In this document: in pieces, positions 1-64,000 of the stretch
Numbering within the stretch: position 1 is the stretch's first letter
Layout of the letters: each line of letters begins with the position of its first letter
Assembly: GCF_021353265.1 (NCBI RefSeq)
Contig: NZ_JAJTWU010000008.1
Location: 268,717-332,716, forward strand
Direction: 5' to 3'
Source of the DNA: Pelomonas cellulosilytica
GTDB lineage: Bacteria; Pseudomonadota; Gammaproteobacteria; Burkholderiales; Burkholderiaceae_C
DNA: 64,000 bases
Notes under the pieces: generated by a model
Database searches by the model: none
Seen by the model: the letters and a program-made list of their open reading frames with translations, nothing else
Told to the model about the DNA's origin: nothing
Position numbers and translations under genes: made by a program

Positions 1-915
1 GAGGAACTGCTGCTCGACGGCGACCGCGTGGCCGGCGTGCGCTGTGACCGCCTGGGAGGCGAGGTGCATGCCGACGTGGTGATCCTGGCCGACGGCGTGA
101 ACTCCACGCTGGCGCGCAAGGCCGGCTTCCACGGCGAGCTGTCGCCCAAGAGCGTGGCGCTGGCCGTCAAGGAGATCCTGTTCCTGCCCGAGGAAACCAT
201 CCAGGCGCGCTTCAACATCAAGGAAGAAGAGGGCGTCGTCATCGAGATGATGGGCTCTGTCACCGAAGGCATGGTGGGCACGGGCTTCCTCTACACGAAC
301 AAGGACTCGCTGACGATCGGCGTCGGCTGCATGCTGGCCGACTTCAAGGCCAACCCCAAGCGCACGTCACCGTACGAGCTGCTGGAAAAGCTCAAGACCC
401 ACCCGTCCATCGCCCCACTCATCGAAGGCGGCGAGATGAAGGAGTACTGCGCCCACCTGATCCCCGAGGGCGGCTTCAACGCCGTGCCGCGCATCTACGG
501 CGAGGGCTGGATGATCGTTGGCGACTCCGGCGGTTTCGTGAACGCTGCGCACCGCGAGGGCTCCAACCTGGCAATGACGACCGGGCGCCTGGCCGCCGAG
601 ACGGTCATCGCCGCCAAGGCCGCTGGCAAGCCGCTGTCCGCCAAGACGCTGAAGGCCTACAAGGACGCTCTGGACGATAGCTTCGTCATGAAGGACCTGA
701 AGAAGTACCGCCACATGCCCGAGGTGCTGGAGAAGAGCCCGCAGTTCTTCACGACCTATCCCGCGCTCGTCAACCGCGCCGCCAAGACCATGTTCACCGT
801 GGACGGCGTGGACAAGCTGACCAAGCAGCGTGAAGTCACCGGCAGCTTCCGCGCCGCCCGCAAGCTCACCGGCCTGGTGGGCGACGCGCTGAAGCTCTGG
901 AAAGCCACCCGCTGA
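1..915 (+). CDS. fixC: FixC, electron-bifurcating flavoprotein (5' truncated by window edge)
   Basis: The frame is open from base 1, so about the last 304 residues are seen; FixC proteins are normally about 430 residues and the N-terminal FAD-binding part lies outside the window. FixC is the ETF-quinone-oxidoreductase-like subunit of FixABCX, which splits NADH electrons between quinone and a low-potential carrier for nitrogenase. The fragment keeps the ADGVNS segment and the GDSGGFVNAAHREG segment typical of this flavoprotein family. fixX follows after 44 bp, as in other fix operons, which makes the assignment firm. No internal start is implied; fixAB are expected just upstream. Confidence 0.93.
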   Translation, partial: EELLLDGDRVAGVRCDRLGGEVHADVVILADGVNSTLARKAGFHGELSPKSVALAVKEILFLPEETIQARFNIKEEEGVVIEMMGSVTEGMVGTGFLYTNKDSLTIGVGCMLADFKANPKRTSPYELLEKLKTHPSIAPLIEGGEMKEYCAHLIPEGGFNAVPRIYGEGWMIVGDSGGFVNAAHREGSNLAMTTGRLAAETVIAAKAAGKPLSAKTLKAYKDALDDSFVMKDLKKYRHMPEVLEKSPQFFTTYPALVNRAAKTMFTVDGVDKLTKQREVTGSFRAARKLTGLVGDALKLWKATR

Positions 916-959
916 CCCTTGTCATCCCCCTTGTGCCCCCGCCGCTGAGGAGCCCCGCC

Positions 960-1250
960 ATGAACGTCAACGTCGAAGAAAAGCTGTTCCAGAACCGCTA
1001 CAAGGTCGACCACGGCCGTCCGCACATCAAGATCAAGGATGCCGACGTCTGCACCAACGACTGCGAGAGCCAGCAGTGCACCTTCATCTGCCCCGCAGCC
1101 TGCTACAAGACCGAGGGCAACGGCCGCGTGACGCTGATCACCGACGGCTGCCTGGAGTGCGGCAGCTGCCGCGTCATCTGCACCGAACACACCAACGTCG
1201 CCTGGGAATATCCCCGGGGCGGCCACGGCATCCTGTTCAAGTTCGGCTGA
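960..1250 (+). CDS. fixX: FixX, ferredoxin-like protein of the FixABCX complex
   Basis: This 96-residue protein is the iron-sulfur subunit of FixABCX and passes electrons from FixC. It has a CTNDC start of the ferredoxin region, CTFICPAACY in the middle and CLECGSCRVIC near the C-terminus, matching FixX and bacterial ETF-QO C-terminal domains. The ATG at 960 is chosen because a GAGGAG ribosome site lies just upstream and FixX proteins begin close to this point; the frame stays open somewhat further upstream. It is 44 bp behind fixC and 10 bp ahead of the Rrf2-type regulator, so the three are probably cotranscribed. Confidence 0.93.
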   Translation: MNVNVEEKLFQNRYKVDHGRPHIKIKDADVCTNDCESQQCTFICPAACYKTEGNGRVTLITDGCLECGSCRVICTEHTNVAWEYPRGGHGILFKFG

Positions 1251-1260
1251 AAGGTCTCCC

Positions 1261-1779
1261 ATGCTGCACTTCACTCTCAACAGCCGCGCCTGCATCGCCG
1301 CCGCGGCGATGGTGGATCTCGAACTGCACTCAGGCGCCGGCCCGGTGTCGCTGACGCCACTGGCAGAGCGGCTGGACGTGTCGCTGTCCTACCTGCAGCA
1401 GATCATCGCGGCGCTGCGCCGGCACGGCCTGCTGAATTCGGTGCGAGGCCCGGGCGGCGGCTACCAGCTGGCGCGCGCGGCTTGCGATATCAGCGTGGCC
1501 GACATCGTCACCGCGGTGGACGAGGATGCCGAGGCCCGCAGTGGCGACACCAAGTCCTACGGCAACTGGCCCTGCCTGAGCCAGCGCATGGCCGAGGCGC
1601 TGGCCTCCGTGTCGCTGCAGGAACTGGCCGACGAGCAGCCGCGGCCCGTGGTGCACGAGCCCAAAACCGACGCGGCGCCTGCACTGCGGCGGGGCATCTC
1701 CACAAGGCCGGTGCTCAAGCCGGTGGCCGTGCCGGCCTTTGCCAACTCGATCTTTGCGTTGACCGAAGCGCTGAAGTGA
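1261..1779 (+). CDS. Rrf2-family transcription regulator lacking the Fe-S cysteine triad
   Basis: The 172-residue protein has the Rrf2/IscR winged helix: a start MLHFTLNSRACIAAAAM, then LAERLDVSLSYLQQIIAALRRHGLLNSVRGPGGGY with the recognition helix and wing. IscR holds a [2Fe-2S] cluster with three Cys spaced by five residues after the wing. Here only the last one appears to remain (WPCLSQ), and ARSGDTKSYGN replaces the others. A C-terminal tail of about 40 residues is poorly conserved and proline/alanine rich. It sits between fixX and nifA, so a role in controlling fix or nif genes by redox or iron state is likely, but the ligand is unknown. Apo-type DNA binding without a cluster is possible. 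Confidence 0.85.
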   Translation: MLHFTLNSRACIAAAAMVDLELHSGAGPVSLTPLAERLDVSLSYLQQIIAALRRHGLLNSVRGPGGGYQLARAACDISVADIVTAVDEDAEARSGDTKSYGNWPCLSQRMAEALASVSLQELADEQPRPVVHEPKTDAAPALRRGISTRPVLKPVAVPAFANSIFALTEALK

Positions 1780-1810
1780 TGCGCTTTCCCGGGCGAACAG
1801 CCCGCGGCGC

Positions 1811-1824
1811 TTGATCTAAGTCAA
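1811..1824 (+). promoter_or_regulatory. FNR/FixK-type box upstream of nifA
   Basis: TTGATCTAAGTCAA matches the TTGAT-N4-ATCAA dyad of FNR, ANR and FixK regulators with one mismatch. It lies in the 197-bp space between the Rrf2 gene and nifA, about 150 bp before the nifA start codon. It suggests that low oxygen helps to switch on nifA. Confidence 0.55.
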
Positions 1825-1869
1825 TTCGGGAGCCGACCCTTCGGGCGCTTGGGCCGGGCTTCCGCTTTC

Positions 1870-1885
1870 GGGCCGATTTCTTGCA
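1870..1885 (+). promoter_or_regulatory. Candidate sigma54 promoter of nifA
   Basis: GGGCCGATTTCTTGCA has GG and GC separated by exactly 10 bases and a perfect TTGCA -12 element; the -24 element is weaker than the TGGCACG consensus. Transcription would begin near 1896, leaving an 80-base leader before the nifA ATG at 1977. Confidence 0.45.
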
Positions 1886-1976
1886 TTCCTCGCGATGGCA
1901 GGGGCGGTGATCCAGCCGGCATGTGCCGGGATGGAGCACCGCTGGATCGGACCGTCAACCGCGAGGCAGTAGCAGC

Positions 1977-3746
<1,770 letters not shown>

Positions 3747-4247
3747 AGGGCGCCTAGGGCGTGGACGCGCCTATTCATTGGGCCTCACTCTGGTGAGTGC
3801 AGCTAGCTCTGTATGCGGCCCTGCAGCGGCCCCGGTCTGTCGGCGCCCGCCGCGTTGGTCACGCTGTGAGGCGCATTGCTGTCGTTGAGGGCGAGAACGC
3901 GGCCCCCGTCGCAGTGACCGGTCAGCGAACTGAAGCCGCCGTTCGCCGCTCATCCATGCGTCGATGCCGGTGGGCCAGGGGGCGACCGACTGCTTGGTCC
4001 GTGGCGACCGGCAAATCACGACGCGTTGTCGACACGGGTCTGATCGATTCGCAAGCGCGAAAGCAGTCGTTGGGCCAGCTTCCGCGAATCGGTCGTCGCA
4101 GCTCTTTGAATGCTCGAAGTCCCGAGCTGCACAGAACTCGTGACCGGCATTTGATCAAGTGCACCGCTTCAATTCATGGTGCAGGCGGGTGGCTGGTTCC
4201 GCGACGCTGGGGCTCGGCTTGCACGCGTCCGACGTGCTGCCTTAAGG
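3747..4247. other. Intergenic spacer after nifA, no gene seen
   Basis: No frame here looks like a protein: the open frames are short, compositionally odd and lack ribosome sites. The text is GC-rich with small inverted repeats such as GCTCG-N6-CGAGC near 4110 and resembles the degenerate repeat spacers further right (5416-5757, 6817-7523, 7899-8281). Confidence 0.5.
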
Positions 4248-4730
4248 TCAAAGGCCCAGCGCTGTGAGTCCTGGATGGTCATCCGGGCGCCGGCCGAGCG
4301 GCCAATGGAATTTGCGGTCTTCGAACTTGATCGGCTGGTCGTTAATGCTCGCGTGGCGATGCGTCATCAATCCCTGTTCGTTGAACGCCCAGTTCTCGTT
4401 TCCGTGGCTGCGGAACCAGTTGCCGGCGTCGTCGTGCCACTCGTACGCAAACCGCACTGCGATGCGATTGCCGCCGAAGGCCCAGAGCTCCTTGATCAAG
4501 CGATAGTCCAGTTCCCGCGCCCACTTGCGCTCCAGCAGTGCTTGCGCCTCGGCGCGACCACGAGGGAACTCCGCCCGATTGCGCCAGACGGTGTCTGGGC
4601 TGTAGGCCAGCACGATGCGTGCAGGATCGCGGCTGTTCCAGCCGTCTTCGGCCAAGCGAATCTTCTGAACGGCCGTTTCAAGGGTGAATGGCGGCAGCGG
4701 AGGGCGGGTGTCCATGGCAGTGGCTTTCAT
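4248..4730 (-). CDS. DUF1348-type small SnoaL/NTF2-fold protein
   Basis: The 160-residue protein has the pattern of the DUF1348 family: [58 protein letters not shown] and a C-terminal [14 protein letters not shown]. These proteins adopt the NTF2/SnoaL cone fold; most have no proven substrate. It is divergent from a TetR regulator, with two palindromic operators between the starts, so it is probably that regulator's target. An internal ATG at 4715 ([10 protein letters not shown]) could be the true start, since neither has a clear ribosome site. No link to nitrogen fixation is visible. Confidence 0.85.
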
Positions 4731-4763
4731 TGAAGGGTAGGGATCGGCCGCAGACCGGCGGCA

Positions 4764-4783
4764 TGTAGACAGATCTGTCTACA
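4764..4783. promoter_or_regulatory. Palindromic TetR operator, box 1
   Basis: TGTAGACA-GATC-TGTCTACA is a perfect inverted repeat, extended by two more paired bases on each side (4762-4785). It lies between the divergent DUF1348 and TetR starts, the classic place for a TetR-family operator. Confidence 0.75.
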
Positions 4784-4799
4784 TGCAAATTCTGATGCA

Positions 4800-4819
4800 T
4801 GTAGACAAGTCTGTCTATA
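4800..4819. promoter_or_regulatory. Palindromic TetR operator, box 2
   Basis: TGTAGACA-AGTC-TGTCTATA repeats box 1 with one mismatch in the right arm and the same 4-base spacer, 36 bp further on and 8 bp before the TetR start codon. Tandem boxes suggest two repressor dimers. Confidence 0.7.
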
Positions 4820-4827
4820 GTGCGAGC

Positions 4828-5415
4828 ATGACCCCACGTAATGATGTGAACACCGGCGGCCTGCCCGCAAGAGAACGCATCCTGCGCACGGCGCACGACC
4901 TCTTCTATGTCGAGGGCCTGCGGGCCACCGGGATCGACCGCGTCATCGCCGAGGCCGGCGTGACCAAGGTGACCTTCTACAGACACTTCCCGAGCAAGAA
5001 CGACCTCATCCTGGCGTACCTGAAGCTTCGACATGAGCAGTGGATGACGTGGTTCACCGAGGCTTTGGCGCGCCACGGTGGCGTGTCACAAGGCGCACAG
5101 GCGCTGCCGCCCGCGCTCAACGAATGGTTCAGTGGTCAGGCTCTCGGCGGTTTCCGCGGCTGTGCCTTTCTCAACGGCGTCAGCGAGATGGGGACCGCGA
5201 TCCCTGCGGTCGTTGAGGCCACCCGTCAGCACAAGCAGCAGATGACTGAGGCCATCGAAGCCTTGTTGCCGCCGTCGGGCCAGCGGAGGCAGACGGCCGA
5301 GGCCTTGGCCATCGCCGTGGAGGGCGCCATCGTGCAGGCCCAGTACAGCGAGGATCCGGCACTCGCGCTGCGCGCACTCCAGTTCACTGCCGATCAGTTG
5401 GACCACAAAGCCTGA
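4828..5415 (+). CDS. TetR-family repressor
   Basis: The 195-residue protein has an N-terminal TetR helix-turn-helix: ARERILRTAHDLFYVEGL, then GIDRVIAEAGVTKVTFYRHF and the PSKNDLILAYL exit helix. The C-terminal domain (about residues 75-195) is all-helical and presumably binds a small ligand. ATG 4828 (MTPRNDV) is preferred; an upstream ATG at 4783 would place translation through operator box 2. It is divergent from the DUF1348 gene and two strong inverted repeats lie between, so auto-repression and control of the neighbour are likely. The ligand cannot be told from sequence. Confidence 0.9.
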   Translation: MTPRNDVNTGGLPARERILRTAHDLFYVEGLRATGIDRVIAEAGVTKVTFYRHFPSKNDLILAYLKLRHEQWMTWFTEALARHGGVSQGAQALPPALNEWFSGQALGGFRGCAFLNGVSEMGTAIPAVVEATRQHKQQMTEAIEALLPPSGQRRQTAEALAIAVEGAIVQAQYSEDPALALRALQFTADQLDHKA

Positions 5416-5757
5416 ATGCGACTGGAGGTCAGCCTGTTCTGCGCATTGCAGCCTGGGAAGAGATTCGCTGAGAGACGCGTTCCGGTAAGCGCCACCCGAC
5501 GCCCTGTCGTTGATCTTCCGCGCTTAAGGGCTGCTTGCCTCGGGGCTGCTTTCCCGACGCCAACGGCAGCAAGGGATCGACAAGACTCGATCACTGCCTT
5601 GAGGAGCGGACATCGGCCGTCGGCCGGCCCGGACGGCTGCTTCCTGCGATGACCGCGAGCGGATACTCTCGGCCCATAACCTGACAGTCGCGAGTGTCGG
5701 CTTACCGGCAGCTCACTTGTCGACCCAATCGGGGTGGCGCCTCAAGATACTTGCTTG
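5416..5757. other. Repeat-containing spacer, no gene seen
   Basis: About 340 bp separate the TetR gene from the toxin-antitoxin pair. No convincing reading frame is present. It holds one copy of a degenerate 39-bp repeat (5636-5674) also found at 7380-7418. Confidence 0.5.
5636..5674 (+). repeat. Degenerate dispersed repeat, copy 1
   Basis: This 39-bp stretch aligns without gaps to 7380-7418 with 32 identical positions by eye; the best part is GCGAGCGGATACTCTCGGCC against GCGAGCGGGTACTCTTGGCC. Both copies are intergenic, in the accessory stretch right of nifA. Confidence 0.5.
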
Positions 5758-5779
5758 TGCATCACATTTGCATTACATT
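5758..5779 (+). promoter_or_regulatory. Tandem direct repeat, candidate antitoxin operator
   Basis: TGCATCACATT is followed at once by TGCATTACATT, an 11-bp tandem repeat with one mismatch. It ends 6 bp before the antitoxin ATG, in an AT-richer patch that probably also contains the promoter. Such repeats are typical binding sites of ParD/ribbon-helix-helix antitoxins. Confidence 0.55.
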
Positions 5780-5785
5780 GCCTGT

Positions 5786-6079
5786 ATGAAGACCTCTACC
5801 CTCCCGGCCGTGCGTGTCGAGCCCGCGTTGAGAAGCGATGCCGAGGCCGTCCTTGACGAGGGCGAATCACTCTCTGATTTCGTCGCATCGTGCGTTCGCG
5901 ATGGCGTTGCTTGGCGGCGAACGCAAGACGCCTTCCTCGCACGCGCCCGAGAGGCCGTCGAGCGTTCTGAGCGCGAAGACAGCGGGATCTCACCTCAGGA
6001 AGTGTTGCGGCAGATGGATGTTCGGCTCGAAGCGGCGCGTCAGCGACTGGCCGCAGGTAAGGCGAGCGCGGGGCAGTGA
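5786..6079 (+). CDS. ParD-like (YlcI/YnfO type) antitoxin
   Basis: The 97-residue protein starts MKTSTLPAVRVEPALRSDAEAVLDEGESLSDFVASCV, an N-terminal ribbon-helix-helix of the kind in ParD/YlcI antitoxins, followed by a charged helical tail (residues 50-97) that would wrap the toxin. Its stop overlaps the GTG start of the next gene, a ParE/RelE-like toxin, by the GTGA arrangement, which indicates translational coupling. The tandem repeat just before its start is a likely operator for auto-repression. Confidence 0.8.
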   Translation: MKTSTLPAVRVEPALRSDAEAVLDEGESLSDFVASCVRDGVAWRRTQDAFLARAREAVERSEREDSGISPQEVLRQMDVRLEAARQRLAAGKASAGQ

Positions 6080-6399
6080 CCGTCTTCCGCGTCATCCTCG
6101 CCGAGGAGGCCGCCGTCGACTTGTTGCGGATCGAAGATTTCATCATCGAGCGTGAGCTCACCAGCGCGACACCTGACCTCGAGGTCGTACGGCGCCTCAG
6201 AGATGCGGTCGACAAAGCCCTTCGACTGCTGGAGTTCTCACCGTACTCGTGCCGCAAGGCCACTCGTGCCGTGAACGACAAGCAACGTGAACTGATCATC
6301 CCCTTCGGGAGCGCCGGACTGATAGCCGCATTTGAAGTCCGCGGCGAGGTAGTCCGCATCGGTGCCATTCGCCATCAGCTCGAGCAGGACTACCACTGA
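6076..6399 (+). CDS. ParE/RelE-family toxin
   Basis: The 107-residue protein has the RelE/ParE fold pattern: an initial strand FRVILAEEAAVDLLRIEDFI, two helices to RLRDAVDKALRLLEFSPYSCRKA, then strands with RELIIPFGSAGLIAAFEV and VVRIGAIRHQLEQDY, where the IRHQLEQDY end matches ParE-type toxins (RHqrEDDY). ParE toxins poison gyrase and RelE toxins cut mRNA; which applies here is not known. GTG at 6076 is the start because it overlaps the antitoxin stop. The pair is a self-contained type II module in the accessory stretch. Confidence 0.83.
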   Translation: MTVFRVILAEEAAVDLLRIEDFIIERELTSATPDLEVVRRLRDAVDKALRLLEFSPYSCRKATRAVNDKQRELIIPFGSAGLIAAFEVRGEVVRIGAIRHQLEQDYH

Positions 6400-6474
6400 G
6401 CCATCTCACCTTCGGCGATGGAAGGGCGGTGGCTTTCGAGTAGGCTGCATTACTAGTTGGCCCTAACTAAGTAG

Positions 6475-6816
6475 ATGCAAATCTCCCGCGCACAGACGAT
6501 TTGCGAGTGGGCACAGGGCCTGCCGCATTCACCTTCACCCGGCTCCAAGGTTGGCTTGGCCATCTCTTCCTTGAAGCGACAGCCGATTCACGGTATGCGC
6601 ATTGCTCCTACCGAAACCACGAATGGCTGGTACATCTGGTGCGGTGAGCTGTCGGATGCCGATGACTTCTTCGCCCCACTGCACGTGGAGCATCTTGGCG
6701 AATCCTTGCCCGCTGCCGTTGAGTACCTCGACTTGCTGCCCGGCTATCGCTTTCTCATCGATAGCGAGAACTACGAGGAGGTCTGGTTCGACGCGAGTCT
6801 CCTGGAGCAGAGTTGA
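6475..6816 (+). CDS. Imm33/DUF2185-like immunity-domain protein
   Basis: The 113-residue protein has the pattern of the Imm33-type domain: an initial variable 45 residues, then NGWYIWCGELSDADDFFAPLHVEHL, then VEYLDLLPGYRFLIDSENYEEVWFD at the C-terminus. Members are found both as immunity proteins to polymorphic toxins and as orphan single-domain proteins. No toxin-like gene lies beside it; the adjacent ParE-type module is unrelated. The start at ATG 6475 has no strong ribosome site; ATG 6595 (MRIAPTETTNGW) is an alternative that would give only the domain. Confidence 0.65.
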   Translation: MQISRAQTICEWAQGLPHSPSPGSKVGLAISSLKRQPIHGMRIAPTETTNGWYIWCGELSDADDFFAPLHVEHLGESLPAAVEYLDLLPGYRFLIDSENYEEVWFDASLLEQS

Positions 6817-7523
6817 GCGTCCGCTAACGGGCGCCGAACCCAGCACCATCGACCGGCAGCAACGGGTCGATAGCGCCATTTCGAACCCACGAGCAGCAGA
6901 CATTCCAGCGTGAGTCGACGAAGAGAGCCGCGGGCAGCCGCGCCGGATGACCGCAGCAATCTCAACACCGGTCGTTGAAGCCGTCAGCTGGCAGAGTGTG
7001 CCGGCGACTGCTTCATGCCAGGCAGCGTGAACTCGGTGGCTGCTCGCCGATGGCGGGAATCGCTGCAAAGCTGCCGGCCGCCGGCAGCGAACGGCGCTTC
7101 AGGGCTGGTCGCGGTCATTCACCCAACCGAACTGGCTGTCGGATTCTCAGTCCGGCCACCATCCTGCGCCACGTTAGCTCGCTCTCAAGCACGTGGCCAC
7201 ACTGTGATCAGAGGCTTGGGCAACCTGACACTGGCACCTTCAGACGGCCATCGAGTGGCTAGACATACAGACGTTGCCGCGAGATTTGCGAAGCTACCGA
7301 ACAAACGATAGGCCCTGCGCGAATTGCCGCGACATTGTTCACAGCTGGGCGGCTTTAGCTTCCGTAGCAATTGTTGACAGCTGCCTCCGGCAACGACTGC
7401 GAGCGGGTACTCTTGGCCAGGAACGGTCGGTAACGACAGGCAGGATTGCGGTAGGCTCCTTGAAGTTTTTAGGCCCGGGCGGAGCCTCGTTTTGGTGAGA
7501 GACGACGAGTTGAAAGGTTGCCC
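6817..7523. other. Repeat-rich spacer, no gene seen
   Basis: About 700 bp without a supportable gene. It contains many short inverted GCCGGC/GGCAGC words, for example around 7070-7090, and copy 2 of the 39-bp repeat. The appearance is of decayed GC-rich intergenic repeats like those common in Burkholderiales. Confidence 0.5.
7380..7418 (+). repeat. Degenerate dispersed repeat, copy 2
   Basis: Second copy of the element at 5636-5674, ungapped, with seven mismatches over 39 bp. No function can be assigned. Confidence 0.5.
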
Positions 7524-7898
7524 ATGAATTGGCTGATCCTTGCTGTTTCGTACGTCATGCTTTGCAGCGCTCTGTTTGGCTGCACGGGTGCGCCTGGTGA
7601 AGTCAAGCGATTCGAAATTCCGGCGAGTAGCGTCACATATATTGAAGAAATCTACTTCAATGGCGGTGCGGCCGTCGCGGACAACACGAAGGTTTATGTG
7701 ACTGGAAAGGGGGCGGGAGCCGAGAGGCGGCTCGTTTTGAGTGGTTCAAACCTTGAAATTAAAACCATAACCCCGATTGATGCAACCAAGAACATCATCT
7801 GCTTCTCGGGTATCACAGACACATACGTCAACGAAACGGTTGTCCAAGTGAACGGACGCAGCGTGAAAGTAATAAGCCGGCTCAACGAAGACTGCTAA
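7524..7898 (+). CDS. Small predicted lipoprotein, unknown family
   Basis: The 124-residue protein begins with a hydrophobic segment MNWLILAVSYVMLCSALFGC, where Cys20 after LFG fits a loose lipobox, so it is probably exported and lipid-anchored. The rest is beta-rich (VTYIEEIYFNGGAAV, VYVTGKGAG, VVQVNGRSVKVISRL) with a pair of late cysteines (IICFSG, NEDC). I do not recognise the family. Codon use is less GC-biased than in the nif genes (several ATA, TTT and AAA codons), which suggests recent arrival. It stands alone between repeat-rich spacers. Confidence 0.6.
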   Translation: MNWLILAVSYVMLCSALFGCTGAPGEVKRFEIPASSVTYIEEIYFNGGAAVADNTKVYVTGKGAGAERRLVLSGSNLEIKTITPIDATKNIICFSGITDTYVNETVVQVNGRSVKVISRLNEDC

Positions 7899-8281
7899 CG
7901 CGTTCGCACTTTTGGCGCCGCTCAAGTCAACGGAGCGCCCGCTTTTGGACGAGCGTATCGAGGCAGCAGACTGGCTGCTTGGGGTCGATAGTGTGAGTTC
8001 GGAAGGCTGATAAGCAGTTATCGATCGACGCGCCCGACACGGCGTCGCCTCCGACGCCCGCTGAGCCTCGTTGACCGGACGTTCGGTCCTTTTGTCACGC
8101 TGACCGCCGATGGCTGTAATGGGGAACGACCGCGGTCACTCAAAGCCGGCAGGCGGAAGGCGGCAATCGCTGCCTATGCGGACCGCCACCGGCAGCCGGC
8201 TGCTTCCAGCCTTGAGCTGTCACTACAGCCGCCAGGTTAGATGCTTCTGCCTGGCAGGCGCTGCCAGCTACACCGCGCCAC
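7899..8281. other. Repeat-rich spacer, no gene seen
   Basis: This 380-bp stretch between the lipoprotein and the convergent receiver gene carries degenerate GC-rich repeat text (8040-8250, with words such as GGCAGCCGGCTGC). No reading frame has coding character. Confidence 0.5.
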
Positions 8282-8707
8282 TCACCCCTGCACCACCACC
8301 GGCACACTCAACACCGCGCGCCGCCCAATGTGCGCATTGACCCGCTGCCGCACCGCCTCCACCTTGAAAGGCCGCGTGATCGACGTGCGGGCGCCTTGCT
8401 CCAGCGCTGCTTGCACGGCCGGGTCGTCAGCATGGCCGAAGGCGATGATCGGGACACCCGGCCATTCGGCCTTGAGCTGGCCGACGATGGCCGCCGTCTG
8501 CGCCTCGACGATGCTCGCGCCAAGCAGGATCACGTCCAGCGCGCGGCTGGTGGCCTGCGCGCGGGCCTCGGCGATGCTGCCGTAGACGTTCACCTCCAGC
8601 TCGTCCGCGAGCATGAACTGCAGCGCCGTGGCGCTGATCTCGTCGAGGTCGAAGATGAAGGCGCGCTTGCTCTCGACCGCGCGTGCGGTGTCGACACCGA
8701 TCTGCAT
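8282..8707 (-). CDS. CheY-like pseudo-receiver protein, divergent from nifB
   Basis: The 141-residue protein is a single receiver domain: AFIFDLDEISATALQFML, a middle strand LDVILLGASIV, VPIIAFGHADDPAVQAALEQGARTSITRPF and a final helix. In true receivers the middle strand ends in the phosphorylated Asp (LLDxxMP); here that position reads LLGAS, so phosphorylation is unlikely, although the Lys-equivalent TRPF region is kept with Arg. ATG 8707 has a GAGGAG ribosome site. A sigma54 promoter (8741-8757) and a NifA site shared with nifB lie upstream, so it looks like a nif-regulon protein, perhaps a phosphorylation-independent adaptor. The function is unknown. Confidence 0.75.
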   Translation of the reverse strand: MQIGVDTARAVESKRAFIFDLDEISATALQFMLADELEVNVYGSIAEARAQATSRALDVILLGASIVEAQTAAIVGQLKAEWPGVPIIAFGHADDPAVQAALEQGARTSITRPFKVEAVRQRVNAHIGRRAVLSVPVVVQG

Positions 8708-8740
8708 GAGGCACTCCTCTCGTGGTGATACCCCGCAGCT

Positions 8741-8757
8741 CAGCAAGGCCTGTGCCC
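8741..8757 (-). promoter_or_regulatory. Sigma54 promoter of the pseudo-receiver gene
   Basis: On the minus strand GGGCACAGGCCTTGCT has the GG-N10-GC geometry with GGCAC and TTGC intact. Predicted transcription starts near 8731, leaving a 24-base leader before ATG 8707. Confidence 0.65.
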
Positions 8758-8809
8758 TGTCGCGGCCCCAGGAGCGGCAGGCAACGCGACAACGCCGGCG
8801 TGTTGGTTT

Positions 8810-8825
8810 TGTCGGCATCAGAACA
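8810..8825. promoter_or_regulatory. NifA upstream activator site between nifB and the receiver gene
   Basis: TGTCGGCATCAGAACA is an exact TGT-N10-ACA. It lies about 77 bp before the nifB -24 element and about 53 bp from the oppositely facing receiver promoter, so one NifA site may serve both. Confidence 0.75.
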
Positions 8826-8901
8826 CCTGCTCGTACCGGGGCCTCCTTGCGCTTGTTCGCAAGTGACTGATTCATAAGGAAATGCGGTCTGTGCGCAGGT
8901 C

Positions 8902-8917
8902 TGGCACAGCTCTCGCA
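8902..8917 (+). promoter_or_regulatory. Sigma54 promoter of nifB
   Basis: TGGCACAGCTCTCGCA matches the -24/-12 consensus with GG-N10-GC spacing; only the T before TGC is replaced by C. Predicted start near 8928, 28 bases before nifB. Confidence 0.8.
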
Positions 8918-8955
8918 ATGATGGGTCATCCACCCACAAGCCACGAGGCCCGTCG

Positions 8956-10542
8956 ATGTCGCAACCCACCGCCTTCGTTGATGCCAGTGCCCTGAGCAAG
9001 ACCCGCCAGGCCGTCAGCCAGATCCTCGCCACCGCTGCCTCCGGCGGCTGCAGCACGACAGGAGGGGAGGGCAAGGCCAGTTGCGGCTCCTCCGGTGGCC
9101 CGGACGACATGCCCGCCGAGATCTGGGAAAAGGTCAAGAACCATCCCTGTTACTCCGAAGAGGCCCACCACCACTACGCGCGCATGCACGTGGCCGTGGC
9201 GCCGGCCTGCAACATCCAGTGCAACTACTGCAATCGCAAGTACGACTGCAGCAACGAAAGCCGCCCCGGCGTCGTCAGCCAGAAGCTCACGCCCGACCAG
9301 GCCGTGAAGAAGGTGCTGGCCGTGGCCAGCGAGATCCCGCAGATGACGGTGCTCGGCATTGCCGGCCCGGGCGACTCGCTCGCCAATCCTAAGAAGACCT
9401 TCGACACGATGCGCATGCTTCACGAGCAGGCGCCGGACATCAAGCTCTGCCTATCCACCAACGGGCTTGCGCTGCCCGACCAGGTCGACGAGATTTGCAA
9501 GTACAACATCGACCACGTCACCATCACCATCAACATGGTGGACCCGGCGGTGGGCGAAAAGATCTACCCGTGGATCTTCTGGAATCACAAGCGCGTCACC
9601 GGCTACGAGGCCGCCAAGATCCTGCACGAGCGCCAGATGCTCGGCCTGGAGATGCTGACTGCGCGCGGCGTGCTCACGAAGATCAACTCGGTGCTCATCC
9701 CGGGCATCAATGACGAGCACCTGATCGAGGTGAACCGCGAGGTCAAGAAGCGCGGCGCCTTCCTGCACAACATCATGCCGCTCATCTCCGAGCCGGAGCA
9801 TGGCACCGTGTTCGGCCTGACGGGCCAGCGCGGCCCGACGGCCCAGGAGCTGAAGGCCGTGCAGGACGCTTGCGCCGGCGGCGCCAACCTGATGCGCCAC
9901 TGCCGCCAGTGCCGCGCCGACGCAGTCGGCCTGCTGGGCGAAGACCGCAGCGAGGAGTTCACGCTCGACAAGATCGACGAGATGGAAATCGTCTACGACT
10001 TGGACAAGCGCCGCGCCTACCAGGACGCCGTCGAGACGGAGCGGCAGGCGCAGGTGGCCGCCAAGGCCGAGGCCCTGGCCGCGCAGGCCGAGCTGGCTGG
10101 CGTGGACCCGGACATGAAGCTGCTCGTGGCGGTGGCGACGGAAGGCCACGGCAAGGTCAACCAGCACTTCGGCCACGCAACCGAGTTCCAGATCTTCGAG
10201 GTCAGCCGTGACCAGGCGCTGTTCGTCGGCCACCGCCGCGTGGATCTGTACTGCCAGGGGGGCTATGGCGAAGACGAGCAGCTGCCGTCCATCGTCAACG
10301 CAATTAACGATTGCCATGCGGTGCTGGTGTCCAAGATCGGCGCCTGCCCGCGCGACGAACTGAAGGCCGCCGGCATCGAGCCGGTGGACCAGTACGCCCA
10401 CGAATTCATCGAGAAGGCGGCGCTGAGCTGGTTTGCGGACTACTGCGGCCGCATCGCGGCTGGCGAGACCGTGCACCAGCAGCGTGGTGATGCGCAGATC
10501 CGCCAAGGCGCCTTCTCTGGTACCGCCGAGCAGGCCGCCTGA
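8956..10542 (+). CDS. nifB: NifB, radical-SAM FeMo-cofactor core synthase
   Basis: NifB joins two [4Fe-4S] clusters and inserts carbide to make NifB-co, the iron-sulfur core of FeMo-cofactor. The 528-residue protein has the radical-SAM motif CNIQCNYC about 90 residues in, further conserved cysteines ([10 protein letters not shown] near residue 320) and a C-terminal NifX-like domain from about residue 395 ([21 protein letters not shown]). An N-terminal Cys-rich segment ([15 protein letters not shown]) precedes the core. It is preceded by a good sigma54 promoter and an exact NifA site and heads a long operon running to about 19 kb. Confidence 0.97.
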
Positions 10543-10578
10543 TTTCCCTTTCCCGCCCACTTCGACAAGGAGCCCATC

Positions 10579-10773
10579 ATGGCCTTGAAGATCATTGCCT
10601 CCACCTGCACGGGCTGCTCGGCCTGCGAGCCGGAATGCCCCAACGTCGCCATCCGTGAGAAGGGCGGCGTCTTCATCATCGACCCCGCCAAATGCACCGA
10701 GTGCGAGGGGCAGTTTGATTCGCCGCAGTGCATTGCCGTGTGCCCTGTAGACGGCTGTATCAAGAAGGCTTGA
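10579..10773 (+). CDS. fdxN: FdxN-type 2[4Fe-4S] ferredoxin
   Basis: The 64-residue protein has [12 protein letters not shown] and, after an insertion, [18 protein letters not shown], the arrangement of the small nif ferredoxin that follows nifB in many diazotrophs. It can supply electrons to NifB radical chemistry or to nitrogenase reductase. It lies 36 bp after nifB with a GGAG ribosome site, so it is in the same operon. Confidence 0.93.
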
Positions 10774-10839
10774 GTCCCTCGCCCAGCCCGCCACGCTGAA
10801 CGCCGGGCGGTCTGGTCGCCCCGCTGGGAGACGGCGATC

Positions 10840-10860
10840 CATGCGGCATTGAGCCGCATG
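10840..10860 (+). terminator. Hairpin between fdxN and the IscA-like gene
   Basis: CATGCGGC-ATTGA-GCCGCATG forms a perfect 8-bp stem with a 5-base loop. No T-run follows, so it may stabilise the nifB-fdxN transcript or weaken readthrough rather than end it. Confidence 0.4.
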
Positions 10861-10975
10861 CACGTCGCCCGAGTGCCGGCATGGGACGCCCCGGCGCTCC
10901 GTCAACACCCGTACCAGCGCGAACTCAACCTCAGCCTCGCTCTCGCCGCAGAACCTCACCCCTGGAGACATCCGC

Positions 10976-11371
10976 ATGTTGCAACCCGCCTTCACCGTCA
11001 CGCCCGCCGCCGCCAAGTTCATTGGCCGCATGGTGCGTTTCTCCGCCACGCCGACGGGTGGCTTTCGCCTGACGGTCACGCCGGGCGGTTGCTCGGGGTA
11101 TAGCTCTGAGTTCACGGTCGAGGCCACGCCGCGATCGGGAGACAGTGAAGTGGTGGTGGGTGGCGTCAAGCTGTTCCTGCCGGCCGAGAGCCGTGTCGTG
11201 CTCGACGGCGTGACTGTCGACTTCGCCGAGACGCCGACGTCCTCGGGCCTGACCTTCATCAACCCCAAGGCCGGTCCCTGCGGGTGCTCGTCGTCGGAAG
11301 GCGCGAGTGCTCCGGCCGAGGCCACGGTGTCGCTCAGCGCCCTGACGCGCAAAAGCACGCCGGCCCACTGA
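10976..11371 (+). CDS. IscA/HesB-like Fe-S carrier, nif type
   Basis: The 131-residue protein belongs to the HesB/IscA A-type carrier family: GFRLTVTPGGCSGYSSEF holds the first conserved Cys and GPCGCSSSEG the other two. A-type carriers pass Fe-S clusters to target proteins; those in nif clusters (IscA-nif, NifIscA) serve nitrogenase proteins. A tail of about 25 residues after the CGC motif is longer than in housekeeping IscA. It starts at ATG 10976 with GGAG upstream, about 200 bp after fdxN, and is followed closely by the TPR-like gene. Confidence 0.88.
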   Translation: MLQPAFTVTPAAAKFIGRMVRFSATPTGGFRLTVTPGGCSGYSSEFTVEATPRSGDSEVVVGGVKLFLPAESRVVLDGVTVDFAETPTSSGLTFINPKAGPCGCSSSEGASAPAEATVSLSALTRKSTPAH

Positions 11372-11388
11372 CGACCGAGCGAGCCAGC

Positions 11389-11976
11389 ATGGACCCCGCC
11401 CTCGACTTCGACGCCGCGGTGCTCGGGCAGGGTCTGCCGCCCGAGGCAGAGGCGGCCTTGCTGGAAGCCGGCCGCGCGCGTGGCGATGCGCCGCGGGTGA
11501 TGGCCTCGCTGATGCGCGCCTGCAGCCTGGCGCCCGAGCACCCCGCCGTGCTGATCGCCTTCTACCGGCATTACTTCTACAGCCACCGGCTGCGCCTTGC
11601 GCGGGCGGTGGCCCGCAAGGCGCTCGTGAGCAGCGCCCGCGCGCTGGACCTGCCGGCGCTGTGGCGCGACGTGCCCGATGTGCCGCTGGCCGGCGCCCGC
11701 GACGACGTGGCCACGCGCTTTTACCTGTGGGTGCTGAAGGGCTACGCCTACCTCAGCCTGCGGCTGGACGAAGACGCTGAAGCGCGCGAAGCGCTGGCCA
11801 AGCTTCGGGCGCTGGACCCCGAAGACCGCGTTGGTGCCGCCGTGCTGGAGGCCGTGCGCCAGCGCCGCGCTCGCCAGGCCGCCGGTGTCGACGATGAAGA
11901 TGACGCGGGCCCGGCGCTCGCGGCCACCGGTGCCGCCGCGTGGCGTGGCGTTGATGCGCAAGGAGCCGTCGCATGA
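11389..11976 (+). CDS. TPR-like helical protein in the nifB operon, unknown function
   Basis: The 195-residue protein is helical and alanine/leucine/arginine rich. The pattern MRACSLAPEHPAVLIAFYRHYFYSHRLRLARAVARKAL and then LWVLKGYAYLSLRLDEDAEAREALAKLRALDPEDRVGA looks like two tetratricopeptide-type helix pairs. No catalytic motif is visible. It overlaps the LRV gene by four bases and lies 17 bp after the IscA-like gene, so it is translated with Fe-S-related nif proteins and could be an assembly or scaffold factor. I do not know a characterised homologue. Confidence 0.7.
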   Translation: MDPALDFDAAVLGQGLPPEAEAALLEAGRARGDAPRVMASLMRACSLAPEHPAVLIAFYRHYFYSHRLRLARAVARKALVSSARALDLPALWRDVPDVPLAGARDDVATRFYLWVLKGYAYLSLRLDEDAEAREALAKLRALDPEDRVGAAVLEAVRQRRARQAAGVDDEDDAGPALAATGAAAWRGVDAQGAVA

Positions 11977-12776
11977 ACGCCGCACCGCTGTCGTGGAACG
12001 ACATCCCAGCCGTCGACTGGCGCGGCGGTCCGCTGGACTGCGCGGCCTGCGAGCATCGGTCGCTGCGCGAGGGCGACGCCTGCGAGCCCGGCCGCGTCTG
12101 CATGCAGGACGCCTACGCCCGCCGCATCGACCGCTTCTTCGCCCGCCATGCTCAGTTGGCCGTGCAGCACCTGCGGCACGGATACTTCGAGGTGCGCGCC
12201 ATCGCCGCGCGCTATGTGGATTTGTTCCACCTGACCGCGCTGCTGGGCGACCCTGACGAGACCGTGCGGCTTCAGCTGGCCCTGCGCCTGCCGCAACGCC
12301 AGCTGCTGCAGCTGCGTGACGACCCGCATCGCGAGGTGCGCATCCGCGTGGCCCAGCGCCTGGCCGTCGACCAGCTCGCGTCCATGCTGCAGGACGAGGA
12401 CTACCAGGTGCGCGCCACCGTGGCGCGGCGCATTGCCTCGGGTCTGTTGCCGCTGCTGGCGGCCGACCCAGATGTGACCGTGCGGCAGGAGGTGGCGCGC
12501 CGCATCGACATGCCCGCTCTGTGGCGCCTGGCGCAGGACGCCGAGCCCGAGGTGCGCCGCATCGTCGCCGAGCGGCTGCCGCCGTCGCTGCTGGGCGTGT
12601 TCCTGAACGACGCCGACCTGCTCGTGCGCTGGGAGGCCGCCGGCCGACTGCCCGGGCATCTGGTCAGAGCCTTCCTGGCCGACGCCGATGCCGAGATCCG
12701 CGAGCGCGCGCTGCAGCGCCAGCAGGTGCTGGCCGGCGTCGCGGCTACTTCGCCCGAGGAGTTTCCCCATGGTTGA
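11973..12776 (+). CDS. LRV (leucine-rich repeat variant) Fe-S protein
   Basis: The 267-residue protein has an N-terminal four-cysteine segment, CAACEHRSLREGDACEPGRVC, matching the [4Fe-4S] site of the LRV protein known from the Azotobacter nif region. It is followed by about eight 24-residue helical repeats with recurring DP/D-D-xVR-x-(E/A)-(V/A)-A-RR patterns. LRV proteins form a superhelix; their role in nitrogen fixation is unproven, but nif-cluster association is well known. It overlaps the genes on both sides by 4 and 8 bp. Confidence 0.88.
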   Translation: MNAAPLSWNDIPAVDWRGGPLDCAACEHRSLREGDACEPGRVCMQDAYARRIDRFFARHAQLAVQHLRHGYFEVRAIAARYVDLFHLTALLGDPDETVRLQLALRLPQRQLLQLRDDPHREVRIRVAQRLAVDQLASMLQDEDYQVRATVARRIASGLLPLLAADPDVTVRQEVARRIDMPALWRLAQDAEPEVRRIVAERLPPSLLGVFLNDADLLVRWEAAGRLPGHLVRAFLADADAEIRERALQRQQVLAGVAATSPEEFPHG

Positions 12777-13104
12777 CATCGCCCGTGATAGCGACGAGCT
12801 GGAGATCGCATCGCCCCCGCGCTTCCACATGGGAGAGCGGGTCATCAGCCGCACGGTGATCCGCAACGACGGCACCTACAACGGCAAGGACATTGGCGAG
12901 GTGCTGGTGAACAAGGGTGAGGTGGGCTTCGTCCGCTCCATCGGCACCTTCCTGCAGCAGTTCTACATCTACGCCGTCGAGTTCATCGACTCCGGCCACC
13001 GCGTGGGCATGCGCGCCAAGGAGCTGTGCACGCTGGACCACCTGCCCGAGGAGGTGCTTGCCCAGCTGGGCGAACGCGCCACCGCTCTCGAAGACATTCG
13101 CTGA
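12769..13104 (+). CDS. nifZ: NifZ-family protein, first copy
   Basis: The 111-residue protein has the NifZ core: PRFHMGERVISRTVIRNDG, then KGEVGFVRSIGTFLQQFYIYAVEF and a C-terminal RVGMRAKELCTL. NifZ helps mature the P-cluster of the NifDK protein. It overlaps the end of the LRV gene by 8 bp and is followed by a second NifZ-like gene. The start at ATG 12769 has GAGGAG nearby, which supports this start over the upstream-open frame. Confidence 0.87.
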   Translation: MVDIARDSDELEIASPPRFHMGERVISRTVIRNDGTYNGKDIGEVLVNKGEVGFVRSIGTFLQQFYIYAVEFIDSGHRVGMRAKELCTLDHLPEEVLAQLGERATALEDIR

Positions 13105-13128
13105 CCCCTCAACCGACTGGAGCCCGCC

Positions 13129-13416
13129 ATGCTGATGGAACCCGCCGTCCCGAAGTACCAGTGGGGCCAGCCCGTCATCGCCGCCGTCGACCTCTACAAC
13201 GATGGCAGCCACCCCGACGTGCCGGAAGACCAGCTGATGATCGTCGCCGGCGGCCCCGGCGAGATCGTGCAGGTGGGCCACCACACCGAGGCCAATGTGC
13301 CGATCTATATGGTGGATTTCGGCCTGGCCGTCGTCGGCTGCATGGAGCACGAGATCCTGCCGGAGGGGAGCCCGCTGCCGGAGCCGGAGGCGGAAGCCGC
13401 GGAGGGCGATGCATGA
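13129..13416 (+). CDS. nifZ: NifZ-family protein, second copy
   Basis: The 95-residue protein carries PKYQWGQPVIAAVDLYNDGSHP and GEIVQVGHHTEANVPIYMVDFGLAVVGCMEHEI, which is the other common form of the NifZ domain, plus a short acidic tail. It begins 24 bp after the first copy, and its stop overlaps the next start (ATGA). The two copies share only the general SH3-like pattern, so this is an old duplication or two distinct NifZ types kept in tandem. Confidence 0.85.
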   Translation: MLMEPAVPKYQWGQPVIAAVDLYNDGSHPDVPEDQLMIVAGGPGEIVQVGHHTEANVPIYMVDFGLAVVGCMEHEILPEGSPLPEPEAEAAEGDA

Positions 13417-13772
13417 AAGCCCTGCGGCGCCCGCCCACGTCCGGCGCCGGTCAGGGTGGCGCGGCGGTCGTGCCCTTTGCCGTGGCCCGCATCGAGCGGT
13501 CGCTAGGTGGGCGCACCCGCTACAAGTATGTGCACCCGCGGGTGGAGCCCGAGGGCCGCGGCTGGAAGGTCGTGAGCCCCAACTGCTCGCGAAACATCGA
13601 CGCGGACGGCGGCGACATCGACATCGCCTGGCTCGTGCCGCTCAACGAAGGCGGCTGGCTGCTCTACGCCCGCAATCACGCGGAGGGCTGCTGGCGACTA
13701 GCCCGCCAGGGCGCGCTGGCCGAGCTGCTGAATGACCTCTGCGCTGATCCTCTACGGGAGTTCTGGCAATGA
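13413..13772 (+). CDS. Small conserved-looking protein between nifZ and nifS
   Basis: The 119-residue protein contains TRYKYVHPRVEPEGRGWKVVSPNCSRNIDADGGDIDIAWLVPL and GGWLLYARNHAEGCWRLA. The W...IA...W.LY.R......W pattern recalls small DUF3024-like proteins, but I cannot confirm this. It overlaps nifZ at its start and nifS at its end by four bases each, so it is translationally coupled to both and probably assists metal-cluster work. No catalytic motif is visible. Confidence 0.6.
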   Translation: MKALRRPPTSGAGQGGAAVVPFAVARIERSLGGRTRYKYVHPRVEPEGRGWKVVSPNCSRNIDADGGDIDIAWLVPLNEGGWLLYARNHAEGCWRLARQGALAELLNDLCADPLREFWQ

Positions 13773-14923
13773 CCTACTTCGACCACAACGCCACCACGCA
13801 ACCCTGCGCCGAGGCCATCGAGGAGATGCAGGACGCGCTGGTCAAGCTCTGGGCCAACCCGTCGTCCACGCACGCTGCCGGCCAGGCGGCCCGCAGCGCG
13901 CTGGCCGACGCACGCACCCGCGTGGCCCGCTTCCTCGGCTGCCAGGGCGCCGAACTGGTGTTCACCAGCGGTGCCACCGAGGCCAACCACATGGCCATCC
14001 TTGGTGGCCTGGCACTGGGCCGGGTGCGCGGCCGGCAGCGCGTCGTGCTCAGCGCCGTGGAGCACCCGGGCCTGCTGGCGCTGGCGGCCCGGCTGCGCGC
14101 CGAAGGTGTCGTCGTTGACATGATCCCGGTGCACCGCGACGGCAGCCTGGACCTGCAGGCCGCCGACCGCCTCATCGGCGACGACGTGGCCCTCGTCAGC
14201 GTCATGGGCGCCAACAACGAGACCGGCGTGTGCATGCCGCTGGACGAGCTGGCGCTGCGCGCGCACGCGGCGGGTGCCTTGCTGCATGTGGACGCGACAC
14301 AGCTCATCGGAAAGAGCCTGCGCCGCTTCGATACGAGCGGGGCGGACCTGTGGTCCACCTCTGCGCACAAGCTGCACGGCCCCAAGGGCGTGGGCGCGCT
14401 GGTGGTGCGCAAGGGCCTGGCGCTGCCGGCGCTGCTCTCGGGCCGTCAGGAGCGCCAGCGTCGTGGCGGTACCGAGAACCTGCCGGGCATCCTCGGCTTT
14501 GCCGCGGCGGCCGAGCGTGCCTCGCTGACGCTGGCTGCGGACATCGCCCACATGCAAGGCCTACAGGAGCGCCTGGAGCGCGGCCTGCTGGCGCTGTCGC
14601 CGCAGGTGCACCTGTACGGCGAAGGCCGTGCCCGCCTGCCCAACACCACGCTGCTGCGCTTTGGCACGCTGGATGCCGACCTCGTGCTGACGCGGCTGGA
14701 GCGCGGCGGCGTGCTCGCGTCGTCGGGCGCCGCCTGCAGCGCGGGTGGCACGCAACCGTCCCACGTGCTGCTGGCCATGGGCGAAAGCCCGGAGCAGGCC
14801 AAAGCCGGCATCCGTCTGTCCACCGGCCGCGACACGACCGTCGACGACGTGGACCGCTGCGTCGCCGTCGTCACGGCGCAGCTGCTGCCGCTGCTGGCCG
14901 AAGAGGCCGTGGCGACCCCTTGA
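13769..14923 (+). CDS. nifS: NifS, cysteine desulfurase
   Basis: NifS removes sulfur from cysteine for nitrogenase Fe-S clusters, using PLP. The 384-residue protein begins MTYFDHNATTQPCAEA, has the PLP lysine in STSAHKLHGPKGVGAL (about residue 200) and the active-site cysteine loop in ASSGAACSAGGTQPSHVL (about residue 325), all as expected. No nifU lies next to it in this window, so the scaffold must be encoded elsewhere or replaced by IscU or the IscA-like carrier. Confidence 0.95.
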   Translation: MTYFDHNATTQPCAEAIEEMQDALVKLWANPSSTHAAGQAARSALADARTRVARFLGCQGAELVFTSGATEANHMAILGGLALGRVRGRQRVVLSAVEHPGLLALAARLRAEGVVVDMIPVHRDGSLDLQAADRLIGDDVALVSVMGANNETGVCMPLDELALRAHAAGALLHVDATQLIGKSLRRFDTSGADLWSTSAHKLHGPKGVGALVVRKGLALPALLSGRQERQRRGGTENLPGILGFAAAAERASLTLAADIAHMQGLQERLERGLLALSPQVHLYGEGRARLPNTTLLRFGTLDADLVLTRLERGGVLASSGAACSAGGTQPSHVLLAMGESPEQAKAGIRLSTGRDTTVDDVDRCVAVVTAQLLPLLAEEAVATP

Positions 14924-14960
14924 ATCCGAGCCTCTCACCACACTGAACGGAGCCCTCCCG

Positions 14961-15179
14961 ATGAAAGTCATGATCCGCCGAAGCGCCGCCGGTGTGCTGT
15001 CTGCCTACGTGCCCAAGAAGGACCTTGAAGAGCCCATCGTGGCCCAGGAGAAGCCGGACCTCTGGGGCGGCACGGTCACGCTGGCCAACGGCTGGGAGCT
15101 GGCCCTGCCCGAGATGGCCGCCGGCACCGGCCTGCCCATCACCGTGGAGGCCAAGCGCCTGGCCGGAGGCGCCGAATGA
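14961..15179 (+). CDS. nifT: NifT/FixT family protein
   Basis: The 72-residue protein, MKVMIRRSAAGVLSAYVPKK ... VAQEKPDLWGGTVTLANGW ... LPITVEAKRLAGG, is the whole NifT domain. NifT is small and conserved in nif clusters but has no proven role. A GGAG site precedes ATG 14961. It usually follows nifK; here it lies in the nifB-nifS operon, and its stop overlaps the next start. Confidence 0.9.
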   Translation: MKVMIRRSAAGVLSAYVPKKDLEEPIVAQEKPDLWGGTVTLANGWELALPEMAAGTGLPITVEAKRLAGGAE

Positions 15180-15454
15180 ATGCCGCCGCGCTCGCTCCCG
15201 CGGGGCTGAGCGCCGCGCTGCTGTCCGAGGCGCTGGCGCTGGCTGAAGGCACCGCCGGCCCGCGTGAAGCTGCCGCTTTGCTGCGCCAGCGCTTCGCGCC
15301 GATGCGCGTGGTCGTGGTCGACTCCTTCGATATGCGCGCCGAGAAGCCCGCCGCCCAGGGCGCGCGCCGCGCGCTGTACCTCGCCGCGAGCGACGGCCAT
15401 TGCTGGTCCGTCACCGCTGACCCGACCGAAGCGGTCGGCCTCTTCCTGAGCTGA
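15176..15454 (+). CDS. Small protein after nifT, unknown function
   Basis: The 92-residue protein has an alanine-rich helical first half and a second half with RVVVVDSFDMRAEKPAAQGA and RALYLAASDGHCWSVTADPTEAVGLF. The conserved-looking parts suggest a compact alpha-beta domain. I do not recognise the family with confidence; the coupling by overlap to nifT and the 4-bp gap to the next gene show it belongs to the operon. Confidence 0.6.
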   Translation: MNAAALAPAGLSAALLSEALALAEGTAGPREAAALLRQRFAPMRVVVVDSFDMRAEKPAAQGARRALYLAASDGHCWSVTADPTEAVGLFLS

Positions 15455-15458
15455 AGCC

Positions 15459-16664
15459 ATGAACGCCGTGCTGCAAGACGCTGACACACCCGCCGACGAC
15501 GGCGAGGACTTCGACCTGCCGGATGACTGGCTGCTGCTGTCGGACCCCGACATCAGCGCCGTTGAGCAGCAACTCGTGCAGGCCGCGCTGGAGGAGCCGC
15601 AGCTGTCCTGCGGCCGCATGGTGCAGCACTTTGAGCAGCGCTTTGCCGCACACCATGGGCGCAAGCACGGCGTTGCGGTAGCGAGCGGCACCCTCGGCAC
15701 CTGGCTGCTGCTGCGCGCCATGGGCATCGGTCCAGGTGACGAGGTCATTGCCTCACCGTACGGCTGGCACCAGGTGGCGCATGCCATCACGCTGACGGGC
15801 GCGCGAGTCGTTTTCGCCGACATCAACTACTGGTCCGGTTGCCTGGACCCAGTGCGCGCTGCCACGCAGATCGGCCCGGCGACTAAGGCGCTGCTGGTGG
15901 GCAACGTCAACGGCCACCCCGCGGCCTGGGGTGAGTTCGAGGCGCTGGCGGCCGAGCGCGGCCTGCCGCTCATCGAGGATTCGACCGAGGCCATCGGCTC
16001 ACGCTATCGCGGCCGGCTGGTGGGCAGCTTCGGCCGCGCCAGCGTGTTCGACTTCTCCCAACCCTCGGCGCTGTGCTGCGGCGAGGGGGGCATGGTGCTG
16101 ACCGACGACGACGACCTGGCCGCCGAGCTGCGCTACCTGCGCGCCCGTTCGCTGAAGGACCGGCGCTCCGTGTCGGTGGGCTCGCGCGTGCCGATGCAGG
16201 CGGCGATGAGCGAGCTGACAGCCGCCCTCGGCGCCGGCCAGATCGCGCGGCTGGGCGAGATCCTCGCGCGCCGACGCCAGGTGGCCGACTACTACCTGGA
16301 GCAGATGCAGACCTTCGAGGGCATCAAGCCGCCGTACGTGGCGCCGGACGTCGACGAGGTGCACTGGATGGTCTACACGGTGCATCTCGGCAAGCGTTTC
16401 ACCGCCAGTGCCTGCGACGAGATCATCGAAGACATGGCCGACGAATCCATCGAGGCCGTCATGTACTGCCAGCCGCTGCACCAGCAGTTTCATTACCGCC
16501 AGCAGGGCTGGCAGCGCGGGCAGTTCCCGCTGGTCGAGCGCATTGCCGACCGAGCCGTCGCGCTGCCTTTCCACGGCCACCTGCAGCCCGACCACGTCAG
16601 GTTCATCGTGAAGACGATGAAGGACAGCTCCCTCAACGTCGGCGCCGGTGCCGCGATTTACTGA
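15459..16664 (+). CDS. DegT/DnrJ/EryC1 homologue without the PLP lysine
   Basis: The 401-residue protein has the fold-type-I sugar-aminotransferase layout: VQHFEQRFAAHHGRKHGVAVASGTLGTWLLL, GDEVIASPYGWHQVA, LIEDSTEAIGSRYRGR and, at the active-site loop, FDFSQPSALCCGEGGMV. In DegT aminotransferases this loop reads S-F-x-x-x-K-x-L-x-x-G-E-G-G; here the lysine position is Ser. Without that lysine transamination is not expected, though some DegT relatives use PLP for dehydration with His. An acidic N-terminal 30 residues precede the domain. It is tightly placed in the nifB operon (4 bp after one gene, 10 bp before the SIR2-like gene). Confidence 0.82.
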   Translation: MNAVLQDADTPADDGEDFDLPDDWLLLSDPDISAVEQQLVQAALEEPQLSCGRMVQHFEQRFAAHHGRKHGVAVASGTLGTWLLLRAMGIGPGDEVIASPYGWHQVAHAITLTGARVVFADINYWSGCLDPVRAATQIGPATKALLVGNVNGHPAAWGEFEALAAERGLPLIEDSTEAIGSRYRGRLVGSFGRASVFDFSQPSALCCGEGGMVLTDDDDLAAELRYLRARSLKDRRSVSVGSRVPMQAAMSELTAALGAGQIARLGEILARRRQVADYYLEQMQTFEGIKPPYVAPDVDEVHWMVYTVHLGKRFTASACDEIIEDMADESIEAVMYCQPLHQQFHYRQQGWQRGQFPLVERIADRAVALPFHGHLQPDHVRFIVKTMKDSSLNVGAGAAIY

Positions 16665-16674
16665 GTTTGATCTC

Positions 16675-17523
16675 ATGACCTACGCCACTCTGACCCAAAT
16701 CCCGGATGAACTCCTCGCCGGCCTGCAGTCCGGGCGCCTCGCGCCTTACCTCGGGGCCGGCCTGCTGAGTCTGTGCGACAACGTCGCGCTGCCGGCCGAC
16801 CCGGCGGCTCTGGCCGCCTTTCTGAGCGGCAAGAGCTCCGTGCCCGGCAAGATCCGCCACCGCGTCACGGCGGTCGCGCAGTTCATCGAGAACTTCAAGC
16901 ACCGCAAGACGCTCGTGGGTCTGATGGACGAGGCCTACGCCACATCGCCCACGCCGTCGCCGCTGCACCGGTGGCTGGCCGCGCTGCCCGCACCTTTGAT
17001 CGTGGATACCTGGTACGACGCGACGATGCGCCAGGCGCTGGCCGGACGCAGCGACTGGGCCGAGGTGCAGGGCCTGTCGCAGTCCGAACACTTCGGCTCT
17101 TGGACGGGGTGGTACGGCGCCGACGGCGCGCTGAGCCCCGACCCGGTCGAGGCCGCCACCGTGCTCTACAAGCCCTGGGGCAGCCGCCGCCCGGCGGGCA
17201 ACTACCTCGTGTCGGACACCGACTTCGTCGAGGTGCTGACCGAGATCGACATCCAGACGCCGATCCCCGAGATCGTGCAGCGTCGCCGCGCATCGCTTGG
17301 CTTCGTCTTCCTCGGCTGCCGCTTCAACGACCAGCTGCCCCGCGCCTACGCCCGGCAGATCCTCAAGCGCTCGGGAGGCCCGCACTACGCCGTGCTGCCC
17401 GACGAGCCGACGCGCATGGAGGCCCGCTTCCTGGAGGAGCAGGGCGTTACGCGCCTGGCGCTGCCCCTGGCCGACGTGGCCGCACAGATGACTGCAGCCG
17501 TCCCTGCGGCGATCGCCGCCTGA
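16675..17523 (+). CDS. SIR2-like protein with degenerate active site
   Basis: The 282-residue protein has the SIR2 NAD-binding opening LAPYLGAGLLSLC (GAG motif) and a SIR2_2-type layout, with LIVDTWYDATMRQAL at the TTNxD position and VLYKPWGSRRPAGNYLVS at the position of KLHGS. The catalytic His of HG is therefore Trp, and the Asn of the preceding motif is also lost. NAD hydrolysis or deacylation is unlikely; NAD binding may persist. ATG 16675 is used because it gives the usual short lead before the GAG motif. It is the penultimate group of the nifB operon, before a 2Fe-2S ferredoxin. Confidence 0.78.
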   Translation: MTYATLTQIPDELLAGLQSGRLAPYLGAGLLSLCDNVALPADPAALAAFLSGKSSVPGKIRHRVTAVAQFIENFKHRKTLVGLMDEAYATSPTPSPLHRWLAALPAPLIVDTWYDATMRQALAGRSDWAEVQGLSQSEHFGSWTGWYGADGALSPDPVEAATVLYKPWGSRRPAGNYLVSDTDFVEVLTEIDIQTPIPEIVQRRRASLGFVFLGCRFNDQLPRAYARQILKRSGGPHYAVLPDEPTRMEARFLEEQGVTRLALPLADVAAQMTAAVPAAIAA

Positions 17524-17553
17524 ATTCCACCCCTCACCCGTAAGGAGAACACC

Positions 17554-17859
17554 ATGGCCACCCTGACCCTCAAGCCTTCGGGCAAGACCTTCGAACTGCC
17601 CGCCGGCACGCAACTGCTCAAGGCCATTCTCGATGCCGGTGAGCAGCTCATCAGCAAATGCGGCGGCGAAGCCAAGTGCGGCGCCTGCCACATCTTCGTG
17701 ACCGAGGGCCGCAAGGGCGTCTCCAAGCTCACGCCGGCAGAGAACGCGAAGCTGGATACGCTCGTGGGCGTCAGCAGCAAGTCGCGCCTGGCCTGCCAGG
17801 TTTCGTTCCTCAACACCGAGAACGTCACGATCGAGCTGCTCGGCGCGCTGAGCGGCTGA
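17554..17859 (+). CDS. Plant-type [2Fe-2S] ferredoxin
   Basis: The 101-residue protein starts MATLTLKPSGKTFELPAGT and has CGGEAKCGAC (C-X5-C-X2-C) with a later LACQVSF cysteine, the four cluster ligands of plant/vertebrate type [2Fe-2S] ferredoxins. Such ferredoxins in nif clusters can supply electrons to nitrogenase or biosynthetic enzymes. It lies 30 bp after the SIR2-like gene and 5 bp before an amine-oxidase-like flavoprotein that might be its redox partner. Confidence 0.88.
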   Translation: MATLTLKPSGKTFELPAGTQLLKAILDAGEQLISKCGGEAKCGACHIFVTEGRKGVSKLTPAENAKLDTLVGVSSKSRLACQVSFLNTENVTIELLGALSG

Positions 17860-17864
17860 CCGCG

Positions 17865-19004
17865 ATGCTGGACGTCGTCATCGTCGGTGGCGGCGTCAGC
17901 GGCCTCGCGCTGGCGCATAGCCTGCATGCCCGGCGCGTGAACTGGGCGCTGTTCGAGGCGCGCGACCGGCTGGGCGGGCGCGTGCGCACCGTGGCCGGCG
18001 AGAACGGCGCGGCGCTGGACCTGGGGCCCACCTGGTTCTGGCCCGGTACGCAGCCGGCCGTCGCGCAACTGGTGAAGGACCTCGGTCTCGCCAACGTCGA
18101 GCAGCCGGACGACGGCACCGTGTGGCTGCTGGACGACCCCAACCGGCCGCCCGGCGTCCGCAGCTTCGACCCGGCCACCGGTCAGTTGCTCGAGGGCGCG
18201 CCGCCGATTTCCGGCAGCCTGCATGGCGGTGCCCGACGGCTGGTGGGCGGCATGCAGGCGCTGGTCGACGCGCTGGCCGCCAGGCTGCCGGCGCCACGTC
18301 TGCATCTCGGTCATGTGCTGCGGCGCATCGAGGACCGGGCTGACCATGTCGCGTTGCACTTGCACAGCGCGGCGCAGGGCGACATCGAGGTCGAGGCGAG
18401 GCGCGTCGTCGTCACGCTGCCGCCGCGGTTGCTGCTGGAGCAGGTAGGCATCGAGCCCGTGTTGCCTGAGCCGGTGCGCGAAGCCATGCAGCAAACACCC
18501 ACGTGGATGGCACATGCCGCCAAGGCCGCCGTACCCTGCCAGGGGGCCGTCTGGCGCGACCAGGGCCAGATGGGCAATGCCTGGGTCACGCACTCGCAGG
18601 CGGTGCTGGCCGAGGTGTTCGAGGCCGGCGGCGCCGAGGCGCCCGCGCTGGCCGGGTTCGTCGCTCTGCCGGCGTCGGAGCGGCCGCGCTTCGAGCGCAG
18701 CCTGCCGCTGCTGCTGCACAGCCAGCTGGCCATGCTCTACGGCTTCGAGCTGCAGCCGCTGGGCGCGCACTGGCACGACTGGGCGCAGGACCCGTTCACC
18801 TGCAGCACGCTGGACCGGGAGGAAGACGGCCGCGCCGGCCACCCTGGTCAGGGCGATCCCGCCCTGCGTTCGCTGCTGCAGCGGCCGCTGTGGGAGGGCC
18901 GGCTGTGGCTTGGTGGCAGCGAGACGGCGACGCATGGCACCGGCTATCTGGAAGGCGCGCTCCGTGCCGCCGGCCGCCTGCGCAACGAGCTGGCCCCCGC
19001 GTAG
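17865..19004 (+). CDS. Amine-oxidase-like FAD protein
   Basis: The 379-residue protein opens with the Rossmann motif VVIVGGGVSGLALAHSL and the RLGGRVRTV segment of flavin monoamine oxidases, and ends with LWLGGSETATHGTGYLEGAL, the FAD-closing motif. The substrate is unknown; family members oxidise amines or desaturate. Placement 5 bp after a [2Fe-2S] ferredoxin at the end of the nifB operon suggests electron exchange with it. The gene is slightly shorter than typical monoamine oxidases (about 430-450). Confidence 0.82.
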   Translation: MLDVVIVGGGVSGLALAHSLHARRVNWALFEARDRLGGRVRTVAGENGAALDLGPTWFWPGTQPAVAQLVKDLGLANVEQPDDGTVWLLDDPNRPPGVRSFDPATGQLLEGAPPISGSLHGGARRLVGGMQALVDALAARLPAPRLHLGHVLRRIEDRADHVALHLHSAAQGDIEVEARRVVVTLPPRLLLEQVGIEPVLPEPVREAMQQTPTWMAHAAKAAVPCQGAVWRDQGQMGNAWVTHSQAVLAEVFEAGGAEAPALAGFVALPASERPRFERSLPLLLHSQLAMLYGFELQPLGAHWHDWAQDPFTCSTLDREEDGRAGHPGQGDPALRSLLQRPLWEGRLWLGGSETATHGTGYLEGALRAAGRLRNELAPA

Positions 19005-19027
19005 GCACGAGTCCTGCGATTCATGGA

Positions 19028-19049
19028 GTGATGTCAGCCACTACATCAC
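19028..19049. promoter_or_regulatory. Candidate ModE operator upstream of modE
   Basis: GTGATGT-N8-ACATCAC is a perfect 7-bp inverted repeat about 75 bp before modE. The same arms and spacer recur at 20518-20539 before modD, which points to a shared molybdenum regulator. Confidence 0.6.
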
Positions 19050-19121
19050 GTTTGTCGGGAATGCGACACATCATGCCCTGCGCCTTGGCGCTCGGGCGTG
19101 GCTTGTACTCGGAGGTGCCGC

Positions 19122-19934
19122 GTGCCTGACGTGCGCGTCGCTCGCCGTGACACCAGCCTGCTGTCTGGCGATTTGCGCCTGGCTGGCCGGCTCGATGGAC
19201 GCTTCTTCGCGCTGCTGCAGGCGGTGCAGGACACCGGGTCGCTGCAGAAGGCCGCCCGCGCGGCCGGCTACAGCTACAAGGGCGCCTGGCTGGTGCTGGA
19301 GACGGCGGGCAATCTGGCCCGCGCGCCATTGATGGTGTCGCAGACCGGCGGCCGCGGCGGCGGCGGTTCGCGCCTCACGCCTGAGGCTCGAGAGCTGTTG
19401 GACACCTGGCAGCAGCTCCAGCAGCGGCACCAGGCCTTTCTTGCCGAACAGGATGCGTGGCTGCTGTCGCAACCTCAACTCGCCCCCCTCCTCAGGAGTC
19501 TCTCGATGAAAGCCACCGCACGCAACCAGTTCTCCGGCACCGTCTCTGATGTCAGCGAGGGGCCTGCCACCACCCAGGTCACGCTGGACATCGGCCAGGG
19601 CCTGGGCGTCACGGCCTCTCTGACCACGGCCGCGGCACAGCGGCTGGGTGTCGCGGTGGGGCACAGCGCCATCGCGCTCGTCAAGTCGTCGGAGGTCGTG
19701 CTGGTGTGCGACTTCGCCGGCTACAAGCTCTCGGCGCGCAACCAGCTCGCCGGGACCATTTCGCGGGTGCAGAAGGGCGCCGTGTCGTCGCTCGTCGGCG
19801 TCACGCTGCCCGGCGGTGCCGTCGTCACGGCCAGCGTCACCAATGACGCGGTCGACGCACTGGGCCTGGCCGTGGGTCAGCCGGCCACGGCCAGCTTCAA
19901 GGCCTACGCCGTGATGCTGGCCGTGCCGGCCTGA
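19122..19934 (+). CDS. modE: ModE-type molybdate-responsive regulator
   Basis: The 270-residue protein has an N-terminal winged helix (LLQAVQDTGSLQKAARAAGYSYKGAWLVLE, then GGRGGGGSRLTPEARELL) of the ModE type, and two C-terminal MOP (molybdate-binding) domains, the second starting SARNQLAGTISRVQKGAV. ModE with molybdate represses Mo uptake and alters Mo-enzyme genes. GTG 19122 follows a GGAGG ribosome site. The inverted repeat at 19028-19049 suggests auto-control. No modABC is in the window, but modD follows nearby. Confidence 0.9.
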   Translation: MPDVRVARRDTSLLSGDLRLAGRLDGRFFALLQAVQDTGSLQKAARAAGYSYKGAWLVLETAGNLARAPLMVSQTGGRGGGGSRLTPEARELLDTWQQLQQRHQAFLAEQDAWLLSQPQLAPLLRSLSMKATARNQFSGTVSDVSEGPATTQVTLDIGQGLGVTASLTTAAAQRLGVAVGHSAIALVKSSEVVLVCDFAGYKLSARNQLAGTISRVQKGAVSSLVGVTLPGGAVVTASVTNDAVDALGLAVGQPATASFKAYAVMLAVPA

Positions 19935-19947
19935 GGCCGACGCTGGC

Positions 19948-20448
19948 TCACCAGAGCTTGACCACCTCCACCATCGCCAGGTGCCGCACGTAGCGCGGAC
20001 CGGTGTGCCAGTCGTGGCGGCTGATCAGCGCGAAGGCGCCGCGTCGCTCGATGTCGGGCGAGCAGGACGGCTCGAACGCCACCATCACGCCGGCACCGAC
20101 CGGCGTGTTGAACAGTTCGTTCCACGAGAACAGCGCGCGGTAACCCTCGGACGATTCCGCCACGACGGCCACGCGCTTGAAGTCGGTGCGGTGCTCGAAG
20201 GCGGGCTGTGCCTGTTCGATGAGCGGCAGCAGCGGCACGGCCTGCAGTTGCAGCGGCTGGCCATGGTCGCCGTCGAACATGCAAACCACCGGGAACGTCA
20301 CCGCCTCGGCGCCGCGCGCCAGCAGCGCGCGGGCGTCCAGTTGCAAGGGCTGGCGCACCCACCCGCCGACGATCAGCTGGGGCGCCTCGACGGCGCTGCC
20401 AGGGCAGCGCGGCGTGGGGGAGGGGGGAGTGAGCGACAAGGCTTGCAT
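19948..20448 (-). CDS. Small molybdopterin-dependent oxidoreductase-like protein
   Basis: The 166-residue protein has the sulfite-oxidase/YedY-like fold pattern: LIVGGWVRQPLQLDARALL, FPVVCMFDGDHG with the candidate metal-binding Cys, LQLQAVPLLPLIEQAQP, and a C-terminal YVRHLAMVEVVKLW. Members are short proteins with the molybdopterin domain only. It is convergent with modE and divergent from modD; the palindrome at 20518-20539 lies in the shared 116-bp divergent region, so it is probably controlled by molybdenum together with modD. The substrate is unknown. Confidence 0.7.
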   Translation of the reverse strand: MQALSLTPPSPTPRCPGSAVEAPQLIVGGWVRQPLQLDARALLARGAEAVTFPVVCMFDGDHGQPLQLQAVPLLPLIEQAQPAFEHRTDFKRVAVVAESSEGYRALFSWNELFNTPVGAGVMVAFEPSCSPDIERRGAFALISRHDWHTGPRYVRHLAMVEVVKLW

Positions 20449-20517
20449 GGGTCCTGCTCCTGTCGAAGGCCGTTCGCGGCCCGGCCTTCGACGACATCAC
20501 GATGTGGCCGCTTTGTC

Positions 20518-20539
20518 GTGATGTCATCAACTACATCAC
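20518..20539. promoter_or_regulatory. Candidate ModE operator between the molybdopterin gene and modD
   Basis: GTGATGT-CATCAACT-ACATCAC repeats the site before modE with identical arms and spacer length. A looser ACATC/GATGT pair sits at about 20495-20506. It ends 25 bp before the modD start. Confidence 0.6.
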
Positions 20540-20564
20540 GTCGCTAACCCAGGAAGCAGGTGCC

Positions 20565-21443
20565 ATGCCTGACACGCTCACCGCCATTCCAACGTCAAGC
20601 CGCGCTTGCATCAATGACGTGTTGCTGCTGGCACTGCTGCACGAGGACGTGCCGCACGGCGACTTGACGACCGACTCGCTGCCCCTGCTTCAACGTGCTG
20701 GCGACATCACCTTCCACGCCCGCGGCGCGCTGCGTCTGAGCGGCATCGAGGCCGCGGCGCGCCTGCTAGTGCTGTGTGGCGCGTCGGCCGAAGCGGTGTG
20801 CGTGTCGGGCAATGACGTGGCCGACGGCGCGCTGCTGCTGCGCGGCCATGGCCCGGCGCCGGCGCTGCTGCGCGGCTGGAAGGTGGCGCAGACGCTCGTC
20901 GAGTTCATGTCCGGCATCGCAACGGCCACCGCGGCCATCGTGTCGGCCGTTCGCGGCGCGGGCTTCGGCTGCCCGGTGGCCTGCACGCGCAAGAATGCGC
21001 CGGGCACACGGGCGCTCTCGGCTCAGGCCGTGCGCGACGGCGGTGGCGTCATGCACCGGCTCGGTCTGTCTGAGACGTTGCTGGTCTTTCCCGAGCACCG
21101 CGCGCTGATGGCGTCGGGCGACTGGCCAGCCAGCCTTGTAGCGCTGCAGGCCGGCCAGCCCGAAAAGCGGGTCGTCGTGGAGGTGGGCAGTGCCGAGGCC
21201 GCGCTCGAGGCCGCGCGCGCGGGTGCCGAGGTGCTGCAACTGGAGCGCTTCACGCCCGAGGCGTTGGCCGCGCTGCGACAGGCGCTGCGTGTTGCGGGCC
21301 TGCCGGTGCGGCTCGCGCCGGCCGGCGGCGTGACCAAGGCCAATGCGGTGGCCTACGCCGCCGCTGGGGCCGACCTTCTCGTCACGTCCAGCCCGTATTT
21401 CGCACCGCCGGCTGAAGTGAAGGTGACGCTGGTTTCGCACTGA
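20565..21443 (+). CDS. modD: ModD, molybdenum-associated NadC homologue
   Basis: The 292-residue protein is of the nicotinate-nucleotide pyrophosphorylase (NadC) fold: LLLALLHEDVPHGDLTTDSL at the start, VACTRKNAPGTRALSAQAV in the middle and the C-terminal RLAPAGGVTKANAVAYAAAGADLLVTSSPYF. NadC has CTRKTTPG; the CTRKNAPG variant and the molybdenum context (modE, molybdopterin protein) mark it as ModD, found beside molybdate transporters and of unproven biochemical role. A nearly perfect ModE-like palindrome lies just upstream. A sigma54 promoter for the next operon starts 2 bp after its stop. Confidence 0.85.
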   Translation: MPDTLTAIPTSSRACINDVLLLALLHEDVPHGDLTTDSLPLLQRAGDITFHARGALRLSGIEAAARLLVLCGASAEAVCVSGNDVADGALLLRGHGPAPALLRGWKVAQTLVEFMSGIATATAAIVSAVRGAGFGCPVACTRKNAPGTRALSAQAVRDGGGVMHRLGLSETLLVFPEHRALMASGDWPASLVALQAGQPEKRVVVEVGSAEAALEAARAGAEVLQLERFTPEALAALRQALRVAGLPVRLAPAGGVTKANAVAYAAAGADLLVTSSPYFAPPAEVKVTLVSH

Positions 21444-21444
21444 C

Positions 21445-21460
21445 TGGCACGGAGGCTGCA
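21445..21460 (+). promoter_or_regulatory. Sigma54 promoter of the AAA+ ATPase operon
   Basis: TGGCACGGAGGCTGCA matches the full TGGCACG -24 element and TGC -12 with exact GG-N10-GC spacing. Predicted start about 21471, 68 bases before the AAA+ gene. Confidence 0.75.
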
Positions 21461-21486
21461 ACGCTCCCGAGGCGTGGCCACAACCG

Positions 21487-21502
21487 TGTCCACAAGCCGA
21501 CA
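21487..21502. promoter_or_regulatory. TGT-N10-ACA site just downstream of the AAA+ promoter
   Basis: TGTCCACAAGCCGACA is an exact NifA-type site, but it lies about 16 bases inside the predicted transcript rather than upstream. It could still act, since enhancers work from either side, or be a chance match. Confidence 0.4.
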
Positions 21503-21538
21503 AACCAGCCGTCGCAAGCGGCCGCGCGGGATCCAGGG

Positions 21539-23290
21539 ATGAAGCTGCAACTCGATCGCCCCCACGTCCAAGCCCTGGCGCAGGCCTTTCCGGAGCTGCA
21601 GTCGCTGGAAGACCAGCTCCGCTTCGGGCACCGCATCGAGGTCGCGTCGGGCCTGCTCTCGGTACCGGCGCTGGAGATGCTGGCGCAGCTGTACGCCGAC
21701 GCCGGCGCCGCGCTTTCCGGCCGTGCGGCGCAGCTGCGCGCGCTCGTGGTGGCGCTGCGGGCGGAAGCCGGCGAGCCACGCTTCGGCCCCGGCAGCGACA
21801 TCGAGGCGCTGCTGCCCGCAGTGCTCACTCACCTGACCAAGCCGCTGGCCGATGGCGGCACTGGCCGCGGCTGGCTGTTCGCCGCCAACACGCTCGGCAA
21901 GCCTCTGGCCTGGGTGCCCACGCGGGTGGATTTCGTCCCCGGCGGCTCGGAGGAAAACGCCAAGTTGATGATCGAGCTGAAGGCACATGCCAAGCTGGGC
22001 ATCCTGACGCAGACGCTGCGCCTGGCCGAGGCCGACCTGCGCGGCGGGCGCGACGACGCCGGCGCCACCGTCGCCGAACTCCTGGCCGCCAAGGGCTGGC
22101 TGAAGGAAACGCCCGAGCTGCTGGCCGCCTGCGATGCCACCGCCGCCCGCTACGTTGAATGGCGCGGCCGCTACGGCGGGTTGTTCAACGGCAGCGGCAT
22201 CGGCTTCCACGCGGAGGACCCAAACGCCACGCACCGCGACACCGACTGGAGCCGCAAGGACCAGATCGTGCTCGCGGCCGGCGGCGGCACGGCCAGGCTC
22301 GTCAACGACGAGGGGGTGCTGCCGCCCCGGGGCGCCATGCTCGACGCACCCGGCGACGTGCTGGGTCCGTATCTGCGCAAGTGCGCCAAGAGCAGCGATT
22401 TCAACTTCGAAGCCGAGGCGCAGGCACTGCAGGCGCGACTGCAGGCGCTGGGACCGCAGGCGCCGTTCACGCAGCTGCCGGTGCATGCCTACCTGTTCAT
22501 GTTCCACCTGGAGCTACACCAGCATCTCTGGGTGCATGTGGACGACATCGAGCCGCATGTCTTCGACGCCGGTCTCAAGCACAAGCTCGTGCTGCCGCGG
22601 GAGCAGACCGACCTCATCGACATCCTCACCGCCGAGATGGACGTGCTGATGGACGACGTCGTCGCCGGCAAGGGCGGCGGCACGACCGTGCTGTGCGCCG
22701 GCCCTCCGGGTGTGGGCAAGACGCTCACGGCCGAGGTCTACGCCGAGATCATCGGCCGCCCGCTTTACCGCGTGCACTCGGGGCAGCTGGGGCTCAACGT
22801 ATCGCAGATGGAGCAGGCGCTGAAGGAGGCACTGACGCGCGCGCAGCGCTGGGGTGCCGTCATGCTCATCGACGAGGCCGACGTCTATATCCGCAAGCGC
22901 AGCGACGACATCGCGGCCAACGCCGTGGTGGGCGTGTTTCTGCGCGTGCTGGAGTACTTCAATGGCCTGCTGTTCCTCACGACCAACCGCATCGACGATA
23001 TCGACGAGGCCATCGTCAGCCGCTGCATCGCGCTCATCCGCTACTCGCCGCCCGACCAGGCCGCGCGCGAGCGCATCTGGCGCGTGATGGCGGAGCAGTT
23101 CGGCCTGCAGCTCGATGCGGCTCTCGTCACGACGCTGGCTGCCACCTACCCGCAGGCCACCGGGCGCGACATCAAGGGGCTGGCCAAGCTGGTGGCCAAG
23201 ACATGCCGGCACCAGGGACTGGAGCCGACGCTCACGGTCTTCGCCCGCTGCGCACTGTTCCGCGCCATGGATCCCGCCGAGATAGCCTGA
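21539..23290 (+). CDS. AAA+ ATPase of unknown role, nif-regulon candidate
   Basis: The 583-residue protein has a long N-terminal region (about residues 1-360) with no motif I recognise and a C-terminal AAA+ module: Walker A AGPPGVGKT (about residue 386), Walker B VMLIDEADVYI (about residue 444), sensor-like LLFLTTNRIDDIDEAIVSR and a lid domain. The module resembles membrane- or complex-remodelling AAA proteins of the classic clade (arginine pair in VSRC region). It overlaps the HepT-like gene by one base and is driven by a strong sigma54 promoter, so it may remodel a nitrogenase-related complex. No nitrogenase partner is proven. Confidence 0.82.
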   Translation: MKLQLDRPHVQALAQAFPELQSLEDQLRFGHRIEVASGLLSVPALEMLAQLYADAGAALSGRAAQLRALVVALRAEAGEPRFGPGSDIEALLPAVLTHLTKPLADGGTGRGWLFAANTLGKPLAWVPTRVDFVPGGSEENAKLMIELKAHAKLGILTQTLRLAEADLRGGRDDAGATVAELLAAKGWLKETPELLAACDATAARYVEWRGRYGGLFNGSGIGFHAEDPNATHRDTDWSRKDQIVLAAGGGTARLVNDEGVLPPRGAMLDAPGDVLGPYLRKCAKSSDFNFEAEAQALQARLQALGPQAPFTQLPVHAYLFMFHLELHQHLWVHVDDIEPHVFDAGLKHKLVLPREQTDLIDILTAEMDVLMDDVVAGKGGGTTVLCAGPPGVGKTLTAEVYAEIIGRPLYRVHSGQLGLNVSQMEQALKEALTRAQRWGAVMLIDEADVYIRKRSDDIAANAVVGVFLRVLEYFNGLLFLTTNRIDDIDEAIVSRCIALIRYSPPDQAARERIWRVMAEQFGLQLDAALVTTLAATYPQATGRDIKGLAKLVAKTCRHQGLEPTLTVFARCALFRAMDPAEIA

Positions 23291-23649
23291 TGTACCAACG
23301 CAGCCTCTACGAGATCGTCATGGACACCGGCCGCAGCATCGGGGACCTGACGCGCGAGATGCAGGGCGAAGACGAGCTGTTCGCCAGCACGTTGACGCTG
23401 CGCGCCGTCGAGGCGCAGCTGCTCATCATGGCCCACACGCTGGGCAACGTGACGCCGCTGCTGCACCAGAAGCTGCACCAGGCCGACTGGCTCGGCTGGG
23501 CCACGCTGCACGACAAGCTGCGCCGCGGCGTCCAGCCGCGCCGCGAGGAGATCTGGTACGCCGTCAACGCTCTCGTGCCACAGACCATGGGCCTGCTGCA
23601 CGACCTGCGGCGGCGCCAGCCCGCCTTGTTTGAATGGGAGTTGGGTTGA
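23290..23649 (+). CDS. HepT-like (DUF86-type) helical protein, copy 1
   Basis: The 119-residue helical protein contains RAVEAQLLIMAHTLGNVTPLL, then DWLGWATLHDKLRRG and IWYAVNALVPQTMGLLHDL, with end RRRQPALFEWELG. The order resembles HepT/DUF86 toxins, but the RNase motif (R-x4-H-x-Y) is absent. A second copy at 52468-52821 has the same closing pattern (RRSEPALFEF). No MNT-type antitoxin is adjacent; instead it overlaps the AAA+ ATPase gene and the luciferase-like gene by a few bases. It is more likely a binding subunit of the AAA+ protein than a toxin. Confidence 0.6.
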   Translation: MYQRSLYEIVMDTGRSIGDLTREMQGEDELFASTLTLRAVEAQLLIMAHTLGNVTPLLHQKLHQADWLGWATLHDKLRRGVQPRREEIWYAVNALVPQTMGLLHDLRRRQPALFEWELG

Positions 23650-24605
23650 TGTCTTCCGTCCCGCGCCTGGGGTATCTGTGCCTCAGCGAGAACCCCAGTT
23701 CTGAAACCGGCCGCGCGTTGGTGCGGCAGTTCGTCCTCGTGCGCGAGGCCGACCGCATGGGCTACGACGACATCTGGATCGGCGAGCAGCATGGCGACCC
23801 GGCCTGGCCGCAGGGCGGCGTGCTGGCCCTGCTGGGACACCTGGCTGCTGTGACGAGCAAGGCGCGCATCGGCGTGCTGCCGCTGGTGCCGGCATTGCGA
23901 GACGTACGGCTGCTGGCCGAGGAGTTCGCGACGCTGGAGCTGCTGTCCAAGGGCCGCTTCGAGTTTGCGCTGGCCAGTGGGGCGGCCATTCCTGAGTTGC
24001 TGGCCCAGCATGGGCTGGACGCGGCCGCCTCACGCGCCGCGCTGCTCGCGGCTTGGTCGCTGCTGGGGGCGCTGGCACCTCAGGCCGATACCGCCTGGCC
24101 GCCACGGCTGGCCGCCTTGCAGCCCATGCCGCGCCGGCTGTGGCTCGCGGCGGACGACGCAGCCACCTTGACCGCGCTGGCACCAACCGGCGCCGGCCTG
24201 GTCGCCGCAGCCACGCACACCTGCGAACGCGTGCGGGCGGCGCTGTCCTCCTGGCAGGCCGCGGGCGGCCCGGCGCAGCTGACGCTGGCGCGCTTTGCTT
24301 GCAGCGCCGACACGCGCGATAAGGCCATCGCGATCGCCCGGCCGTACTTCGAGTCGCTCGCCGCCCGCTCCACGGCGGCCGGCTGGGGCGCCGATCGTCG
24401 CCGCTCGCTCGCGCGAGACGTAGACGGCCTGCTGGCCGAGTCGCTGATCGGCAGCCACGATGAGGTGGCCGAGCGCTTCCGCGCGCTGGCCGCGAGCCAC
24501 GGTGCCACGCGGGTTGCTATCGTGCCCACCAGCGGCCAGTTCGACACGCATAAGCACATCCTTGCCGCTTTTGTCGACGAGGTGCGGCCCAGGCTCGACG
24601 AATGA
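23649..24605 (+). CDS. LLM-class flavin-dependent oxidoreductase-like protein
   Basis: The 318-residue protein has the bacterial-luciferase (LLM) barrel pattern: RLGYLCLSENPSSETG, EADRMGYDDIWIGEQHG, IGVLPLVPALRDVRLLAEEFATLELLSKGRFEFAL and a C-terminal LIGSHDEVAERFRALAA. Relatives use reduced FMN or F420. The substrate is unknown. The start at ATG 23649 overlaps the HepT-like stop (TGATG). Its tight packing in the sigma54-controlled operon argues for a nitrogenase-linked redox role, but there is no direct evidence. Confidence 0.78.
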   Translation: MSSVPRLGYLCLSENPSSETGRALVRQFVLVREADRMGYDDIWIGEQHGDPAWPQGGVLALLGHLAAVTSKARIGVLPLVPALRDVRLLAEEFATLELLSKGRFEFALASGAAIPELLAQHGLDAAASRAALLAAWSLLGALAPQADTAWPPRLAALQPMPRRLWLAADDAATLTALAPTGAGLVAAATHTCERVRAALSSWQAAGGPAQLTLARFACSADTRDKAIAIARPYFESLAARSTAAGWGADRRRSLARDVDGLLAESLIGSHDEVAERFRALAASHGATRVAIVPTSGQFDTHKHILAAFVDEVRPRLDE

Positions 24606-24865
24606 GCATCGTGCCGCCCACCGCCTGGGTCATCGCCGAGATGATCACGCATGATTACGTCTGGCAGGGTGCCGGCCACACCTGCGACGAGGCGCGCGAG
24701 GCGCTGCTGACCGCATGGCAGCGCCACCGCGCCGGTGTGTTGCGCGTGCACCCGCAGCTCGCCGATCGCCTGCCCGAGGCACCGCACATGCCGCAGCACT
24801 TCAAGATCCGCTACCGCGCCTACGAAGCGGGCGGTGGCTACCGCGGCGATGACCGGCTGGTGTGA
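24602..24865 (+). CDS. 87-residue protein of unknown family in the AAA+ operon
   Basis: The protein reads MSIVPPTAWVIAEMITHDYV, then GAGHTCDEAREALLTAWQRHR and PEAPHMPQHFKIRYRAYEAGG. No cofactor motif beyond one Cys and several His is visible. It overlaps the luciferase-like gene by four bases and is followed 7 bp later by the DUF2779 gene, so it is a real operon member rather than a spurious frame. Confidence 0.6.
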   Translation: MSIVPPTAWVIAEMITHDYVWQGAGHTCDEAREALLTAWQRHRAGVLRVHPQLADRLPEAPHMPQHFKIRYRAYEAGGGYRGDDRLV

Positions 24866-24872
24866 GGTGCAG

Positions 24873-26441
24873 ATGACCGTGCCACGCGCCCTGCTCGACG
24901 ACGACGACGTGCGCCACTGGCGGGCCTGTGCACGTCGCTTCTGGTTGCGCCGGCATTCCGGCACGGCGCCACAGCCGCAGGACGAGGATGAGCCCGCGGC
25001 GGACCCCGCACCAGGCCAGCCGCCGCGCGTGCCGGGCGTGGACCGTCTGGTGGAGGGGCCGGGCCGCGCGCAGGCACTGCGGGCCTCCTTCCCCGGCCTG
25101 GTGAGCCTGGCCGCGCCGCAGGACGAGGCGGGCTGGCAGCAGGCGGTGCAGGCGACGCGTGAGCATCTGGCCGCCACGGAGCTGCAGGGCGAAGCCTGGG
25201 CGCTGCAGGGCGCCTGCCTGGAGTGGCGCGGGCCAGGGCTGCCGGTGCGCGTGCGGGTGGACCTGATCACCCGCGGCGGGGCTGGATTTCGCATCTTCCG
25301 GCTGCGCCATGCCACGGCCGGAACCGAGGCGGATGTGGACGCCGTGGCGTTGTGGTGGCACGTGGCGCTGAAGGCCGGCTTGCGGGTGCAGGCGGGCGGG
25401 TTGCTGTTGGTGGACACCGGTTTCGTCTATCCCGGCCACGGCCTGTACGCCGGGCTGTACCGCGAGGTGGATGTGGGCCCGTCGGTAGGGGACCGCCCCG
25501 TGGACGACTGGCTGGCCGCGTTGCAGCAGTGCGACGCCGGCCCGCAGCCGCCCATCCCCCTGGGCGCGCCTTGCGGCCAGCGCTGCGAAATGATGGCGGC
25601 GTGTGCGCTTCCGACGCCGTCGCTGCAGGTCGTGAGTGCGGAGGCCAGCCTTGACATCGTCGGCCGTGAGCTCGCGGCCGAGCTGCGCGCCGAAGGCCAT
25701 GCCAGCCTGCATACCGTGCCGCTGCAGCGCCTGGCCGCGGGCCGCCACCGGCGCGCAGCCCAGGCCGTGCAGTGGGGTTGCCCGGTGATGGAGGGTGACG
25801 CCCGCGCCGCCTTGCGCGTGGTGCCGGGTCCGCGGCGCTGGCTGCGCTTCGAGACGGTGGGCTTTGCCGTGCCGCCCTGGGCCGGCACGCAGCCGTACCA
25901 GATCCTGCCGTTCCAGTGGAGCTGCGACGCTGAAAGCCCCGGCGGTTTCATCCAGCACATGGACTACCTCGCCGGGCCGGATGCCGACCCGCGGCGCGAC
26001 TTCGCGCTGTCGCTGATGGAGCACCTGGGCGATCACGGCCCGCTGCTGGCCTACAACGCCGGCTTCGAGCGCAACCGGCTGCGGGAGCTGGCCCTTCGCT
26101 TCGACGACCTGCGCCCGGCGCTGGAGGCGCTTGCCGCGCGCATCGTGGACCTGTTCGTGCTGCTGCGCGAGCACTACTACCACCCGGCCATGGCCGGCTC
26201 CTGGTCAGCGCGCTCGGTATTTGCGGCTGCGGTGCCGCAGTACGGCGCGCACCACTTCGCGTGCGCGTGGCGCGGTCAGCTGCTGGAGAGTCCGCTGCAG
26301 GCCTTTGCTGCCGTGCAGCACAAGAGTGTCAGCGTGGCCGAGCGGCGTGCGGTGTTCGACTCGCTACGCGCCCACGGCCGTCGCCACTGCGCGGCGCTGC
26401 GCGGCTTGACACGGTTGCTGGAGGACGAGGCGAGTGACTGA
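24873..26441 (+). CDS. DUF2779-domain protein with Cas4-like front
   Basis: The 522-residue protein has an N-terminal part (1-260) that resembles the PD-(D/E)XK/Cas4-like region seen in DUF2779 proteins, including RHWRACARRFWLRR and a late Cys set GAPCGQRCEMMAACALP. The C-terminal part carries the DUF2779 pattern: YQILPFQWSCDAESPGGFIQHMDYL, DPRRDFALSLMEHLG, LLAYNAGFERNRLREL, RIVDLFVLLREHYYHPAMAGSWSARSVF, like an exonuclease-type fold with acidic residues. ATG 24873 has GAGG upstream; ATG 24849 is an alternative. A nuclease-like gene in a nif operon is unusual, and the function is unknown. Confidence 0.7.
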   Translation: MTVPRALLDDDDVRHWRACARRFWLRRHSGTAPQPQDEDEPAADPAPGQPPRVPGVDRLVEGPGRAQALRASFPGLVSLAAPQDEAGWQQAVQATREHLAATELQGEAWALQGACLEWRGPGLPVRVRVDLITRGGAGFRIFRLRHATAGTEADVDAVALWWHVALKAGLRVQAGGLLLVDTGFVYPGHGLYAGLYREVDVGPSVGDRPVDDWLAALQQCDAGPQPPIPLGAPCGQRCEMMAACALPTPSLQVVSAEASLDIVGRELAAELRAEGHASLHTVPLQRLAAGRHRRAAQAVQWGCPVMEGDARAALRVVPGPRRWLRFETVGFAVPPWAGTQPYQILPFQWSCDAESPGGFIQHMDYLAGPDADPRRDFALSLMEHLGDHGPLLAYNAGFERNRLRELALRFDDLRPALEALAARIVDLFVLLREHYYHPAMAGSWSARSVFAAAVPQYGAHHFACAWRGQLLESPLQAFAAVQHKSVSVAERRAVFDSLRAHGRRHCAALRGLTRLLEDEASD

Positions 26442-26442
26442 T

Positions 26443-26730
26443 TCAAAGCGTCAGGATCTGCGGCTCATCGTCGCCGACCGAGATTTCGGCTTCGACCAAG
26501 CGGCCGTCGTCACCCCAGCGGTAGACGTGGCGCAGCTCGACGTCGCCGTAGACCAGCTTCTCGCACAAGGTCATGCGGCCTCCCGCGTCATACGCCGCGC
26601 GGAAATAGGTGTTGCGGTTGCGCATTGCGTCTGGCGCCAGTTCCTCGACCAGCTGCAGCGGCAGCCGCACGCCGCGATAGGTCAGGAAGTAGCGCCAGTG
26701 GGTGCCGGTCTCGGCGTCGGTCGTGTTCAT
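26443..26730 (-). CDS. Small unknown protein in nif context
   Basis: The 95-residue protein reads MNTTDAETGTHWRYFLTYRG, VRLPLQLVEELAPDAMRNRNTYFRAAYDAGGRM, then ELRHVYRWGDDGRLVEAEISVGDDEPQILTL. It looks like a compact beta-rich domain. I do not recognise a named function. It converges on the DUF2779 gene (1 bp apart) and is divergent, with only 20 bp between starts, from the 55-residue gene at 26751. Confidence 0.6.
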   Translation of the reverse strand: MNTTDAETGTHWRYFLTYRGVRLPLQLVEELAPDAMRNRNTYFRAAYDAGGRMTLCEKLVYGDVELRHVYRWGDDGRLVEAEISVGDDEPQILTL

Positions 26731-26750
26731 TCGGTGGCGGAGGTGGGGGC

Positions 26751-26918
26751 GTGACGGTTCAACAACTGATGGCGCAGCTGGCAGCGCTTCCGCCCGAGGC
26801 GACGGTGCTGCTGGAGGGCGATGGCGGGCTCTCGCCACTGGGCGGCGTTGACTTGATGGCCGGCGTTGGTGGCTTGCCCGACGAGGTCGTCCTCCAACCC
26901 GACATGACGCCCGATTGA
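26751..26918 (+). CDS. 55-residue protein, unknown function
   Basis: GTG 26751 follows a strong GGAGGTGGGGG ribosome site. The protein MTVQQLMAQLAALPPEATVLLEGDGG ... LPDEVVLQPDM is a short helix-plus-strand domain of a kind seen in small conserved proteins, and its frame runs into the start of the next gene. The good ribosome site and tight coupling support it as a real gene despite its length. Confidence 0.5.
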   Translation: MTVQQLMAQLAALPPEATVLLEGDGGLSPLGGVDLMAGVGGLPDEVVLQPDMTPD

Positions 26919-26923
26919 TCGCG

Positions 26924-27739
26924 ATGAACGAATTGCTCTTCACCGACGGCGCGCTGTGCGCGGCCCTCGTGCGCACCGGCGCCGACGAGGCCGCACCGCG
27001 CGCGCAACTGCCTACGCTGTTGGCATTGGCGGCGGCCAGTGGCCGCTTCGTCCGCATGACGCCCGAGGAGCGCTGGGCCGTGTTCGAGGCCGCGCTGGGC
27101 GGCCCGAGGCCATCGGTGGCGTTCGAGGCCATGCGCCAGCACCGCGCGCTGGCAGTGCTGCTGCCGGAGCTGCCGGGCCTGTTCGGCGTGCCGCAGCTGA
27201 GCGACGGGCCGGACTGGCAGGACGTGGGCGAGCACCAGTGGCGCTTCATCGACGAAACCGCCCGGGCCGGCGCGCCGCTGGTCGTGCGGTTCGCGGCGCT
27301 GGTGCACAAGCTCGGCAAGGCGGGCACGCCACGAGAGATCTGGCCTAGCCACTACAAGCATGAGCTGCGCGCCCATGCGGCGATCGACGCGCTGGCTCGG
27401 CGCATGGCCGTGCCCCCCGAGATGCTGGACCTGGCCCACCTGGGCGTCGACGAGCTGGACCGCGTGCACAAGGTGGCCGACCTGCGCGCCGGGCCCATCG
27501 CGCAACTGCTGCAGAGGGTGCAGGCGCGCGAGCGGCCCGAGCGTTTCGAGCGGCTGCTGCTGCTGGCGGCCTGCGACTGGGCGGCCTACCCGGGCCATTG
27601 CGTCGCCGAGTACCCGAAGGCGGCGCGGTTGCGGCTGGCGCTCCGGGCGAGCGACGCGGTGCCGGCGGCGGGCCTGTCGGCCGACGACCTGCTGCAGGCG
27701 CAGGCCGAGGCGGTGCACGCGGCATTGCGGGTTCGCTGA
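26924..27739 (+). CDS. HD-domain-only relative of CCA-adding enzyme, with HD changed to HK
   Basis: The 271-residue protein matches the C-terminal part of bacterial tRNA nucleotidyltransferase (Cca): ERWAVFEAALGGPRPSVAFEAMRQHRAL, LLPELPGLFGVPQLSD, RFAALVHKLGKAGTPREIWPSHYKHELRAH and LLLAACDWAAYPGHCVAEYP. The nucleotidyltransferase head domain is missing altogether. In Cca phosphohydrolases the metal pair reads HDLGK; here it is HKLGK, so metal-dependent hydrolysis is probably lost. ATG 26924 is preferred over TTG 26915. Its closeness to the nif accessory genes suggests recruitment as a binding protein. Confidence 0.75.
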   Translation: MNELLFTDGALCAALVRTGADEAAPRAQLPTLLALAAASGRFVRMTPEERWAVFEAALGGPRPSVAFEAMRQHRALAVLLPELPGLFGVPQLSDGPDWQDVGEHQWRFIDETARAGAPLVVRFAALVHKLGKAGTPREIWPSHYKHELRAHAAIDALARRMAVPPEMLDLAHLGVDELDRVHKVADLRAGPIAQLLQRVQARERPERFERLLLLAACDWAAYPGHCVAEYPKAARLRLALRASDAVPAAGLSADDLLQAQAEAVHAALRVR

Positions 27740-27740
27740 T

Positions 27741-28445
27741 TCAGGCGGCATGCCGCAGCAGCTGCAGGCATTCGAGGCCGGCGGCCATGTCAAGCGCGGT
27801 GAAGTCGTCCTGCGACTGGATGCCCGGGTTGGCGCCGAGTTCGAGCAGCAGCTTCACGATGGCAGGCTTGTTGCTGGACGCCGCATACATCAATACGGTC
27901 GCACCGGCGAGGTTCTGATGGTCCAGCGCCGCGCCGGCGGTTACGAGCGTGCGCACGACGTCGGCCCGCGCCGACACGCAGGCCAGCCACAGGGCGGTGT
28001 TGCCGTCGTGGTTGACGGCATGAACGTCCGCGCCGGCCGCGAGCAGCGTGGCCACGGCTTCGGCGTCGCCGCGCCAGGCGGCGGTCATCAGCGGCGTGTT
28101 GCCGTGGTGGTCGGGCAGGGCGGGCGCTGTTGCCGCTGTGGCCTGTTGTTCGGTCCATGCCGCCCAGCCGCCGATCAGGTCCACCACGTGCTGGAAGCCG
28201 AAGTCGCGGAACATCTGCGCGTAGGTGCGGCTGGCATTGCCGTGGTAGCAGGTGATGAGCACCGGCCGCGTCTTGGGCTCGCGCAGCAGCAGCGCCTCGT
28301 GGTTGCGGCCGTCCAGGCGCAGGCTGCCGGGCCAGTGGCCCTGTGCGTATGCGGCGGCGTCGCGCGAATCGAGCACGAGGGCGTCGGGATGGGCGCTTCG
28401 CCAGGCGGGAACGTCGGCGGCGCGCAGGCGGGTGGGAGTGGTCAT
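27741..28445 (-). CDS. Rhodanese-ankyrin repeat fusion
   Basis: The 234-residue protein has an N-terminal rhodanese domain (residues 1-110) with DALVLDSRDAAAYAQGHWPGS and the active-site loop ITCYHGNAS like GlpE thiosulfate sulfurtransferase, followed by three to four ankyrin repeats (HGNTPLMTAAWRGDAEAVATLL, DGNTALWLACVSARADVV, LAGATVLMYAASSNKPAIVKLL). Rhodaneses such as RhdN are known beside nif genes and can donate sulfur. The ankyrins would bind a partner protein. It is translated after the SagB-type gene with a 4-bp overlap. Confidence 0.85.
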   Translation of the reverse strand: MTTPTRLRAADVPAWRSAHPDALVLDSRDAAAYAQGHWPGSLRLDGRNHEALLLREPKTRPVLITCYHGNASRTYAQMFRDFGFQHVVDLIGGWAAWTEQQATAATAPALPDHHGNTPLMTAAWRGDAEAVATLLAAGADVHAVNHDGNTALWLACVSARADVVRTLVTAGAALDHQNLAGATVLMYAASSNKPAIVKLLLELGANPGIQSQDDFTALDMAAGLECLQLLRHAA

Positions 28446-30079
28446 GGCGTTTCTCGGTGGGCGTAGGGCGGCTCGGTGCTGATGCGGTCGTCAACTACCG
28501 GCGCGCCGACGGTGAAGTGGTAGAGGCTCTGCCAGCGGGTGTCGCCATCGGCCATGCCCAGCAACTGGTGCAGGCCGTCGTCGAAGAAGCAGCCAATGCC
28601 AGTGCCGCGCAAGCCGGCGGCCTCGGCCTCCAGGTACAGCACCTGGCCGAGCAGGCCGCACTCCTGCAGCAGCTGGCGGTAGCCGTGCGGGCCGTCGCTG
28701 GCCAGCGCGGCGTCGAACTCGGCCAGCAGCGCCACGGCCAGCATCGCGTCGCTCCCCAGTGCCTGGTGGCAGCACAGTGTGCGCAGCGTGCCGGCCAGTG
28801 CCGGGTTGGGTGCGAGCAGTTGCAGCGGCAGGCCGGTGCTGGCCAGCAACGGTACCGGTTTCCACAGCAACTCGGGGCTCAGGGCCTCGACCAGGCGAGC
28901 CGCAGCGCCATGCTCGCGAGGCAGCACGTAGGCACCCGGCTCGAGCCCGTCCACGCGGTGGGCGAACAGCACGGGGTGCACGCGCGGCCGGCCGGGTGCG
29001 ACGGTCCACGGCGGCACGCCGACAGCGGGCATCAAGGCCGCGCACAGCCGTGCAAAGGCGGCCAGCGGCATGCGGGCGGTGCGGTCGAAGCGCTGGGCGC
29101 TGCGGCGCTGCCTCATCAACGCGGCGGCGGAGGGCGGGTCGGCCCGCTCGGGCAGCAGCTCCAGGCGGGATGCCGGCGGTGCCCAGGGTGGGGGCGCGGT
29201 GGCGCTGCCGCGGCTGGCGTTCGCCACCGCGTCGATGACCGGCCAGCGGTACATGGGGTGCGGGTCCAGCCGGTTGGCGCGGCCGACGAAGTCGTCCAGC
29301 GGCTGCGGCGCGGGCATGGCCATGCCGCCCGGGGTGGTGACGAGGGCGAACAGGCCTTCGGGTTCTTCAGGTTCGGCCAAACCACGCGGGTGGGCGCGGT
29401 CGGCGTCGCGGTCCAGCCCGAGGCGCTGCGCCAACCGCTCGCCGGCCTCTGGCAACGGCTGCCAGTGCCAGCCGAGCGTGGCCGCGGCATAGTCCAGCGA
29501 TGCGGCGGCGTGGCCGGCATCGAGCTGGCAGTAGCGGAAGGCGCGCTCGCCGTACTTCCAGGCCTCGCGCCAGTGGATGCTGGTGAGGGCCAGCCACAGG
29601 CCGGCGGGGCCCGGCGTGACGCTGGCGCGACGTTCGAGCGCATGGTCACGTGGAGCGTAGTGGTAGAGCCCGTCCGGCAACACGCCACCGCTCTGCGGGT
29701 CGGGCGCCATGCCGCGCAGCAGCAGCCAGGCTTCGGTCGGGTGCAGGTTGCCGCTGCTGGGGTTGCAACGCACGGCCCAGCGGTCGGGACCTTGCTGCTT
29801 CCATGCGGCGAGGCCCAGGCCCAGGCCCAGCAGCTGGCCCAGGCCGCGCAGGTCCAGCGGCTTTGACGGAACGGCGCCAGGGCTGAACAAAGCGGGCCAG
29901 GCGGGAGCGCCGTCGAGCTCGGGCAAAGGCAGGGCGCTCAGAGGCGCGCCGTCATAGCGGCGCCAGGGGCTGGGTTGGGCGTCCCAGTCCAGCGTCTCGG
30001 GACCCGCGGCGTAGCGCTGCAGCTGGTGCTTGCTGCGTGCGTGGTAGCTGCGAACAGTGGCGAGGTCGTCGGTGGGCAT
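28442..30079 (-). CDS. SagB/ThcOx-type nitroreductase
   Basis: The 545-residue protein has two nitroreductase-like halves: first VRSYHARSKHQLQRYAAGPETLDW with RCNPSSGNLHPTEAWLLL, then AALMRQRRSAQRFDRTARMPLAAF with LLQECGLLGQVLYLEAEAAGLRGTGIGCFFDD, the FMN-binding pattern of SagB-type dehydrogenases. Family members oxidise azoline rings in peptides or act on other substrates. No peptide-precursor or cyclodehydratase gene is seen nearby. ATG 30079 (MPTDDLATVRSYHARS) is chosen because the domain starts directly after it; the frame is open far upstream. It is followed by the rhodanese-ankyrin gene on the same strand. Confidence 0.78.
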   Translation of the reverse strand: MPTDDLATVRSYHARSKHQLQRYAAGPETLDWDAQPSPWRRYDGAPLSALPLPELDGAPAWPALFSPGAVPSKPLDLRGLGQLLGLGLGLAAWKQQGPDRWAVRCNPSSGNLHPTEAWLLLRGMAPDPQSGGVLPDGLYHYAPRDHALERRASVTPGPAGLWLALTSIHWREAWKYGERAFRYCQLDAGHAAASLDYAAATLGWHWQPLPEAGERLAQRLGLDRDADRAHPRGLAEPEEPEGLFALVTTPGGMAMPAPQPLDDFVGRANRLDPHPMYRWPVIDAVANASRGSATAPPPWAPPASRLELLPERADPPSAAALMRQRRSAQRFDRTARMPLAAFARLCAALMPAVGVPPWTVAPGRPRVHPVLFAHRVDGLEPGAYVLPREHGAAARLVEALSPELLWKPVPLLASTGLPLQLLAPNPALAGTLRTLCCHQALGSDAMLAVALLAEFDAALASDGPHGYRQLLQECGLLGQVLYLEAEAAGLRGTGIGCFFDDGLHQLLGMADGDTRWQSLYHFTVGAPVVDDRISTEPPYAHRETP

Positions 30080-30153
30080 ATCAGTTGTCACCTTGGCGTT
30101 CGCAGTGAATGGTGTTCGGGCCGAGCGCCGGGTCGCCCCAAGCCGGCCCGGTT

Positions 30154-30188
30154 GGCGATGCTTGCAGCTCGACGCCGCAAGCATCGCC
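30154..30188 (-). terminator. Long hairpin between draG and the SagB-type gene
   Basis: A perfect 12-bp stem (GGCGATGCTTGC pairing with GCAAGCATCGCC) with an 11-base loop lies in the 254-bp gap downstream of draG on the minus strand. No T-run follows on either strand, so it may be a processing or partial terminator structure. Confidence 0.5.
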
Positions 30189-30333
30189 GTCAGCCACGGG
30201 GGCTGAGGCCGGACATGGACAGCCCAGTGGACTGTCTGTGCATGCCGAAGGGCTGTCGCGTGAGCCACGGCGCGGTCTGCACAAGACCGACAGGACGCGC
30301 TCGCGTCCAGCGACGCGCGGTTGGGCGAGGGGC

Positions 30334-31317
30334 TCATTGCAACGCATGGGCGACGAGGGCGCTGGCCTGGTCGCACACGGCTTGTCGAGTGCCGGCCTGC
30401 AGGCGGGCCAGCCAGTCGCGCGGCAGGCGGCTGGCGCCGCAGCATGCGCCGGCCAGCATGCCGACGAGGGCGCCGGTGGTGTCGGCGTCCTCGCCACGAT
30501 TGACGGCGTCCACCACGGCGTCGGCAAAGCAGTCGTGCCGCGTGAATGCGTGCAGCACCGTCTGCACTGTGTCCACGATGTAGCCGCTGGCGCGGCCGGG
30601 GTAGGGGTCGAAGCGGAAGGCTGGCCGCTGCACGATCCACGCGTCGATTCGCTGCCTCAGCCCCGCCCGCGGCACGCCCAACACGGCGGCCTGCACCAGC
30701 GCGCCGAGCTGCAGCGTGGCGCTGTCGGACAGCGGATGGTGGTGCGTGATGCGCGCCTGGCCCAGCGCCAGCGCGGCGAAACCGGCGGGGTCGCCCAGCG
30801 TGGCGAGCGCGGCGGGCAGCACGCGCATGGCCGCGCCGTTGCCGCCGTCGCTCTCGCTGGGCGGGCCGGCCAGCGTGCCGTCGTGCCGGTAGCGCAGGAT
30901 GCCTCGCCGGCAGGTGTTGCCGCAGTCCACCGGGCGGGCGCGCCACCATGCGACGAAGGCGTCGGCCACGGCCAGCAGGTCGTGCGAGGTGGCGTCGGTG
31001 CACTGGCAGATTGCCTCGCCGAGCGCCAGGCTCATCGTCGTGTCGTCCGTCACCTGGCCTGACTTCAGTCGCAGCCAGCCGCCGCCCTGGATGCGGTCGT
31101 GAACGCCGAAGCGCAGCGTGATTTCCCGCGGCGTCATGAATTCGACGGTCGCGCCCAATGCGTCGCCCAGCGCCAGGCCCAGATAGGCACCGAGCGCGCG
31201 GTCCATCACGGCGGGCAGGCCGCCGGCGGCGGTCAGCAGCCCGGCGACGTCCGCAGGCCCGGGCGGAAAGCGGGGCAGCCAGCGCGGTGCGGCGGGGGGC
31301 GCCAGCGTGTCAGTCAT
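30334..31317 (-). CDS. draG: DraG, dinitrogenase reductase-activating glycohydrolase
   Basis: DraG removes ADP-ribose from NifH Arg and restores activity when nitrogen or energy is again favourable. The 327-residue protein has the ADP-ribosylglycohydrolase pattern: MDRALGAYLGLALGDALGATVEFM, VTDDTTMSLALGEAI (first metal-binding pair) and NRGEDADTTGALVGMLAGA (second, late acidic pair). DraG is usually about 290-300 residues; the extra length is an N-terminal extension of about 30 residues. It overlaps draT by 8 bp. Confidence 0.95.
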   Translation of the reverse strand: MTDTLAPPAAPRWLPRFPPGPADVAGLLTAAGGLPAVMDRALGAYLGLALGDALGATVEFMTPREITLRFGVHDRIQGGGWLRLKSGQVTDDTTMSLALGEAICQCTDATSHDLLAVADAFVAWWRARPVDCGNTCRRGILRYRHDGTLAGPPSESDGGNGAAMRVLPAALATLGDPAGFAALALGQARITHHHPLSDSATLQLGALVQAAVLGVPRAGLRQRIDAWIVQRPAFRFDPYPGRASGYIVDTVQTVLHAFTRHDCFADAVVDAVNRGEDADTTGALVGMLAGACCGASRLPRDWLARLQAGTRQAVCDQASALVAHALQ

Positions 31318-32116
31318 AGCGCACCACGGCGCGGTAGTCGCCGCCTAGCACGAGCACCTCGCCCTCGCCGTCGAGCACGTGGGTGTCCAGCAGGCCTGGA
31401 TAGCAGACGAGCTTGCATTGCGGCACGCGCAGGCGCAACACCCAATCGCCGAAGCAGGAGGCCGCGTCGCGTGACAGGCTCATGGAGACGATGTTGTTGA
31501 GCCGCACGGTGCCGTCCCGTCCGGCGCGTGCTTCTTGCGGGCTGGCACCACGCCACAGCTCCACCCAGCGGCCCGCGCCCAGCGGGGCGAAGCGGGCCAG
31601 GCTCCACTGGCAGAACTCGAACAGCAGATCCAGTTGCCGCCAGATGGCGTTGTTGTGCCAGCGGCCCTGCGCCTTCTCCATGAGGTAGTTGAGCCACGCG
31701 TCGGATGGGAAGTGCCCCAGCGGCGCGCGGTGGTAAGTGGGCACGAGCCCGAAGCGGCTTTCCACCCAGCCCTTGAGCACCGCTGCGGCGGGGCCGCCGG
31801 CGTCCAGCCCCCAGCCCTGCAGCAGCTTGATGTAGCTGGTGCGCCAGCGGCGCGCCTCCGCGCCTGCAGCACCGGGCGCGGCGCGCTGCAGGCCGAAGGT
31901 GATGGACACCAGATGCTCGAACACGGCACTCGCCTCTGTCAGCGTGCTGCAGTGAGCGAGCAGCGCGAACAGGCCGCGCTGCGTAGCCCTCGCGCCGGCG
32001 ATCTGCAGCGGCACCGGGTGCTCATTGAAGGCCGGGCTGGCGAGCACGGGAGCAGGCACGCCGACGAGGTTGGTGCTGAACCAGCGACCGGGATGAACCT
32101 CGTCCTGCGCGGCCAT
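31310..32116 (-). CDS. draT: DraT, dinitrogenase reductase ADP-ribosyltransferase
   Basis: DraT uses NAD to ADP-ribosylate the NifH arginine of the CAGRG motif and so switches nitrogenase off. The 268-residue protein starts with HPGRWFSTNLVGVPAPVLAS, carries WFEFC-like LLFEFCQWSLARFAPL and the late EGEVLVLGGDYR segment with the catalytic acid region. The family is about 260-290 residues. It lies 9 bp after the 197-residue unknown gene and overlaps draG; all are on the minus strand with the globin gene at the front. Confidence 0.95.
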   Translation of the reverse strand: MAAQDEVHPGRWFSTNLVGVPAPVLASPAFNEHPVPLQIAGARATQRGLFALLAHCSTLTEASAVFEHLVSITFGLQRAAPGAAGAEARRWRTSYIKLLQGWGLDAGGPAAAVLKGWVESRFGLVPTYHRAPLGHFPSDAWLNYLMEKAQGRWHNNAIWRQLDLLFEFCQWSLARFAPLGAGRWVELWRGASPQEARAGRDGTVRLNNIVSMSLSRDAASCFGDWVLRLRVPQCKLVCYPGLLDTHVLDGEGEVLVLGGDYRAVVRYD

Positions 32117-32125
32117 CGGCGCGAG

Positions 32126-32719
32126 TCACACCGGGCGGTTCTCGTAGATGTTGCGCACCGGGCCCATGGCTTTCACGCCGTCCTCGAAGCTGATCTTCTC
32201 GAAGCTGGCGCTGAAGGCCAGCGCCTTGTCGGCCACGGCGTCGGTCTTGCCGGCTGTGTCGAGCTTCTTGAGTTCGGTCTTCTCGATGTAGAGCAGCGCC
32301 AGCAGCTCGTTGTAGACGGTGCTCTCGTCGATGGGCAGCACATAAAACGTGGCGCCGCCGAAGTCGACCGTGTACTTCTTGCTTATGTCGATGTTGTCGA
32401 CGAACAGGAAGTATTTGCCCTTCGGGCTCAGCGCGTCGCCCAGCACCTCGGCGAGCAGCTTGATGTACTCGAAGCTCAGCAGGAAGCCGGCGAAGAAGGC
32501 GATGTAGGGCTCGCCCTCGTGCGCCACGGCGATGACCTGGTCGCTGGAGATCTCGGGCGGGCGGGCCTCGTCGGCCAGTTGCGTCTGGAACTTCAGCGCC
32601 ACGTCGCCGCGGAAGCCGAAGCGGCCGGGCTTCTTGGTCGCGGCCTTGAGCACGCTGTTGAGGAGCCGCTTCTCGGATTCGAGGCGGGCAAAGGCGGTTT
32701 TGTCGATGGTGGTGGTCAC
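32126..32719 (-). CDS. Unknown 197-residue protein upstream of draT
   Basis: The protein MTTTIDKTAFARLESEKRLL ... is a mixed alpha-beta protein with YIAFFAGFLLSFEYIKLLAEVLGD and YFLFVDNIDISKKYTVDFGGATFYVLPIDESTVYNELLALLY. It has no cysteine and no known motif. It lies 9 bp before draT and 54 bp after the globin gene on the same strand, so it is likely cotranscribed with both. A role in the DraT/DraG switch or in haem-protein function is possible. Confidence 0.65.
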   Translation of the reverse strand: MTTTIDKTAFARLESEKRLLNSVLKAATKKPGRFGFRGDVALKFQTQLADEARPPEISSDQVIAVAHEGEPYIAFFAGFLLSFEYIKLLAEVLGDALSPKGKYFLFVDNIDISKKYTVDFGGATFYVLPIDESTVYNELLALLYIEKTELKKLDTAGKTDAVADKALAFSASFEKISFEDGVKAMGPVRNIYENRPV

Positions 32720-32773
32720 AGGGTGCTCCAGGGCGTGGGTAATCAGGGTGTTGGCGCGGGCGGGTGCGGGCTG

Positions 32774-33277
32774 TCAGCTGGCGTCCGGCGCGGTCGGCGC
32801 CATCGAGCTGTGCGGGGCGGCCACCTGCTGCGGGTGTTGCTCGCGCGGGCGGCCCGGGTGGGCGCGCGCGGCGCCATGCGGCTCGGTGTTGCGGATGAAG
32901 TCGGCGATCTTGTAGAAGGCCGCGTCCAGTTCGGCACGTAGGTCTTCGTCTACGCAGGTGGTTGCCAGCGCGTGGCGCATGCAAGCCATCCAGGCATCGC
33001 GGGCCGAGGCGTCGATGTCGAACGGCTGGTGGCGGCGGCGCAGCATCGGCGCGCCGCGGTCTGGCGTGTAGAGCTTGGGGCCGCCCATCCATTCACTGAG
33101 GTACTTCACGAGCAGCCGGCGCGTGGGGCCGAGGTCCGTCTCGTGCATCGCTCGGATCGTGCGTGCCTCGGGCAGCGTGTCCATCGCGTTGTAGAAGGCA
33201 TCGACGAGACGCACGACGGCGTCATGGCCGCCGAGGCGGGCGAAGTGCGGATTGGCTGGGGGTGTGGGCGCATCCAT
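32774..33277 (-). CDS. Truncated haemoglobin (group II-like) with long C-terminal tail
   Basis: The 167-residue protein contains FARLGGHDAVVRLVDAFYNAMDTLPEARTIRAMH, then WMGGPKLYTPDRGAPMLRRRHQPFDIDASARDAWMACMRHAL, the two-on-two globin fold with the proximal His near HQPFDI. A proline/alanine/histidine-rich tail of about 35 residues follows. Such globins bind O2 or NO and can protect nitrogenase. The ATG 33277 lies one base after the predicted start point of a near-perfect sigma54 promoter on the minus strand, so the message may be leaderless. It heads the globin-unknown-draT-draG set, divergent from nifH. Confidence 0.87.
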   Translation of the reverse strand: MDAPTPPANPHFARLGGHDAVVRLVDAFYNAMDTLPEARTIRAMHETDLGPTRRLLVKYLSEWMGGPKLYTPDRGAPMLRRRHQPFDIDASARDAWMACMRHALATTCVDEDLRAELDAAFYKIADFIRNTEPHGAARAHPGRPREQHPQQVAAPHSSMAPTAPDAS

Positions 33278-33288
33278 GCACCGACACC

Positions 33289-33304
33289 TGCAACGGTCGT
33301 ACCA
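33289..33304 (-). promoter_or_regulatory. Sigma54 promoter of the globin-draTG operon
   Basis: On the minus strand TGGTACGACCGTTGCA matches TGGCACG-N4-TTGCA with one mismatch and exact spacing. Predicted start is 33278, one base before the globin ATG. Confidence 0.7.
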
Positions 33305-33338
33305 GCTCGACCAACACGCCACCCGCGTGATGCGATGA

Positions 33339-34580
<1,242 letters not shown>

Positions 34581-34594
34581 CCCTGCGTTTGAAC

Positions 34595-34640
34595 GGAGCC
34601 CGCGTGGGGCCGTCGCGTGACGGCCTCTGGGGCTGGCTCC
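34595..34640 (+). other. nifH-nifD intergenic stem-loop
   Basis: A stem GGAGCC/GGCTCC (34595-34600 with 34635-34640) encloses an inner hairpin GGCCGTC-GCGT-GACGGCC (34608-34625). Such structures after nifH are thought to protect the nifH 3' end and raise NifH levels relative to NifDK. Confidence 0.6.
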
Positions 34641-34691
34641 CTTTGAACGGCGCGCCGCCACCGCAAACCCATTCGCACCACGGAGCATCAA

Positions 34692-36152
34692 ATGAGCATC
34701 ACGGTTGAAGACCGCAAGGCCGCAAACAAGGCCCTGATCGATGAAGTCCTCAAGGCCTATCCCGAAAAGATGGCCAAGCGGCGCGCCAAGCACCTCGGCA
34801 CCTTCGAAGAAGGCAAGCCTGACTGCGGCGTCAAGTCCAACATTAAGTCCCTGCCTGGCGTGATGACCATCCGTGGCTGCGCCTACGCGGGTTCCAAGGG
34901 CGTCGTGTGGGGTCCCATCAAGGACATGATCCACATTTCCCACGGCCCGGTCGGCTGCGGCCAGTACAGCTGGGCCGCACGCCGTAACTACTACATCGGC
35001 ACCACCGGCATCGACACCTTCGTGACGATGCAGTTCACATCCGACTTCCAGGAGAAGGACATCGTCTTTGGCGGCGACAAGAAGCTCGACAAGATCATCG
35101 ACGAGATCCAGGACCTGTTCCCGCTGAACAAGGGCATCTCGATCCAGAGCGAATGCCCGATCGGCCTGATCGGTGACGACATCGAAGCCGTGTCGAAGAA
35201 GAAGTCGAAGGAATACGACAACCACACCATCGTTCCCGTGCGCTGCGAAGGCTTCCGCGGCGTCAGCCAGTCTCTGGGCCACCACATCGCCAACGACGCC
35301 ATCCGCGACTGGGTCTTCGAAGGCAAGACGAAGAAGGAACGCGAGTTTGTCTCCACGCCGTACGACGTGGCCATCATCGGTGACTACAACATCGGTGGCG
35401 ATGCCTGGTCCAGCCGCATCTTGCTGGAGGAGATGGGCCTGCGCGTCATCGCGCAGTGGTCCGGCGACGGCACCATCGCCGAGTTGGAGAACACGCCCAA
35501 GGCCAAGCTCAACGTGCTGCACTGCTACCGGTCGATGAACTACATCAGCCGGCACATGGAAGAGAAGTACGGCGTGCCCTGGGTCGAGTACAACTTCTTC
35601 GGCCCGACGCAGATCGAGAAGAGCCTGCGCGAGATTGCCAGCCACTTCGACGACACCATCAAGGCCAACGCCGAGAAGGTCATCGCCAAGTACCGCCCGC
35701 TGGTGGACGCTGTCATCGCCAAGTACAAGCCGCGTCTGCAAGGCAAGACAGTCATGCTGTACGTCGGCGGCCTGCGCCCGCGCCACGTCATCGGCGCGTA
35801 CGAGGATCTGGGCATGGAAGTCGTCGGCACGGGCTACGAGTTCGGCCACAACGACGACTATCAGCGCACCACGCACTACATCAAGGACTCCACGCTGATC
35901 TACGACGACGTGACCGGCTACGAGTTCGAGAAGTTCGTCGAGAAGATCAAGCCCGATCTGATCGGCTCCGGCATCAAGGAAAAGTACGTCTTCCAGAAGA
36001 TGGGCGTCCCCTTCCGTCAGATGCACAGCTGGGACTACAGCGGCCCCTATCACGGCTACGACGGCTTTGCCATATTCGCCCGTGACATGGATATGGCCAT
36101 CAGCTCGCCGGTCTGGGGCCTCGCCAAGGCGCCCTGGAAGAAGGCCGCGTGA
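34692..36152 (+). CDS. nifD: NifD, nitrogenase MoFe protein alpha chain
   Basis: NifD holds FeMo-cofactor and half of the P-cluster. In 486 residues it has the P-cluster cysteines in [21 protein letters not shown] and [11 protein letters not shown], the cofactor Cys in [10 protein letters not shown] and the cofactor His in [12 protein letters not shown]. The length is typical of the Mo enzyme. It follows the stem-loop after nifH and is 29 bp before nifK. Confidence 0.98.
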
Positions 36153-36181
36153 TTCCGCGACATCTTTGAAGGAGTAAAACC

Positions 36182-37741
36182 ATGCCTCAAAACGCCGACA
36201 AGGTAATTGACCACGAGCTGCTCTTCCGTGAGCCTGAGTACCAGGAGCTCTTCACGAACAAGAAGCAGAACTTCGAATACAACCACGCCGACTCCAAGGT
36301 CGCGGAGATCCGCGACTGGACGAAGACCAAGGAGTACAAGGAGAAGAACTTCGCCCGCGACTCCCTCGTCGTGAACCCGGCGAAGGCCTGCCAGCCGCTG
36401 GGCGCCGTCTACGTGGCCAACGGCTTCGCCAAGACGCTGTCCTTCGTGCACGGCTCACAGGGCTGCGTGGCCTACTACCGCAGCCACTTCAGCCGCCACT
36501 TCAAGGAGCCCACCAGCTGTGTGTCTTCGTCCATGACGGAAGACGCAGCCGTGTTCGGTGGCCTGAACAACATGGTCGACGGCCTGGCCAACACCTACAA
36601 CCTCTACAAGCCCGACATGATCGCCGTCTCGACGACGTGCATGGCCGAGGTGATCGGTGATGACCTGAACGCCTTCATCAAGACCTCGAAGGAAAAGGGC
36701 AGCGTGCCGGCCGAGTTCGACGTGCCGTTCGCCCACACGCCGGCCTTCGTCGGCAGCCATGTGACGGGCTACGACAATGCGCTGCTGGGCATCCTGCAGC
36801 ACTTCTGGGACGGCAAGTCTGGCACCGCGCCGGCGCTCACGCGCGAGCCGAACGAGAGCATCAACTTCATTGGTGGCTTTGACGGTTTCGTCGTGGGCAA
36901 CATGAAGGAAATCCGCCGCATCTTCGACCTGTTCGGTGCCGACGTGACCATCCTGTGCGACCCGTCGGAAGTGTGGAATACGCCCACCGACGGTGAGTTC
37001 CGCATGTACGAGGGCGGCACGACCAAGGCCGAGGTGGAGAAGGCACTCAACGCCAAGGCGACGATCATCTTCCAGGAGTACAGCTGCGAGAAGACGGCCA
37101 AGTACATCGCCGAGAAGGGCCAGGAAGTTGTGGTGTTGAACAGCCCCATCGGCGTGGCCGGCACCGACGAGTTCATCATGGCCATCTCGCGCCTGACCGG
37201 CAAGCCCGTGCCGGCCCAGCTGGAGAAGGAGCGCGGCCAGCTCGTGGACGCCATGGCCGACAGCCAGGCCCACCTGCACGGCAAGAAGTACGCGCTCTAC
37301 GGCGACCCGGACATGATGCTGGGCCTGACCCAGTTCCTGTTGGAACTCGGCGCCGAGCCGACGCACGTCCTCGCCACCAACGGCAACGACGACTGGGCCG
37401 CCAAGGTGCAAGCCAAGTTCGACGCCTCGCCCTACGGCAAGGACTGCAAGGCCTACCCGAAGCGCGACCTCTGGCACATGCGCAGCCTGCTGCACACCGA
37501 GCCGGTGGACTTCCTGATCGGCAACACCTACGGCAAGTACCTGGAGCGCGACACCGGCACGCCGCTGATCCGCATGGTCTTCCCGATCTTCGATCGCCAT
37601 CACTACCACCGTTATCCCATCTGGGGCTACGACGGCGCGATGCGCACGCTGATCATGTTCCTCGATGAGTTCTTCGAGACGCTGGATGCCAACACCATCG
37701 TCCCCGCGAAGACTGACTACAGCTACGACATTATTCGGTGA
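36182..37741 (+). CDS. nifK: NifK, nitrogenase MoFe protein beta chain
   Basis: NifK completes the P-cluster. In 519 residues the cysteines appear in [22 protein letters not shown] and [12 protein letters not shown], with the usual C-terminal ending SYDIIR. A GGAG site precedes ATG 36182. Immediately after its stop there is a 12-bp stem hairpin (37748-37775) and then two small genes and hscB on the same strand. Confidence 0.98.
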
Positions 37742-37747
37742 TGGGCT

Positions 37748-37775
37748 GCGACTGCCGCCTCAAGGCGGCAGTCGC
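37748..37775 (+). terminator. Strong hairpin after nifK
   Basis: GCGACTGCCGCC-TCAA-GGCGGCAGTCGC is a perfect 12-bp stem with a tetraloop, 6 bp after the nifK stop. Only TTC follows, so it is probably a transcript stabiliser or partial terminator that lowers expression of the genes behind it. Confidence 0.6.
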
Positions 37776-37867
37776 TTCACCCAGGGGCTGGGGTTCACCT
37801 CTGCCCTGTTCAGTTCATCGCGGACGCCGTTCATGCGGCGTGCGCCATGGGTTGACCGGAGATTCGC

Positions 37868-38188
37868 ATGACCGACACCGTGTTCGTGAAGTGGACCCTC
37901 GACGACCGCAAGGTCGAGGTGATCGACGGGTGGGTCTGTTTGGAAGGCGTGCGCGAGGTGAGCGAGCTCACCGCGCTGGAAGAGCACCCCAACCGCCAGG
38001 CTATCCTCAAGGCCTTGCCCACCGCCACGCATATGGCCGGGCGCATTGCTCTCACCTTGCCCGAGGCGTCCGTCGCGCAGGCCGCGCTGCGTCGCCACCA
38101 GGATACCTTCGACGGTTCGCCGCGTGCCGTTCAGGCCCGCATGCAACAGGCGGTCTGGCAGAAGGTCTTCGCCGAAGGCGCTGAGTGA
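37868..38188 (+). CDS. 106-residue protein downstream of nifK, unknown
   Basis: The protein MTDTVFVKWTLDDRKVEVIDGWVCLEGVREVSELTALEEHPNR... has a beta-strand opening and a helical second half (ILKALPTATHMAGRIALTLPEA, AVQARMQQAVWQKVFAEG). One Cys, no cofactor motif. GGAG upstream of ATG 37868 and the position 126 bp after nifK make it a nifHDK operon member. I do not recognise a named family. Confidence 0.65.
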   Translation: MTDTVFVKWTLDDRKVEVIDGWVCLEGVREVSELTALEEHPNRQAILKALPTATHMAGRIALTLPEASVAQAALRRHQDTFDGSPRAVQARMQQAVWQKVFAEGAE

Positions 38189-38198
38189 CGGTGACGCC

Positions 38199-38684
38199 AT
38201 GATCTACGTCGTCCACCAACCCGAGGCGGGTGAAGCGAACGCCTGGTTCGCCTTCAACGCCGAAGACCTGCTGCGCAAGGTGGCGTCTGACGACACGCTG
38301 CCGGCCCACGCTGTGTGGGACTGCGCCAGCCCCCGCGACCTGCTCGCGTTGTTCGACGAAGCGCCCGACGCGCCCGGCGTCGCCGAGCGCTACCCCGGCA
38401 TCTGCACGCTCGGCGCCGAGGACGGCTGGGACACACCGCTGTACCGCGCCGACTACCTTCAGGACGCCGGCTTCTATGGCCCCGAGCCGCGCCGCTGTGA
38501 AGATGCCTGCTACGCAGCGCTGCGCGCCCGTGGGGGGCAGTGGAAGTTCTACGAGAACGAGCCGCATGCGCTCGCCGCTGTCGACCGGCCCGACCCGCTC
38601 TACGATGCCCCGGGCGGCTGGCGCGCCCGCTGGGCCTTGCGCCAACAGCTCATCGCCGTGGAAGCGCTGGCCGATGACCTCTGA
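38199..38684 (+). CDS. 161-residue acidic protein in the nifHDK operon, unknown
   Basis: The protein MIYVVHQPEAGEANAWFAFN... is acidic, with ADYLQDAGFYGPEPRRCEDACYAALRARGGQWKFYENEPHAL as its most conserved-looking part. It begins 10 bp after the previous gene and its end overlaps hscB by 11 bp. No catalytic motif is seen. Coupling to hscB suggests help in protein maturation. Confidence 0.62.
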   Translation: MIYVVHQPEAGEANAWFAFNAEDLLRKVASDDTLPAHAVWDCASPRDLLALFDEAPDAPGVAERYPGICTLGAEDGWDTPLYRADYLQDAGFYGPEPRRCEDACYAALRARGGQWKFYENEPHALAAVDRPDPLYDAPGGWRARWALRQQLIAVEALADDL

Positions 38685-39213
38685 AGCCACGGCCCTGCGT
38701 GGGCCCGCGGCGTCGCTGGCCGACGACGACTTCAGCCTCTTTGGGCTGCCCCGCCGCCACGCCCTGGACCGTGCCGACATCGACGCCCGCTGGAAGGCGC
38801 TGCAGGCCCAGGTGCATCCCGACCGCTTCGTCAGCGAGGGCAGCGCCGCGCAGCAGATGGCGCTGCAATGGGTGCTGCGCGTCAATGAGGCTTACCAGCG
38901 CCTCAAGGACCCCATCGCCCGCGGTGCCTATCTGTGCGAGCTCAATGGGCACGACGTGAACGCCTCGCGCGCACTGCCGCCGAGCTTCCTGATGCAGCAG
39001 ATGGCCTGGCGCGAGGCGCTCGAAGAGGCCGGTGGCCCGGCCGCTTTGGAGATGCTCGCCGACGAAGTGGCCGACCGACGCGCGGCGCTGTTGCGCGAGC
39101 TGGCCGAGCGCATCGACACCCGCCAGGACTGGCCCGCGGCCACCGGCTGCGTGCAGGCGTTGATGTTCATTGCGAAGTTCTCGGCGGACTTGAACGAGCG
39201 GCTGGACGGGTGA
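38674..39213 (+). CDS. hscB: HscB, J-domain co-chaperone for Fe-S transfer
   Basis: HscB delivers scaffold-bound clusters to the HscA chaperone. The 179-residue protein has an N-terminal J domain with VHPDRF (HPD motif), FSLFGLPRRHALDRADI, then NEAYQRLKDPIARGAYLCELNG as in HscB, and a C-terminal three-helix scaffold-binding domain. Length is normal. It overlaps the preceding gene by 11 bp. HscB is usually in the isc operon; a copy behind nifK suggests a nif-dedicated role. Confidence 0.92.
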   Translation: MTSEATALRGPAASLADDDFSLFGLPRRHALDRADIDARWKALQAQVHPDRFVSEGSAAQQMALQWVLRVNEAYQRLKDPIARGAYLCELNGHDVNASRALPPSFLMQQMAWREALEEAGGPAALEMLADEVADRRAALLRELAERIDTRQDWPAATGCVQALMFIAKFSADLNERLDG

Positions 39214-39384
39214 GTGGGCCTCCCCGCGACTCCGGGCCGCAGATGGAGCGGACTCGGAGCGCGCTCCGTCGGACGGCTTGGGGCTATCGTTCGTCGGCAC
39301 AGTGGATTGGTTCGGGCTCACAGGTTTGGCAGCGAGACCGGCGCTATCAACCATCGCGCAACACTGCTGCCGGGGAGGTCGCTC

Positions 39385-39672
39385 ATGAAGCTGCTGGTCA
39401 TCGCGAAGGTGGGGGCCGCCGCCGCCGCAATTGCCGCCGTCGTTTTGGTTGCAGCGGGCGACGTGATTCCCAACGTGCCTCCTTGGAAGGTGCTGCTTGG
39501 CCTTGCAGTGGTTGCCGCGGGGCTGTTTGTCTCGATGCTGCTGTACTCGGTTGTCGCGATCCGGTTACGCGCACTGCTGATCAATTGGGGCGCCGTCGAT
39601 AACGGCTGGCTGTGGACGCCGGACTATCCGGAAGACTTCAAGCGCCAGCGTGGAAGACAAGCCAAACCGTAG
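39385..39672 (+). CDS. Small two-helix membrane protein, unknown
   Basis: The 95-residue protein has two hydrophobic segments, VGAAAAAIAAVVLVAAGDVI and VLLGLAVVAAGLFVSMLLYS, then a charged C-terminus with NWGAVDNGWLWTPDY. A GGGGAGG site precedes ATG 39385. It is 171 bp after hscB and has no recognised family. Its link to nif is uncertain. Confidence 0.6.
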   Translation: MKLLVIAKVGAAAAAIAAVVLVAAGDVIPNVPPWKVLLGLAVVAAGLFVSMLLYSVVAIRLRALLINWGAVDNGWLWTPDYPEDFKRQRGRQAKP

Positions 39673-39764
39673 CTTCTCAACTACTGAAGACCAGACCTTC
39701 GTGCCTTCAGTGGCGCGGTGCAACTGCAGCGCGTGGCTGTCATGCTTCTTGCTCCATGGCGAGC

Positions 39765-40409
39765 ATGGCACTCAAGTTCTACATGACGCCCGGCTCGTGT
39801 TCGACCGGCATCCACATCCTGCTCGAGACGCTTGAACTGCCGTTCGAGGTCTGGATCGTCAACCTGCCGGCGGGCGAGCACCTGCGGCCGGAGTACCTGA
39901 AGATCAACCCGCGCGGCACGATCCCGACGCTGGTGCTTGACGGCGGCCGTGCGCTCACCGACTTCAAGTCGATCGCGTTGTGGCTGGCCGAGACCTATCC
40001 GCGCGGTCGCCTGTTGCCGGCCGACCCGGCGCTGGCGGCACTGGCTATCGAGTTGCTCGACTTCGCCCTCGGCCAATTGCACGGCGAAGGCTTCACGCGC
40101 ATCTTTACCACCGAGCGCTACCTGTCGCATCGCGAGCAGCAGCCGAGTTCGGCCTTGCGTGACGACGTGGCCTCCCATGGCCGCGAGATCGTGCGCCAGG
40201 GCTTCGAGGCGTTGGAGCGGCGGCTGCCCGCAGACGGCTATGCCGTCGGTCCGCAGTTCTCCATCGCCGATGCGGCCCTGTTCTACAACGAGTTCTGGGC
40301 CGACAAGGTGGGCATCGTCCTGCCGCCCAAGGTACGGGCACACTACCAACGCGTGCGCGCGCGTCCGGTGGTGCGCCAGGTGCTGGCGGAGGAGGGCTAT
40401 CGCTCGTAG
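39765..40409 (+). CDS. Glutathione S-transferase family protein, nif-associated
   Basis: The 214-residue protein has the thioredoxin-fold N-terminus (MALKFYMTPGSCSTGIHILLETLELPFE), INPRGTIPTLVLDGGRALTD as the glutathione-binding part, and an all-helical C-terminal domain ending ADAALFYNEFWADKVGIVLPPKVRAHYQRV. GST-like genes occur beside nif genes in Azotobacter and betaproteobacteria. The substrate is unknown; a protective or redox role is likely. ATG 39765 or 39756 are both possible starts. Confidence 0.85.
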   Translation: MALKFYMTPGSCSTGIHILLETLELPFEVWIVNLPAGEHLRPEYLKINPRGTIPTLVLDGGRALTDFKSIALWLAETYPRGRLLPADPALAALAIELLDFALGQLHGEGFTRIFTTERYLSHREQQPSSALRDDVASHGREIVRQGFEALERRLPADGYAVGPQFSIADAALFYNEFWADKVGIVLPPKVRAHYQRVRARPVVRQVLAEEGYRS

Positions 40410-40441
40410 GCGCGGGGGGGGCTGCCGCCGCCAGCATGGGA

Positions 40442-40783
40442 TCAGATAGCTGCCGCGCGTGCGGGCTTGAGCGGGCCGACGTCGACGTGGATCTGATTGC
40501 CCTCGACGCGCACCTCATAGCGGTGCAGTTCGTTGCGCACCAGATGCGTCACGCACTTGCCGCTGTTCGCATCGAAGCCCCACTGGTGCAGATGGCAGGT
40601 CACGCGCTTGCCGTCGAAGCTCGCGTCCGTGAGCGGCATGTCGGCATGCGGGCAGCGGCCCCGGTAGGCCTTCAGCTCGCCGCCCTGCGGCCAGACGAGC
40701 AGTACGCTCTTACGGCCTGCCTGGAACAAGCCCATGCCGCCTTCGTTCACGGCGCCGGTGTCGCAGATGTAGGTGTAGGCCAT
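40442..40783 (-). CDS. Rieske-type [2Fe-2S] ferredoxin
   Basis: The 113-residue protein has RCPHADMPLTDASF and TCHLHQWGFD, the CxH...CxxH Rieske ligands, in a short stand-alone Rieske ferredoxin fold. Such proteins transfer electrons to oxygenases or respiratory partners and occur in nif clusters. It is divergent from nifE with a candidate sigma54 promoter on the minus strand, so it may be made with nitrogenase. Confidence 0.9.
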   Translation of the reverse strand: MAYTYICDTGAVNEGGMGLFQAGRKSVLLVWPQGGELKAYRGRCPHADMPLTDASFDGKRVTCHLHQWGFDANSGKCVTHLVRNELHRYEVRVEGNQIHVDVGPLKPARAAAI

Positions 40784-40819
40784 GGTGCGTGTCTTTCAGT
40801 GCGTTGACTGAGCAGCCAG

Positions 40820-40836
40820 AAGCACGAACCACGCCT
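40820..40836 (-). promoter_or_regulatory. Candidate sigma54 promoter of the Rieske gene
   Basis: On the minus strand AGGCGTGGTTCGTGCT has exact GG-N10-GC spacing but imperfect elements. Its start would be about 40810, 27 bases before the Rieske ATG. Confidence 0.4.
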
Positions 40837-40977
40837 TGAGCGTGGCCAGGGCAGGCCCTCGTTGCCGGCTCGGGCTTCGACTGCAAAAGCGCTGGCGCTT
40901 TGTCGTAAACCCGTCAAACCTCGCTCTCCAAAAGCCCCCGCCCCGCGCAAGTCCTTGATCCAACGTCCGCAGCGGGC

Positions 40978-40993
40978 TGGCATTGAAGCTGCA
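40978..40993 (+). promoter_or_regulatory. Sigma54 promoter of nifE
   Basis: TGGCATTGAAGCTGCA keeps TGGCA and TGCA with exact GG-N10-GC spacing. Predicted start 41004, 24 bases before nifE. A near-match to the NifA site (TGT-N10-TCA) begins about 40901. Confidence 0.72.
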
Positions 40994-41027
40994 TTGCACA
41001 GGCTAAGCGCAGCTCACGAGGGTCACG

Positions 41028-42473
41028 ATGTCAGCCAGCCTCAACGCCAAGATCGCCGAAGTCTTTGAAGAGCCCGGGTGCGACAAGAACCAGGCCAAGA
41101 GCGAGAAGGAACGCAAGAAGGGCTGCACCAAGCAGCTGACGCCCGGCGCTGCAGCGGGTGGCTGTGCGTTCGACGGCGCCAAGATCGCGCTGCAGCCCAT
41201 CGTCGACGTGGCCCACCTCGTGCACGGGCCCATCGCTTGCGAGGGCAACAGCTGGGACAACCGGCACAGCGCGTCGTCCGGCGCCACCACTTACCGCACC
41301 GGCTTCACAACCGACATCAACGAGCTGGATGTCATCTACGGTGCCGAGAAGCGGCTGTTCAAGAGCATCCGTGAGATCCTGGAGCGGCACGATCCGCCGG
41401 CCATCTTCGTGTACCAGACCTGCGTCACGGGCCTTATCGGCGACGACATCGAGGCCGTCTGCAAGCGAGCCAGCGAAAAGTTTGGCAAGCCGGTCATCCC
41501 CGTCAACGCACCAGGCTTTGCCGGCCCCAAGAACCTGGGCAACAAGCTGGGCGCCGAGGCGCTGCTGGACTACGTCGTGGGCACCATGGAGCCCGAGCGC
41601 GTCACACCCTACGACATCAACATCATTGGCGAGTACAACCTCTCCGGCGAGCTGTGGCAGATCAAGCCGCTGCTCGACGCCCTGGGCGTGCGCATCCTGT
41701 CGTGCATCTCGGGCGATGGCCGCTACGCGGAGGTGGCCAGCGCTCACCGCGCGCGCGCCAACATGATGGTGTGCAGCAAGTCGATGATCAACATCGCGAC
41801 CAAGATGGAGAAGCGCTGGGGCATCCCGTACTTCGAGGGCAGCTTCTACGGCATCAGCGACATGAGCACCACGCTGCGCGAGATCGCGCGGCTGCTGGTG
41901 GAGCAGGGCGCCCACCCCGAGCTGAAGGACCGCACCGAGGCGCTCATCGAGGTGGAAGAGGCCCGCGCCTGGGACCGCATCCGCGCTTACCGTGGCCGGC
42001 TGGCCGGCAAGAAAGTGCTGCTGATCACCGGCGGCGTGAAGAGCTGGTCGGTCGTCTCGGCGCTACAGGAGGCTGGGCTGGAGGTCGTCGGCACCTCGGT
42101 GAAGAAGAGCACCAAGGAAGACAAGGACAAGATCAAGGAGATCATGGGTGACGACGCCCACATGATCGACGACATGACGCCGCGCCAGATGTACGCCATG
42201 CTGCGCGACGCCAAGGCCGACATCATGCTCAGCGGCGGCCGCAGCCAGTTCGTTGCGCTGAAGGCCCGCATGCCGTGGATGGACATCAACCAGGAGCGCC
42301 ACCACGCCTTTGCCGGGTACGAGGGCATGGTGACGATGGTGGAAGAGATCTCCAAGGCCTTGTTCAACCCGATGTGGGCGCAGGTGCGCACCCCCGCGCC
42401 GTGGGACACGGTGGACACGCTGCTGCAGGCGCCCACCGCCGAGCAGCTCGCGGCCGAGGCCGCTCCGGCCTGA
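41028..42473 (+). CDS. nifE: NifE, FeMo-cofactor assembly scaffold alpha subunit
   Basis: NifEN receives NifB-co and completes FeMo-cofactor with Mo and homocitrate. The 481-residue NifE is a NifD relative with Cys in GGCAFDGAKIAL, GPIACEGNSWD and QTCVTGLIGDD. The length is typical. It is preceded by a sigma54 promoter and its stop overlaps the start of a YkgJ-type gene by one base. nifN is not adjacent; non-nif genes separate them. Confidence 0.97.
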   Translation: MSASLNAKIAEVFEEPGCDKNQAKSEKERKKGCTKQLTPGAAAGGCAFDGAKIALQPIVDVAHLVHGPIACEGNSWDNRHSASSGATTYRTGFTTDINELDVIYGAEKRLFKSIREILERHDPPAIFVYQTCVTGLIGDDIEAVCKRASEKFGKPVIPVNAPGFAGPKNLGNKLGAEALLDYVVGTMEPERVTPYDINIIGEYNLSGELWQIKPLLDALGVRILSCISGDGRYAEVASAHRARANMMVCSKSMINIATKMEKRWGIPYFEGSFYGISDMSTTLREIARLLVEQGAHPELKDRTEALIEVEEARAWDRIRAYRGRLAGKKVLLITGGVKSWSVVSALQEAGLEVVGTSVKKSTKEDKDKIKEIMGDDAHMIDDMTPRQMYAMLRDAKADIMLSGGRSQFVALKARMPWMDINQERHHAFAGYEGMVTMVEEISKALFNPMWAQVRTPAPWDTVDTLLQAPTAEQLAAEAAPA

Positions 42474-43270
42474 TGGATGCCAGCGGCCAGTTGCTGACGG
42501 CGCCCGAGCTGTACCAGGCGCTGCACCGCCGCTTCGATGATGCGTTGGCCCGCCTCGCCGGCGGCCCGGCCCTTGTGCCCGCGCTGCTGGGCCTGGCCTT
42601 CGAGCAACTGGAGTTGACCAGCGAGCCCGGCCCAGGCGCGCCGCTGCCGCCCTCGGCCCCCGCCTGCGCGCCGGGCTGCGCCAGCTGCTGTCAGCTGCGC
42701 GTGCTGGCCAGCGCGCCCGAGGTGTTCCTGATGGCGCGTTTCCTGCGCCGCATCGTGCCGCCGCTGGCCGAGCGAGGCATCGACCTGATCACGCCGCTTC
42801 GCGAGGTGCAAGCTGCCACCCTGGGCCTCAGCGAGTTCGGCCGCGCCCAGCGCCGCCAACCCTGTGCGTTTGTCGTGCAGGGCCGCTGCCTGGTCTACCC
42901 CGTGCGCACGCTCGCCTGCCGCGCGCATGTGTCGCTCAGCCAGCAGGCCTGCATCGACGCGGCCAGCGGCGCGATGGTGGTCGTGCCGCACGACGAAGCC
43001 CGCCGCTTGGCCCGCAGTCTCGTGCAGAACGCGCTGCAGTCCGCGCTGCGCGACGCCGGGCTGTCGTGGCAGGTCTACGAACTGCACCACGCACTGATGC
43101 TGGCTTGGGATGGCGACGACGCAGAGCTCGCCTGGGCGGCAGGCCAGGACCCGCTGGCCGCCGCCGCCGTGGACGAGGTGCCGCGGGCGGAGATGGCGGC
43201 AGTGTTCGACCAGTTGAGGCCAAGGCCGGCTGAGGGGCCCGCGTCCCGACCGCGACATGCGCAAGCGTGA
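42473..43270 (+). CDS. YkgJ-type cysteine-cluster protein
   Basis: The 265-residue protein has CAPGCASCCQLRVLASAPE, the CxxxCxxCC type motif of YkgJ/UPF0153 zinc- or iron-chelating proteins, with later CAFVVQGRCLVYPVRTLACR. The family may bind iron or zinc; one idea is metal handling for cluster assembly. It overlaps nifE at ATG 42473, and so is translated with it. The C-terminal third is a helical extension. Confidence 0.8.
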   Translation: MDASGQLLTAPELYQALHRRFDDALARLAGGPALVPALLGLAFEQLELTSEPGPGAPLPPSAPACAPGCASCCQLRVLASAPEVFLMARFLRRIVPPLAERGIDLITPLREVQAATLGLSEFGRAQRRQPCAFVVQGRCLVYPVRTLACRAHVSLSQQACIDAASGAMVVVPHDEARRLARSLVQNALQSALRDAGLSWQVYELHHALMLAWDGDDAELAWAAGQDPLAAAAVDEVPRAEMAAVFDQLRPRPAEGPASRPRHAQA

Positions 43271-43409
43271 CCGAGTTGCCGGCGCGCCGCTGGCACCTTC
43301 TCCTTCAAGTTGACGAGCTTGCGTCCGAGTCTGCGCCGCTTTGATGTTGCACCGCAGCAGAGTACGGCGTAAAACCGTGCCATGAGCACCGACTTGCCGG
43401 GAGGCTGCC

Positions 43410-44507
43410 GTGTTGATCGCAAATGAAGCCGTGCAACAGACGGGAGAGCCGTCGCTCGCCACGTTTGAACTGCCCAAGGCCTGGGTGGAGCCCTCCGTGA
43501 GGGCCTGCCGCCTGTTCAACACCGTGCTCGACGCGGTGTTCTACGACACACCGGGCCTGCGGGCGGCGCTCGCCGCCCGCGAAGAACCGACGACGGCGCA
43601 CGGCGGCAAGCGGCCGTCGCGGATCGTCGACTTCAGCGCGTTGAGCGATCCGGCGGGTTCGCTGCTGCTGATCGACGCTACGACCGAGCCCTACGTCCAC
43701 CGCTACCAAAGCGTGGAGGCCTTCCTGCACTCGCCGTATGAAGAAACGCGGCGGGTGCAGATCGCTACCGTTACAGGCGTGGGCAGCTCCGCCCTCGGTA
43801 GCGCAGCGTTTGCCTGGGATATCTCCGCGGCGCTCGGGCAGCCTGTGCTTGCCATCGTGCCCGGGTATGGCGTCGCCGACGTGGTGCTGCAGGGCCTGGG
43901 CGGCTGGTTCGGCTTCGGCATGCATGACTTCCTGCAGTCCAAGAGCTGGATCCAGCAGGGCCTGGCCAATGTCGCACCGCGCACGGCGGCCATCGGCCGT
44001 GAGCTGGCAGCGTCGGTGCCGGATGCAAAGGCCGTCCATGGTGCCCCCGTGTTCCGGCACGGCTCGGGCTCGTCCGACGTGCTGCATGCCCTCATGCTCC
44101 ACCGCCGTACGCCGTTTCAGCTGCTGGTCGGGCACAGCAAGGGCGCGCTTCAGATCGGCAACGCCATCCTGTCGTTGCCAACCGAGCGCACGAGCGGCCT
44201 GCGCGTCGTTACGCTGGGCTGCCCGATCGCGGAGAGTGATGCCGGCGTGGACTACTTCCAGTACCTAGGCCTGTTCGACGCGCTGGGGCAGCTCAATGCG
44301 TGGGGCCATTCACCGACGGAGTGGGTTCCCACGTGGCACAGCACCAATCCCAAGCTGCCGCCGGCGATGGATGCGGGGAAGTTGACGGCCAAGTCGGCGG
44401 CGGAGCGGCCGCCGAAGCGACGCGGCGCAGAGCTGCTGGAGCACCAGCCGGTCATCCGGACACTGCAAGCGCCCGCGCGTGCTGCGAGAAAGCGGACCAA
44501 CGTTTGA
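43410..44507 (+). CDS. Alpha/beta-hydrolase-like protein of unknown role
   Basis: The 365-residue protein includes LLVGHSKGALQIGNAI with the nucleophile elbow GHSKG and a following GLRVVTLGCPIAE strand. The N-terminal 180 residues (with DTPGLRAALAAR and VTGVGSSALGSAAFAWDI) are variable. GTG 43410 follows a GGGAGG ribosome site. It may be a polyester or lipid hydrolase, but this is not clear. It lies between nifE and nifN without a nif-type promoter, so it appears inserted. Confidence 0.6.
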   Translation: MLIANEAVQQTGEPSLATFELPKAWVEPSVRACRLFNTVLDAVFYDTPGLRAALAAREEPTTAHGGKRPSRIVDFSALSDPAGSLLLIDATTEPYVHRYQSVEAFLHSPYEETRRVQIATVTGVGSSALGSAAFAWDISAALGQPVLAIVPGYGVADVVLQGLGGWFGFGMHDFLQSKSWIQQGLANVAPRTAAIGRELAASVPDAKAVHGAPVFRHGSGSSDVLHALMLHRRTPFQLLVGHSKGALQIGNAILSLPTERTSGLRVVTLGCPIAESDAGVDYFQYLGLFDALGQLNAWGHSPTEWVPTWHSTNPKLPPAMDAGKLTAKSAAERPPKRRGAELLEHQPVIRTLQAPARAARKRTNV

Positions 44508-44831
44508 GTCTCGGGCGTTGTGGGTCGGTGCGACCGCGGTGTGCCCCGATCGACGGCAGCGGCCAAGCGTTGGTTTCAACATGCCGTGGAGGTCAAACCG
44601 CATTGCTGGACGGACGCGAGCTTCGTATGCTCCGCGGCGCGCCTTCGTCCCTGACTCTCCCCCATAGGAGATGTGATGGATGCCTTCCTCCCCACGGGGA
44701 CTGAGACTGGGTGGACCAACCGGGGCAACTCGGCAACCCACGCACAAGGCCGGATACAAGGCAGCAGCCGACTTCTTCACAGCACGATGCGGGTTAATGC
44801 GTATCGCCGGGAGGCATCCATACAAGCTCCG
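44508..44831. other. Spacer between hydrolase-like and M20 genes
   Basis: About 320 bp without a supportable gene. Frames running into the M20 gene (from 44673) have no family-like N-terminus and are taken as upstream-open frames. Confidence 0.5.
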
Positions 44832-46229
44832 ATGAACCGAACACTTCGGCTGGCGGGCGCGCTGCTCGCCGCAAGCCTGCAGTCGACAGCGGTCGGGGGG
44901 CAGACGGCGCTGACGCCCGACCAAGCCGAGCTGCGTTCGATCTACAAGGAGCTCGTCGAAATCAACACCACCGATTCCGTCGGCAGTTGCACGAGGGCGG
45001 TCCAAGCGATGGCAGTGCACCTGAAGTCGGCGGGTTATGCCGATGCCGACATTCAGATCCTCGCGCCGCCCGGCAAGCCGCAAAAGGGCAACCTGGTGCT
45101 CAGGCTGAAGGGCAACGGCACGAAGAAGCCGTTGCTGCTGATGGCGCATGTCGACGTGGTGGAAGCCCGCCGCGAGGACTGGGCCCGCGACCCGTTCAAG
45201 CTGATCGAGGAAGACGGCTACTTCTACGCCCGCGGGGCGTCCGACAACAAGGCCAACGCCGCCATCTTCGTGACCCAGATGATGGCCTTCAAGCGTGAGC
45301 GCTGGGTGCCCAACCGGGACCTGATCCTGGCGCTGACCTGCGACGAGGAAATCATCCCTTCTCCCACCAATGGCGTGCAGTTCCTGCTCAGGGAGCATCG
45401 TGATCTGATCGACGCTGAACTGGCCTTCGACGAGGGCGGTAGCGGCAACACGGATGGCGAGGGCCGGCCGACATTCCAAGGGCTCAAGGTGGCCGAGAAG
45501 ATCTACCAGACCTTCGAGATGGTGGCGACGGACCGCGGCGGCCACAGCTCGGTGCCGCGGCGCGACAACCCGGTCTTCGACGTGGCCGAGGGACTCACGC
45601 GCCTGGCGGCCTACCGATGGCCTGTGACGTTGACGCCGGCCACGCGCGCCTACTACGTCGGCATGGCCAAGCTGGCCAAGGGCGAGGAAGCCGAAAACTA
45701 CAAGGGCATCCTGAAGGAGCCGATGGACCCGGCAGCGCTGGAGCGGCTGCTGCAGAGCGACTACCAGCGTGCCATGCTCAGCAACACCTGCGGCGTGACT
45801 ATGGTGAACGCCGGACACGCGCAGAACGCGTTGCCGCAGCGCGTCGTCGTGACGGTGAACTGCCGCATCCTGCCTGGCAACAGGGTGGCTGACGTGCAGG
45901 CCACACTGCAGAAGATTATGGGCGACAAGGTCAGGGTGAGCGCGGCGCACGAAGCGGTGGAGGCGCCCGCTTCCCCTATTCGCTCCGACCTGCTGGCGGC
46001 CTTCACGGAAGTCAATGCCGAGCTCTTCCCGGGTGTGCCGGTGCTCGTCACTATGTCGGTGGCGACGCAGGACGCCCGCTTCCTGAACCAGGCTGGTATC
46101 TGGACCTACGGCATGAGCGGGTCATTTCGCAACGCGTCTGGCACCCATGGGCTCAACGAGCGCATGCGCGCGGCTGCGCTGTATGAAGGCCAGGCCTTCA
46201 TGGGCCGGCTGATCCGGAGGATGCAGTAG
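44832..46229 (+). CDS. Secreted M20-family metallopeptidase
   Basis: The 465-residue protein begins with a signal peptide MNRTLRLAGALLAASLQSTA and has the M20 motifs: LLLMAHVDVVEA (first metal His/Asp), YFYARGASDNKANA, LTCDEEI (catalytic Glu and metal Glu), then the dimerisation domain and SGTHGLNERM with the last His. M20 enzymes are dipeptidases or amidohydrolases, here periplasmic. Start ATG 44832 is set by the signal peptide. It is a non-nif gene between nifE and nifN. Confidence 0.87.
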   Translation: MNRTLRLAGALLAASLQSTAVGGQTALTPDQAELRSIYKELVEINTTDSVGSCTRAVQAMAVHLKSAGYADADIQILAPPGKPQKGNLVLRLKGNGTKKPLLLMAHVDVVEARREDWARDPFKLIEEDGYFYARGASDNKANAAIFVTQMMAFKRERWVPNRDLILALTCDEEIIPSPTNGVQFLLREHRDLIDAELAFDEGGSGNTDGEGRPTFQGLKVAEKIYQTFEMVATDRGGHSSVPRRDNPVFDVAEGLTRLAAYRWPVTLTPATRAYYVGMAKLAKGEEAENYKGILKEPMDPAALERLLQSDYQRAMLSNTCGVTMVNAGHAQNALPQRVVVTVNCRILPGNRVADVQATLQKIMGDKVRVSAAHEAVEAPASPIRSDLLAAFTEVNAELFPGVPVLVTMSVATQDARFLNQAGIWTYGMSGSFRNASGTHGLNERMRAAALYEGQAFMGRLIRRMQ

Positions 46230-46289
46230 CGTCGTGTGTTTGGGGGGCAGGCTCACGCCAACGTACGGGCCAAGGGGAGTGCATGGAGG

Positions 46290-46795
46290 ATGGAGTCTCG
46301 TGCATCAATGGCTCGCCGTATGGGGCAATGGGTTTCAGTCGTTGTACTGGCCTCGCTATGCGGGCCAGCGGCGCGGGCGGCGCCAGGTCTATTGCCGATC
46401 AGTCTCGAATGGAACTATTTGGACAGCTCCGATCGCGCTTGCCTCGGGCCGGGATAGTGGGCTCAGCATGGCAACGCTTGAAGAGACCAATACCAAGAAG
46501 GGCGCGTGGTTCCAATATCCGCGTCGTGTCGAAGCTCTAGGAGCCTAGGCAAGGTATCGCGTCGGTCTCTGATGCTGTCAAGAGATTTGCCCGGCCGGGC
46601 GAGGTGTTGATCTCCAAGTTCCATGTCACCGTCAATGGTCAAGGCGATGTCGTCGACACCGAGGTGCTGGAGAGCACATGCCGCGAGGCGACGGAGATGG
46701 GCATCGAGGCCGTGAAAGCGCTGAAGTTCGTCCCGACCGTGTGCGGAGGGAAGCGCTGCCGGATGGAGTTTCCGGTGTACCTTGTGTTCCGCTGA
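46290..46795 (+). pseudogene. Decayed secreted protein with TonB C-terminal-like end
   Basis: A signal-peptide-like stretch (MGQWVSVVVLASLCGPAARA, from 46320 in one frame) and a TonB-C-like end (VTVNGQGDVVDTEVLES ... ALKFVPTVCGGKRCRMEFPV, 46604-46795) lie in different frames with stop codons between (46455-46457 and 46538-46540). Together they look like one small gene broken by frameshifts. The assignment is uncertain; the C-terminal part may also be a complete short gene starting at GTG 46604. Confidence 0.4.
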
Positions 46796-47046
46796 GGTCG
46801 CCCGCACTGGGCCACCCCCCACGCGCAGACGTTGAGCCGCTCCCTGGGGCGGAAAGTCCAGGCTCGCGAAGCTCCTATTCGCGGGCGGCTGTGGTCGCCA
46901 TTGCGGCCCGCAGCGTTCGCAGCGCCTCGCTGGGCGGTTCGAGCGCCCCAGTAGATCCAATGTTCGGGCAACGTCGCATTTGTCGCATTCAGCCCAAGCC
47001 CTCCAGCGACGCGCACCTACTCCGATTGGAATCAACCACTTACCGC

Positions 47047-47062
47047 TGGCACCAATCGTGCA
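47047..47062 (+). promoter_or_regulatory. Sigma54 promoter of nifN
   Basis: TGGCACCAATCGTGCA has a full TGGCAC and TGCA with exact GG-N10-GC spacing. Predicted start 47073, 21 bases before nifN. It gives nifN its own promoter after separation from nifE. No exact TGT-N10-ACA was found upstream. Confidence 0.8.
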
Positions 47063-47093
47063 ATGACCCCAGCAACCCCTGGAGTCCAGCACC

Positions 47094-48533
47094 ATGGCCC
47101 TCGTCGTTGAAAGCAAGAAAGCCTGCGCGGTCAACCCGCTGAAGATGAGCCAGCCGCTGGGCGCGAGCTTCGCGTTCATGGGGCTGGCGTCCTGCATGCC
47201 GGTGATGCACGGCAGCCAGGGCTGCACGTCGTTCGGCCTGGTGCTGCTGGTGCGGCATTTCAAGGAAGCCATTCCGCTGCAAACCACGGCGATGAACGAG
47301 GCCACCACCATCATGGGCGGGGCCGAGAACGTGGAGAAGGCGCTGCTCAACATCCGCAGCCGCGCCAAGCCGCAGATCATCGCCATTTGCTCCACCGGCC
47401 TGACCGAGACGAAGGGCGACGACGTCGAGGCCTATGTGCGGCTGGCCGAGCGCAAGCACCCGGAACTGGCTGACACGGCTGTCGTCTATGTCTCCACGCC
47501 GGATTACGTCGGCGCGATGCAGGATGGCTGGGCCAAGGCCGTGCAGGGGCTGGTGAGCCAGCTGCCCGAGGTGACGGACGCGCCCAAGGATGCACAGCGC
47601 GTCAACGTGCTGGCCGGTTGCCACCTGACGCCGGGAGACATCGAGGAACTGCGCGACCTGATCGAGGCCTTCGGCTTGGTGCCGACTTTCGTGCCGGACA
47701 TCTCCGGCTCGCTGGACGGGCACATCCCCGACGACTGGCTGGGCACCACGCTCGGCGGCACGACGCTGGCGCAGCTGCGCACTCTGGGTGGCGCCGGTCA
47801 CACGCTGGCCATCGGCGAGCAGATGCGCTCGGCGGCCGAGGCGCTGCAGGCGCGCTGCGGCGTGCCGTTCACGGTGGTGGACCGCGTAACGGGCCTGCTG
47901 GCGGTGGACCGCTTCGTGCAGACGTTGAGCGAGCTGTCGGGCCGCCCGGTGCCGCAGCGGCTGCGCCGCCAGCGCAGCCAGCTGGTGGACGCGATGCTGG
48001 ACGGGCACTTCCACTTCGGCGGCAAGAAGGTGGCGCTGGGCGCCGAGCCTGACCTGCTGTTTGCTGTGGGCAACTTGTTGCTGGAGATGGGCGCGGAGCT
48101 GCCGGTGTGCGTCACCACCACGCCGTCGCCGGTGCTGGCCGGCCTGCCGGTGGACAAGGTGTTGATCGGCGACCTGGAAGACTTCGAGCTGGGCGCGAAG
48201 GCGGCGGGCTGCGACCTGCTGATGACGCATTCGCACGGCCGCCAGGCGGCGGAGCGCCTGGGCGTGCCGCTGTTCCGCGTGGGCTTTCCGATCTTCGACC
48301 GCATCGGCAACTCGCACATGTGCCACGTGGGCTACCGCGGCACGCGGCGGCTGATCTACGAGGTGGGTAACGCCTTCATCGAGCTGATCCCGCACCACGG
48401 GCCCGACGACTGGCCGCTGCCGCCCGCCGCCGTGGCCGCGGCGCAGGGGCTGCCCGAGGTGGCCCACGTCAGCCCCGAGATCCCGCGGTTCAAGCGCGCC
48501 GACGCGCAGCCCGCGCTCATCGACACCCCTTGA
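47094..48533 (+). CDS. nifN: NifN, FeMo-cofactor assembly scaffold beta subunit
   Basis: NifN pairs with NifE. The 479-residue protein is a NifK relative with KKACAVNPLKMSQPLGA, HGSQGCTSFGLVLL and STGLTETKGDD and the family C-terminal FRVGFPIFDRIGNSHMCHVGYRG. Length is slightly above the usual 440-460. It starts a seven-gene run to the FeSI-type ferredoxin at 50784. Confidence 0.96.
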   Translation: MALVVESKKACAVNPLKMSQPLGASFAFMGLASCMPVMHGSQGCTSFGLVLLVRHFKEAIPLQTTAMNEATTIMGGAENVEKALLNIRSRAKPQIIAICSTGLTETKGDDVEAYVRLAERKHPELADTAVVYVSTPDYVGAMQDGWAKAVQGLVSQLPEVTDAPKDAQRVNVLAGCHLTPGDIEELRDLIEAFGLVPTFVPDISGSLDGHIPDDWLGTTLGGTTLAQLRTLGGAGHTLAIGEQMRSAAEALQARCGVPFTVVDRVTGLLAVDRFVQTLSELSGRPVPQRLRRQRSQLVDAMLDGHFHFGGKKVALGAEPDLLFAVGNLLLEMGAELPVCVTTTPSPVLAGLPVDKVLIGDLEDFELGAKAAGCDLLMTHSHGRQAAERLGVPLFRVGFPIFDRIGNSHMCHVGYRGTRRLIYEVGNAFIELIPHHGPDDWPLPPAAVAAAQGLPEVAHVSPEIPRFKRADAQPALIDTP

Positions 48534-48551
48534 ACTGAACGAGAGGTTCCT

Positions 48552-48968
48552 ATGAAGATCGCCTTCGCCACCCAGGACCAGCAGCGCGTCGACGCGCACT
48601 TCGGCTGGGCCAAGTTCCTCGCCGTCTACGAGGTGGATGCCGCGGGGCACCGCCACCTGCAGACGTTCCCGTTCGGTGAGGACCTCGCCGAGGACGGCAA
48701 TGAGGACAAGCTGGCGCCCAAGCTGGCCGCCATCGGCGACTGCGCCATCGTCTACGTTGCGGCCATCGGCGGCAGTGCGGCGGCTCGCGTGGTGGCCGCC
48801 AAGATCCACCCGATCAAGGTGACGCAGCCCGAGCCCATCGAGGAGCTGCTGAACAAGATGCAGGAGGTGCTCAAGGGCACCCCACCCCCGTGGCTGCGCA
48901 AGGCCCTGATGAAGGGCCAGGAGCGCGCTGCCGATTTCGAGGAAGACGACGAAGAGGTGAAGGCATGA
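48552..48968 (+). CDS. nifX: NifX, FeMo-cofactor carrier
   Basis: NifX binds cofactor precursors between NifB and NifEN. The 138-residue protein has the NifX domain: [46 protein letters not shown], and a helical acidic tail. It starts 18 bp after nifN, and its end overlaps the DUF269 gene by four bases. Confidence 0.95.
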
Positions 48969-49444
48969 CCGAAACGGCCACCGTGGAAGCCCCGAGCGAC
49001 GAGACGTTGCTGCAGGACGGCTTCATCCGCGAACTGATCAAGCAGATCCGCGCCCAGGACACGCACGGCACCTGGGAAGGCAAGAGCGACGCCAAGCTGC
49101 TCGAACCCTTCATCCTGACTGCCGAGCAACGCAAGGCCTTGCCGCTGATGGGTGACCCCGATCCCGAGACGCTGTGGCGGCTGGACCTGTTCCACAACGC
49201 GGTGGGTCTGTGCATCGAGCGGGCCACCGGCTGCATGGTCAGCCCCATGACGAAGATGAGCCACGAGGGCTTCGGCCGTACGGTGCTGACGACCGGTCGC
49301 CTCATCGTCGTCAACCGCTACCTGCGCGACGTGCACCGCTTCGGCTACGCGAACCTGGCCAAGCTGGCGGATGCCGGCAACAAGCTCGTCACCGAGGGCG
49401 TGACGATGGTCAATAACTACAAAGAGGTGGCGACCTATGGCTGA
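48965..49444 (+). CDS. NifX-associated protein (DUF269)
   Basis: The 159-residue protein reads [46 protein letters not shown], then [23 protein letters not shown] and [17 protein letters not shown], the typical nifX-associated DUF269 family. Its role is not proven. It overlaps nifX and the DUF683 gene, so these are coupled. Confidence 0.92.
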
Positions 49445-49643
49445 CCTCGACACCCTCAAGGCTGAGGCCAAGAAGGCCAACGCCAAGGCCACGCAGGCCA
49501 AGATGGACCTGCACGACCTGTCCGAGGAGCTGCCAACGAACTGGGAGCGCATCCTCGAGGTCGCCAATGTGGCATATGACGCCCACGTGGCCCTGATGGC
49601 CGCGCGCAAGCAACTGGCCGACGCCCAGGCCGCGGCCGCCTGA
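49437..49643 (+). CDS. DUF683/CCE_0567-type small nif protein
   Basis: The 68-codon gene encodes a two-helix protein with [21 protein letters not shown] and [19 protein letters not shown], the pattern of the CCE_0567 family found after the DUF269 gene in nif clusters. It overlaps that gene by 8 bp. Function unknown; it is probably a dimeric helical hairpin. Confidence 0.88.
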
Positions 49644-49661
49644 ACGAACAAGGAGATCGCG

Positions 49662-49967
49662 ATGAGCAGTTTTACCGTGACCCTCCCCAGCGGCGCCGTT
49701 TGGGAGCCGAAGTTCGTGCAGAACATCAACGAGGAGACCTGCATCGGCTGTGGCCGCTGCTTCAAGGTCTGCCCCCGCGGTGTGCTGGAGATGGTGGGCC
49801 TGAACGAGGACGGTGAGCGCGTGCACGTGTCGCTCGACGATGACGACGACGAGGAGTACGAGAAGAAGGTCATGACGATCGCCCATGGCGAGCAGTGCAT
49901 CGGCTGTACGGCGTGCTCCAAGATCTGCCCGAAGAAGTGCTACACGCACGCGCCGCTGGCCGCCTGA
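49662..49967 (+). CDS. fdxB: FdxB, nif-specific ferredoxin III
   Basis: The 101-residue protein has CIGCGRCFKVCP and CIGCTACSKICPKKC, two [4Fe-4S] motifs with an acidic insert (DDDDDEEYEKK) between. Ferredoxin III sits next to nifX-DUF269 in many diazotrophs and probably supplies electrons for cofactor work. GGAG precedes ATG 49662, and nifQ follows after 18 bp. Confidence 0.93.
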   Translation: MSSFTVTLPSGAVWEPKFVQNINEETCIGCGRCFKVCPRGVLEMVGLNEDGERVHVSLDDDDDEEYEKKVMTIAHGEQCIGCTACSKICPKKCYTHAPLAA

Positions 49968-49985
49968 ACCGCGAGCGAGGCGGCC

Positions 49986-50423
49986 ATGGGCTCTCGTCCA
50001 CCTGATCCGGCGTTGCTGGCAACTTGGCTGGTCGTTCCCGTCCCCACGCCGCTGGCCTTGCAGCGCCTGCCGCAGCGGGGTGACGAGGTCGACGACCTCA
50101 TGAGCCTGCTGATGGACCACGCAGAGCCCGACCCGCCGCAATGCCCCACAGGCCTGCGCCGAGCCGTGGCTGAGGCCATCGCCCAGGCGAGCCTCGGCGA
50201 CAACCACCTGTGGCAGGACCTGCAACTTCCGTCGCGGGCCGAGCTGAGTGCGCTGTTCGAAACGCACTTCCCGCGGCTGGCCGCGCGCAACACCCAGAAC
50301 ATGAAATGGAAGAAGTTCCTCTACAAGCAGCTCTGCGAGCGCGAGGAGATCTTCGTCTGCAAGTCCCCGAGCTGTGCCGTCTGCAGCGACTACGCGCAGT
50401 GCTTCGGGCCCGAAAATACCTGA
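49986..50423 (+). CDS. nifQ: NifQ, molybdenum-processing Fe-S protein
   Basis: NifQ gives molybdenum to FeMo-cofactor assembly through a [MoFe3S4] cluster. The 145-residue protein has the C-terminal C-X4-C-X2-C-X5-C motif (CKSPSCAVCSDYAQC). The length is a little under that of other NifQ proteins (about 170), with a short N-terminal part. It belongs to the nifN operon. Confidence 0.93.
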   Translation: MGSRPPDPALLATWLVVPVPTPLALQRLPQRGDEVDDLMSLLMDHAEPDPPQCPTGLRRAVAEAIAQASLGDNHLWQDLQLPSRAELSALFETHFPRLAARNTQNMKWKKFLYKQLCEREEIFVCKSPSCAVCSDYAQCFGPENT

Positions 50424-50430
50424 GGAATCC

Positions 50431-50784
50431 ATGCTTGACGCCACCGCTCCCGAAGCCCTCGACATCCCCCTGGTTTTCCAGATCCACGCCTTTGCGTGCA
50501 TGCAGGCCCGTCCGCCGGGTCACCCGCGCGGCTCCTGCGCCGAGCGTGGCGCCAAGCCGCTGGTGGAGCGGCTGCAACGCCGTGTCGACGCCGAGCGCCT
50601 GGCCGGCGTAGCAGTCACCGTCACGGGCTGCATGGGCTTCTGCCAGGCCGGGCCGCTGATGGTGGTCTACCCGCAGGGCCTGTGGTACGCGCCGCGGACC
50701 GAGGCCGACATCGACGAGATCATCGACAGCCACGTCAAGGGCGGGCAGCTCGTCGAGCGGCTCGTTGTCATCCCGAAGCTGTGA
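50431..50784 (+). CDS. Thioredoxin-like [2Fe-2S] ferredoxin (FeSI/Shethna I type)
   Basis: The 117-residue protein reads FQIHAFACMQARPPGHPRGSC and VTVTGCMGFCQAGPLMVVYP, giving the four cysteines of thioredoxin-like [2Fe-2S] ferredoxins, as in the Azotobacter FeSI protein. It is probably a redox carrier in nitrogen-fixing cells. The start at ATG 50431 is 7 bp after nifQ. Confidence 0.9.
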   Translation: MLDATAPEALDIPLVFQIHAFACMQARPPGHPRGSCAERGAKPLVERLQRRVDAERLAGVAVTVTGCMGFCQAGPLMVVYPQGLWYAPRTEADIDEIIDSHVKGGQLVERLVVIPKL

Positions 50785-50790
50785 TCGCTT

Positions 50791-50804
50791 TTGATCTGCG
50801 TCAG
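50791..50804 (+). promoter_or_regulatory. FNR-like half-perfect box
   Basis: TTGATCTGCGTCAG resembles the FNR/ANR dyad TTGAT-N4-ATCAA, with the second arm weaker than the one before nifA. It lies 90 bp before the 99-residue gene at 50894 and may make it oxygen-regulated. Confidence 0.4.
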
Positions 50805-50893
50805 TACCTGCTGAGTGCCCCGTCCGTACGATCGCGCCCGCCGTGGCGCGGAGCTGCGGCGAACGGTTCAATTCCACTCACAGGAGACATGCA

Positions 50894-51193
50894 ATGGTGC
50901 GCGAATTCCGCTACGGCGGTGACCGCTTCAGGGCCACGATCCACGGTCGGCCCGGCAAGGAAGAAATCTTCATCGTCCAAGTTCTGGAAGATGACGAAGA
51001 GGGCGCCGAGATCTCGCTCGACCGCTTCGAGGATGCCGACAACAACCCCGACGAACCCATCGAGACGGTGCTGGCGAAGATGGTGGACCGCATGCGTCGC
51101 GAGCAGGAGCTGACGGCCACGCTGGTCAGCGAGAGCTTTGCCTGGCAGGAAGGCCGCGTGCTCGCGCGCGTTCACAGCGGCCTTCAGCACTGA
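50894..51193 (+). CDS. 99-residue acidic protein, unknown
   Basis: MVREFRYGGDRFRATIHGRP ... EEIFIVQVLEDDEEGAEISLDRFEDADNNPDEPIETVLAKMV is an acidic alpha-beta protein without cofactor motif. A CAGGAG ribosome site precedes ATG 50894. It follows the nifN operon and has an FNR-like box upstream, so it may be expressed at low oxygen. No named family recognised. Confidence 0.58.
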   Translation: MVREFRYGGDRFRATIHGRPGKEEIFIVQVLEDDEEGAEISLDRFEDADNNPDEPIETVLAKMVDRMRREQELTATLVSESFAWQEGRVLARVHSGLQH

Positions 51194-51325
51194 GTGCTGA
51201 GGTCACTGACATAGTCACCCCAAAAGGGCATCACGCCCGATCCGACGCTGAGGCCCGAAGAAGACCTCCATGCCCCAGCGCCAGGTTTCACGATCCGCCG
51301 CGACGGCGGAGTGACGGACCGACGA

Positions 51326-51526
51326 TCAGGCCGCTTTCGGCAGCGTGTTGAGCATCTGCTCCGCGCTCACGGCCAGGCCCGACGCGTCGTAGGACTTGCC
51401 ATACAGCACATGCCAGGTGAGCTTGGCGAGCGTCTCGCGCAGTTGCTCCGCGAGCTCGGCGCTGACGTAGCTGCCGGCGGGGGCGCTGGTGGTGTCGGCG
51501 GGCAGTGTGATGGAAGGTAGGGGCAT
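51326..51526 (-). CDS. 66-residue protein, unknown
   Basis: The small protein MPLPSITLPADTTSAPAGSYVSAELAEQLRETLAKLTWHVLYGKSY... is helical in its second half. ATG 51526 has GGAG upstream on the minus strand, which favours it over the longer frame. No family is recognised; it sits between the 99-residue gene and the acetyltransferase. Confidence 0.45.
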   Translation of the reverse strand: MPLPSITLPADTTSAPAGSYVSAELAEQLRETLAKLTWHVLYGKSYDASGLAVSAEQMLNTLPKAA

Positions 51527-51607
51527 GACGGTCTCCATGAAGGCAAGTGGGACGCCCATGCTAGGTAGCGCGCCAAACCACCGGGGCTGCCGCCGAAATG
51601 TCGGCAC

Positions 51608-52183
51608 CTACCGAACGGCGTCGTCGCCAGGCGCCTCGCGCCAGCGGGCGTAGACCCACACGTCGCGCGGCGGCTCGCCCGGTTCGTGGCGACGCAGGTG
51701 CCGGTGCAGCCGGCCTTCGCAGGCCAAGCCCATTGACTCCATCAGCGCCCGGGATGGCGCGTTGTCCACGTCCACCAGCGCGTCCACGCGCCACACCGGC
51801 TCTTGAGTGAAGGCGTGGTCCAGCACGGCGCGCAGCGCCTCGCGCATCAGCCCCTGGCGTTGCCAGTCGGCCGCCATCACATAGCCCAGTCGCAGGTGAT
51901 GCGCCGGGCCGTCCAGCCGCTGCGGCAGCAACTGCACGAGGCCCACCGGGCCGGTGTCGGCGCGATGCCGCGACAGCAGCATCCAGGTGAAGCCGCTCTT
52001 CTTCTGCCAGCGGGCCTGCTCCCAGGCCAGCCATTGACGCGTCTGCTCAGTCGTCGTGTGCGCGGCCCAGCCCATCCAGCGCAACTGCTCGGTACTGCTG
52101 GCCCAGCGCTCGAAGGCGGCGTGTTCGTCGCCGGGGCGGGGCGCGCGCAGCCAGAGCCGGTCGGTGTGCAGTTCGCGGTTCAT
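51608..52183 (-). CDS. GNAT-family acetyltransferase (RimJ-like)
   Basis: The 191-residue protein starts LHTDRLWLRAPRPGDEHAAFERW and has LRLGYVMAADWQRQGLMREALRAVLDHAF (acetyl-CoA site) and RVDALVDVDNAPSRALMESMGLACEGRL, a RimJ/RimL-type GNAT. The substrate may be an N-terminus or a small amine. It is on the minus strand and not evidently nif-regulated. Confidence 0.88.
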   Translation of the reverse strand: MNRELHTDRLWLRAPRPGDEHAAFERWASSTEQLRWMGWAAHTTTEQTRQWLAWEQARWQKKSGFTWMLLSRHRADTGPVGLVQLLPQRLDGPAHHLRLGYVMAADWQRQGLMREALRAVLDHAFTQEPVWRVDALVDVDNAPSRALMESMGLACEGRLHRHLRRHEPGEPPRDVWVYARWREAPGDDAVR

Positions 52184-52436
52184 CGCTTCAACCTACAAAC
52201 GGCAGTTGGGCGCGCCCGAGGGGCTGGCGAGGCAGGCGGCTGGCAAGTCGCGCCGACGCAGCGGGCTTGCGCCCGCCAGGAGAAGCAACGCCGCCAGCGG
52301 CCCGAAGCGCCAGACCAGCGGGCGCGCAGCGCTGATCGCTGAAGTGGTGACGCGCACGTCAACGCACACGTCGTTGATGCCACGAAACCTTCGAGTCGTG
52401 GCAGGCGGTTAACTGCCGCTTCTAGGTTCAACGCGC

Positions 52437-52452
52437 TGGCCCGGTTCGTGCA
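52437..52452 (+). promoter_or_regulatory. Candidate sigma54 promoter of the second HepT-like gene
   Basis: TGGCCCGGTTCGTGCA has the full TGG, CCG, TGCA pattern and GG-N10-GC spacing. Predicted start is 52463, five bases before the ATG at 52468, so the transcript would be nearly leaderless unless translation begins at ATG 52483. Confidence 0.5.
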
Positions 52453-52467
52453 GCCCGGGGCATCACC

Positions 52468-52821
52468 ATGATCGAAGCCGCCATGCTGAAGGTGATCCAG
52501 GAAACGGGTGAGGGCGTGCTCGTGCTCATCGACAACGTCGAGGCCGACGAGTTCCATCGCTCGCGACTCACGCGCCTGGAGGTGCGCCGGCTGCTCGGCG
52601 CGATGGCCGAGACGCTGCTGTCGTTGAGCGACGCGGTGCAGGCCGCCATGCCCGAGATCGACTGGGGCACGTGGCGCAGCGTGCAGCAGGGCTTGCGTGT
52701 CGCCAGCGTCGACAGCGACGAACTGTGCTGGGACGCGGCGCACAGCCTCGTGCCGGCCACGCTGTCGTGGCTGCGCGTGTACCGGCGCAGCGAGCCGGCG
52801 TTGTTCGAGTTCAAGCCCTGA
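52468..52821 (+). CDS. HepT-like (DUF86-type) helical protein, copy 2
   Basis: The 117-residue protein matches copy 1 (23290-23649) in order: RLEVRRLLGAMAETLLSLSDAVQ, MPEIDWGTWRSVQQGLRVAS, VPATLSWLRVYRRSEPALFEF. The R-x4-H-x-Y RNase motif of HepT is absent. It stands alone with a sigma54-like promoter, before the ArsC/NifO-like gene. The two copies in one nif island suggest a shared nif-linked role rather than a toxin role. ATG 52483 is an alternative start. Confidence 0.58.
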   Translation: MIEAAMLKVIQETGEGVLVLIDNVEADEFHRSRLTRLEVRRLLGAMAETLLSLSDAVQAAMPEIDWGTWRSVQQGLRVASVDSDELCWDAAHSLVPATLSWLRVYRRSEPALFEFKP

Positions 52822-52875
52822 CGGGCCGGTCTGGAGCGCCTCACCCCCGCAGCCAAGCAGACGCCATGCCGGGCT

Positions 52876-52891
52876 GTGCCCGGTTCTTGCG
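52876..52891 (+). promoter_or_regulatory. Degenerate sigma54-like element before the ArsC/NifO-like gene
   Basis: GTGCCCGGTTCTTGC has a good -12 (TTGC) and GC spacing, but the -24 GG is TG. It resembles elements at 52437 and 55120. Predicted start is about 52902, 55 bases before the gene at 52957. Confidence 0.3.
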
Positions 52892-52956
52892 TCAAGGGGC
52901 ACAGGCGCCGGCGCTACTTCTCGTGACGTCGGCTTTGTCAGCTTTGTGACCTTGCC

Positions 52957-53370
52957 ATGGCCCAGATCCTGTTCTTCGAGAAGCCCGGCTGCGGCGGCAA
53001 TGCGCGGCAGAAGCTCGCGCTGAAGGCGGCCGGGCATGAACTCCAGGTGCGCAGCCTGCTGGCCGAGCCGTGGACGCGCGACAGCTTGCTGCCCTGGCTG
53101 GCGCCGCTGCCGGTGGCTGCGTGGTTCAACCGCGCTGCTCCGCGCGTGAAGAGCGGCGAGGTGGTGCCCGAGGCGCTGACAGCCGACGACGCGCTGGCGC
53201 TGCTGCTGGCTGAGCCGTTGCTGATCCGCCGACCACTGATGCAGAACCTGGGCGACGGCAGCCGCCGGGTGGGCTTCGACACGGCGGACATCGACCTGTG
53301 GGTGGGACTGGCGCCTGACACGGTGGCCAAGGCGCCCGCGCTCGACACCTGCGTGCGGCCGCAGGCCTGA
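52957..53370 (+). CDS. ArsC-family nitrogenase-associated protein (NifO-like)
   Basis: The 137-residue protein has the ArsC/Spx thioredoxin-like fold with ILFFEKPGCGGNARQKLALKAAGHEL and LLIRRPLMQNLGDGSRRVGFD, as in nitrogenase-associated ArsC proteins and NifO. NifO is linked to molybdenum use for nitrogenase. The active-site Cys is in KPGCGGNAR. It is separate from nifB here. Confidence 0.88.
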   Translation: MAQILFFEKPGCGGNARQKLALKAAGHELQVRSLLAEPWTRDSLLPWLAPLPVAAWFNRAAPRVKSGEVVPEALTADDALALLLAEPLLIRRPLMQNLGDGSRRVGFDTADIDLWVGLAPDTVAKAPALDTCVRPQA

Positions 53371-53410
53371 GGCGGGCGCCTGCCGCAGCGCCGCAGGCGG
53401 GGAAGGCGCG

Positions 53411-54313
53411 TCAGGCCGGCTTGGCGGTGCTGCGCAGCGCGGACTCCTCCTGCTCGATCCACTGCTTGAGCTTGTTCACGTGCTCGATCTCTTCGTTGAC
53501 GAACTCCTTCGCCACGTCGCGCACCGCGGCGTCCTTGGTGGTGTTGGCAATGGCGTAATAGAACTCGTAGCCACGGCGCTCGCCTTGCAGCGCGGCCTTG
53601 AGCGCGTCGAGCCGCTTCAGGGCGGGGTCGCCCTCCCACAGCGAGGTGCGCTCGGGCGTCGCGTTCTCGGGCCACGCGGTGCTGGCGGGCAGCACGACGT
53701 TGGCGTCGTACTTCTCGCACTTGGCCCGGGCCTCCTGCAGATGCAGCCGTGAATAGCCCGCCAGCTGCGCGAACAGGGCGGCCACGTCGGTGTTGCCCGC
53801 GGCCTTCATCGTCTCGGACAGGCGCTCGAAGTGCAGGGCGGCGTCCTCCTCCACCTTGACGGCATAGGACAGGAATTGATCGAGCGTCTTGATGCCGACG
53901 CCGCCCTTGTAGATGGCCGCTGCCAGTGACAGGGCAGGGCCCTTGACCGGCTTTGTCACGTCGCCTTCAAAGCGAACCTCGATGTCTTCATTGCGCACGA
54001 AGCACTGGCAGGCCAGGCGGTGGCGCGGCGGCATGTCGTTGACCTCGGCATCCATGATTTCCTCACGGGTGATCTTGCCGAGCTGTCGAAGCATTTCCTT
54101 CTCCTTCTCGGTCAGCGCGATGCCATAGCGCACGCCGGGCTGGTAGTGCCTGACTTCCACGAGGCAGGAGCCGCACTCTCCGTCGCCGCAGTCGAAGGGA
54201 ATGGGGATGTTGTTGGCCTTGGCCAGCGCGAGGAGGGTGCCGCGTTCGCCGGCAACGGCATAGACCGTGAGGTCGCGGGGCATCAAGGGAGAGGAGAAGG
54301 TGACGTTGGCCAT
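53411..54313 (-). CDS. [2Fe-2S] ferredoxin fused to a ferritin-like diiron domain
   Basis: The 300-residue protein has an N-terminal plant-type ferredoxin domain (residues 1-120) with IPFDCGDGECGSCLVEV and RLACQCFVR, and a C-terminal four-helix diiron domain (about 140-295) with VKVEEDAALHFERLSETMKAAG, SRLHLQEARAKCEKYD, GERRGYEFYYAIANTT and FVNEEIEHVNKL (ExxH). The fusion would let ferredoxin reduce the diiron centre, as in an O2- or peroxide-reducing rubrerythrin. A sigma54 promoter faces it, and a stand-alone diiron paralogue is divergent. ATG 54313 is preferred; the frame is open further. Confidence 0.85.
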   Translation of the reverse strand: MANVTFSSPLMPRDLTVYAVAGERGTLLALAKANNIPIPFDCGDGECGSCLVEVRHYQPGVRYGIALTEKEKEMLRQLGKITREEIMDAEVNDMPPRHRLACQCFVRNEDIEVRFEGDVTKPVKGPALSLAAAIYKGGVGIKTLDQFLSYAVKVEEDAALHFERLSETMKAAGNTDVAALFAQLAGYSRLHLQEARAKCEKYDANVVLPASTAWPENATPERTSLWEGDPALKRLDALKAALQGERRGYEFYYAIANTTKDAAVRDVAKEFVNEEIEHVNKLKQWIEQEESALRSTAKPA

Positions 54314-54354
54314 GGTGGGTCCTGAAGGGGGTTGTGGGGCGCAGCGGCAGCGGG

Positions 54355-54371
54355 TGCAAGACATGTGCCCC
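54355..54371 (-). promoter_or_regulatory. Sigma54 promoter of the ferredoxin-diiron fusion gene
   Basis: On the minus strand GGGCACATGTCTTGCA has GGCAC and TTGCA with exact spacing. Predicted start is 54344, 31 bases before ATG 54313. Confidence 0.68.
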
Positions 54372-54593
54372 CATTCGCCCCGGAATGCAGCGCAGGCGTC
54401 TTCACGCGCCGTTCGTCGGCCCGACCTTTCGGCGGGTTGCGCCAGATCAACAGTGCCGCAGTTGGGCACGCCGCAGGCCCGGGCCGTGCTTCACCTGTGC
54501 GGGAGATGCCGCGCGGGCAGCACGCGCCGTGCCGCATCGCCACCGCCGTTTTGCAGGCTGCCTATTCATTCGCCGCCCAACCGAGGAAGCACC

Positions 54594-55076
54594 ATGGATT
54601 CCGTAGAACTCTTTCTGGCCCATTCCATCCGCCTGGAGCAGGAGGCGGCGCGCCGCTTCGAGCAACTGGCCCATGCCATGCAAACCAACGGCAACGTGGA
54701 AGCCGGCCAGCTGTTCAAGAGGCTCGCCGGGTTCTCGCGGCTGCACCTGGCTGATGCCCAGGCGCGGGCCGGCTTTCGCGACGTGCCGGACTTGGCCGAG
54801 CTGGAGTACCAGTGGCCCGACATCGAAAGCCCCGAGACGGCTGCCATCTGGGCGGCCGACCCGTTCATCGGCCGCGAGCAGGCACTGGAGGTGGCGCTGG
54901 CAGCCGAATCCGCAGGTTTGGCCTACTACCAGGGCATCTTCAACACGACGAACGACCCCGAGGTGCGCCGCTTTGCCCAGGAGTTCGCCGACGAGGAGGC
55001 CCAGCATGTCGCTGAGCTGGAGCGGTGGATCGAGCGCCACCGCAGCGGGCAGCCGTTGCCGCAGGTGCCGGTGTGA
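54594..55076 (+). CDS. Stand-alone ferritin-like diiron (rubrerythrin-type) protein
   Basis: The 160-residue protein is a four-helix diiron domain: IRLEQEAARRFEQLAHAMQTNG, GFSRLHLADAQARAG, AAESAGLAYYQGIFNTTND and FADEEAQHVAELERWIERH. It aligns by eye with the C-terminal domain of the fusion protein encoded divergently, and lacks a ferredoxin part. The pair probably protects nitrogenase by reducing oxygen or peroxide. A hairpin follows its stop. Confidence 0.82.
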   Translation: MDSVELFLAHSIRLEQEAARRFEQLAHAMQTNGNVEAGQLFKRLAGFSRLHLADAQARAGFRDVPDLAELEYQWPDIESPETAAIWAADPFIGREQALEVALAAESAGLAYYQGIFNTTNDPEVRRFAQEFADEEAQHVAELERWIERHRSGQPLPQVPV

Positions 55077-55114
55077 GCCGGCGGGTACGGCACGGGCTTG
55101 AGCCGTGCGCCGGC
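55077..55114 (+). terminator. Hairpin after the diiron gene
   Basis: GCCGGC/GCCGGC arms enclose an inner GCACGG-N7-CCGTGC stem directly after the stop. No T-run follows, so it is a probable weak terminator. Confidence 0.45.
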
Positions 55115-55119
55115 GTGCT

Positions 55120-55135
55120 GTGCCCGCTTCTTGCG
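55120..55135 (+). promoter_or_regulatory. Degenerate sigma54-like element before the FmdB gene
   Basis: GTGCCCGCTTCTTGCG has TTGC and correct spacing, but TG in place of GG. It is nearly the same as the element at 52876. Predicted start is about 55146. Confidence 0.28.
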
Positions 55136-55261
55136 TAGACCCGCTCGAGGCAGCACCCGAACCCGGCCCTGGCCGGTTGGCTGGCGTGTTTGTCGACTTT
55201 CCGACCGGCCCGCCTGGCGTGACGCGACAGACGGACGGCCACTGCATCCGTTGGAGGCCCA

Positions 55262-55513
55262 ATGCCCCTCTTTGACTTCCACTGCGACTCCTGTCAGGCC
55301 GAGTTCGAGCGGCTGGTGCGCGGCAGCGAGCCGCCGACCTGCCCGCAGTGCGGCAGCGCGGCGCTGACCAAGCTGCTCGTCAACGCGCTGGCGCCGGCCG
55401 GCAAGATCGAAGCCATCCGCATGTCCAACCGCCGCGCGGCCCACGCGCAAGGCCTGTTCAGCCACTACAGCCCCAGCGAGCAGGCGCGCCTGCTCAAGGG
55501 CAAGAGCGTCTGA
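55262..55513 (+). CDS. FmdB-type zinc-ribbon protein
   Basis: The 83-residue protein has the FmdB ribbon: MPLFDFHCDSCQAEFERL and PPTCPQCGSAALTKLL. Such proteins are thought to regulate or bind metal or DNA. The C-terminal half is a short basic tail. It starts a run of four short genes in the same direction. Confidence 0.82.
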   Translation: MPLFDFHCDSCQAEFERLVRGSEPPTCPQCGSAALTKLLVNALAPAGKIEAIRMSNRRAAHAQGLFSHYSPSEQARLLKGKSV

Positions 55514-55525
55514 GGGGCCCGGGCG

Positions 55526-55972
55526 ATGGACCTTGTCTTCAAGACGACGATGCTCAGCCAGGGCGGGCGCAACGGCAGCGTGCAGAGCGACGACGGCAGC
55601 CTGAAGCTCAAGCTGGCGCTGCCCAAGTCCATGGGCGGCAAGGAGGACGGCGTCAACCCCGAGCAGCTGTTTGCCGGGGCGTTTGCCGCGTGTTTCGAGC
55701 ACGCTGTGCGCCATCTCGCGAAGAAGAACCACACGCTGCTGCGCGGCTGCTACGTCGAGGCCGAGCTGGGCCTCTACATCAGCTTCGACGACGTTTACCG
55801 CATGGTGCTCACGCTGACCGTGCACATGGCCGGGCCACTGACGCAGTCGGATGCCGACTTCCTGCTCGAGCGCGCGCGCGAGGTCTGCCCCATGGCTGGT
55901 GCCACAAAGAACAACGTCACCCTCAATCTCAAGGCCGTGCTGGACACGCCTGTTGCCGCTTCTGCGGCTTGA
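55526..55972 (+). CDS. OsmC/Ohr-family peroxide-resistance protein
   Basis: The 148-residue protein has FKTTMLSQGGRNGSVQSDDGSL, FAGAFAACFEHAVRHLAKK with the first active Cys and ARAREVCPMAGATKNNVTLNLK-like end with the second. Ohr/OsmC proteins reduce organic peroxides. It lies 12 bp after the FmdB gene. A protective role for nitrogenase-containing cells is plausible. Confidence 0.87.
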   Translation: MDLVFKTTMLSQGGRNGSVQSDDGSLKLKLALPKSMGGKEDGVNPEQLFAGAFAACFEHAVRHLAKKNHTLLRGCYVEAELGLYISFDDVYRMVLTLTVHMAGPLTQSDADFLLERAREVCPMAGATKNNVTLNLKAVLDTPVAASAA

Positions 55973-55977
55973 ACCTC

Positions 55978-56223
55978 ATGAGCACACCCGAAGGCTTCTT
56001 CGTCGACTGGGACGGCCAGGTCCGCAGCACCACGGACTGTGGCGGCGGCTACCGCGTGGATGTCGACACCGCGGCGCGCTATGTCGCCATCCTCGGCCCC
56101 GGCGGTGCGCTGGTGCACGAGGCGACCTTCTATAAGGACCTCGCCGCCATCGCCAAGGCCGGCATCAAGGGTCAGCTCGTTCCCGGCAGCACGCCGTGGG
56201 GACGCAAGAGCGAGGGGTTTTGA
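55978..56223 (+). CDS. 81-residue protein, unknown
   Basis: MSTPEGFFVDWDGQVRSTTD ... GGYRVDVDTAARYVAILGPGG ... ATFYKDLAAIAKAGIKGQLVPG is a small alpha-beta protein. It follows the Ohr gene by 5 bp and precedes the next gene by one base. No family is recognised. Confidence 0.55.
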   Translation: MSTPEGFFVDWDGQVRSTTDCGGGYRVDVDTAARYVAILGPGGALVHEATFYKDLAAIAKAGIKGQLVPGSTPWGRKSEGF

Positions 56224-56224
56224 C

Positions 56225-56671
56225 ATGACGATTGCTACCGCCGTGCCGCCGGCTCGCGCCATCCTGTGCCACTTCGACGACTACAGCACCGCGTTGTTCT
56301 TCGCCCGCTGGCCCGACCGCAGCCTGCTGTGGCCCGGCCCGGTACCCGATGGCGAGGTGCGCCCCGGCGTCGCGCCGCCTCAGCCGGGTGCCGATGCCGA
56401 GTCCGTGCGTCTGGCGGCCGTGCGGCAGCTGGGGCTCAACGAGTCGGAGGTGGAGCACATCGCCGGCTACGAGCAATATCTGGTGCAGGGCGGCACGGCC
56501 GTGCCCGTGTACCTCTACCGCTTCCGCACGTTCGAGGCGCCTACGCCCGCCATCGAGCCGGCGGGCGGCAGCTTCAGGCAGCTGCCCGAGCTGCGCGGCA
56601 GCGCGCCGGCCGAGCTGGGCCTGGTGCGCGAGGTGTTCAACCTGTTTGTCGGCGGCAGCGGGCGGCGTTAG
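56225..56671 (+). CDS. 148-residue protein, unknown
   Basis: The protein MTIATAVPPARAILCHFDDY ... SVRLAAVRQLGLNESEVEHIAGYEQYLV ... VPVYLYRFRTFEAPTPAIEP is mixed alpha-beta. One Cys, no cofactor motif. It is the last of the short-gene run beginning with fmdB. I do not recognise its function. Confidence 0.55.
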   Translation: MTIATAVPPARAILCHFDDYSTALFFARWPDRSLLWPGPVPDGEVRPGVAPPQPGADAESVRLAAVRQLGLNESEVEHIAGYEQYLVQGGTAVPVYLYRFRTFEAPTPAIEPAGGSFRQLPELRGSAPAELGLVREVFNLFVGGSGRR

Positions 56672-57093
56672 CGCCCGGCACCGGTCGCGGCCCCTTCACC
56701 GCGCCGCAGCACTGCCGGGTGCCCGATTCCTCTTGCCCGTCATCGGGTGCACCGGAACTTGCGTGGAACCGATCCTTGCTTGCGTGTATGGCGGGTTCCA
56801 GGTGATTTAGCCGAACGGATATCCGCATCTCTCTGTGGGCCGCTTCAACTTCGCGACGTCAGGTGCCGGCTTGGCCGTCACCGCTGAACAGAGGGACTGG
56901 AGACTGCTCGGCCGCGCCCCTCTCGGTGAGTCGCGAGCTCATCCCTGCCAGGCCCGTCGCCCGTGCAACCTTGCGCACACTCAGTCCGGTCATCTTGAAG
57001 CGCCGGCCGCGGCGTAGGAGTCGCACGTCACTCCTCTATTGAGCTGCCGCGGGGCCCCGCCTGCGGCCACCGCAACCCGGTATGCCAGCGGCG
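56672..57093. other. Intergenic spacer, no gene seen
   Basis: About 420 bp between the nif-side gene run and the convergent hydrolase. It marks the apparent right end of the nif island. Only short frames and imperfect inverted repeats are present. Confidence 0.5.
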
Positions 57094-58038
57094 TCACCGC
57101 CTCAGGAATTCGCTGATCGCCTGGCGGCTGCGGTTGGCTTCGGGCAGCGGGAACAGGGGCCAGACGTGCATCATGCCGTGGCCCAGTTCCAGCTCGACGG
57201 AGCAGCCGGCCTTGGCAGCTTGTTCGGCGTATCGCACGGCGTCGTGATGAAGAATATCGTCGGTGCCGGCCAGCAGTTGCATGGCCGGCATGCCGCGGAG
57301 GTCGGCGCGCAGCGGGCTGACCAGTGGATGCTCGACGCCGAGCTTGCCAGCATAGAGGCGGCCGGCCTCTCGCAGGCCGTCCAGCGCCAGCATGGGGTCG
57401 CGCGGCAACGTGGCGGGGATGTCGGGGTGAGTCAGCGTCACATCGACCCAGGGCGTGATGAGCGTCAAGCGCTTAGGCAGGGCCTGCCCCGCGTCGCGCA
57501 GGTCCTGGCAGAGTGCCAGGCACAGGCCGCCGCCTGCTGAGTCGCCCATGAACGCGTCGATGGGGCCATGGCGCCGGAGCAGTAGGTCGCGCACCTTGCG
57601 CACGAGGCGCAGCGTTGCCAGGCATTCGCTTTCGGGCGCGAGCGGGTATAGCGGGACCATCACGGTGCAGCCCAGGTCCTTGACCAGCCATTCCAGCAGG
57701 GACCAGTGCTGGCGGGTGATGGGTCGGCAATAGGCGCCGCCATGCAGGTAGAGGATGTTCTTGCCGCCCTGGGGGGCGTCGAGAGGGCGCAAGGTGTAGA
57801 CCGGGCACGAACCCACCTTCTCGGATTCGACGTCCAGCACCGTGAACAGGCGCTGCGGGGGCAGGGCGGGCCCGACGCGCCGGACATCCTCGATGCTGGC
57901 CATCAGGCCGGCAGCGGATTCATAGATGCGTCGCCGCTTCATCAATCGCAGCAGCAGCCTAAAGCCGCGCGCGCGCCAGCTGATGGGGTGGTTGCTGCTT
58001 GACGTCATCGATGGGCGGGTCACGGTGGCTTCAGTCAT
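57094..58038 (-). CDS. Alpha/beta hydrolase of the HSL (hormone-sensitive lipase) type
   Basis: The 314-residue protein has the HSL motifs: NILYLHGGAYCRPI (oxyanion HGG), FMGDSAGGGLCLALCQ with catalytic Ser, TDDILHHDAV with catalytic Asp, and ELGHGMMHVWPLF with catalytic His. It is an esterase or lipase. It is not obviously nif-linked. The ATG is at 58038 with no strong ribosome site. Confidence 0.9.
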   Translation of the reverse strand: MTEATVTRPSMTSSSNHPISWRARGFRLLLRLMKRRRIYESAAGLMASIEDVRRVGPALPPQRLFTVLDVESEKVGSCPVYTLRPLDAPQGGKNILYLHGGAYCRPITRQHWSLLEWLVKDLGCTVMVPLYPLAPESECLATLRLVRKVRDLLLRRHGPIDAFMGDSAGGGLCLALCQDLRDAGQALPKRLTLITPWVDVTLTHPDIPATLPRDPMLALDGLREAGRLYAGKLGVEHPLVSPLRADLRGMPAMQLLAGTDDILHHDAVRYAEQAAKAGCSVELELGHGMMHVWPLFPLPEANRSRQAISEFLRR

Positions 58039-58654
58039 GGGGTACTCCGTTGTCGTTGCGCGGCACGCCGTCCCGGCGCGATGAGGTGCGCCACGCCTGC
58101 GGCGGGGGCTTGGAGGCGGCCTGTGCCGCCACCTGGATGTCTGGGGTTTGGAAAAGCTTGCTCATGCGTCTTGAGGGCTGATAGGCCGGAGGGGAAGGCC
58201 AGGTGTTCCGGACCGGAGCCAGTCGCTGCCTGCTGGACCTCGGTAGTAGTCCCGGCGCAGTCAGGCCGCGGCAGCGCTGTGAATCGCTCGCGCACGCCGC
58301 CGCCAGCATGCCCGTTGATGGGAGTCTGGCGCGAGGTGGCCCCGTCGCCCAGGACCGCGCAGGACACTCTAGGCATCGATCCAGACAGCCTCGAGGTTGG
58401 GGCGCTTCAAGCCGAGCGGATGCCGATCACCATCGGCGCTGATGGCGGCTTTCAACATGCGTGCTGTCGGCTCGATGTAGATCCATCTAACCGACAGATC
58501 CAGATCTGGCAGCTCTGCCGTCTCGTTGCGTGGATGGAAAGCTGCCGCGGCGACGGGACGCCACGTTGTGCCGGCTATCCTTTTCACAGGCGTCCGGACG
58601 TTGGCCGCGCGATCCCAAGGCGGCTACCAAACGCCCACAAAAGGAGTTCTGACA
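58039..58654. other. Spacer before the PucR-type regulator
   Basis: About 600 bp without a supportable gene. It contains the divergent control region of the hydrolase and the PucR-family gene. I see no clear -35/-10. Confidence 0.45.
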
Positions 58655-59941
58655 ATGAAGGCTGCACCGGGCATCAGTCCTGAATTGAGAGACCGGCTCG
58701 AGGAAATTCGACGAGATCCCGAGAGGCTCGTCGGAAGCATTTTTGCGACGATCACTGAGGTCGAGGCCTGCTTCACGCAAATCCCGCCGGCGATGCGCTT
58801 GGACGTCATGGGCTCCGTGCGCCTGTTTGTCAGCATCTGGCTCGGCTGCGTGATCGAGGAGCGACTGCCCACGAGCGCCGAGCTCGACGAAGCAGCAGCA
58901 ATTGGAAAGCGGCGTCTGCATCAGGCCATCCCCTTGAAGAGCATGCTGCGCAGTTTTTCCATCGGCACGCAGGAACTGCTCAAAAGCGCCTTGAACATTG
59001 CGCGCGAACACGAGCATCTAAGGGACGAGGTGCTGTTCACCGCAGCCCCGTTGATCCTTGAGCACATAGACACGATGTCTCAGGCAATGGCTCTGGGTTA
59101 TCTGAATGAGCAATTCGAGGGGGCCAGGTGGCGCGATGCCATGCGGTACGAGCTTTGCTCGATCGTTTTCGGCGCCTCGGCTGACGAAGCGAGCTTCCGA
59201 AGAGCCGCACTGGCGCTCGGCCTGGACCCGATGGGCCCCTATGTCGCTGCGGCGTTCGATGTCGAGCTGACGAGCCCCTATCTGAGTGGCATCGAAAGCG
59301 AATTGGATCGATTGACGCTGGACGTCACGCGCTACCTCAAGGTCCAGCCGTCTGACGTGGTGCGGGTCATGCGTCATGGTCGATTGGTGATCTGGTTCCC
59401 CTGTGCGCTTGGTGATGCATTGACTTTCACGGATCAGCGTCTGAGCCAAGGCCTGGCACTGGCTGTCAGGCTGATGCCCATGATTCGGCGGGTTGGCGTC
59501 GGCCTGATGAACAACGGACCCAGCGGGTGGGCGACTTCGGCAGAGGAGGCCATCCGTGCATTGAATACGGGTGCATTCAACAGCGCAAAGTCCAAAGTTC
59601 ATTTGTATACCGATATTGTCATATTTGAATCGGTGCGCAGTGCTGGGGCGGCGCAGAGATATCTTGAGGGATTGGTCGAACGCCTGGTTCACGAAGACGA
59701 ACTAATTCCGACGCTAGAGGCGTACTTCTCGAATATGCAACGGCACAAGCAAACAGCTGCCGCGCTGGACATTCACACCAACACGCTGAACTATCGTCTC
59801 GGTCGGGTCGAGGATTTGCTCGGGATTAAACTGGATGATCTGGACCAGGCATCCAAACTCAATATTGCCCTCACTTTGCGCCGAGCTGGTCTTGCGATCT
59901 CTGCTGTAAATGTCGGGAAAGAATCGCCGAAGGTTTCATAA
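58655..59941 (+). CDS. PucR/CdaR-family transcription regulator
   Basis: The 428-residue protein has a C-terminal PucR helix-turn-helix, LEAYFSNMQRHKQTAAALDI then HTNTLNYRLGRVEDLLGIKLDD, and a middle region like the GGDEF-like CdaR domain (RVGVGLMNNGPSGWATSAEEAIRAL). The N-terminal 160 residues are helical. AAGGAG precedes ATG 58655. It is upstream of a GMC dehydrogenase locus and may regulate it by the alcohol or aldehyde substrate. Confidence 0.87.
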   Translation: MKAAPGISPELRDRLEEIRRDPERLVGSIFATITEVEACFTQIPPAMRLDVMGSVRLFVSIWLGCVIEERLPTSAELDEAAAIGKRRLHQAIPLKSMLRSFSIGTQELLKSALNIAREHEHLRDEVLFTAAPLILEHIDTMSQAMALGYLNEQFEGARWRDAMRYELCSIVFGASADEASFRRAALALGLDPMGPYVAAAFDVELTSPYLSGIESELDRLTLDVTRYLKVQPSDVVRVMRHGRLVIWFPCALGDALTFTDQRLSQGLALAVRLMPMIRRVGVGLMNNGPSGWATSAEEAIRALNTGAFNSAKSKVHLYTDIVIFESVRSAGAAQRYLEGLVERLVHEDELIPTLEAYFSNMQRHKQTAAALDIHTNTLNYRLGRVEDLLGIKLDDLDQASKLNIALTLRRAGLAISAVNVGKESPKVS

Positions 59942-60776
59942 ATCCGGGCAGGTCATGCACCAAGGTGGGCAACCCGAGATCGGACCACCTGCTGACCTGA
60001 TTTGAAGGCACGGCGGCTGCCTTGCTGGGCTGCGCCACTATCACGCGATCAGCAGCGCATCGGTACCGGCAGGTGCGGTGCGAGCCTCAGTACGCCTGCC
60101 ACCCCTCGTGCATACGGCACATGCGGTGCTGCGAGCCGTGCGCCGTCCATCGCGCCTGCTTCTCGCGCAAATCCAGCGGATTTGCTTTATGGGTGTTCTT
60201 CATCCCCCACGCCGTCCTCCATCAGGCCCGCGAGCTTCGGTGACGGCGAACCCTTTCTCCATTGGCACGGGCCAGGTCGCCGGCGATTGGGAACTTCGTT
60301 CATCAGGGTGCCTACGGTGTTTTCGTTGCGACGGAAACACCAATCACCTTTCATGGAACCAATATACGGCACGGGTTCAGGTTCCGTGTATGTTGCAACG
60401 CACAAAAGGCTTTGTGAATGTGAACAACTCCCTTTAAGGCAGTTGGCAAATAGCATTGCACCAGTCAGCCAATTGAAACATTTCTAGTGAATGGCCTCCG
60501 GAAACCTGGGCTGTTGCGCATGTCGGCAGATCTGGAATGTGGATTGGAAGACTGACTGCGGTTCTGGACGATTGAAAAGATTTCGGGCCGCCGTTCTCAA
60601 GGAAAGCGCTCAGGAGGCAGGAATCCTGTGCAGGGGTCCGAAGAAGGCACTCAGCCACGGATTTGGCGACTCAAGGTCGGCAGGGCGAGGTGGTCGGGGG
60701 CCCCATCCTGATTTGCCGATGGCGTTTTAAGGTGCCTGGGCGGCACCGCATTTCGCAGCCATCTGAAGGACACACG
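59942..60776. other. Long spacer between the PucR gene and the dehydrogenase operon
   Basis: About 830 bp without a clear gene. A drop in GC and an imperfect palindrome (CGTTGC near 60324 to GCAACG near 60396) suggest a regulatory region around 60320-60480. A near sigma54 match (60443-60460) has wrong spacing. Confidence 0.45.
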
Positions 60777-61529
60777 ATGAAACCAACACCAGGAGGTACC
60801 TTGAAGGATAAATCGGACGTTGTTGCGCCGCGCCGCGGTTTTCTCAAATCAGTTGCCGCTGCCGGGGTCGCTCTGCCCCTGGTGCCGGGAAGGTCTGAAG
60901 CCGCCGATTCGGCTGCCAGCCAGCCCGTGGCGCTTCCGGCACCCGCGGCGGGTTACGTTTGTCTCAGCCAGGACGAGGCGGCCTTCGTGGAGGCAATCGT
61001 CAACGTGATGTGTCCCGCTGACGAATACACGCCGAATGGCGTGGACTGCGGCCTGGCCGTCTACATCGATCGGCAACTCGCCGGCGATTTCGGCCGCGGT
61101 GCCCGGCGGTACATGCGCGGGCCCTGGCACGCGGGCAAGCCGGAGCATGGTTACCAGTCACCACTGCCGCCGGAGCAGTTCTTTAAATTGGGGTTGGCTG
61201 CAGCCGATGCAGCCTGCGAGGTAGCGCACGGCAAGCCCTTCGACCAGCTCGAGCCCGCGCAGGCGGACACCTTTTTGAAGCGCCTGGCGGTCGGGGAAAT
61301 CACGGATCCGAGCCTGAATATGGCTTCCTGGTTCAACGAAATCGTCTTGCCCTTGTTCAATCAGGCGTGCTTTGCGGACCCGATATACGGTGGCAATAAC
61401 GACAAGATATTTTGGCGCCTCATCGGCTATCCCGGCCTGCCTGCAACAAACACCATCAATATGGTGCAGTACCGCGGCAAACCATTTCCAGGCGCTAAGG
61501 ATCCGAAGTCCATCGCAGATTTCAGCTGA
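60777..61529 (+). CDS. Tat-exported small subunit of a GMC dehydrogenase (gluconate 2-dehydrogenase subunit 3)
   Basis: The 250-residue protein starts with a twin-arginine signal (APRRGFLKSVAAAGVALPLVPG) and has the subunit-3 pattern LSQDEAAFVEAIVNVMCPADEYTPNG and LPLFNQACFADPIYGGN. The subunit helps export and anchor the flavoprotein subunit in the periplasm. A GAAGGA site lies upstream of ATG 60777. It precedes the GMC flavoprotein by 9 bp. Confidence 0.9.
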   Translation: MKPTPGGTLKDKSDVVAPRRGFLKSVAAAGVALPLVPGRSEAADSAASQPVALPAPAAGYVCLSQDEAAFVEAIVNVMCPADEYTPNGVDCGLAVYIDRQLAGDFGRGARRYMRGPWHAGKPEHGYQSPLPPEQFFKLGLAAADAACEVAHGKPFDQLEPAQADTFLKRLAVGEITDPSLNMASWFNEIVLPLFNQACFADPIYGGNNDKIFWRLIGYPGLPATNTINMVQYRGKPFPGAKDPKSIADFS

Positions 61530-61538
61530 GGAAAAGAC

Positions 61539-63299
61539 GTGGCTACAACACTCAAGAAGCGCACGCTCGTCGTGATTGGCGGAGGCCTGACGGCTGCCCT
61601 CGCGGCGCGCCAAACCACCGCGGCAGGTATCGACACATTGGTCCTGGAGCGCGGCGGTGACCACACCAACGGCGCTGCGGCAAAGCTTCCCAGTCAGCGC
61701 GACGATCTGCGCTGGGACACCAACCAGGGCCTGATTCAGAACTGGGCGACAGAGACCTACACGCTGCGGCACAGTCGCAGTGAAACGGCGCTGCCTGTGC
61801 GTTGGATGGAAGCCTTCCTGCCGGGCTCCGGCTTGGGCGGCGCGGCAAACCATTGGAACGGCCACACGTGGCGCTGGGCAGAGTACGACCCCGAGCTGCG
61901 TTCGCGCTTCCTCTCGCGCTACGGCAAAGCCGCCATTCCCGCCGACATGCCGGTCCAGGACTGGGGCACGACCTACGCGGAGATGGAGCCGTATCACGAC
62001 CTTTTCGAGAAGCTGTTTGGCATCTCGGGCAAGGCCGGCAACCTGAAGGGCGAGATCCAGGCCGGCGGAAATCCGTTCGAAGGGCCGAGACAAAACGAGT
62101 ATCCACAAAAGCCGCTCGAACTCACCGAGTCCGGGCTGCTATTCCAAGACGTCGCCACCAAGCTTGGTTACAAGCCCTTTCCGACCCCGGCGGCAAACTC
62201 ATCCTCTGCCTACACCAACCCGGACGGGCAAAAACTCGGGCAGTGCCAATACTGCGGACATTGCGAACGCTTCATCTGCGAGGCCAAAGCCAAAGCCTCG
62301 CCGCAGGTCCTCCTGTACCCGATGCTCAAAGAGCGCAAGAACTTCGAGGTGCGGCTGCATTGCCATGTGCTGGGCCTGCAATACGACGCCAAAGGCAAGA
62401 AGGTCCTGGGCGTGCGTTATGTGAATCTGTTGACGGGCGAAGAGTACCTGCAGCCCGCCGACGTGGTGCTGCTGGGCGCCTTCACCATGAGCAATACCAA
62501 GCTGTTGCTCACCAGCCGAATCGGCAAGCCCTATGACCCGCTGACCAACACCGGCGTCGTGGGTAAAAACTTCTGCTATCAGCCAAATAACGGCATGGCA
62601 CTCTTCATGAAGGACCGCTGGTTCAATCCGTTCCTCGCGACAGGCTCAACGCAGGTCGTGATCGACGAATTCAACAACGACAACTTCGACCACAGCGGCC
62701 TGGGGTTCCTGGGGGGCGGCAGCCTGGGTGTCAGCACCTTCCATGGGCGGCCGATCACGGCTCGTCTTCTTCCTCCCGGGACGCCCATGTGGGGAACGGC
62801 CTGGAAGCGCGCCAACGCTGACTGGTATGCGCATGCGATGACCTTGACCATTCAGGGCAGTTGCTACCCACATCGCGAGAACTATCTCGATCTCGATCCC
62901 ACCTATACGGATGCCTATGGGCAGCCGCTGGTGCGGATGAATTTCGATTGGCGCCCCAACGAAGTCAAGATGTCCGCCTACGTCACCGCCAAGATGCAGG
63001 AGATCGCGAAGGCATTCGGCGCGGACATTCTCAGTCCTGCGGTGCCGAGAAAACCGCCTTTCGACGTTCGGCAATACCAGTCGACCCATGTCACCGGCGG
63101 AACGATCATGGGAGCCGATCCTCACTCCAGTGTGGTGTCGCCGCACCTGCAGCACTGGGATGCAAACAATTTGTTTGTGGTGGGTGCTTCGGTCTACCCG
63201 CACAACTCCGGGTTCAACCCGACCGGCCCCTTGGCAGCGCTTGCGCTGCGTGTGGGCCACGACATCACGAACTATGTTCAGCGGCCTAGGCTGCTTTGA
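61539..63299 (+). CDS. GMC-family flavoprotein dehydrogenase, large subunit
   Basis: The 586-residue protein has FAD motif VVIGGGLTAALAARQTTAA, GSGLGGAANHWNGHTWR, a late THVTGGTIMGADPHSSV (active-site His region) and C-terminal NPTGPLAALALRVGHDI. It is the large subunit of a gluconate/alcohol/sorbitol type dehydrogenase; the substrate is unknown. GTG 61539 follows GAGG. It probably passes electrons to the cytochrome c encoded after it. Confidence 0.92.
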   Translation: MATTLKKRTLVVIGGGLTAALAARQTTAAGIDTLVLERGGDHTNGAAAKLPSQRDDLRWDTNQGLIQNWATETYTLRHSRSETALPVRWMEAFLPGSGLGGAANHWNGHTWRWAEYDPELRSRFLSRYGKAAIPADMPVQDWGTTYAEMEPYHDLFEKLFGISGKAGNLKGEIQAGGNPFEGPRQNEYPQKPLELTESGLLFQDVATKLGYKPFPTPAANSSSAYTNPDGQKLGQCQYCGHCERFICEAKAKASPQVLLYPMLKERKNFEVRLHCHVLGLQYDAKGKKVLGVRYVNLLTGEEYLQPADVVLLGAFTMSNTKLLLTSRIGKPYDPLTNTGVVGKNFCYQPNNGMALFMKDRWFNPFLATGSTQVVIDEFNNDNFDHSGLGFLGGGSLGVSTFHGRPITARLLPPGTPMWGTAWKRANADWYAHAMTLTIQGSCYPHRENYLDLDPTYTDAYGQPLVRMNFDWRPNEVKMSAYVTAKMQEIAKAFGADILSPAVPRKPPFDVRQYQSTHVTGGTIMGADPHSSVVSPHLQHWDANNLFVVGASVYPHNSGFNPTGPLAALALRVGHDITNYVQRPRLL

Positions 63300-63342
63300 G
63301 CGACCGTCCACCTGAATCCTGCAACTTATAGGAGCCTTCCCA

Positions 63343-63702
63343 ATGAAAAAGTCACTTCTCGGCGTTGCCAGCGCCATTGCGCTCTCCAGCTCGGCGATGG
63401 CTCAGGATATTGCCGCCGGAAAAGTCGCATTCAACCAGTGCGTCGCATGCCATTCGGTCGACGGTAACAACGGTGCAGGTCCCAGCCTGAAGGGGATCGA
63501 TGGTCGCAAGGCCGGCAGCTTTCCCGGGTTTCGGTACAGCCGAGCAATGAAATCGGCATCCGTCAACTGGAACACCCAAACGCTGGATACCTACCTTACG
63601 GACCCACAAAAACTGGTTCCCGGGAACGTGATGCCGTTTTCCGGCGTCGCCGACGCAAAGCAGCGCGCTGATCTGGTCGCATATCTTTCGTCGTTGAAGT
63701 AA
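63343..63702 (+). CDS. Periplasmic class I cytochrome c
   Basis: The 119-residue protein has signal peptide MKKSLLGVASAIALSSSAMA, haem motif FNQCVACHSVDG and the axial Met in VMPFSGVADAKQRAD. The class I fold is complete. It is 43 bp after the GMC flavoprotein and is its likely electron acceptor. Confidence 0.93.
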   Translation: MKKSLLGVASAIALSSSAMAQDIAAGKVAFNQCVACHSVDGNNGAGPSLKGIDGRKAGSFPGFRYSRAMKSASVNWNTQTLDTYLTDPQKLVPGNVMPFSGVADAKQRADLVAYLSSLK

Positions 63703-63945
63703 CTCCGACAGCCAGCATCGGAAATTCGCTTGCGGACGATATCGCACGCCCCATCAAACGCAGGCGAAACATCGGGGCTGTGAGCCGCGCCTATTGTTGG
63801 CTGCGGCGCCTGCAGCGGCACACGCCGACCAAGGGCTGCATTGCAGAGTGAAGGTCGGCCCGCTGGCGGGCGAGCTGTTTGACTTTGTTGCCCAGGGGCG
63901 CGAGCCAATTCATTCGTGGCCCAGGCGGATCATTTGGAGAGCTCG

Positions 63946-64000
63946 ATGAGCACTGTCGTCGTACTTTTGTCTGCTTTCGTCCTGTCGATCATTGCGTTAG
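63946..64000 (+). CDS. Start of a membrane protein (3' truncated by window edge)
   Basis: ATG 63946 follows a GGAGA ribosome site and opens a frame of 18 codons, MSTVVVLLSAFVLSIIAL, a hydrophobic transmembrane or signal segment, that runs off the window. It is probably a further subunit or unrelated membrane protein; no more can be said. Confidence 0.5.
   Translation, partial: MSTVVVLLSAFVLSIIAL

Follow-up and report, generated by a model that had tools for sequence, protein, structure and literature searches.

A nitrogenase-linked AAA+ ATPase and a HepT-fold protein in a putative sigma54-controlled gene set of Pelomonas cellulosilytica

The window (the whole 64-kb stretch of Pelomonas cellulosilytica DNA that was analysed) harbors five open reading frames between 21539 and 26441, all on the + strand. 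An ORF check confirmed that they overlap or nearly touch, as proposed in the initial annotation: the first gene shares one base with the second (stop and start at 23290) and the second one base with the third (23649), the third and the fourth overlap by 4 bases, and a gap of 7 bases precedes the fifth. The first gene (21539–23290) encodes a 583-aa AAA+ ATPase (hereafter AAA), which motif and clade comparison places in a nif clade. The second (23290–23649) encodes a 119-aa protein of a nif-associated family, predicted by profile comparison to have the HepT (HEPN) fold and devoid of the R-x4-6-H motif. The product of the third gene (23649–24605; 318 aa) is a luciferase-like (LLM class) protein of the flavin monooxygenase type, and its match to PF00296 (Bac_luciferase; 9.5e-29, 101 bits vs a cut-off of 27.9) agrees with the earlier assignment. 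The fourth gene (24602–24865) encodes an 87-aa protein, P87, whose family is not assigned and whose relatives lie directly 3' of AAA elsewhere. The fifth (24873–26441) encodes a 522-aa DUF2779 protein with LRFET in place of D-x-E. In the Pfam search neither the 119-aa nor the 87-aa protein matched any family above cut-off. The five genes are followed by a DUF6156 gene on the - strand (26443–26730), also seen near module genes in loci L156 and L163, then by genes of a 55-aa protein (26751–26918, +) and of a protein resembling the C-terminal half of the CCA-adding enzyme without its nucleotidyltransferase half (26924–27739, +); the latter recurs in nif clusters. The HepT-like family has another representative in the window, encoded at 52468–52821 (+), which shares 30% identity with the 119-aa protein.

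A predicted sigma54 (-24/-12)-like promoter is located at 21445–21460 (+), 94 bases 5' of the AAA start codon, and fits TGGCAC-N5-TTGC with one mismatch (10 of 11 consensus positions). With up to 2 mismatches this pattern occurs in the window at chance level (92 found vs 96.6 expected). A stricter scan, which required GG and GC and tolerated no more than one mismatch in the 11 positions, gave 8 sites in the window, compared with 1.8 on average and never more than 4 in 20 Markov shuffles. Some of the 8 precede nif genes, namely those at 8902 (nifB), 33545 (nifH) and 47047 (nifN). Sigma54-like sites within 120 bases upstream were found for 20 of 89 AAA genes vs 116 of 5340 random positions (2.2%), the reverse-strand control giving 5/89. 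Because of this enrichment upstream of AAA genes the near-consensus site noted initially is credible as a putative promoter, and sigma54 control of the module is likely. The nearby TGT-N10-ACA site that had been noted too is indeed present (21487–21502, +), but it belongs to the presumed 5' leader, downstream of the candidate promoter and thus on the wrong side of it for an ordinary NifA site, and the number of such sites in the window is that of chance (6 found vs 6.7 expected). The copies at 8810 and 33439 lie 92 and 106 bases before the promoters at 8902 and 33545, respectively. Within 260 bases upstream of 21445 no strict copy is present; one with a single mismatch lies 180 bases upstream of this promoter.

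The identity of the first protein as an AAA+ ATPase is borne out by its match to PF00004 (3e-18, 66.9 bits vs the Pfam cut-off of 21.2) and by the presence of both Walker motifs. An N-terminal region of ~300 aa with a nif-type HRx(T/S)DWxRK segment is followed by a single AAA module. The ATPase motifs of the module are intact (Walker A GPPGVGKT, Walker B LIDEAD, TTNR and SRC) and are invariant or almost so across 60 AAA sequences. The pore-loop region LGLNVA aligns opposite KWVG and KYYG of VCP-like ATPases, so at the aligned place AAA appears to lack the aromatic pore-loop 1 residue of threading AAA+ unfoldases.

AAA follows nitrogenase across genomes, in agreement with the initial proposal. 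In the family draw, full-length relatives over cut-off are present in 7 of 23 genomes with nifD and in none of the 276 others (Fisher 6e-9, or 8e-8 with the window's own genome left out); in the class draw the counts are 7/31 and 1/338 (1e-7 and 1e-6, respectively), the single exception being G536, which has AAA and no nifD match. Among the 79 genomes behind the best 80 AAA loci 69 possess nifD, and the remaining 10, judging by their titles, are mostly MAGs or fragmented drafts. AAA is found in alpha-, beta- and gammaproteobacteria. AAA belongs to a nif-linked clade, and its linkage to nif is well supported. It is also dispensable, since 16 of the 23 family-draw genomes with nifD have no full-length AAA. 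The distances of AAA and NifD are correlated (r 0.435 for 61 genomes, none of 2000 permutations being as high); little weight is given to this, because organism history is uncontrolled. An ATP-binding protein encoded between nifT and nifE in Paraburkholderia sprentiae was rejected as a relative (27% identity over 384–528) and is probably a different AAA. In excerpts of PMC3916325, azo3791 of Azoarcus BH72 is called a 'conserved hypothetical ATPase' and is given sites for both RpoN and NifA; it may or may not be the same AAA.

The HepT-like family is likewise strongly tied to nitrogenase, again as first suggested: it is present in 20 of 23 nifD-containing genomes vs 2 of 276 others in the family draw (Fisher 6e-26), and its gene often sits between nifT and nifE. 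Comparison with the HepT profile PF01934 by hhalign (97.2% probability, E 4.6e-11, 93 columns) points to a HEPN fold, and it is this profile comparison on which the assignment depends; only 4 of 17 members match PF01934 directly in Pfam, weakly at that (E 0.01 at best), and the window protein is not one of them. The name HepT-like holds as far as the predicted fold is concerned, but not for the toxin features. R-x4-6-H is absent anywhere in 16 of the 17 members, the one such string (in L073) lies outside the aligned HepT columns, and no MntA nucleotidyltransferase partner is found among the five genes. The protein appears to be a toxin fold minus its cutting site, i.e. catalytically dead. Another small protein (c12), which follows AAA in four loci, was considered as a HepT counterpart and dismissed, as no resemblance was visible by eye.

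A similar loss is seen in the DUF2779 protein. Its match to PF11074 is well above cut-off (3e-37, 128 bits vs 23.3), which upholds the family named earlier. DUF2779 is presumably a DnaQ-like (DEDD) exonuclease with D-x-E as motif I; the first Asp of this motif is replaced by Arg in all 8 nif-linked sequences read (the window's own included), in contrast to 10 of 10 other DUF2779 proteins, which retain Asp. The window protein is thus probably catalytically altered or dead. These losses bear on the suggestion that the machine acts on nif mRNA, the HepT-like and DUF2779 proteins being nucleases that trim it and AAA their regulator. The predicted HEPN fold, the similarity to DUF2779 and the CCA-enzyme fragment downstream would suit such a role. 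With R-x4-6-H missing from the HepT-like family and the first D-x-E Asp from the nif-linked DUF2779 proteins, action on nif mRNA is unlikely, and we regard this explanation as very improbable.

A conserved five-gene operon finds no support: none of 80 named loci, several of which are short contigs, contains all five genes, so the same order in other diazotrophs, which the initial annotation had led one to look for, was not found. In 9 of the 80 loci, some again short contigs, AAA was seen without any of the other window genes nearby. The genes are a loose, shuffling module. Neighbors within 2.6 kb of AAA were counted in 94 loci (duplicates not removed). The HepT-like gene is close to AAA in only 21 of them, so the two do not generally form a dedicated pair; the LLM family is found in 10 and the 55-aa family in 11 (10 downstream matches and 1 upstream). 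Other nif clusters also have P87 relatives immediately after AAA; one of these (48% identical) lies on a Methylococcus plasmid in the run nifL-isc-nifV-nifW-grxD-bolA-AAA-P87, and module genes are also placed between nifT and nifE. Most AAA neighbors are redox enzymes: the GST family (23/94 loci), amine oxidase (20/94) and a SagB-like oxidoreductase (11/94), whose gene typically ends 4 bases inside AAA. In Bradyrhizobium BTAi1 (L080) amine oxidase, AAA, GST, rhodanese and oxidoreductase genes form a set apart from nif, with none of the window's nif genes within 10 kb of AAA and nifD megabases away; HepT-like, LLM, P87 and DUF2779 genes were not found near AAA there. It is possible, if rather unlikely, that the genes represent a small-molecule or detoxification cassette for nitrogen-fixing or microoxic life, in which AAA matures or recycles a cassette enzyme and not nitrogenase. 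The redox neighbors and the BTAi1 set favor this, as does the filing of BRADO1842-1849 (strain ORS278 numbering) under 'Various Catabolism/Detoxification' in the excerpted text of PMC3899966. Such a cassette leaves the HepT-like protein and the nif context unexplained, and on the Methylococcus plasmid AAA sits with Fe-S and nif maturation genes.

NifA and draG-type genes are present in the same window, and HEPN proteins can bind nucleotides. AAA or the HepT-like protein might accordingly tune nif expression or the DraT/DraG switch and leave the state of the nitrogenase protein untouched. This seems quite unlikely, considering that HepT-like genes (L146, L147) and AAA together with HepT-like (L065) occur in nif clusters with no draT or draG in the examined stretch.

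AAA and the HepT-like protein recur mainly in nitrogen-fixing bacteria, and therefore both are probably an undescribed aid to the making or protection of nitrogenase. A machine acting on nitrogenase proteins, as the initial annotation also suggested, is our best guess. Tentatively, and with a little less than even confidence, we propose an accessory nitrogen-fixation module centred on the nif-dedicated AAA+ ATPase and the dead HepT-fold protein, which would remodel nitrogenase or its assembly proteins. The module would be produced under sigma54 control alongside nitrogenase. The AAA+ ring that we infer would use its N-terminal domain to grip nitrogenase or a nitrogenase-assembly protein, the HepT-like protein serving as a putative adaptor or holder, and would spend ATP on remodelling the bound protein, freeing an immature, inhibited or oxygen-damaged state. 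Since the aromatic pore-loop residue is missing, the complex would be pulled apart or reset rather than a chain threaded into a protease. While nitrogen is being fixed, oxidised small molecules or thiols would be dealt with by the neighboring flavoenzyme, GST, nitroreductase and amine oxidase. A narrower version of this proposal, which we hold to be distinctly unlikely though conceivable, is a nitrogenase remodellase, in which the nif-specific ring and the dead HEPN adaptor would repair or reset nitrogenase, or the NifEN/NifB complexes, once oxygen has damaged them or the cofactor has been loaded incorrectly.

Two uncharacterised families, an AAA+ ATPase and a small HepT-fold protein, thus track nitrogenase in proteobacteria. 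No open-licence paper found names either of them, in the portions available, as nitrogen-fixation genes. The full list of helper genes is needed for the transfer of nitrogen fixation into other organisms, and if the module acts on nitrogenase, it would add an ATP-driven repair or maturation step outside the usual nif list.

Several known systems resemble parts of the module. For BRADO1842-1849 the excerpts of PMC3899966 list an amine oxidase, an AAA ATPase, a GST, a rhodanese and an oxidoreductase, an order that by gene annotation matches the BTAi1 set; there they are strain-group-specific genes of Nod-independent Bradyrhizobium, not tied to nif. The best solved relatives of AAA are CDC48/VCP-type ATPases, with which it shares Walker A, Walker B and the sensor residues. 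Unlike them, it has only one AAA module, its own N-terminal region and no aligned aromatic pore-loop residue, and it scores 37 vs a cut-off of 803 on the NCBIfam CDC48 model. The window family shares the predicted HEPN fold with the HepT ribonuclease toxins and differs from them, besides the absent motif and partner, by an extra conserved C-terminal tail with the motif R-x3-P-x2-FE and by its nif linkage. The AAA module is also similar to that of IetA from the IetAS anti-phage system. The weak IetA and TRIP13 profile matches, distant relatives on plasmids and a match of the phage family phrog_29662 to AAA residues 305–577 (2e-90) would fit an origin of the genes in defence or in a toxin-antitoxin system, of which an IetAS-like AAA and a HepT-MntA-like part would be the remnant, settled by chance in nif islands. 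Such an origin is scarcely probable: the IetA score is far below cut-off (35.1 vs 510 bits), neither a protease nor MntA is among the five genes, the HEPN motif is lost and co-occurrence with nifD is strong. CbbX and Rubisco activase are AAA+ activases of metabolic enzymes. No CbbX model is among the 24 NCBIfam matches of AAA, and the likeness concerns the proposed mode only, in which a metabolic enzyme is reset at the expense of ATP by a protein encoded beside the enzyme's structural genes; by this analogy the nitrogenase remodellase, with the same low probability, would be the counterpart of Rubisco activase for nitrogenase.

The module is strongly linked to nitrogen fixation. The window, at 67% G+C, comes from a GC-rich bacterium and represents a nif island, with nifA (1923), nifB (8956), nifD (34692), nifE (41028) and nifN (47094) above the NCBIfam cut-off and modD (20502) recognized by NCBIfam. 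ModE models match modE (19098), above cut-off for the Mop domain only, draG (30334) is recognized by Pfam ADP_ribosyl_GH only, and nifH, nifK, nifX and draT were assigned by inspection and from what they match in other nif clusters. The five genes proposed as an operon in the initial annotation are all real according to the ORF calls and lie on a single strand with neighbours overlapping or almost touching (AAA, 21539–23290; HepT-like, 23290–23649; LLM flavoenzyme, 23649–24605; the 87-residue protein P87, 24602–24865; DUF2779, 24873–26441; all plus strand). Pfam assigns the first protein to PF00004, the third to the LLM flavoenzymes and the fifth to DUF2779; neither the second nor the fourth reaches the cut-off of any Pfam or NCBIfam family. 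The expected conservation of the five-gene order was not borne out, all five genes being found together in none of the 80 AAA loci, several of which are short contigs. The LLM protein, P87, DUF2779, a DUF6156 protein, a 55-residue protein and half of a CCA enzyme occur in shuffled order in related nif islands. In the window, DUF6156 (26443–26730, minus strand) and the 55-residue protein (26751–26918, plus strand), both accompanying the module in other nif islands, are followed by the C-terminal half of a CCA-adding-enzyme-like protein devoid of the nucleotidyltransferase half (26924–27739, plus strand), which was found again in 8 of the 80 AAA loci and also between nifT and nifE. On a Paraburkholderia sprentiae plasmid (L191:15567–17643) the place between nifT and nifE is taken by a different ATP-binding protein and by a short stretch that matches the CCA-half protein. 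Two further features of the window have relatives in nif clusters: a DegT-type aminotransferase followed by a SIR2_2-domain protein (15459–17523, plus strand), a pair lying beside nifS-like genes in several related clusters, and a protein with 2Fe-2S ferredoxin and rubrerythrin domains (53411–54469, minus strand), whose relatives elsewhere lie between nifK and nifE.

In the family draw (299 genomes) AAA was matched at E ≤ 1e-60 in 13 genomes: 7 full-length at 64–100% identity and 6 with the AAA half only in the first listing, at 46–56%. NifD exceeded its cut-off in 23 of the 299, including 7/7 full-length carriers and 0/6 genomes with the AAA half only. The class draw (369 genomes, 31 of them nifD-positive) gave 9 matches, of which 8 were full-length and 7 of these nifD-positive, the exception being G536. 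Fisher tests of the association yield 6e-9 and 1e-7 for the two draws, or 8e-8 and 1e-6 with the window's own genome dropped. The AAA protein is useful under some conditions and not essential, since it is missing at full length from 16 of the 23 nifD-positive family-draw genomes. The same-genus genomes of the draw (G030, G156, G238) have no nifD match (3/3), so the nif island is patchy within the genus. A scan of named genomes gave at least 546 confirmed AAA relatives, and the best 80 kept include Azohydromonas, Sphaerotilus, Ideonella, Methyloversatilis, Methylococcus, Bradyrhizobium, Methylocystis, Methylosinus, Beijerinckia, Azorhizobium, Azomonas, Thiothrix and MAGs. NifD was matched at E ≤ 1e-120 in 69 of the 79 genomes behind these best 80 of at least 546 loci (68 over cut-off), a figure biased by their having been picked for likeness to nif-type sequences. 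Within the fetched stretch (at most 10 kb either side of AAA, several contigs being shorter) one of nifA/B/H/D/K/E/N/X/fdxN was seen in 24/80 loci and a member of a wider nif-related list, extended to unproven relatives (NifS-like and FixC-like proteins, for example), in 51/80; 9/80 stretches contain no further window gene. Among plasmids, nifD is carried by 238 records, mostly from Rhizobium and Sinorhizobium, and AAA at ≥60% identity by one, from Methylococcus sp. EFPC2, which has nifD as well. The genes on this plasmid run nifL, isc genes, nifV, nifW, ferredoxins, grxD, bolA, a zinc ribbon, a hypothetical protein and AAA, then a P87 relative (48% identical), an FAH protein, two small proteins and GST.

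For the HepT-like family, the profile built on 17 members matches 22/299 family-draw genomes (E ≤ 1e-5), among them 20 of the 23 nifD-positive ones (missing from G091, G208 and G241), of which 16 are independent, as the profile contains the window's own genome and apparently G052, G170 and G177. The other two matches are G008, an incomplete genome with a nifD-like fragment below cut-off, and G100 (weak, 1.8e-6). In 6 of 20 fetched stretches (L146, L147, L149, L150, L160, L161) the gene lies between nifK/nifT and nifE; AAA was not found in these six stretches, and among their genomes full-length AAA occurs elsewhere only in G210 (L161). The window holds a second copy of the same family (52468–52821, plus strand), shortly ahead of an ArsC-family gene at 52957.

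At 21445 the sigma54-like site agrees with the consensus in 10 of 11 positions. When GG and GC are required, the window contains 8 sites of this quality, compared with an average of 1.8 over 20 Markov shuffles; a looser pattern setting gives a chance-level number. Among the relatives, 20/89 loci (the 92 having 300 bases upstream minus 3 duplicate genomes) have a site scoring 9/11 or better no more than 120 bases ahead of the AAA start, versus 116/5340 random positions in the same loci and 5/89 on the reverse strand; some other AAA genes are operon-internal. The promoter was thus probably recognized correctly in the initial annotation, and sigma54 control of the module is likely. The TGT-N10-ACA site was wrongly counted in its support: this site follows the promoter, and in the window the pattern is not above chance. 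Among the relatives, the pattern stands upstream of a sigma54-like site in 9/92 loci (duplicates included) versus 1.6% of 3760 random positions.

Of the named partners encoded within 2.6 kb of AAA (94 loci, duplicates included), GST (23) and amine oxidase (20) are the most frequent, followed by a SagB-like oxidoreductase (11 loci, with a median overlap of 4 bases), LLM (10) and P87 (8). The HepT-like gene is near AAA in 21/94 loci (duplicates included; 15 downstream, 6 upstream), at 1.1 kb in L018 and touching or within 60 bases in the remaining ones. The redox enzymes among these neighbours keep alive the alternative that the module serves detoxification. A table in the section of PMC3899966 on Nod-dependent and Nod-independent strains classes BRADO1842, 1843, 1844, 1848 and 1849 (amine oxidase, AAA ATPase, GST, rhodanese and oxidoreductase) as catabolism/detoxification, and their order is the same as in Bradyrhizobium BTAi1 (L080). 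Our search of the open-licence literature found no paper connecting the AAA family with nitrogenase. PMC3916325 describes azo3791 of Azoarcus BH72, encoded outside the nif cluster, as a conserved hypothetical ATPase for which RpoN and NifA sites are predicted; it is a candidate counterpart of the window AAA.

As to the mechanism, a machine acting on nitrogenase proteins or on nif mRNA had been suggested. Judged from the sequences, we favour the first part, in which an ATP-driven machine would remodel proteins with a dead HEPN protein as its adaptor, rather than RNA processing, because the ATPase is intact and both would-be nucleases are devoid of key residues. The Walker A, Walker B, TTNR and SRC motifs are kept across 60 AAA sequences. 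Compared with a set of 14 true HepT proteins, the HepT-like profile reaches a probability of 97.2% (E 4.6e-11, 93 columns); Pfam hits are weak (4/17 members, the best at 0.01, the window's own protein having none). The HepT motif R-x4-6-H is found nowhere in 16/17 members, and the single such string in L073 lies off the aligned HepT columns, as judged via close relatives. At the first position of D-x-E, Arg replaces Asp in 8/8 nif-linked DUF2779 proteins read (window, L015, L045, L046, L047, L156, L159, L163), the motif being outside coverage in L042 (same genome as L015, shorter stretch) and L044; the position is Asp in 10/10 other copies (L135–L144), a comparison set taken irrespective of nif context, with two from nifD-positive genomes (G355, G491). 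The N-terminal half of the putative remodeller carries the segment HRx(T/S)DWxRK in 5/5 nif-type and 0/5 non-nif sequences compared. At the place of the pore loop VCP-like ATPases carry KWVG or KYYG, with the aromatic residue of classical threading unfoldases, whereas the nif AAA has LGLNVA.
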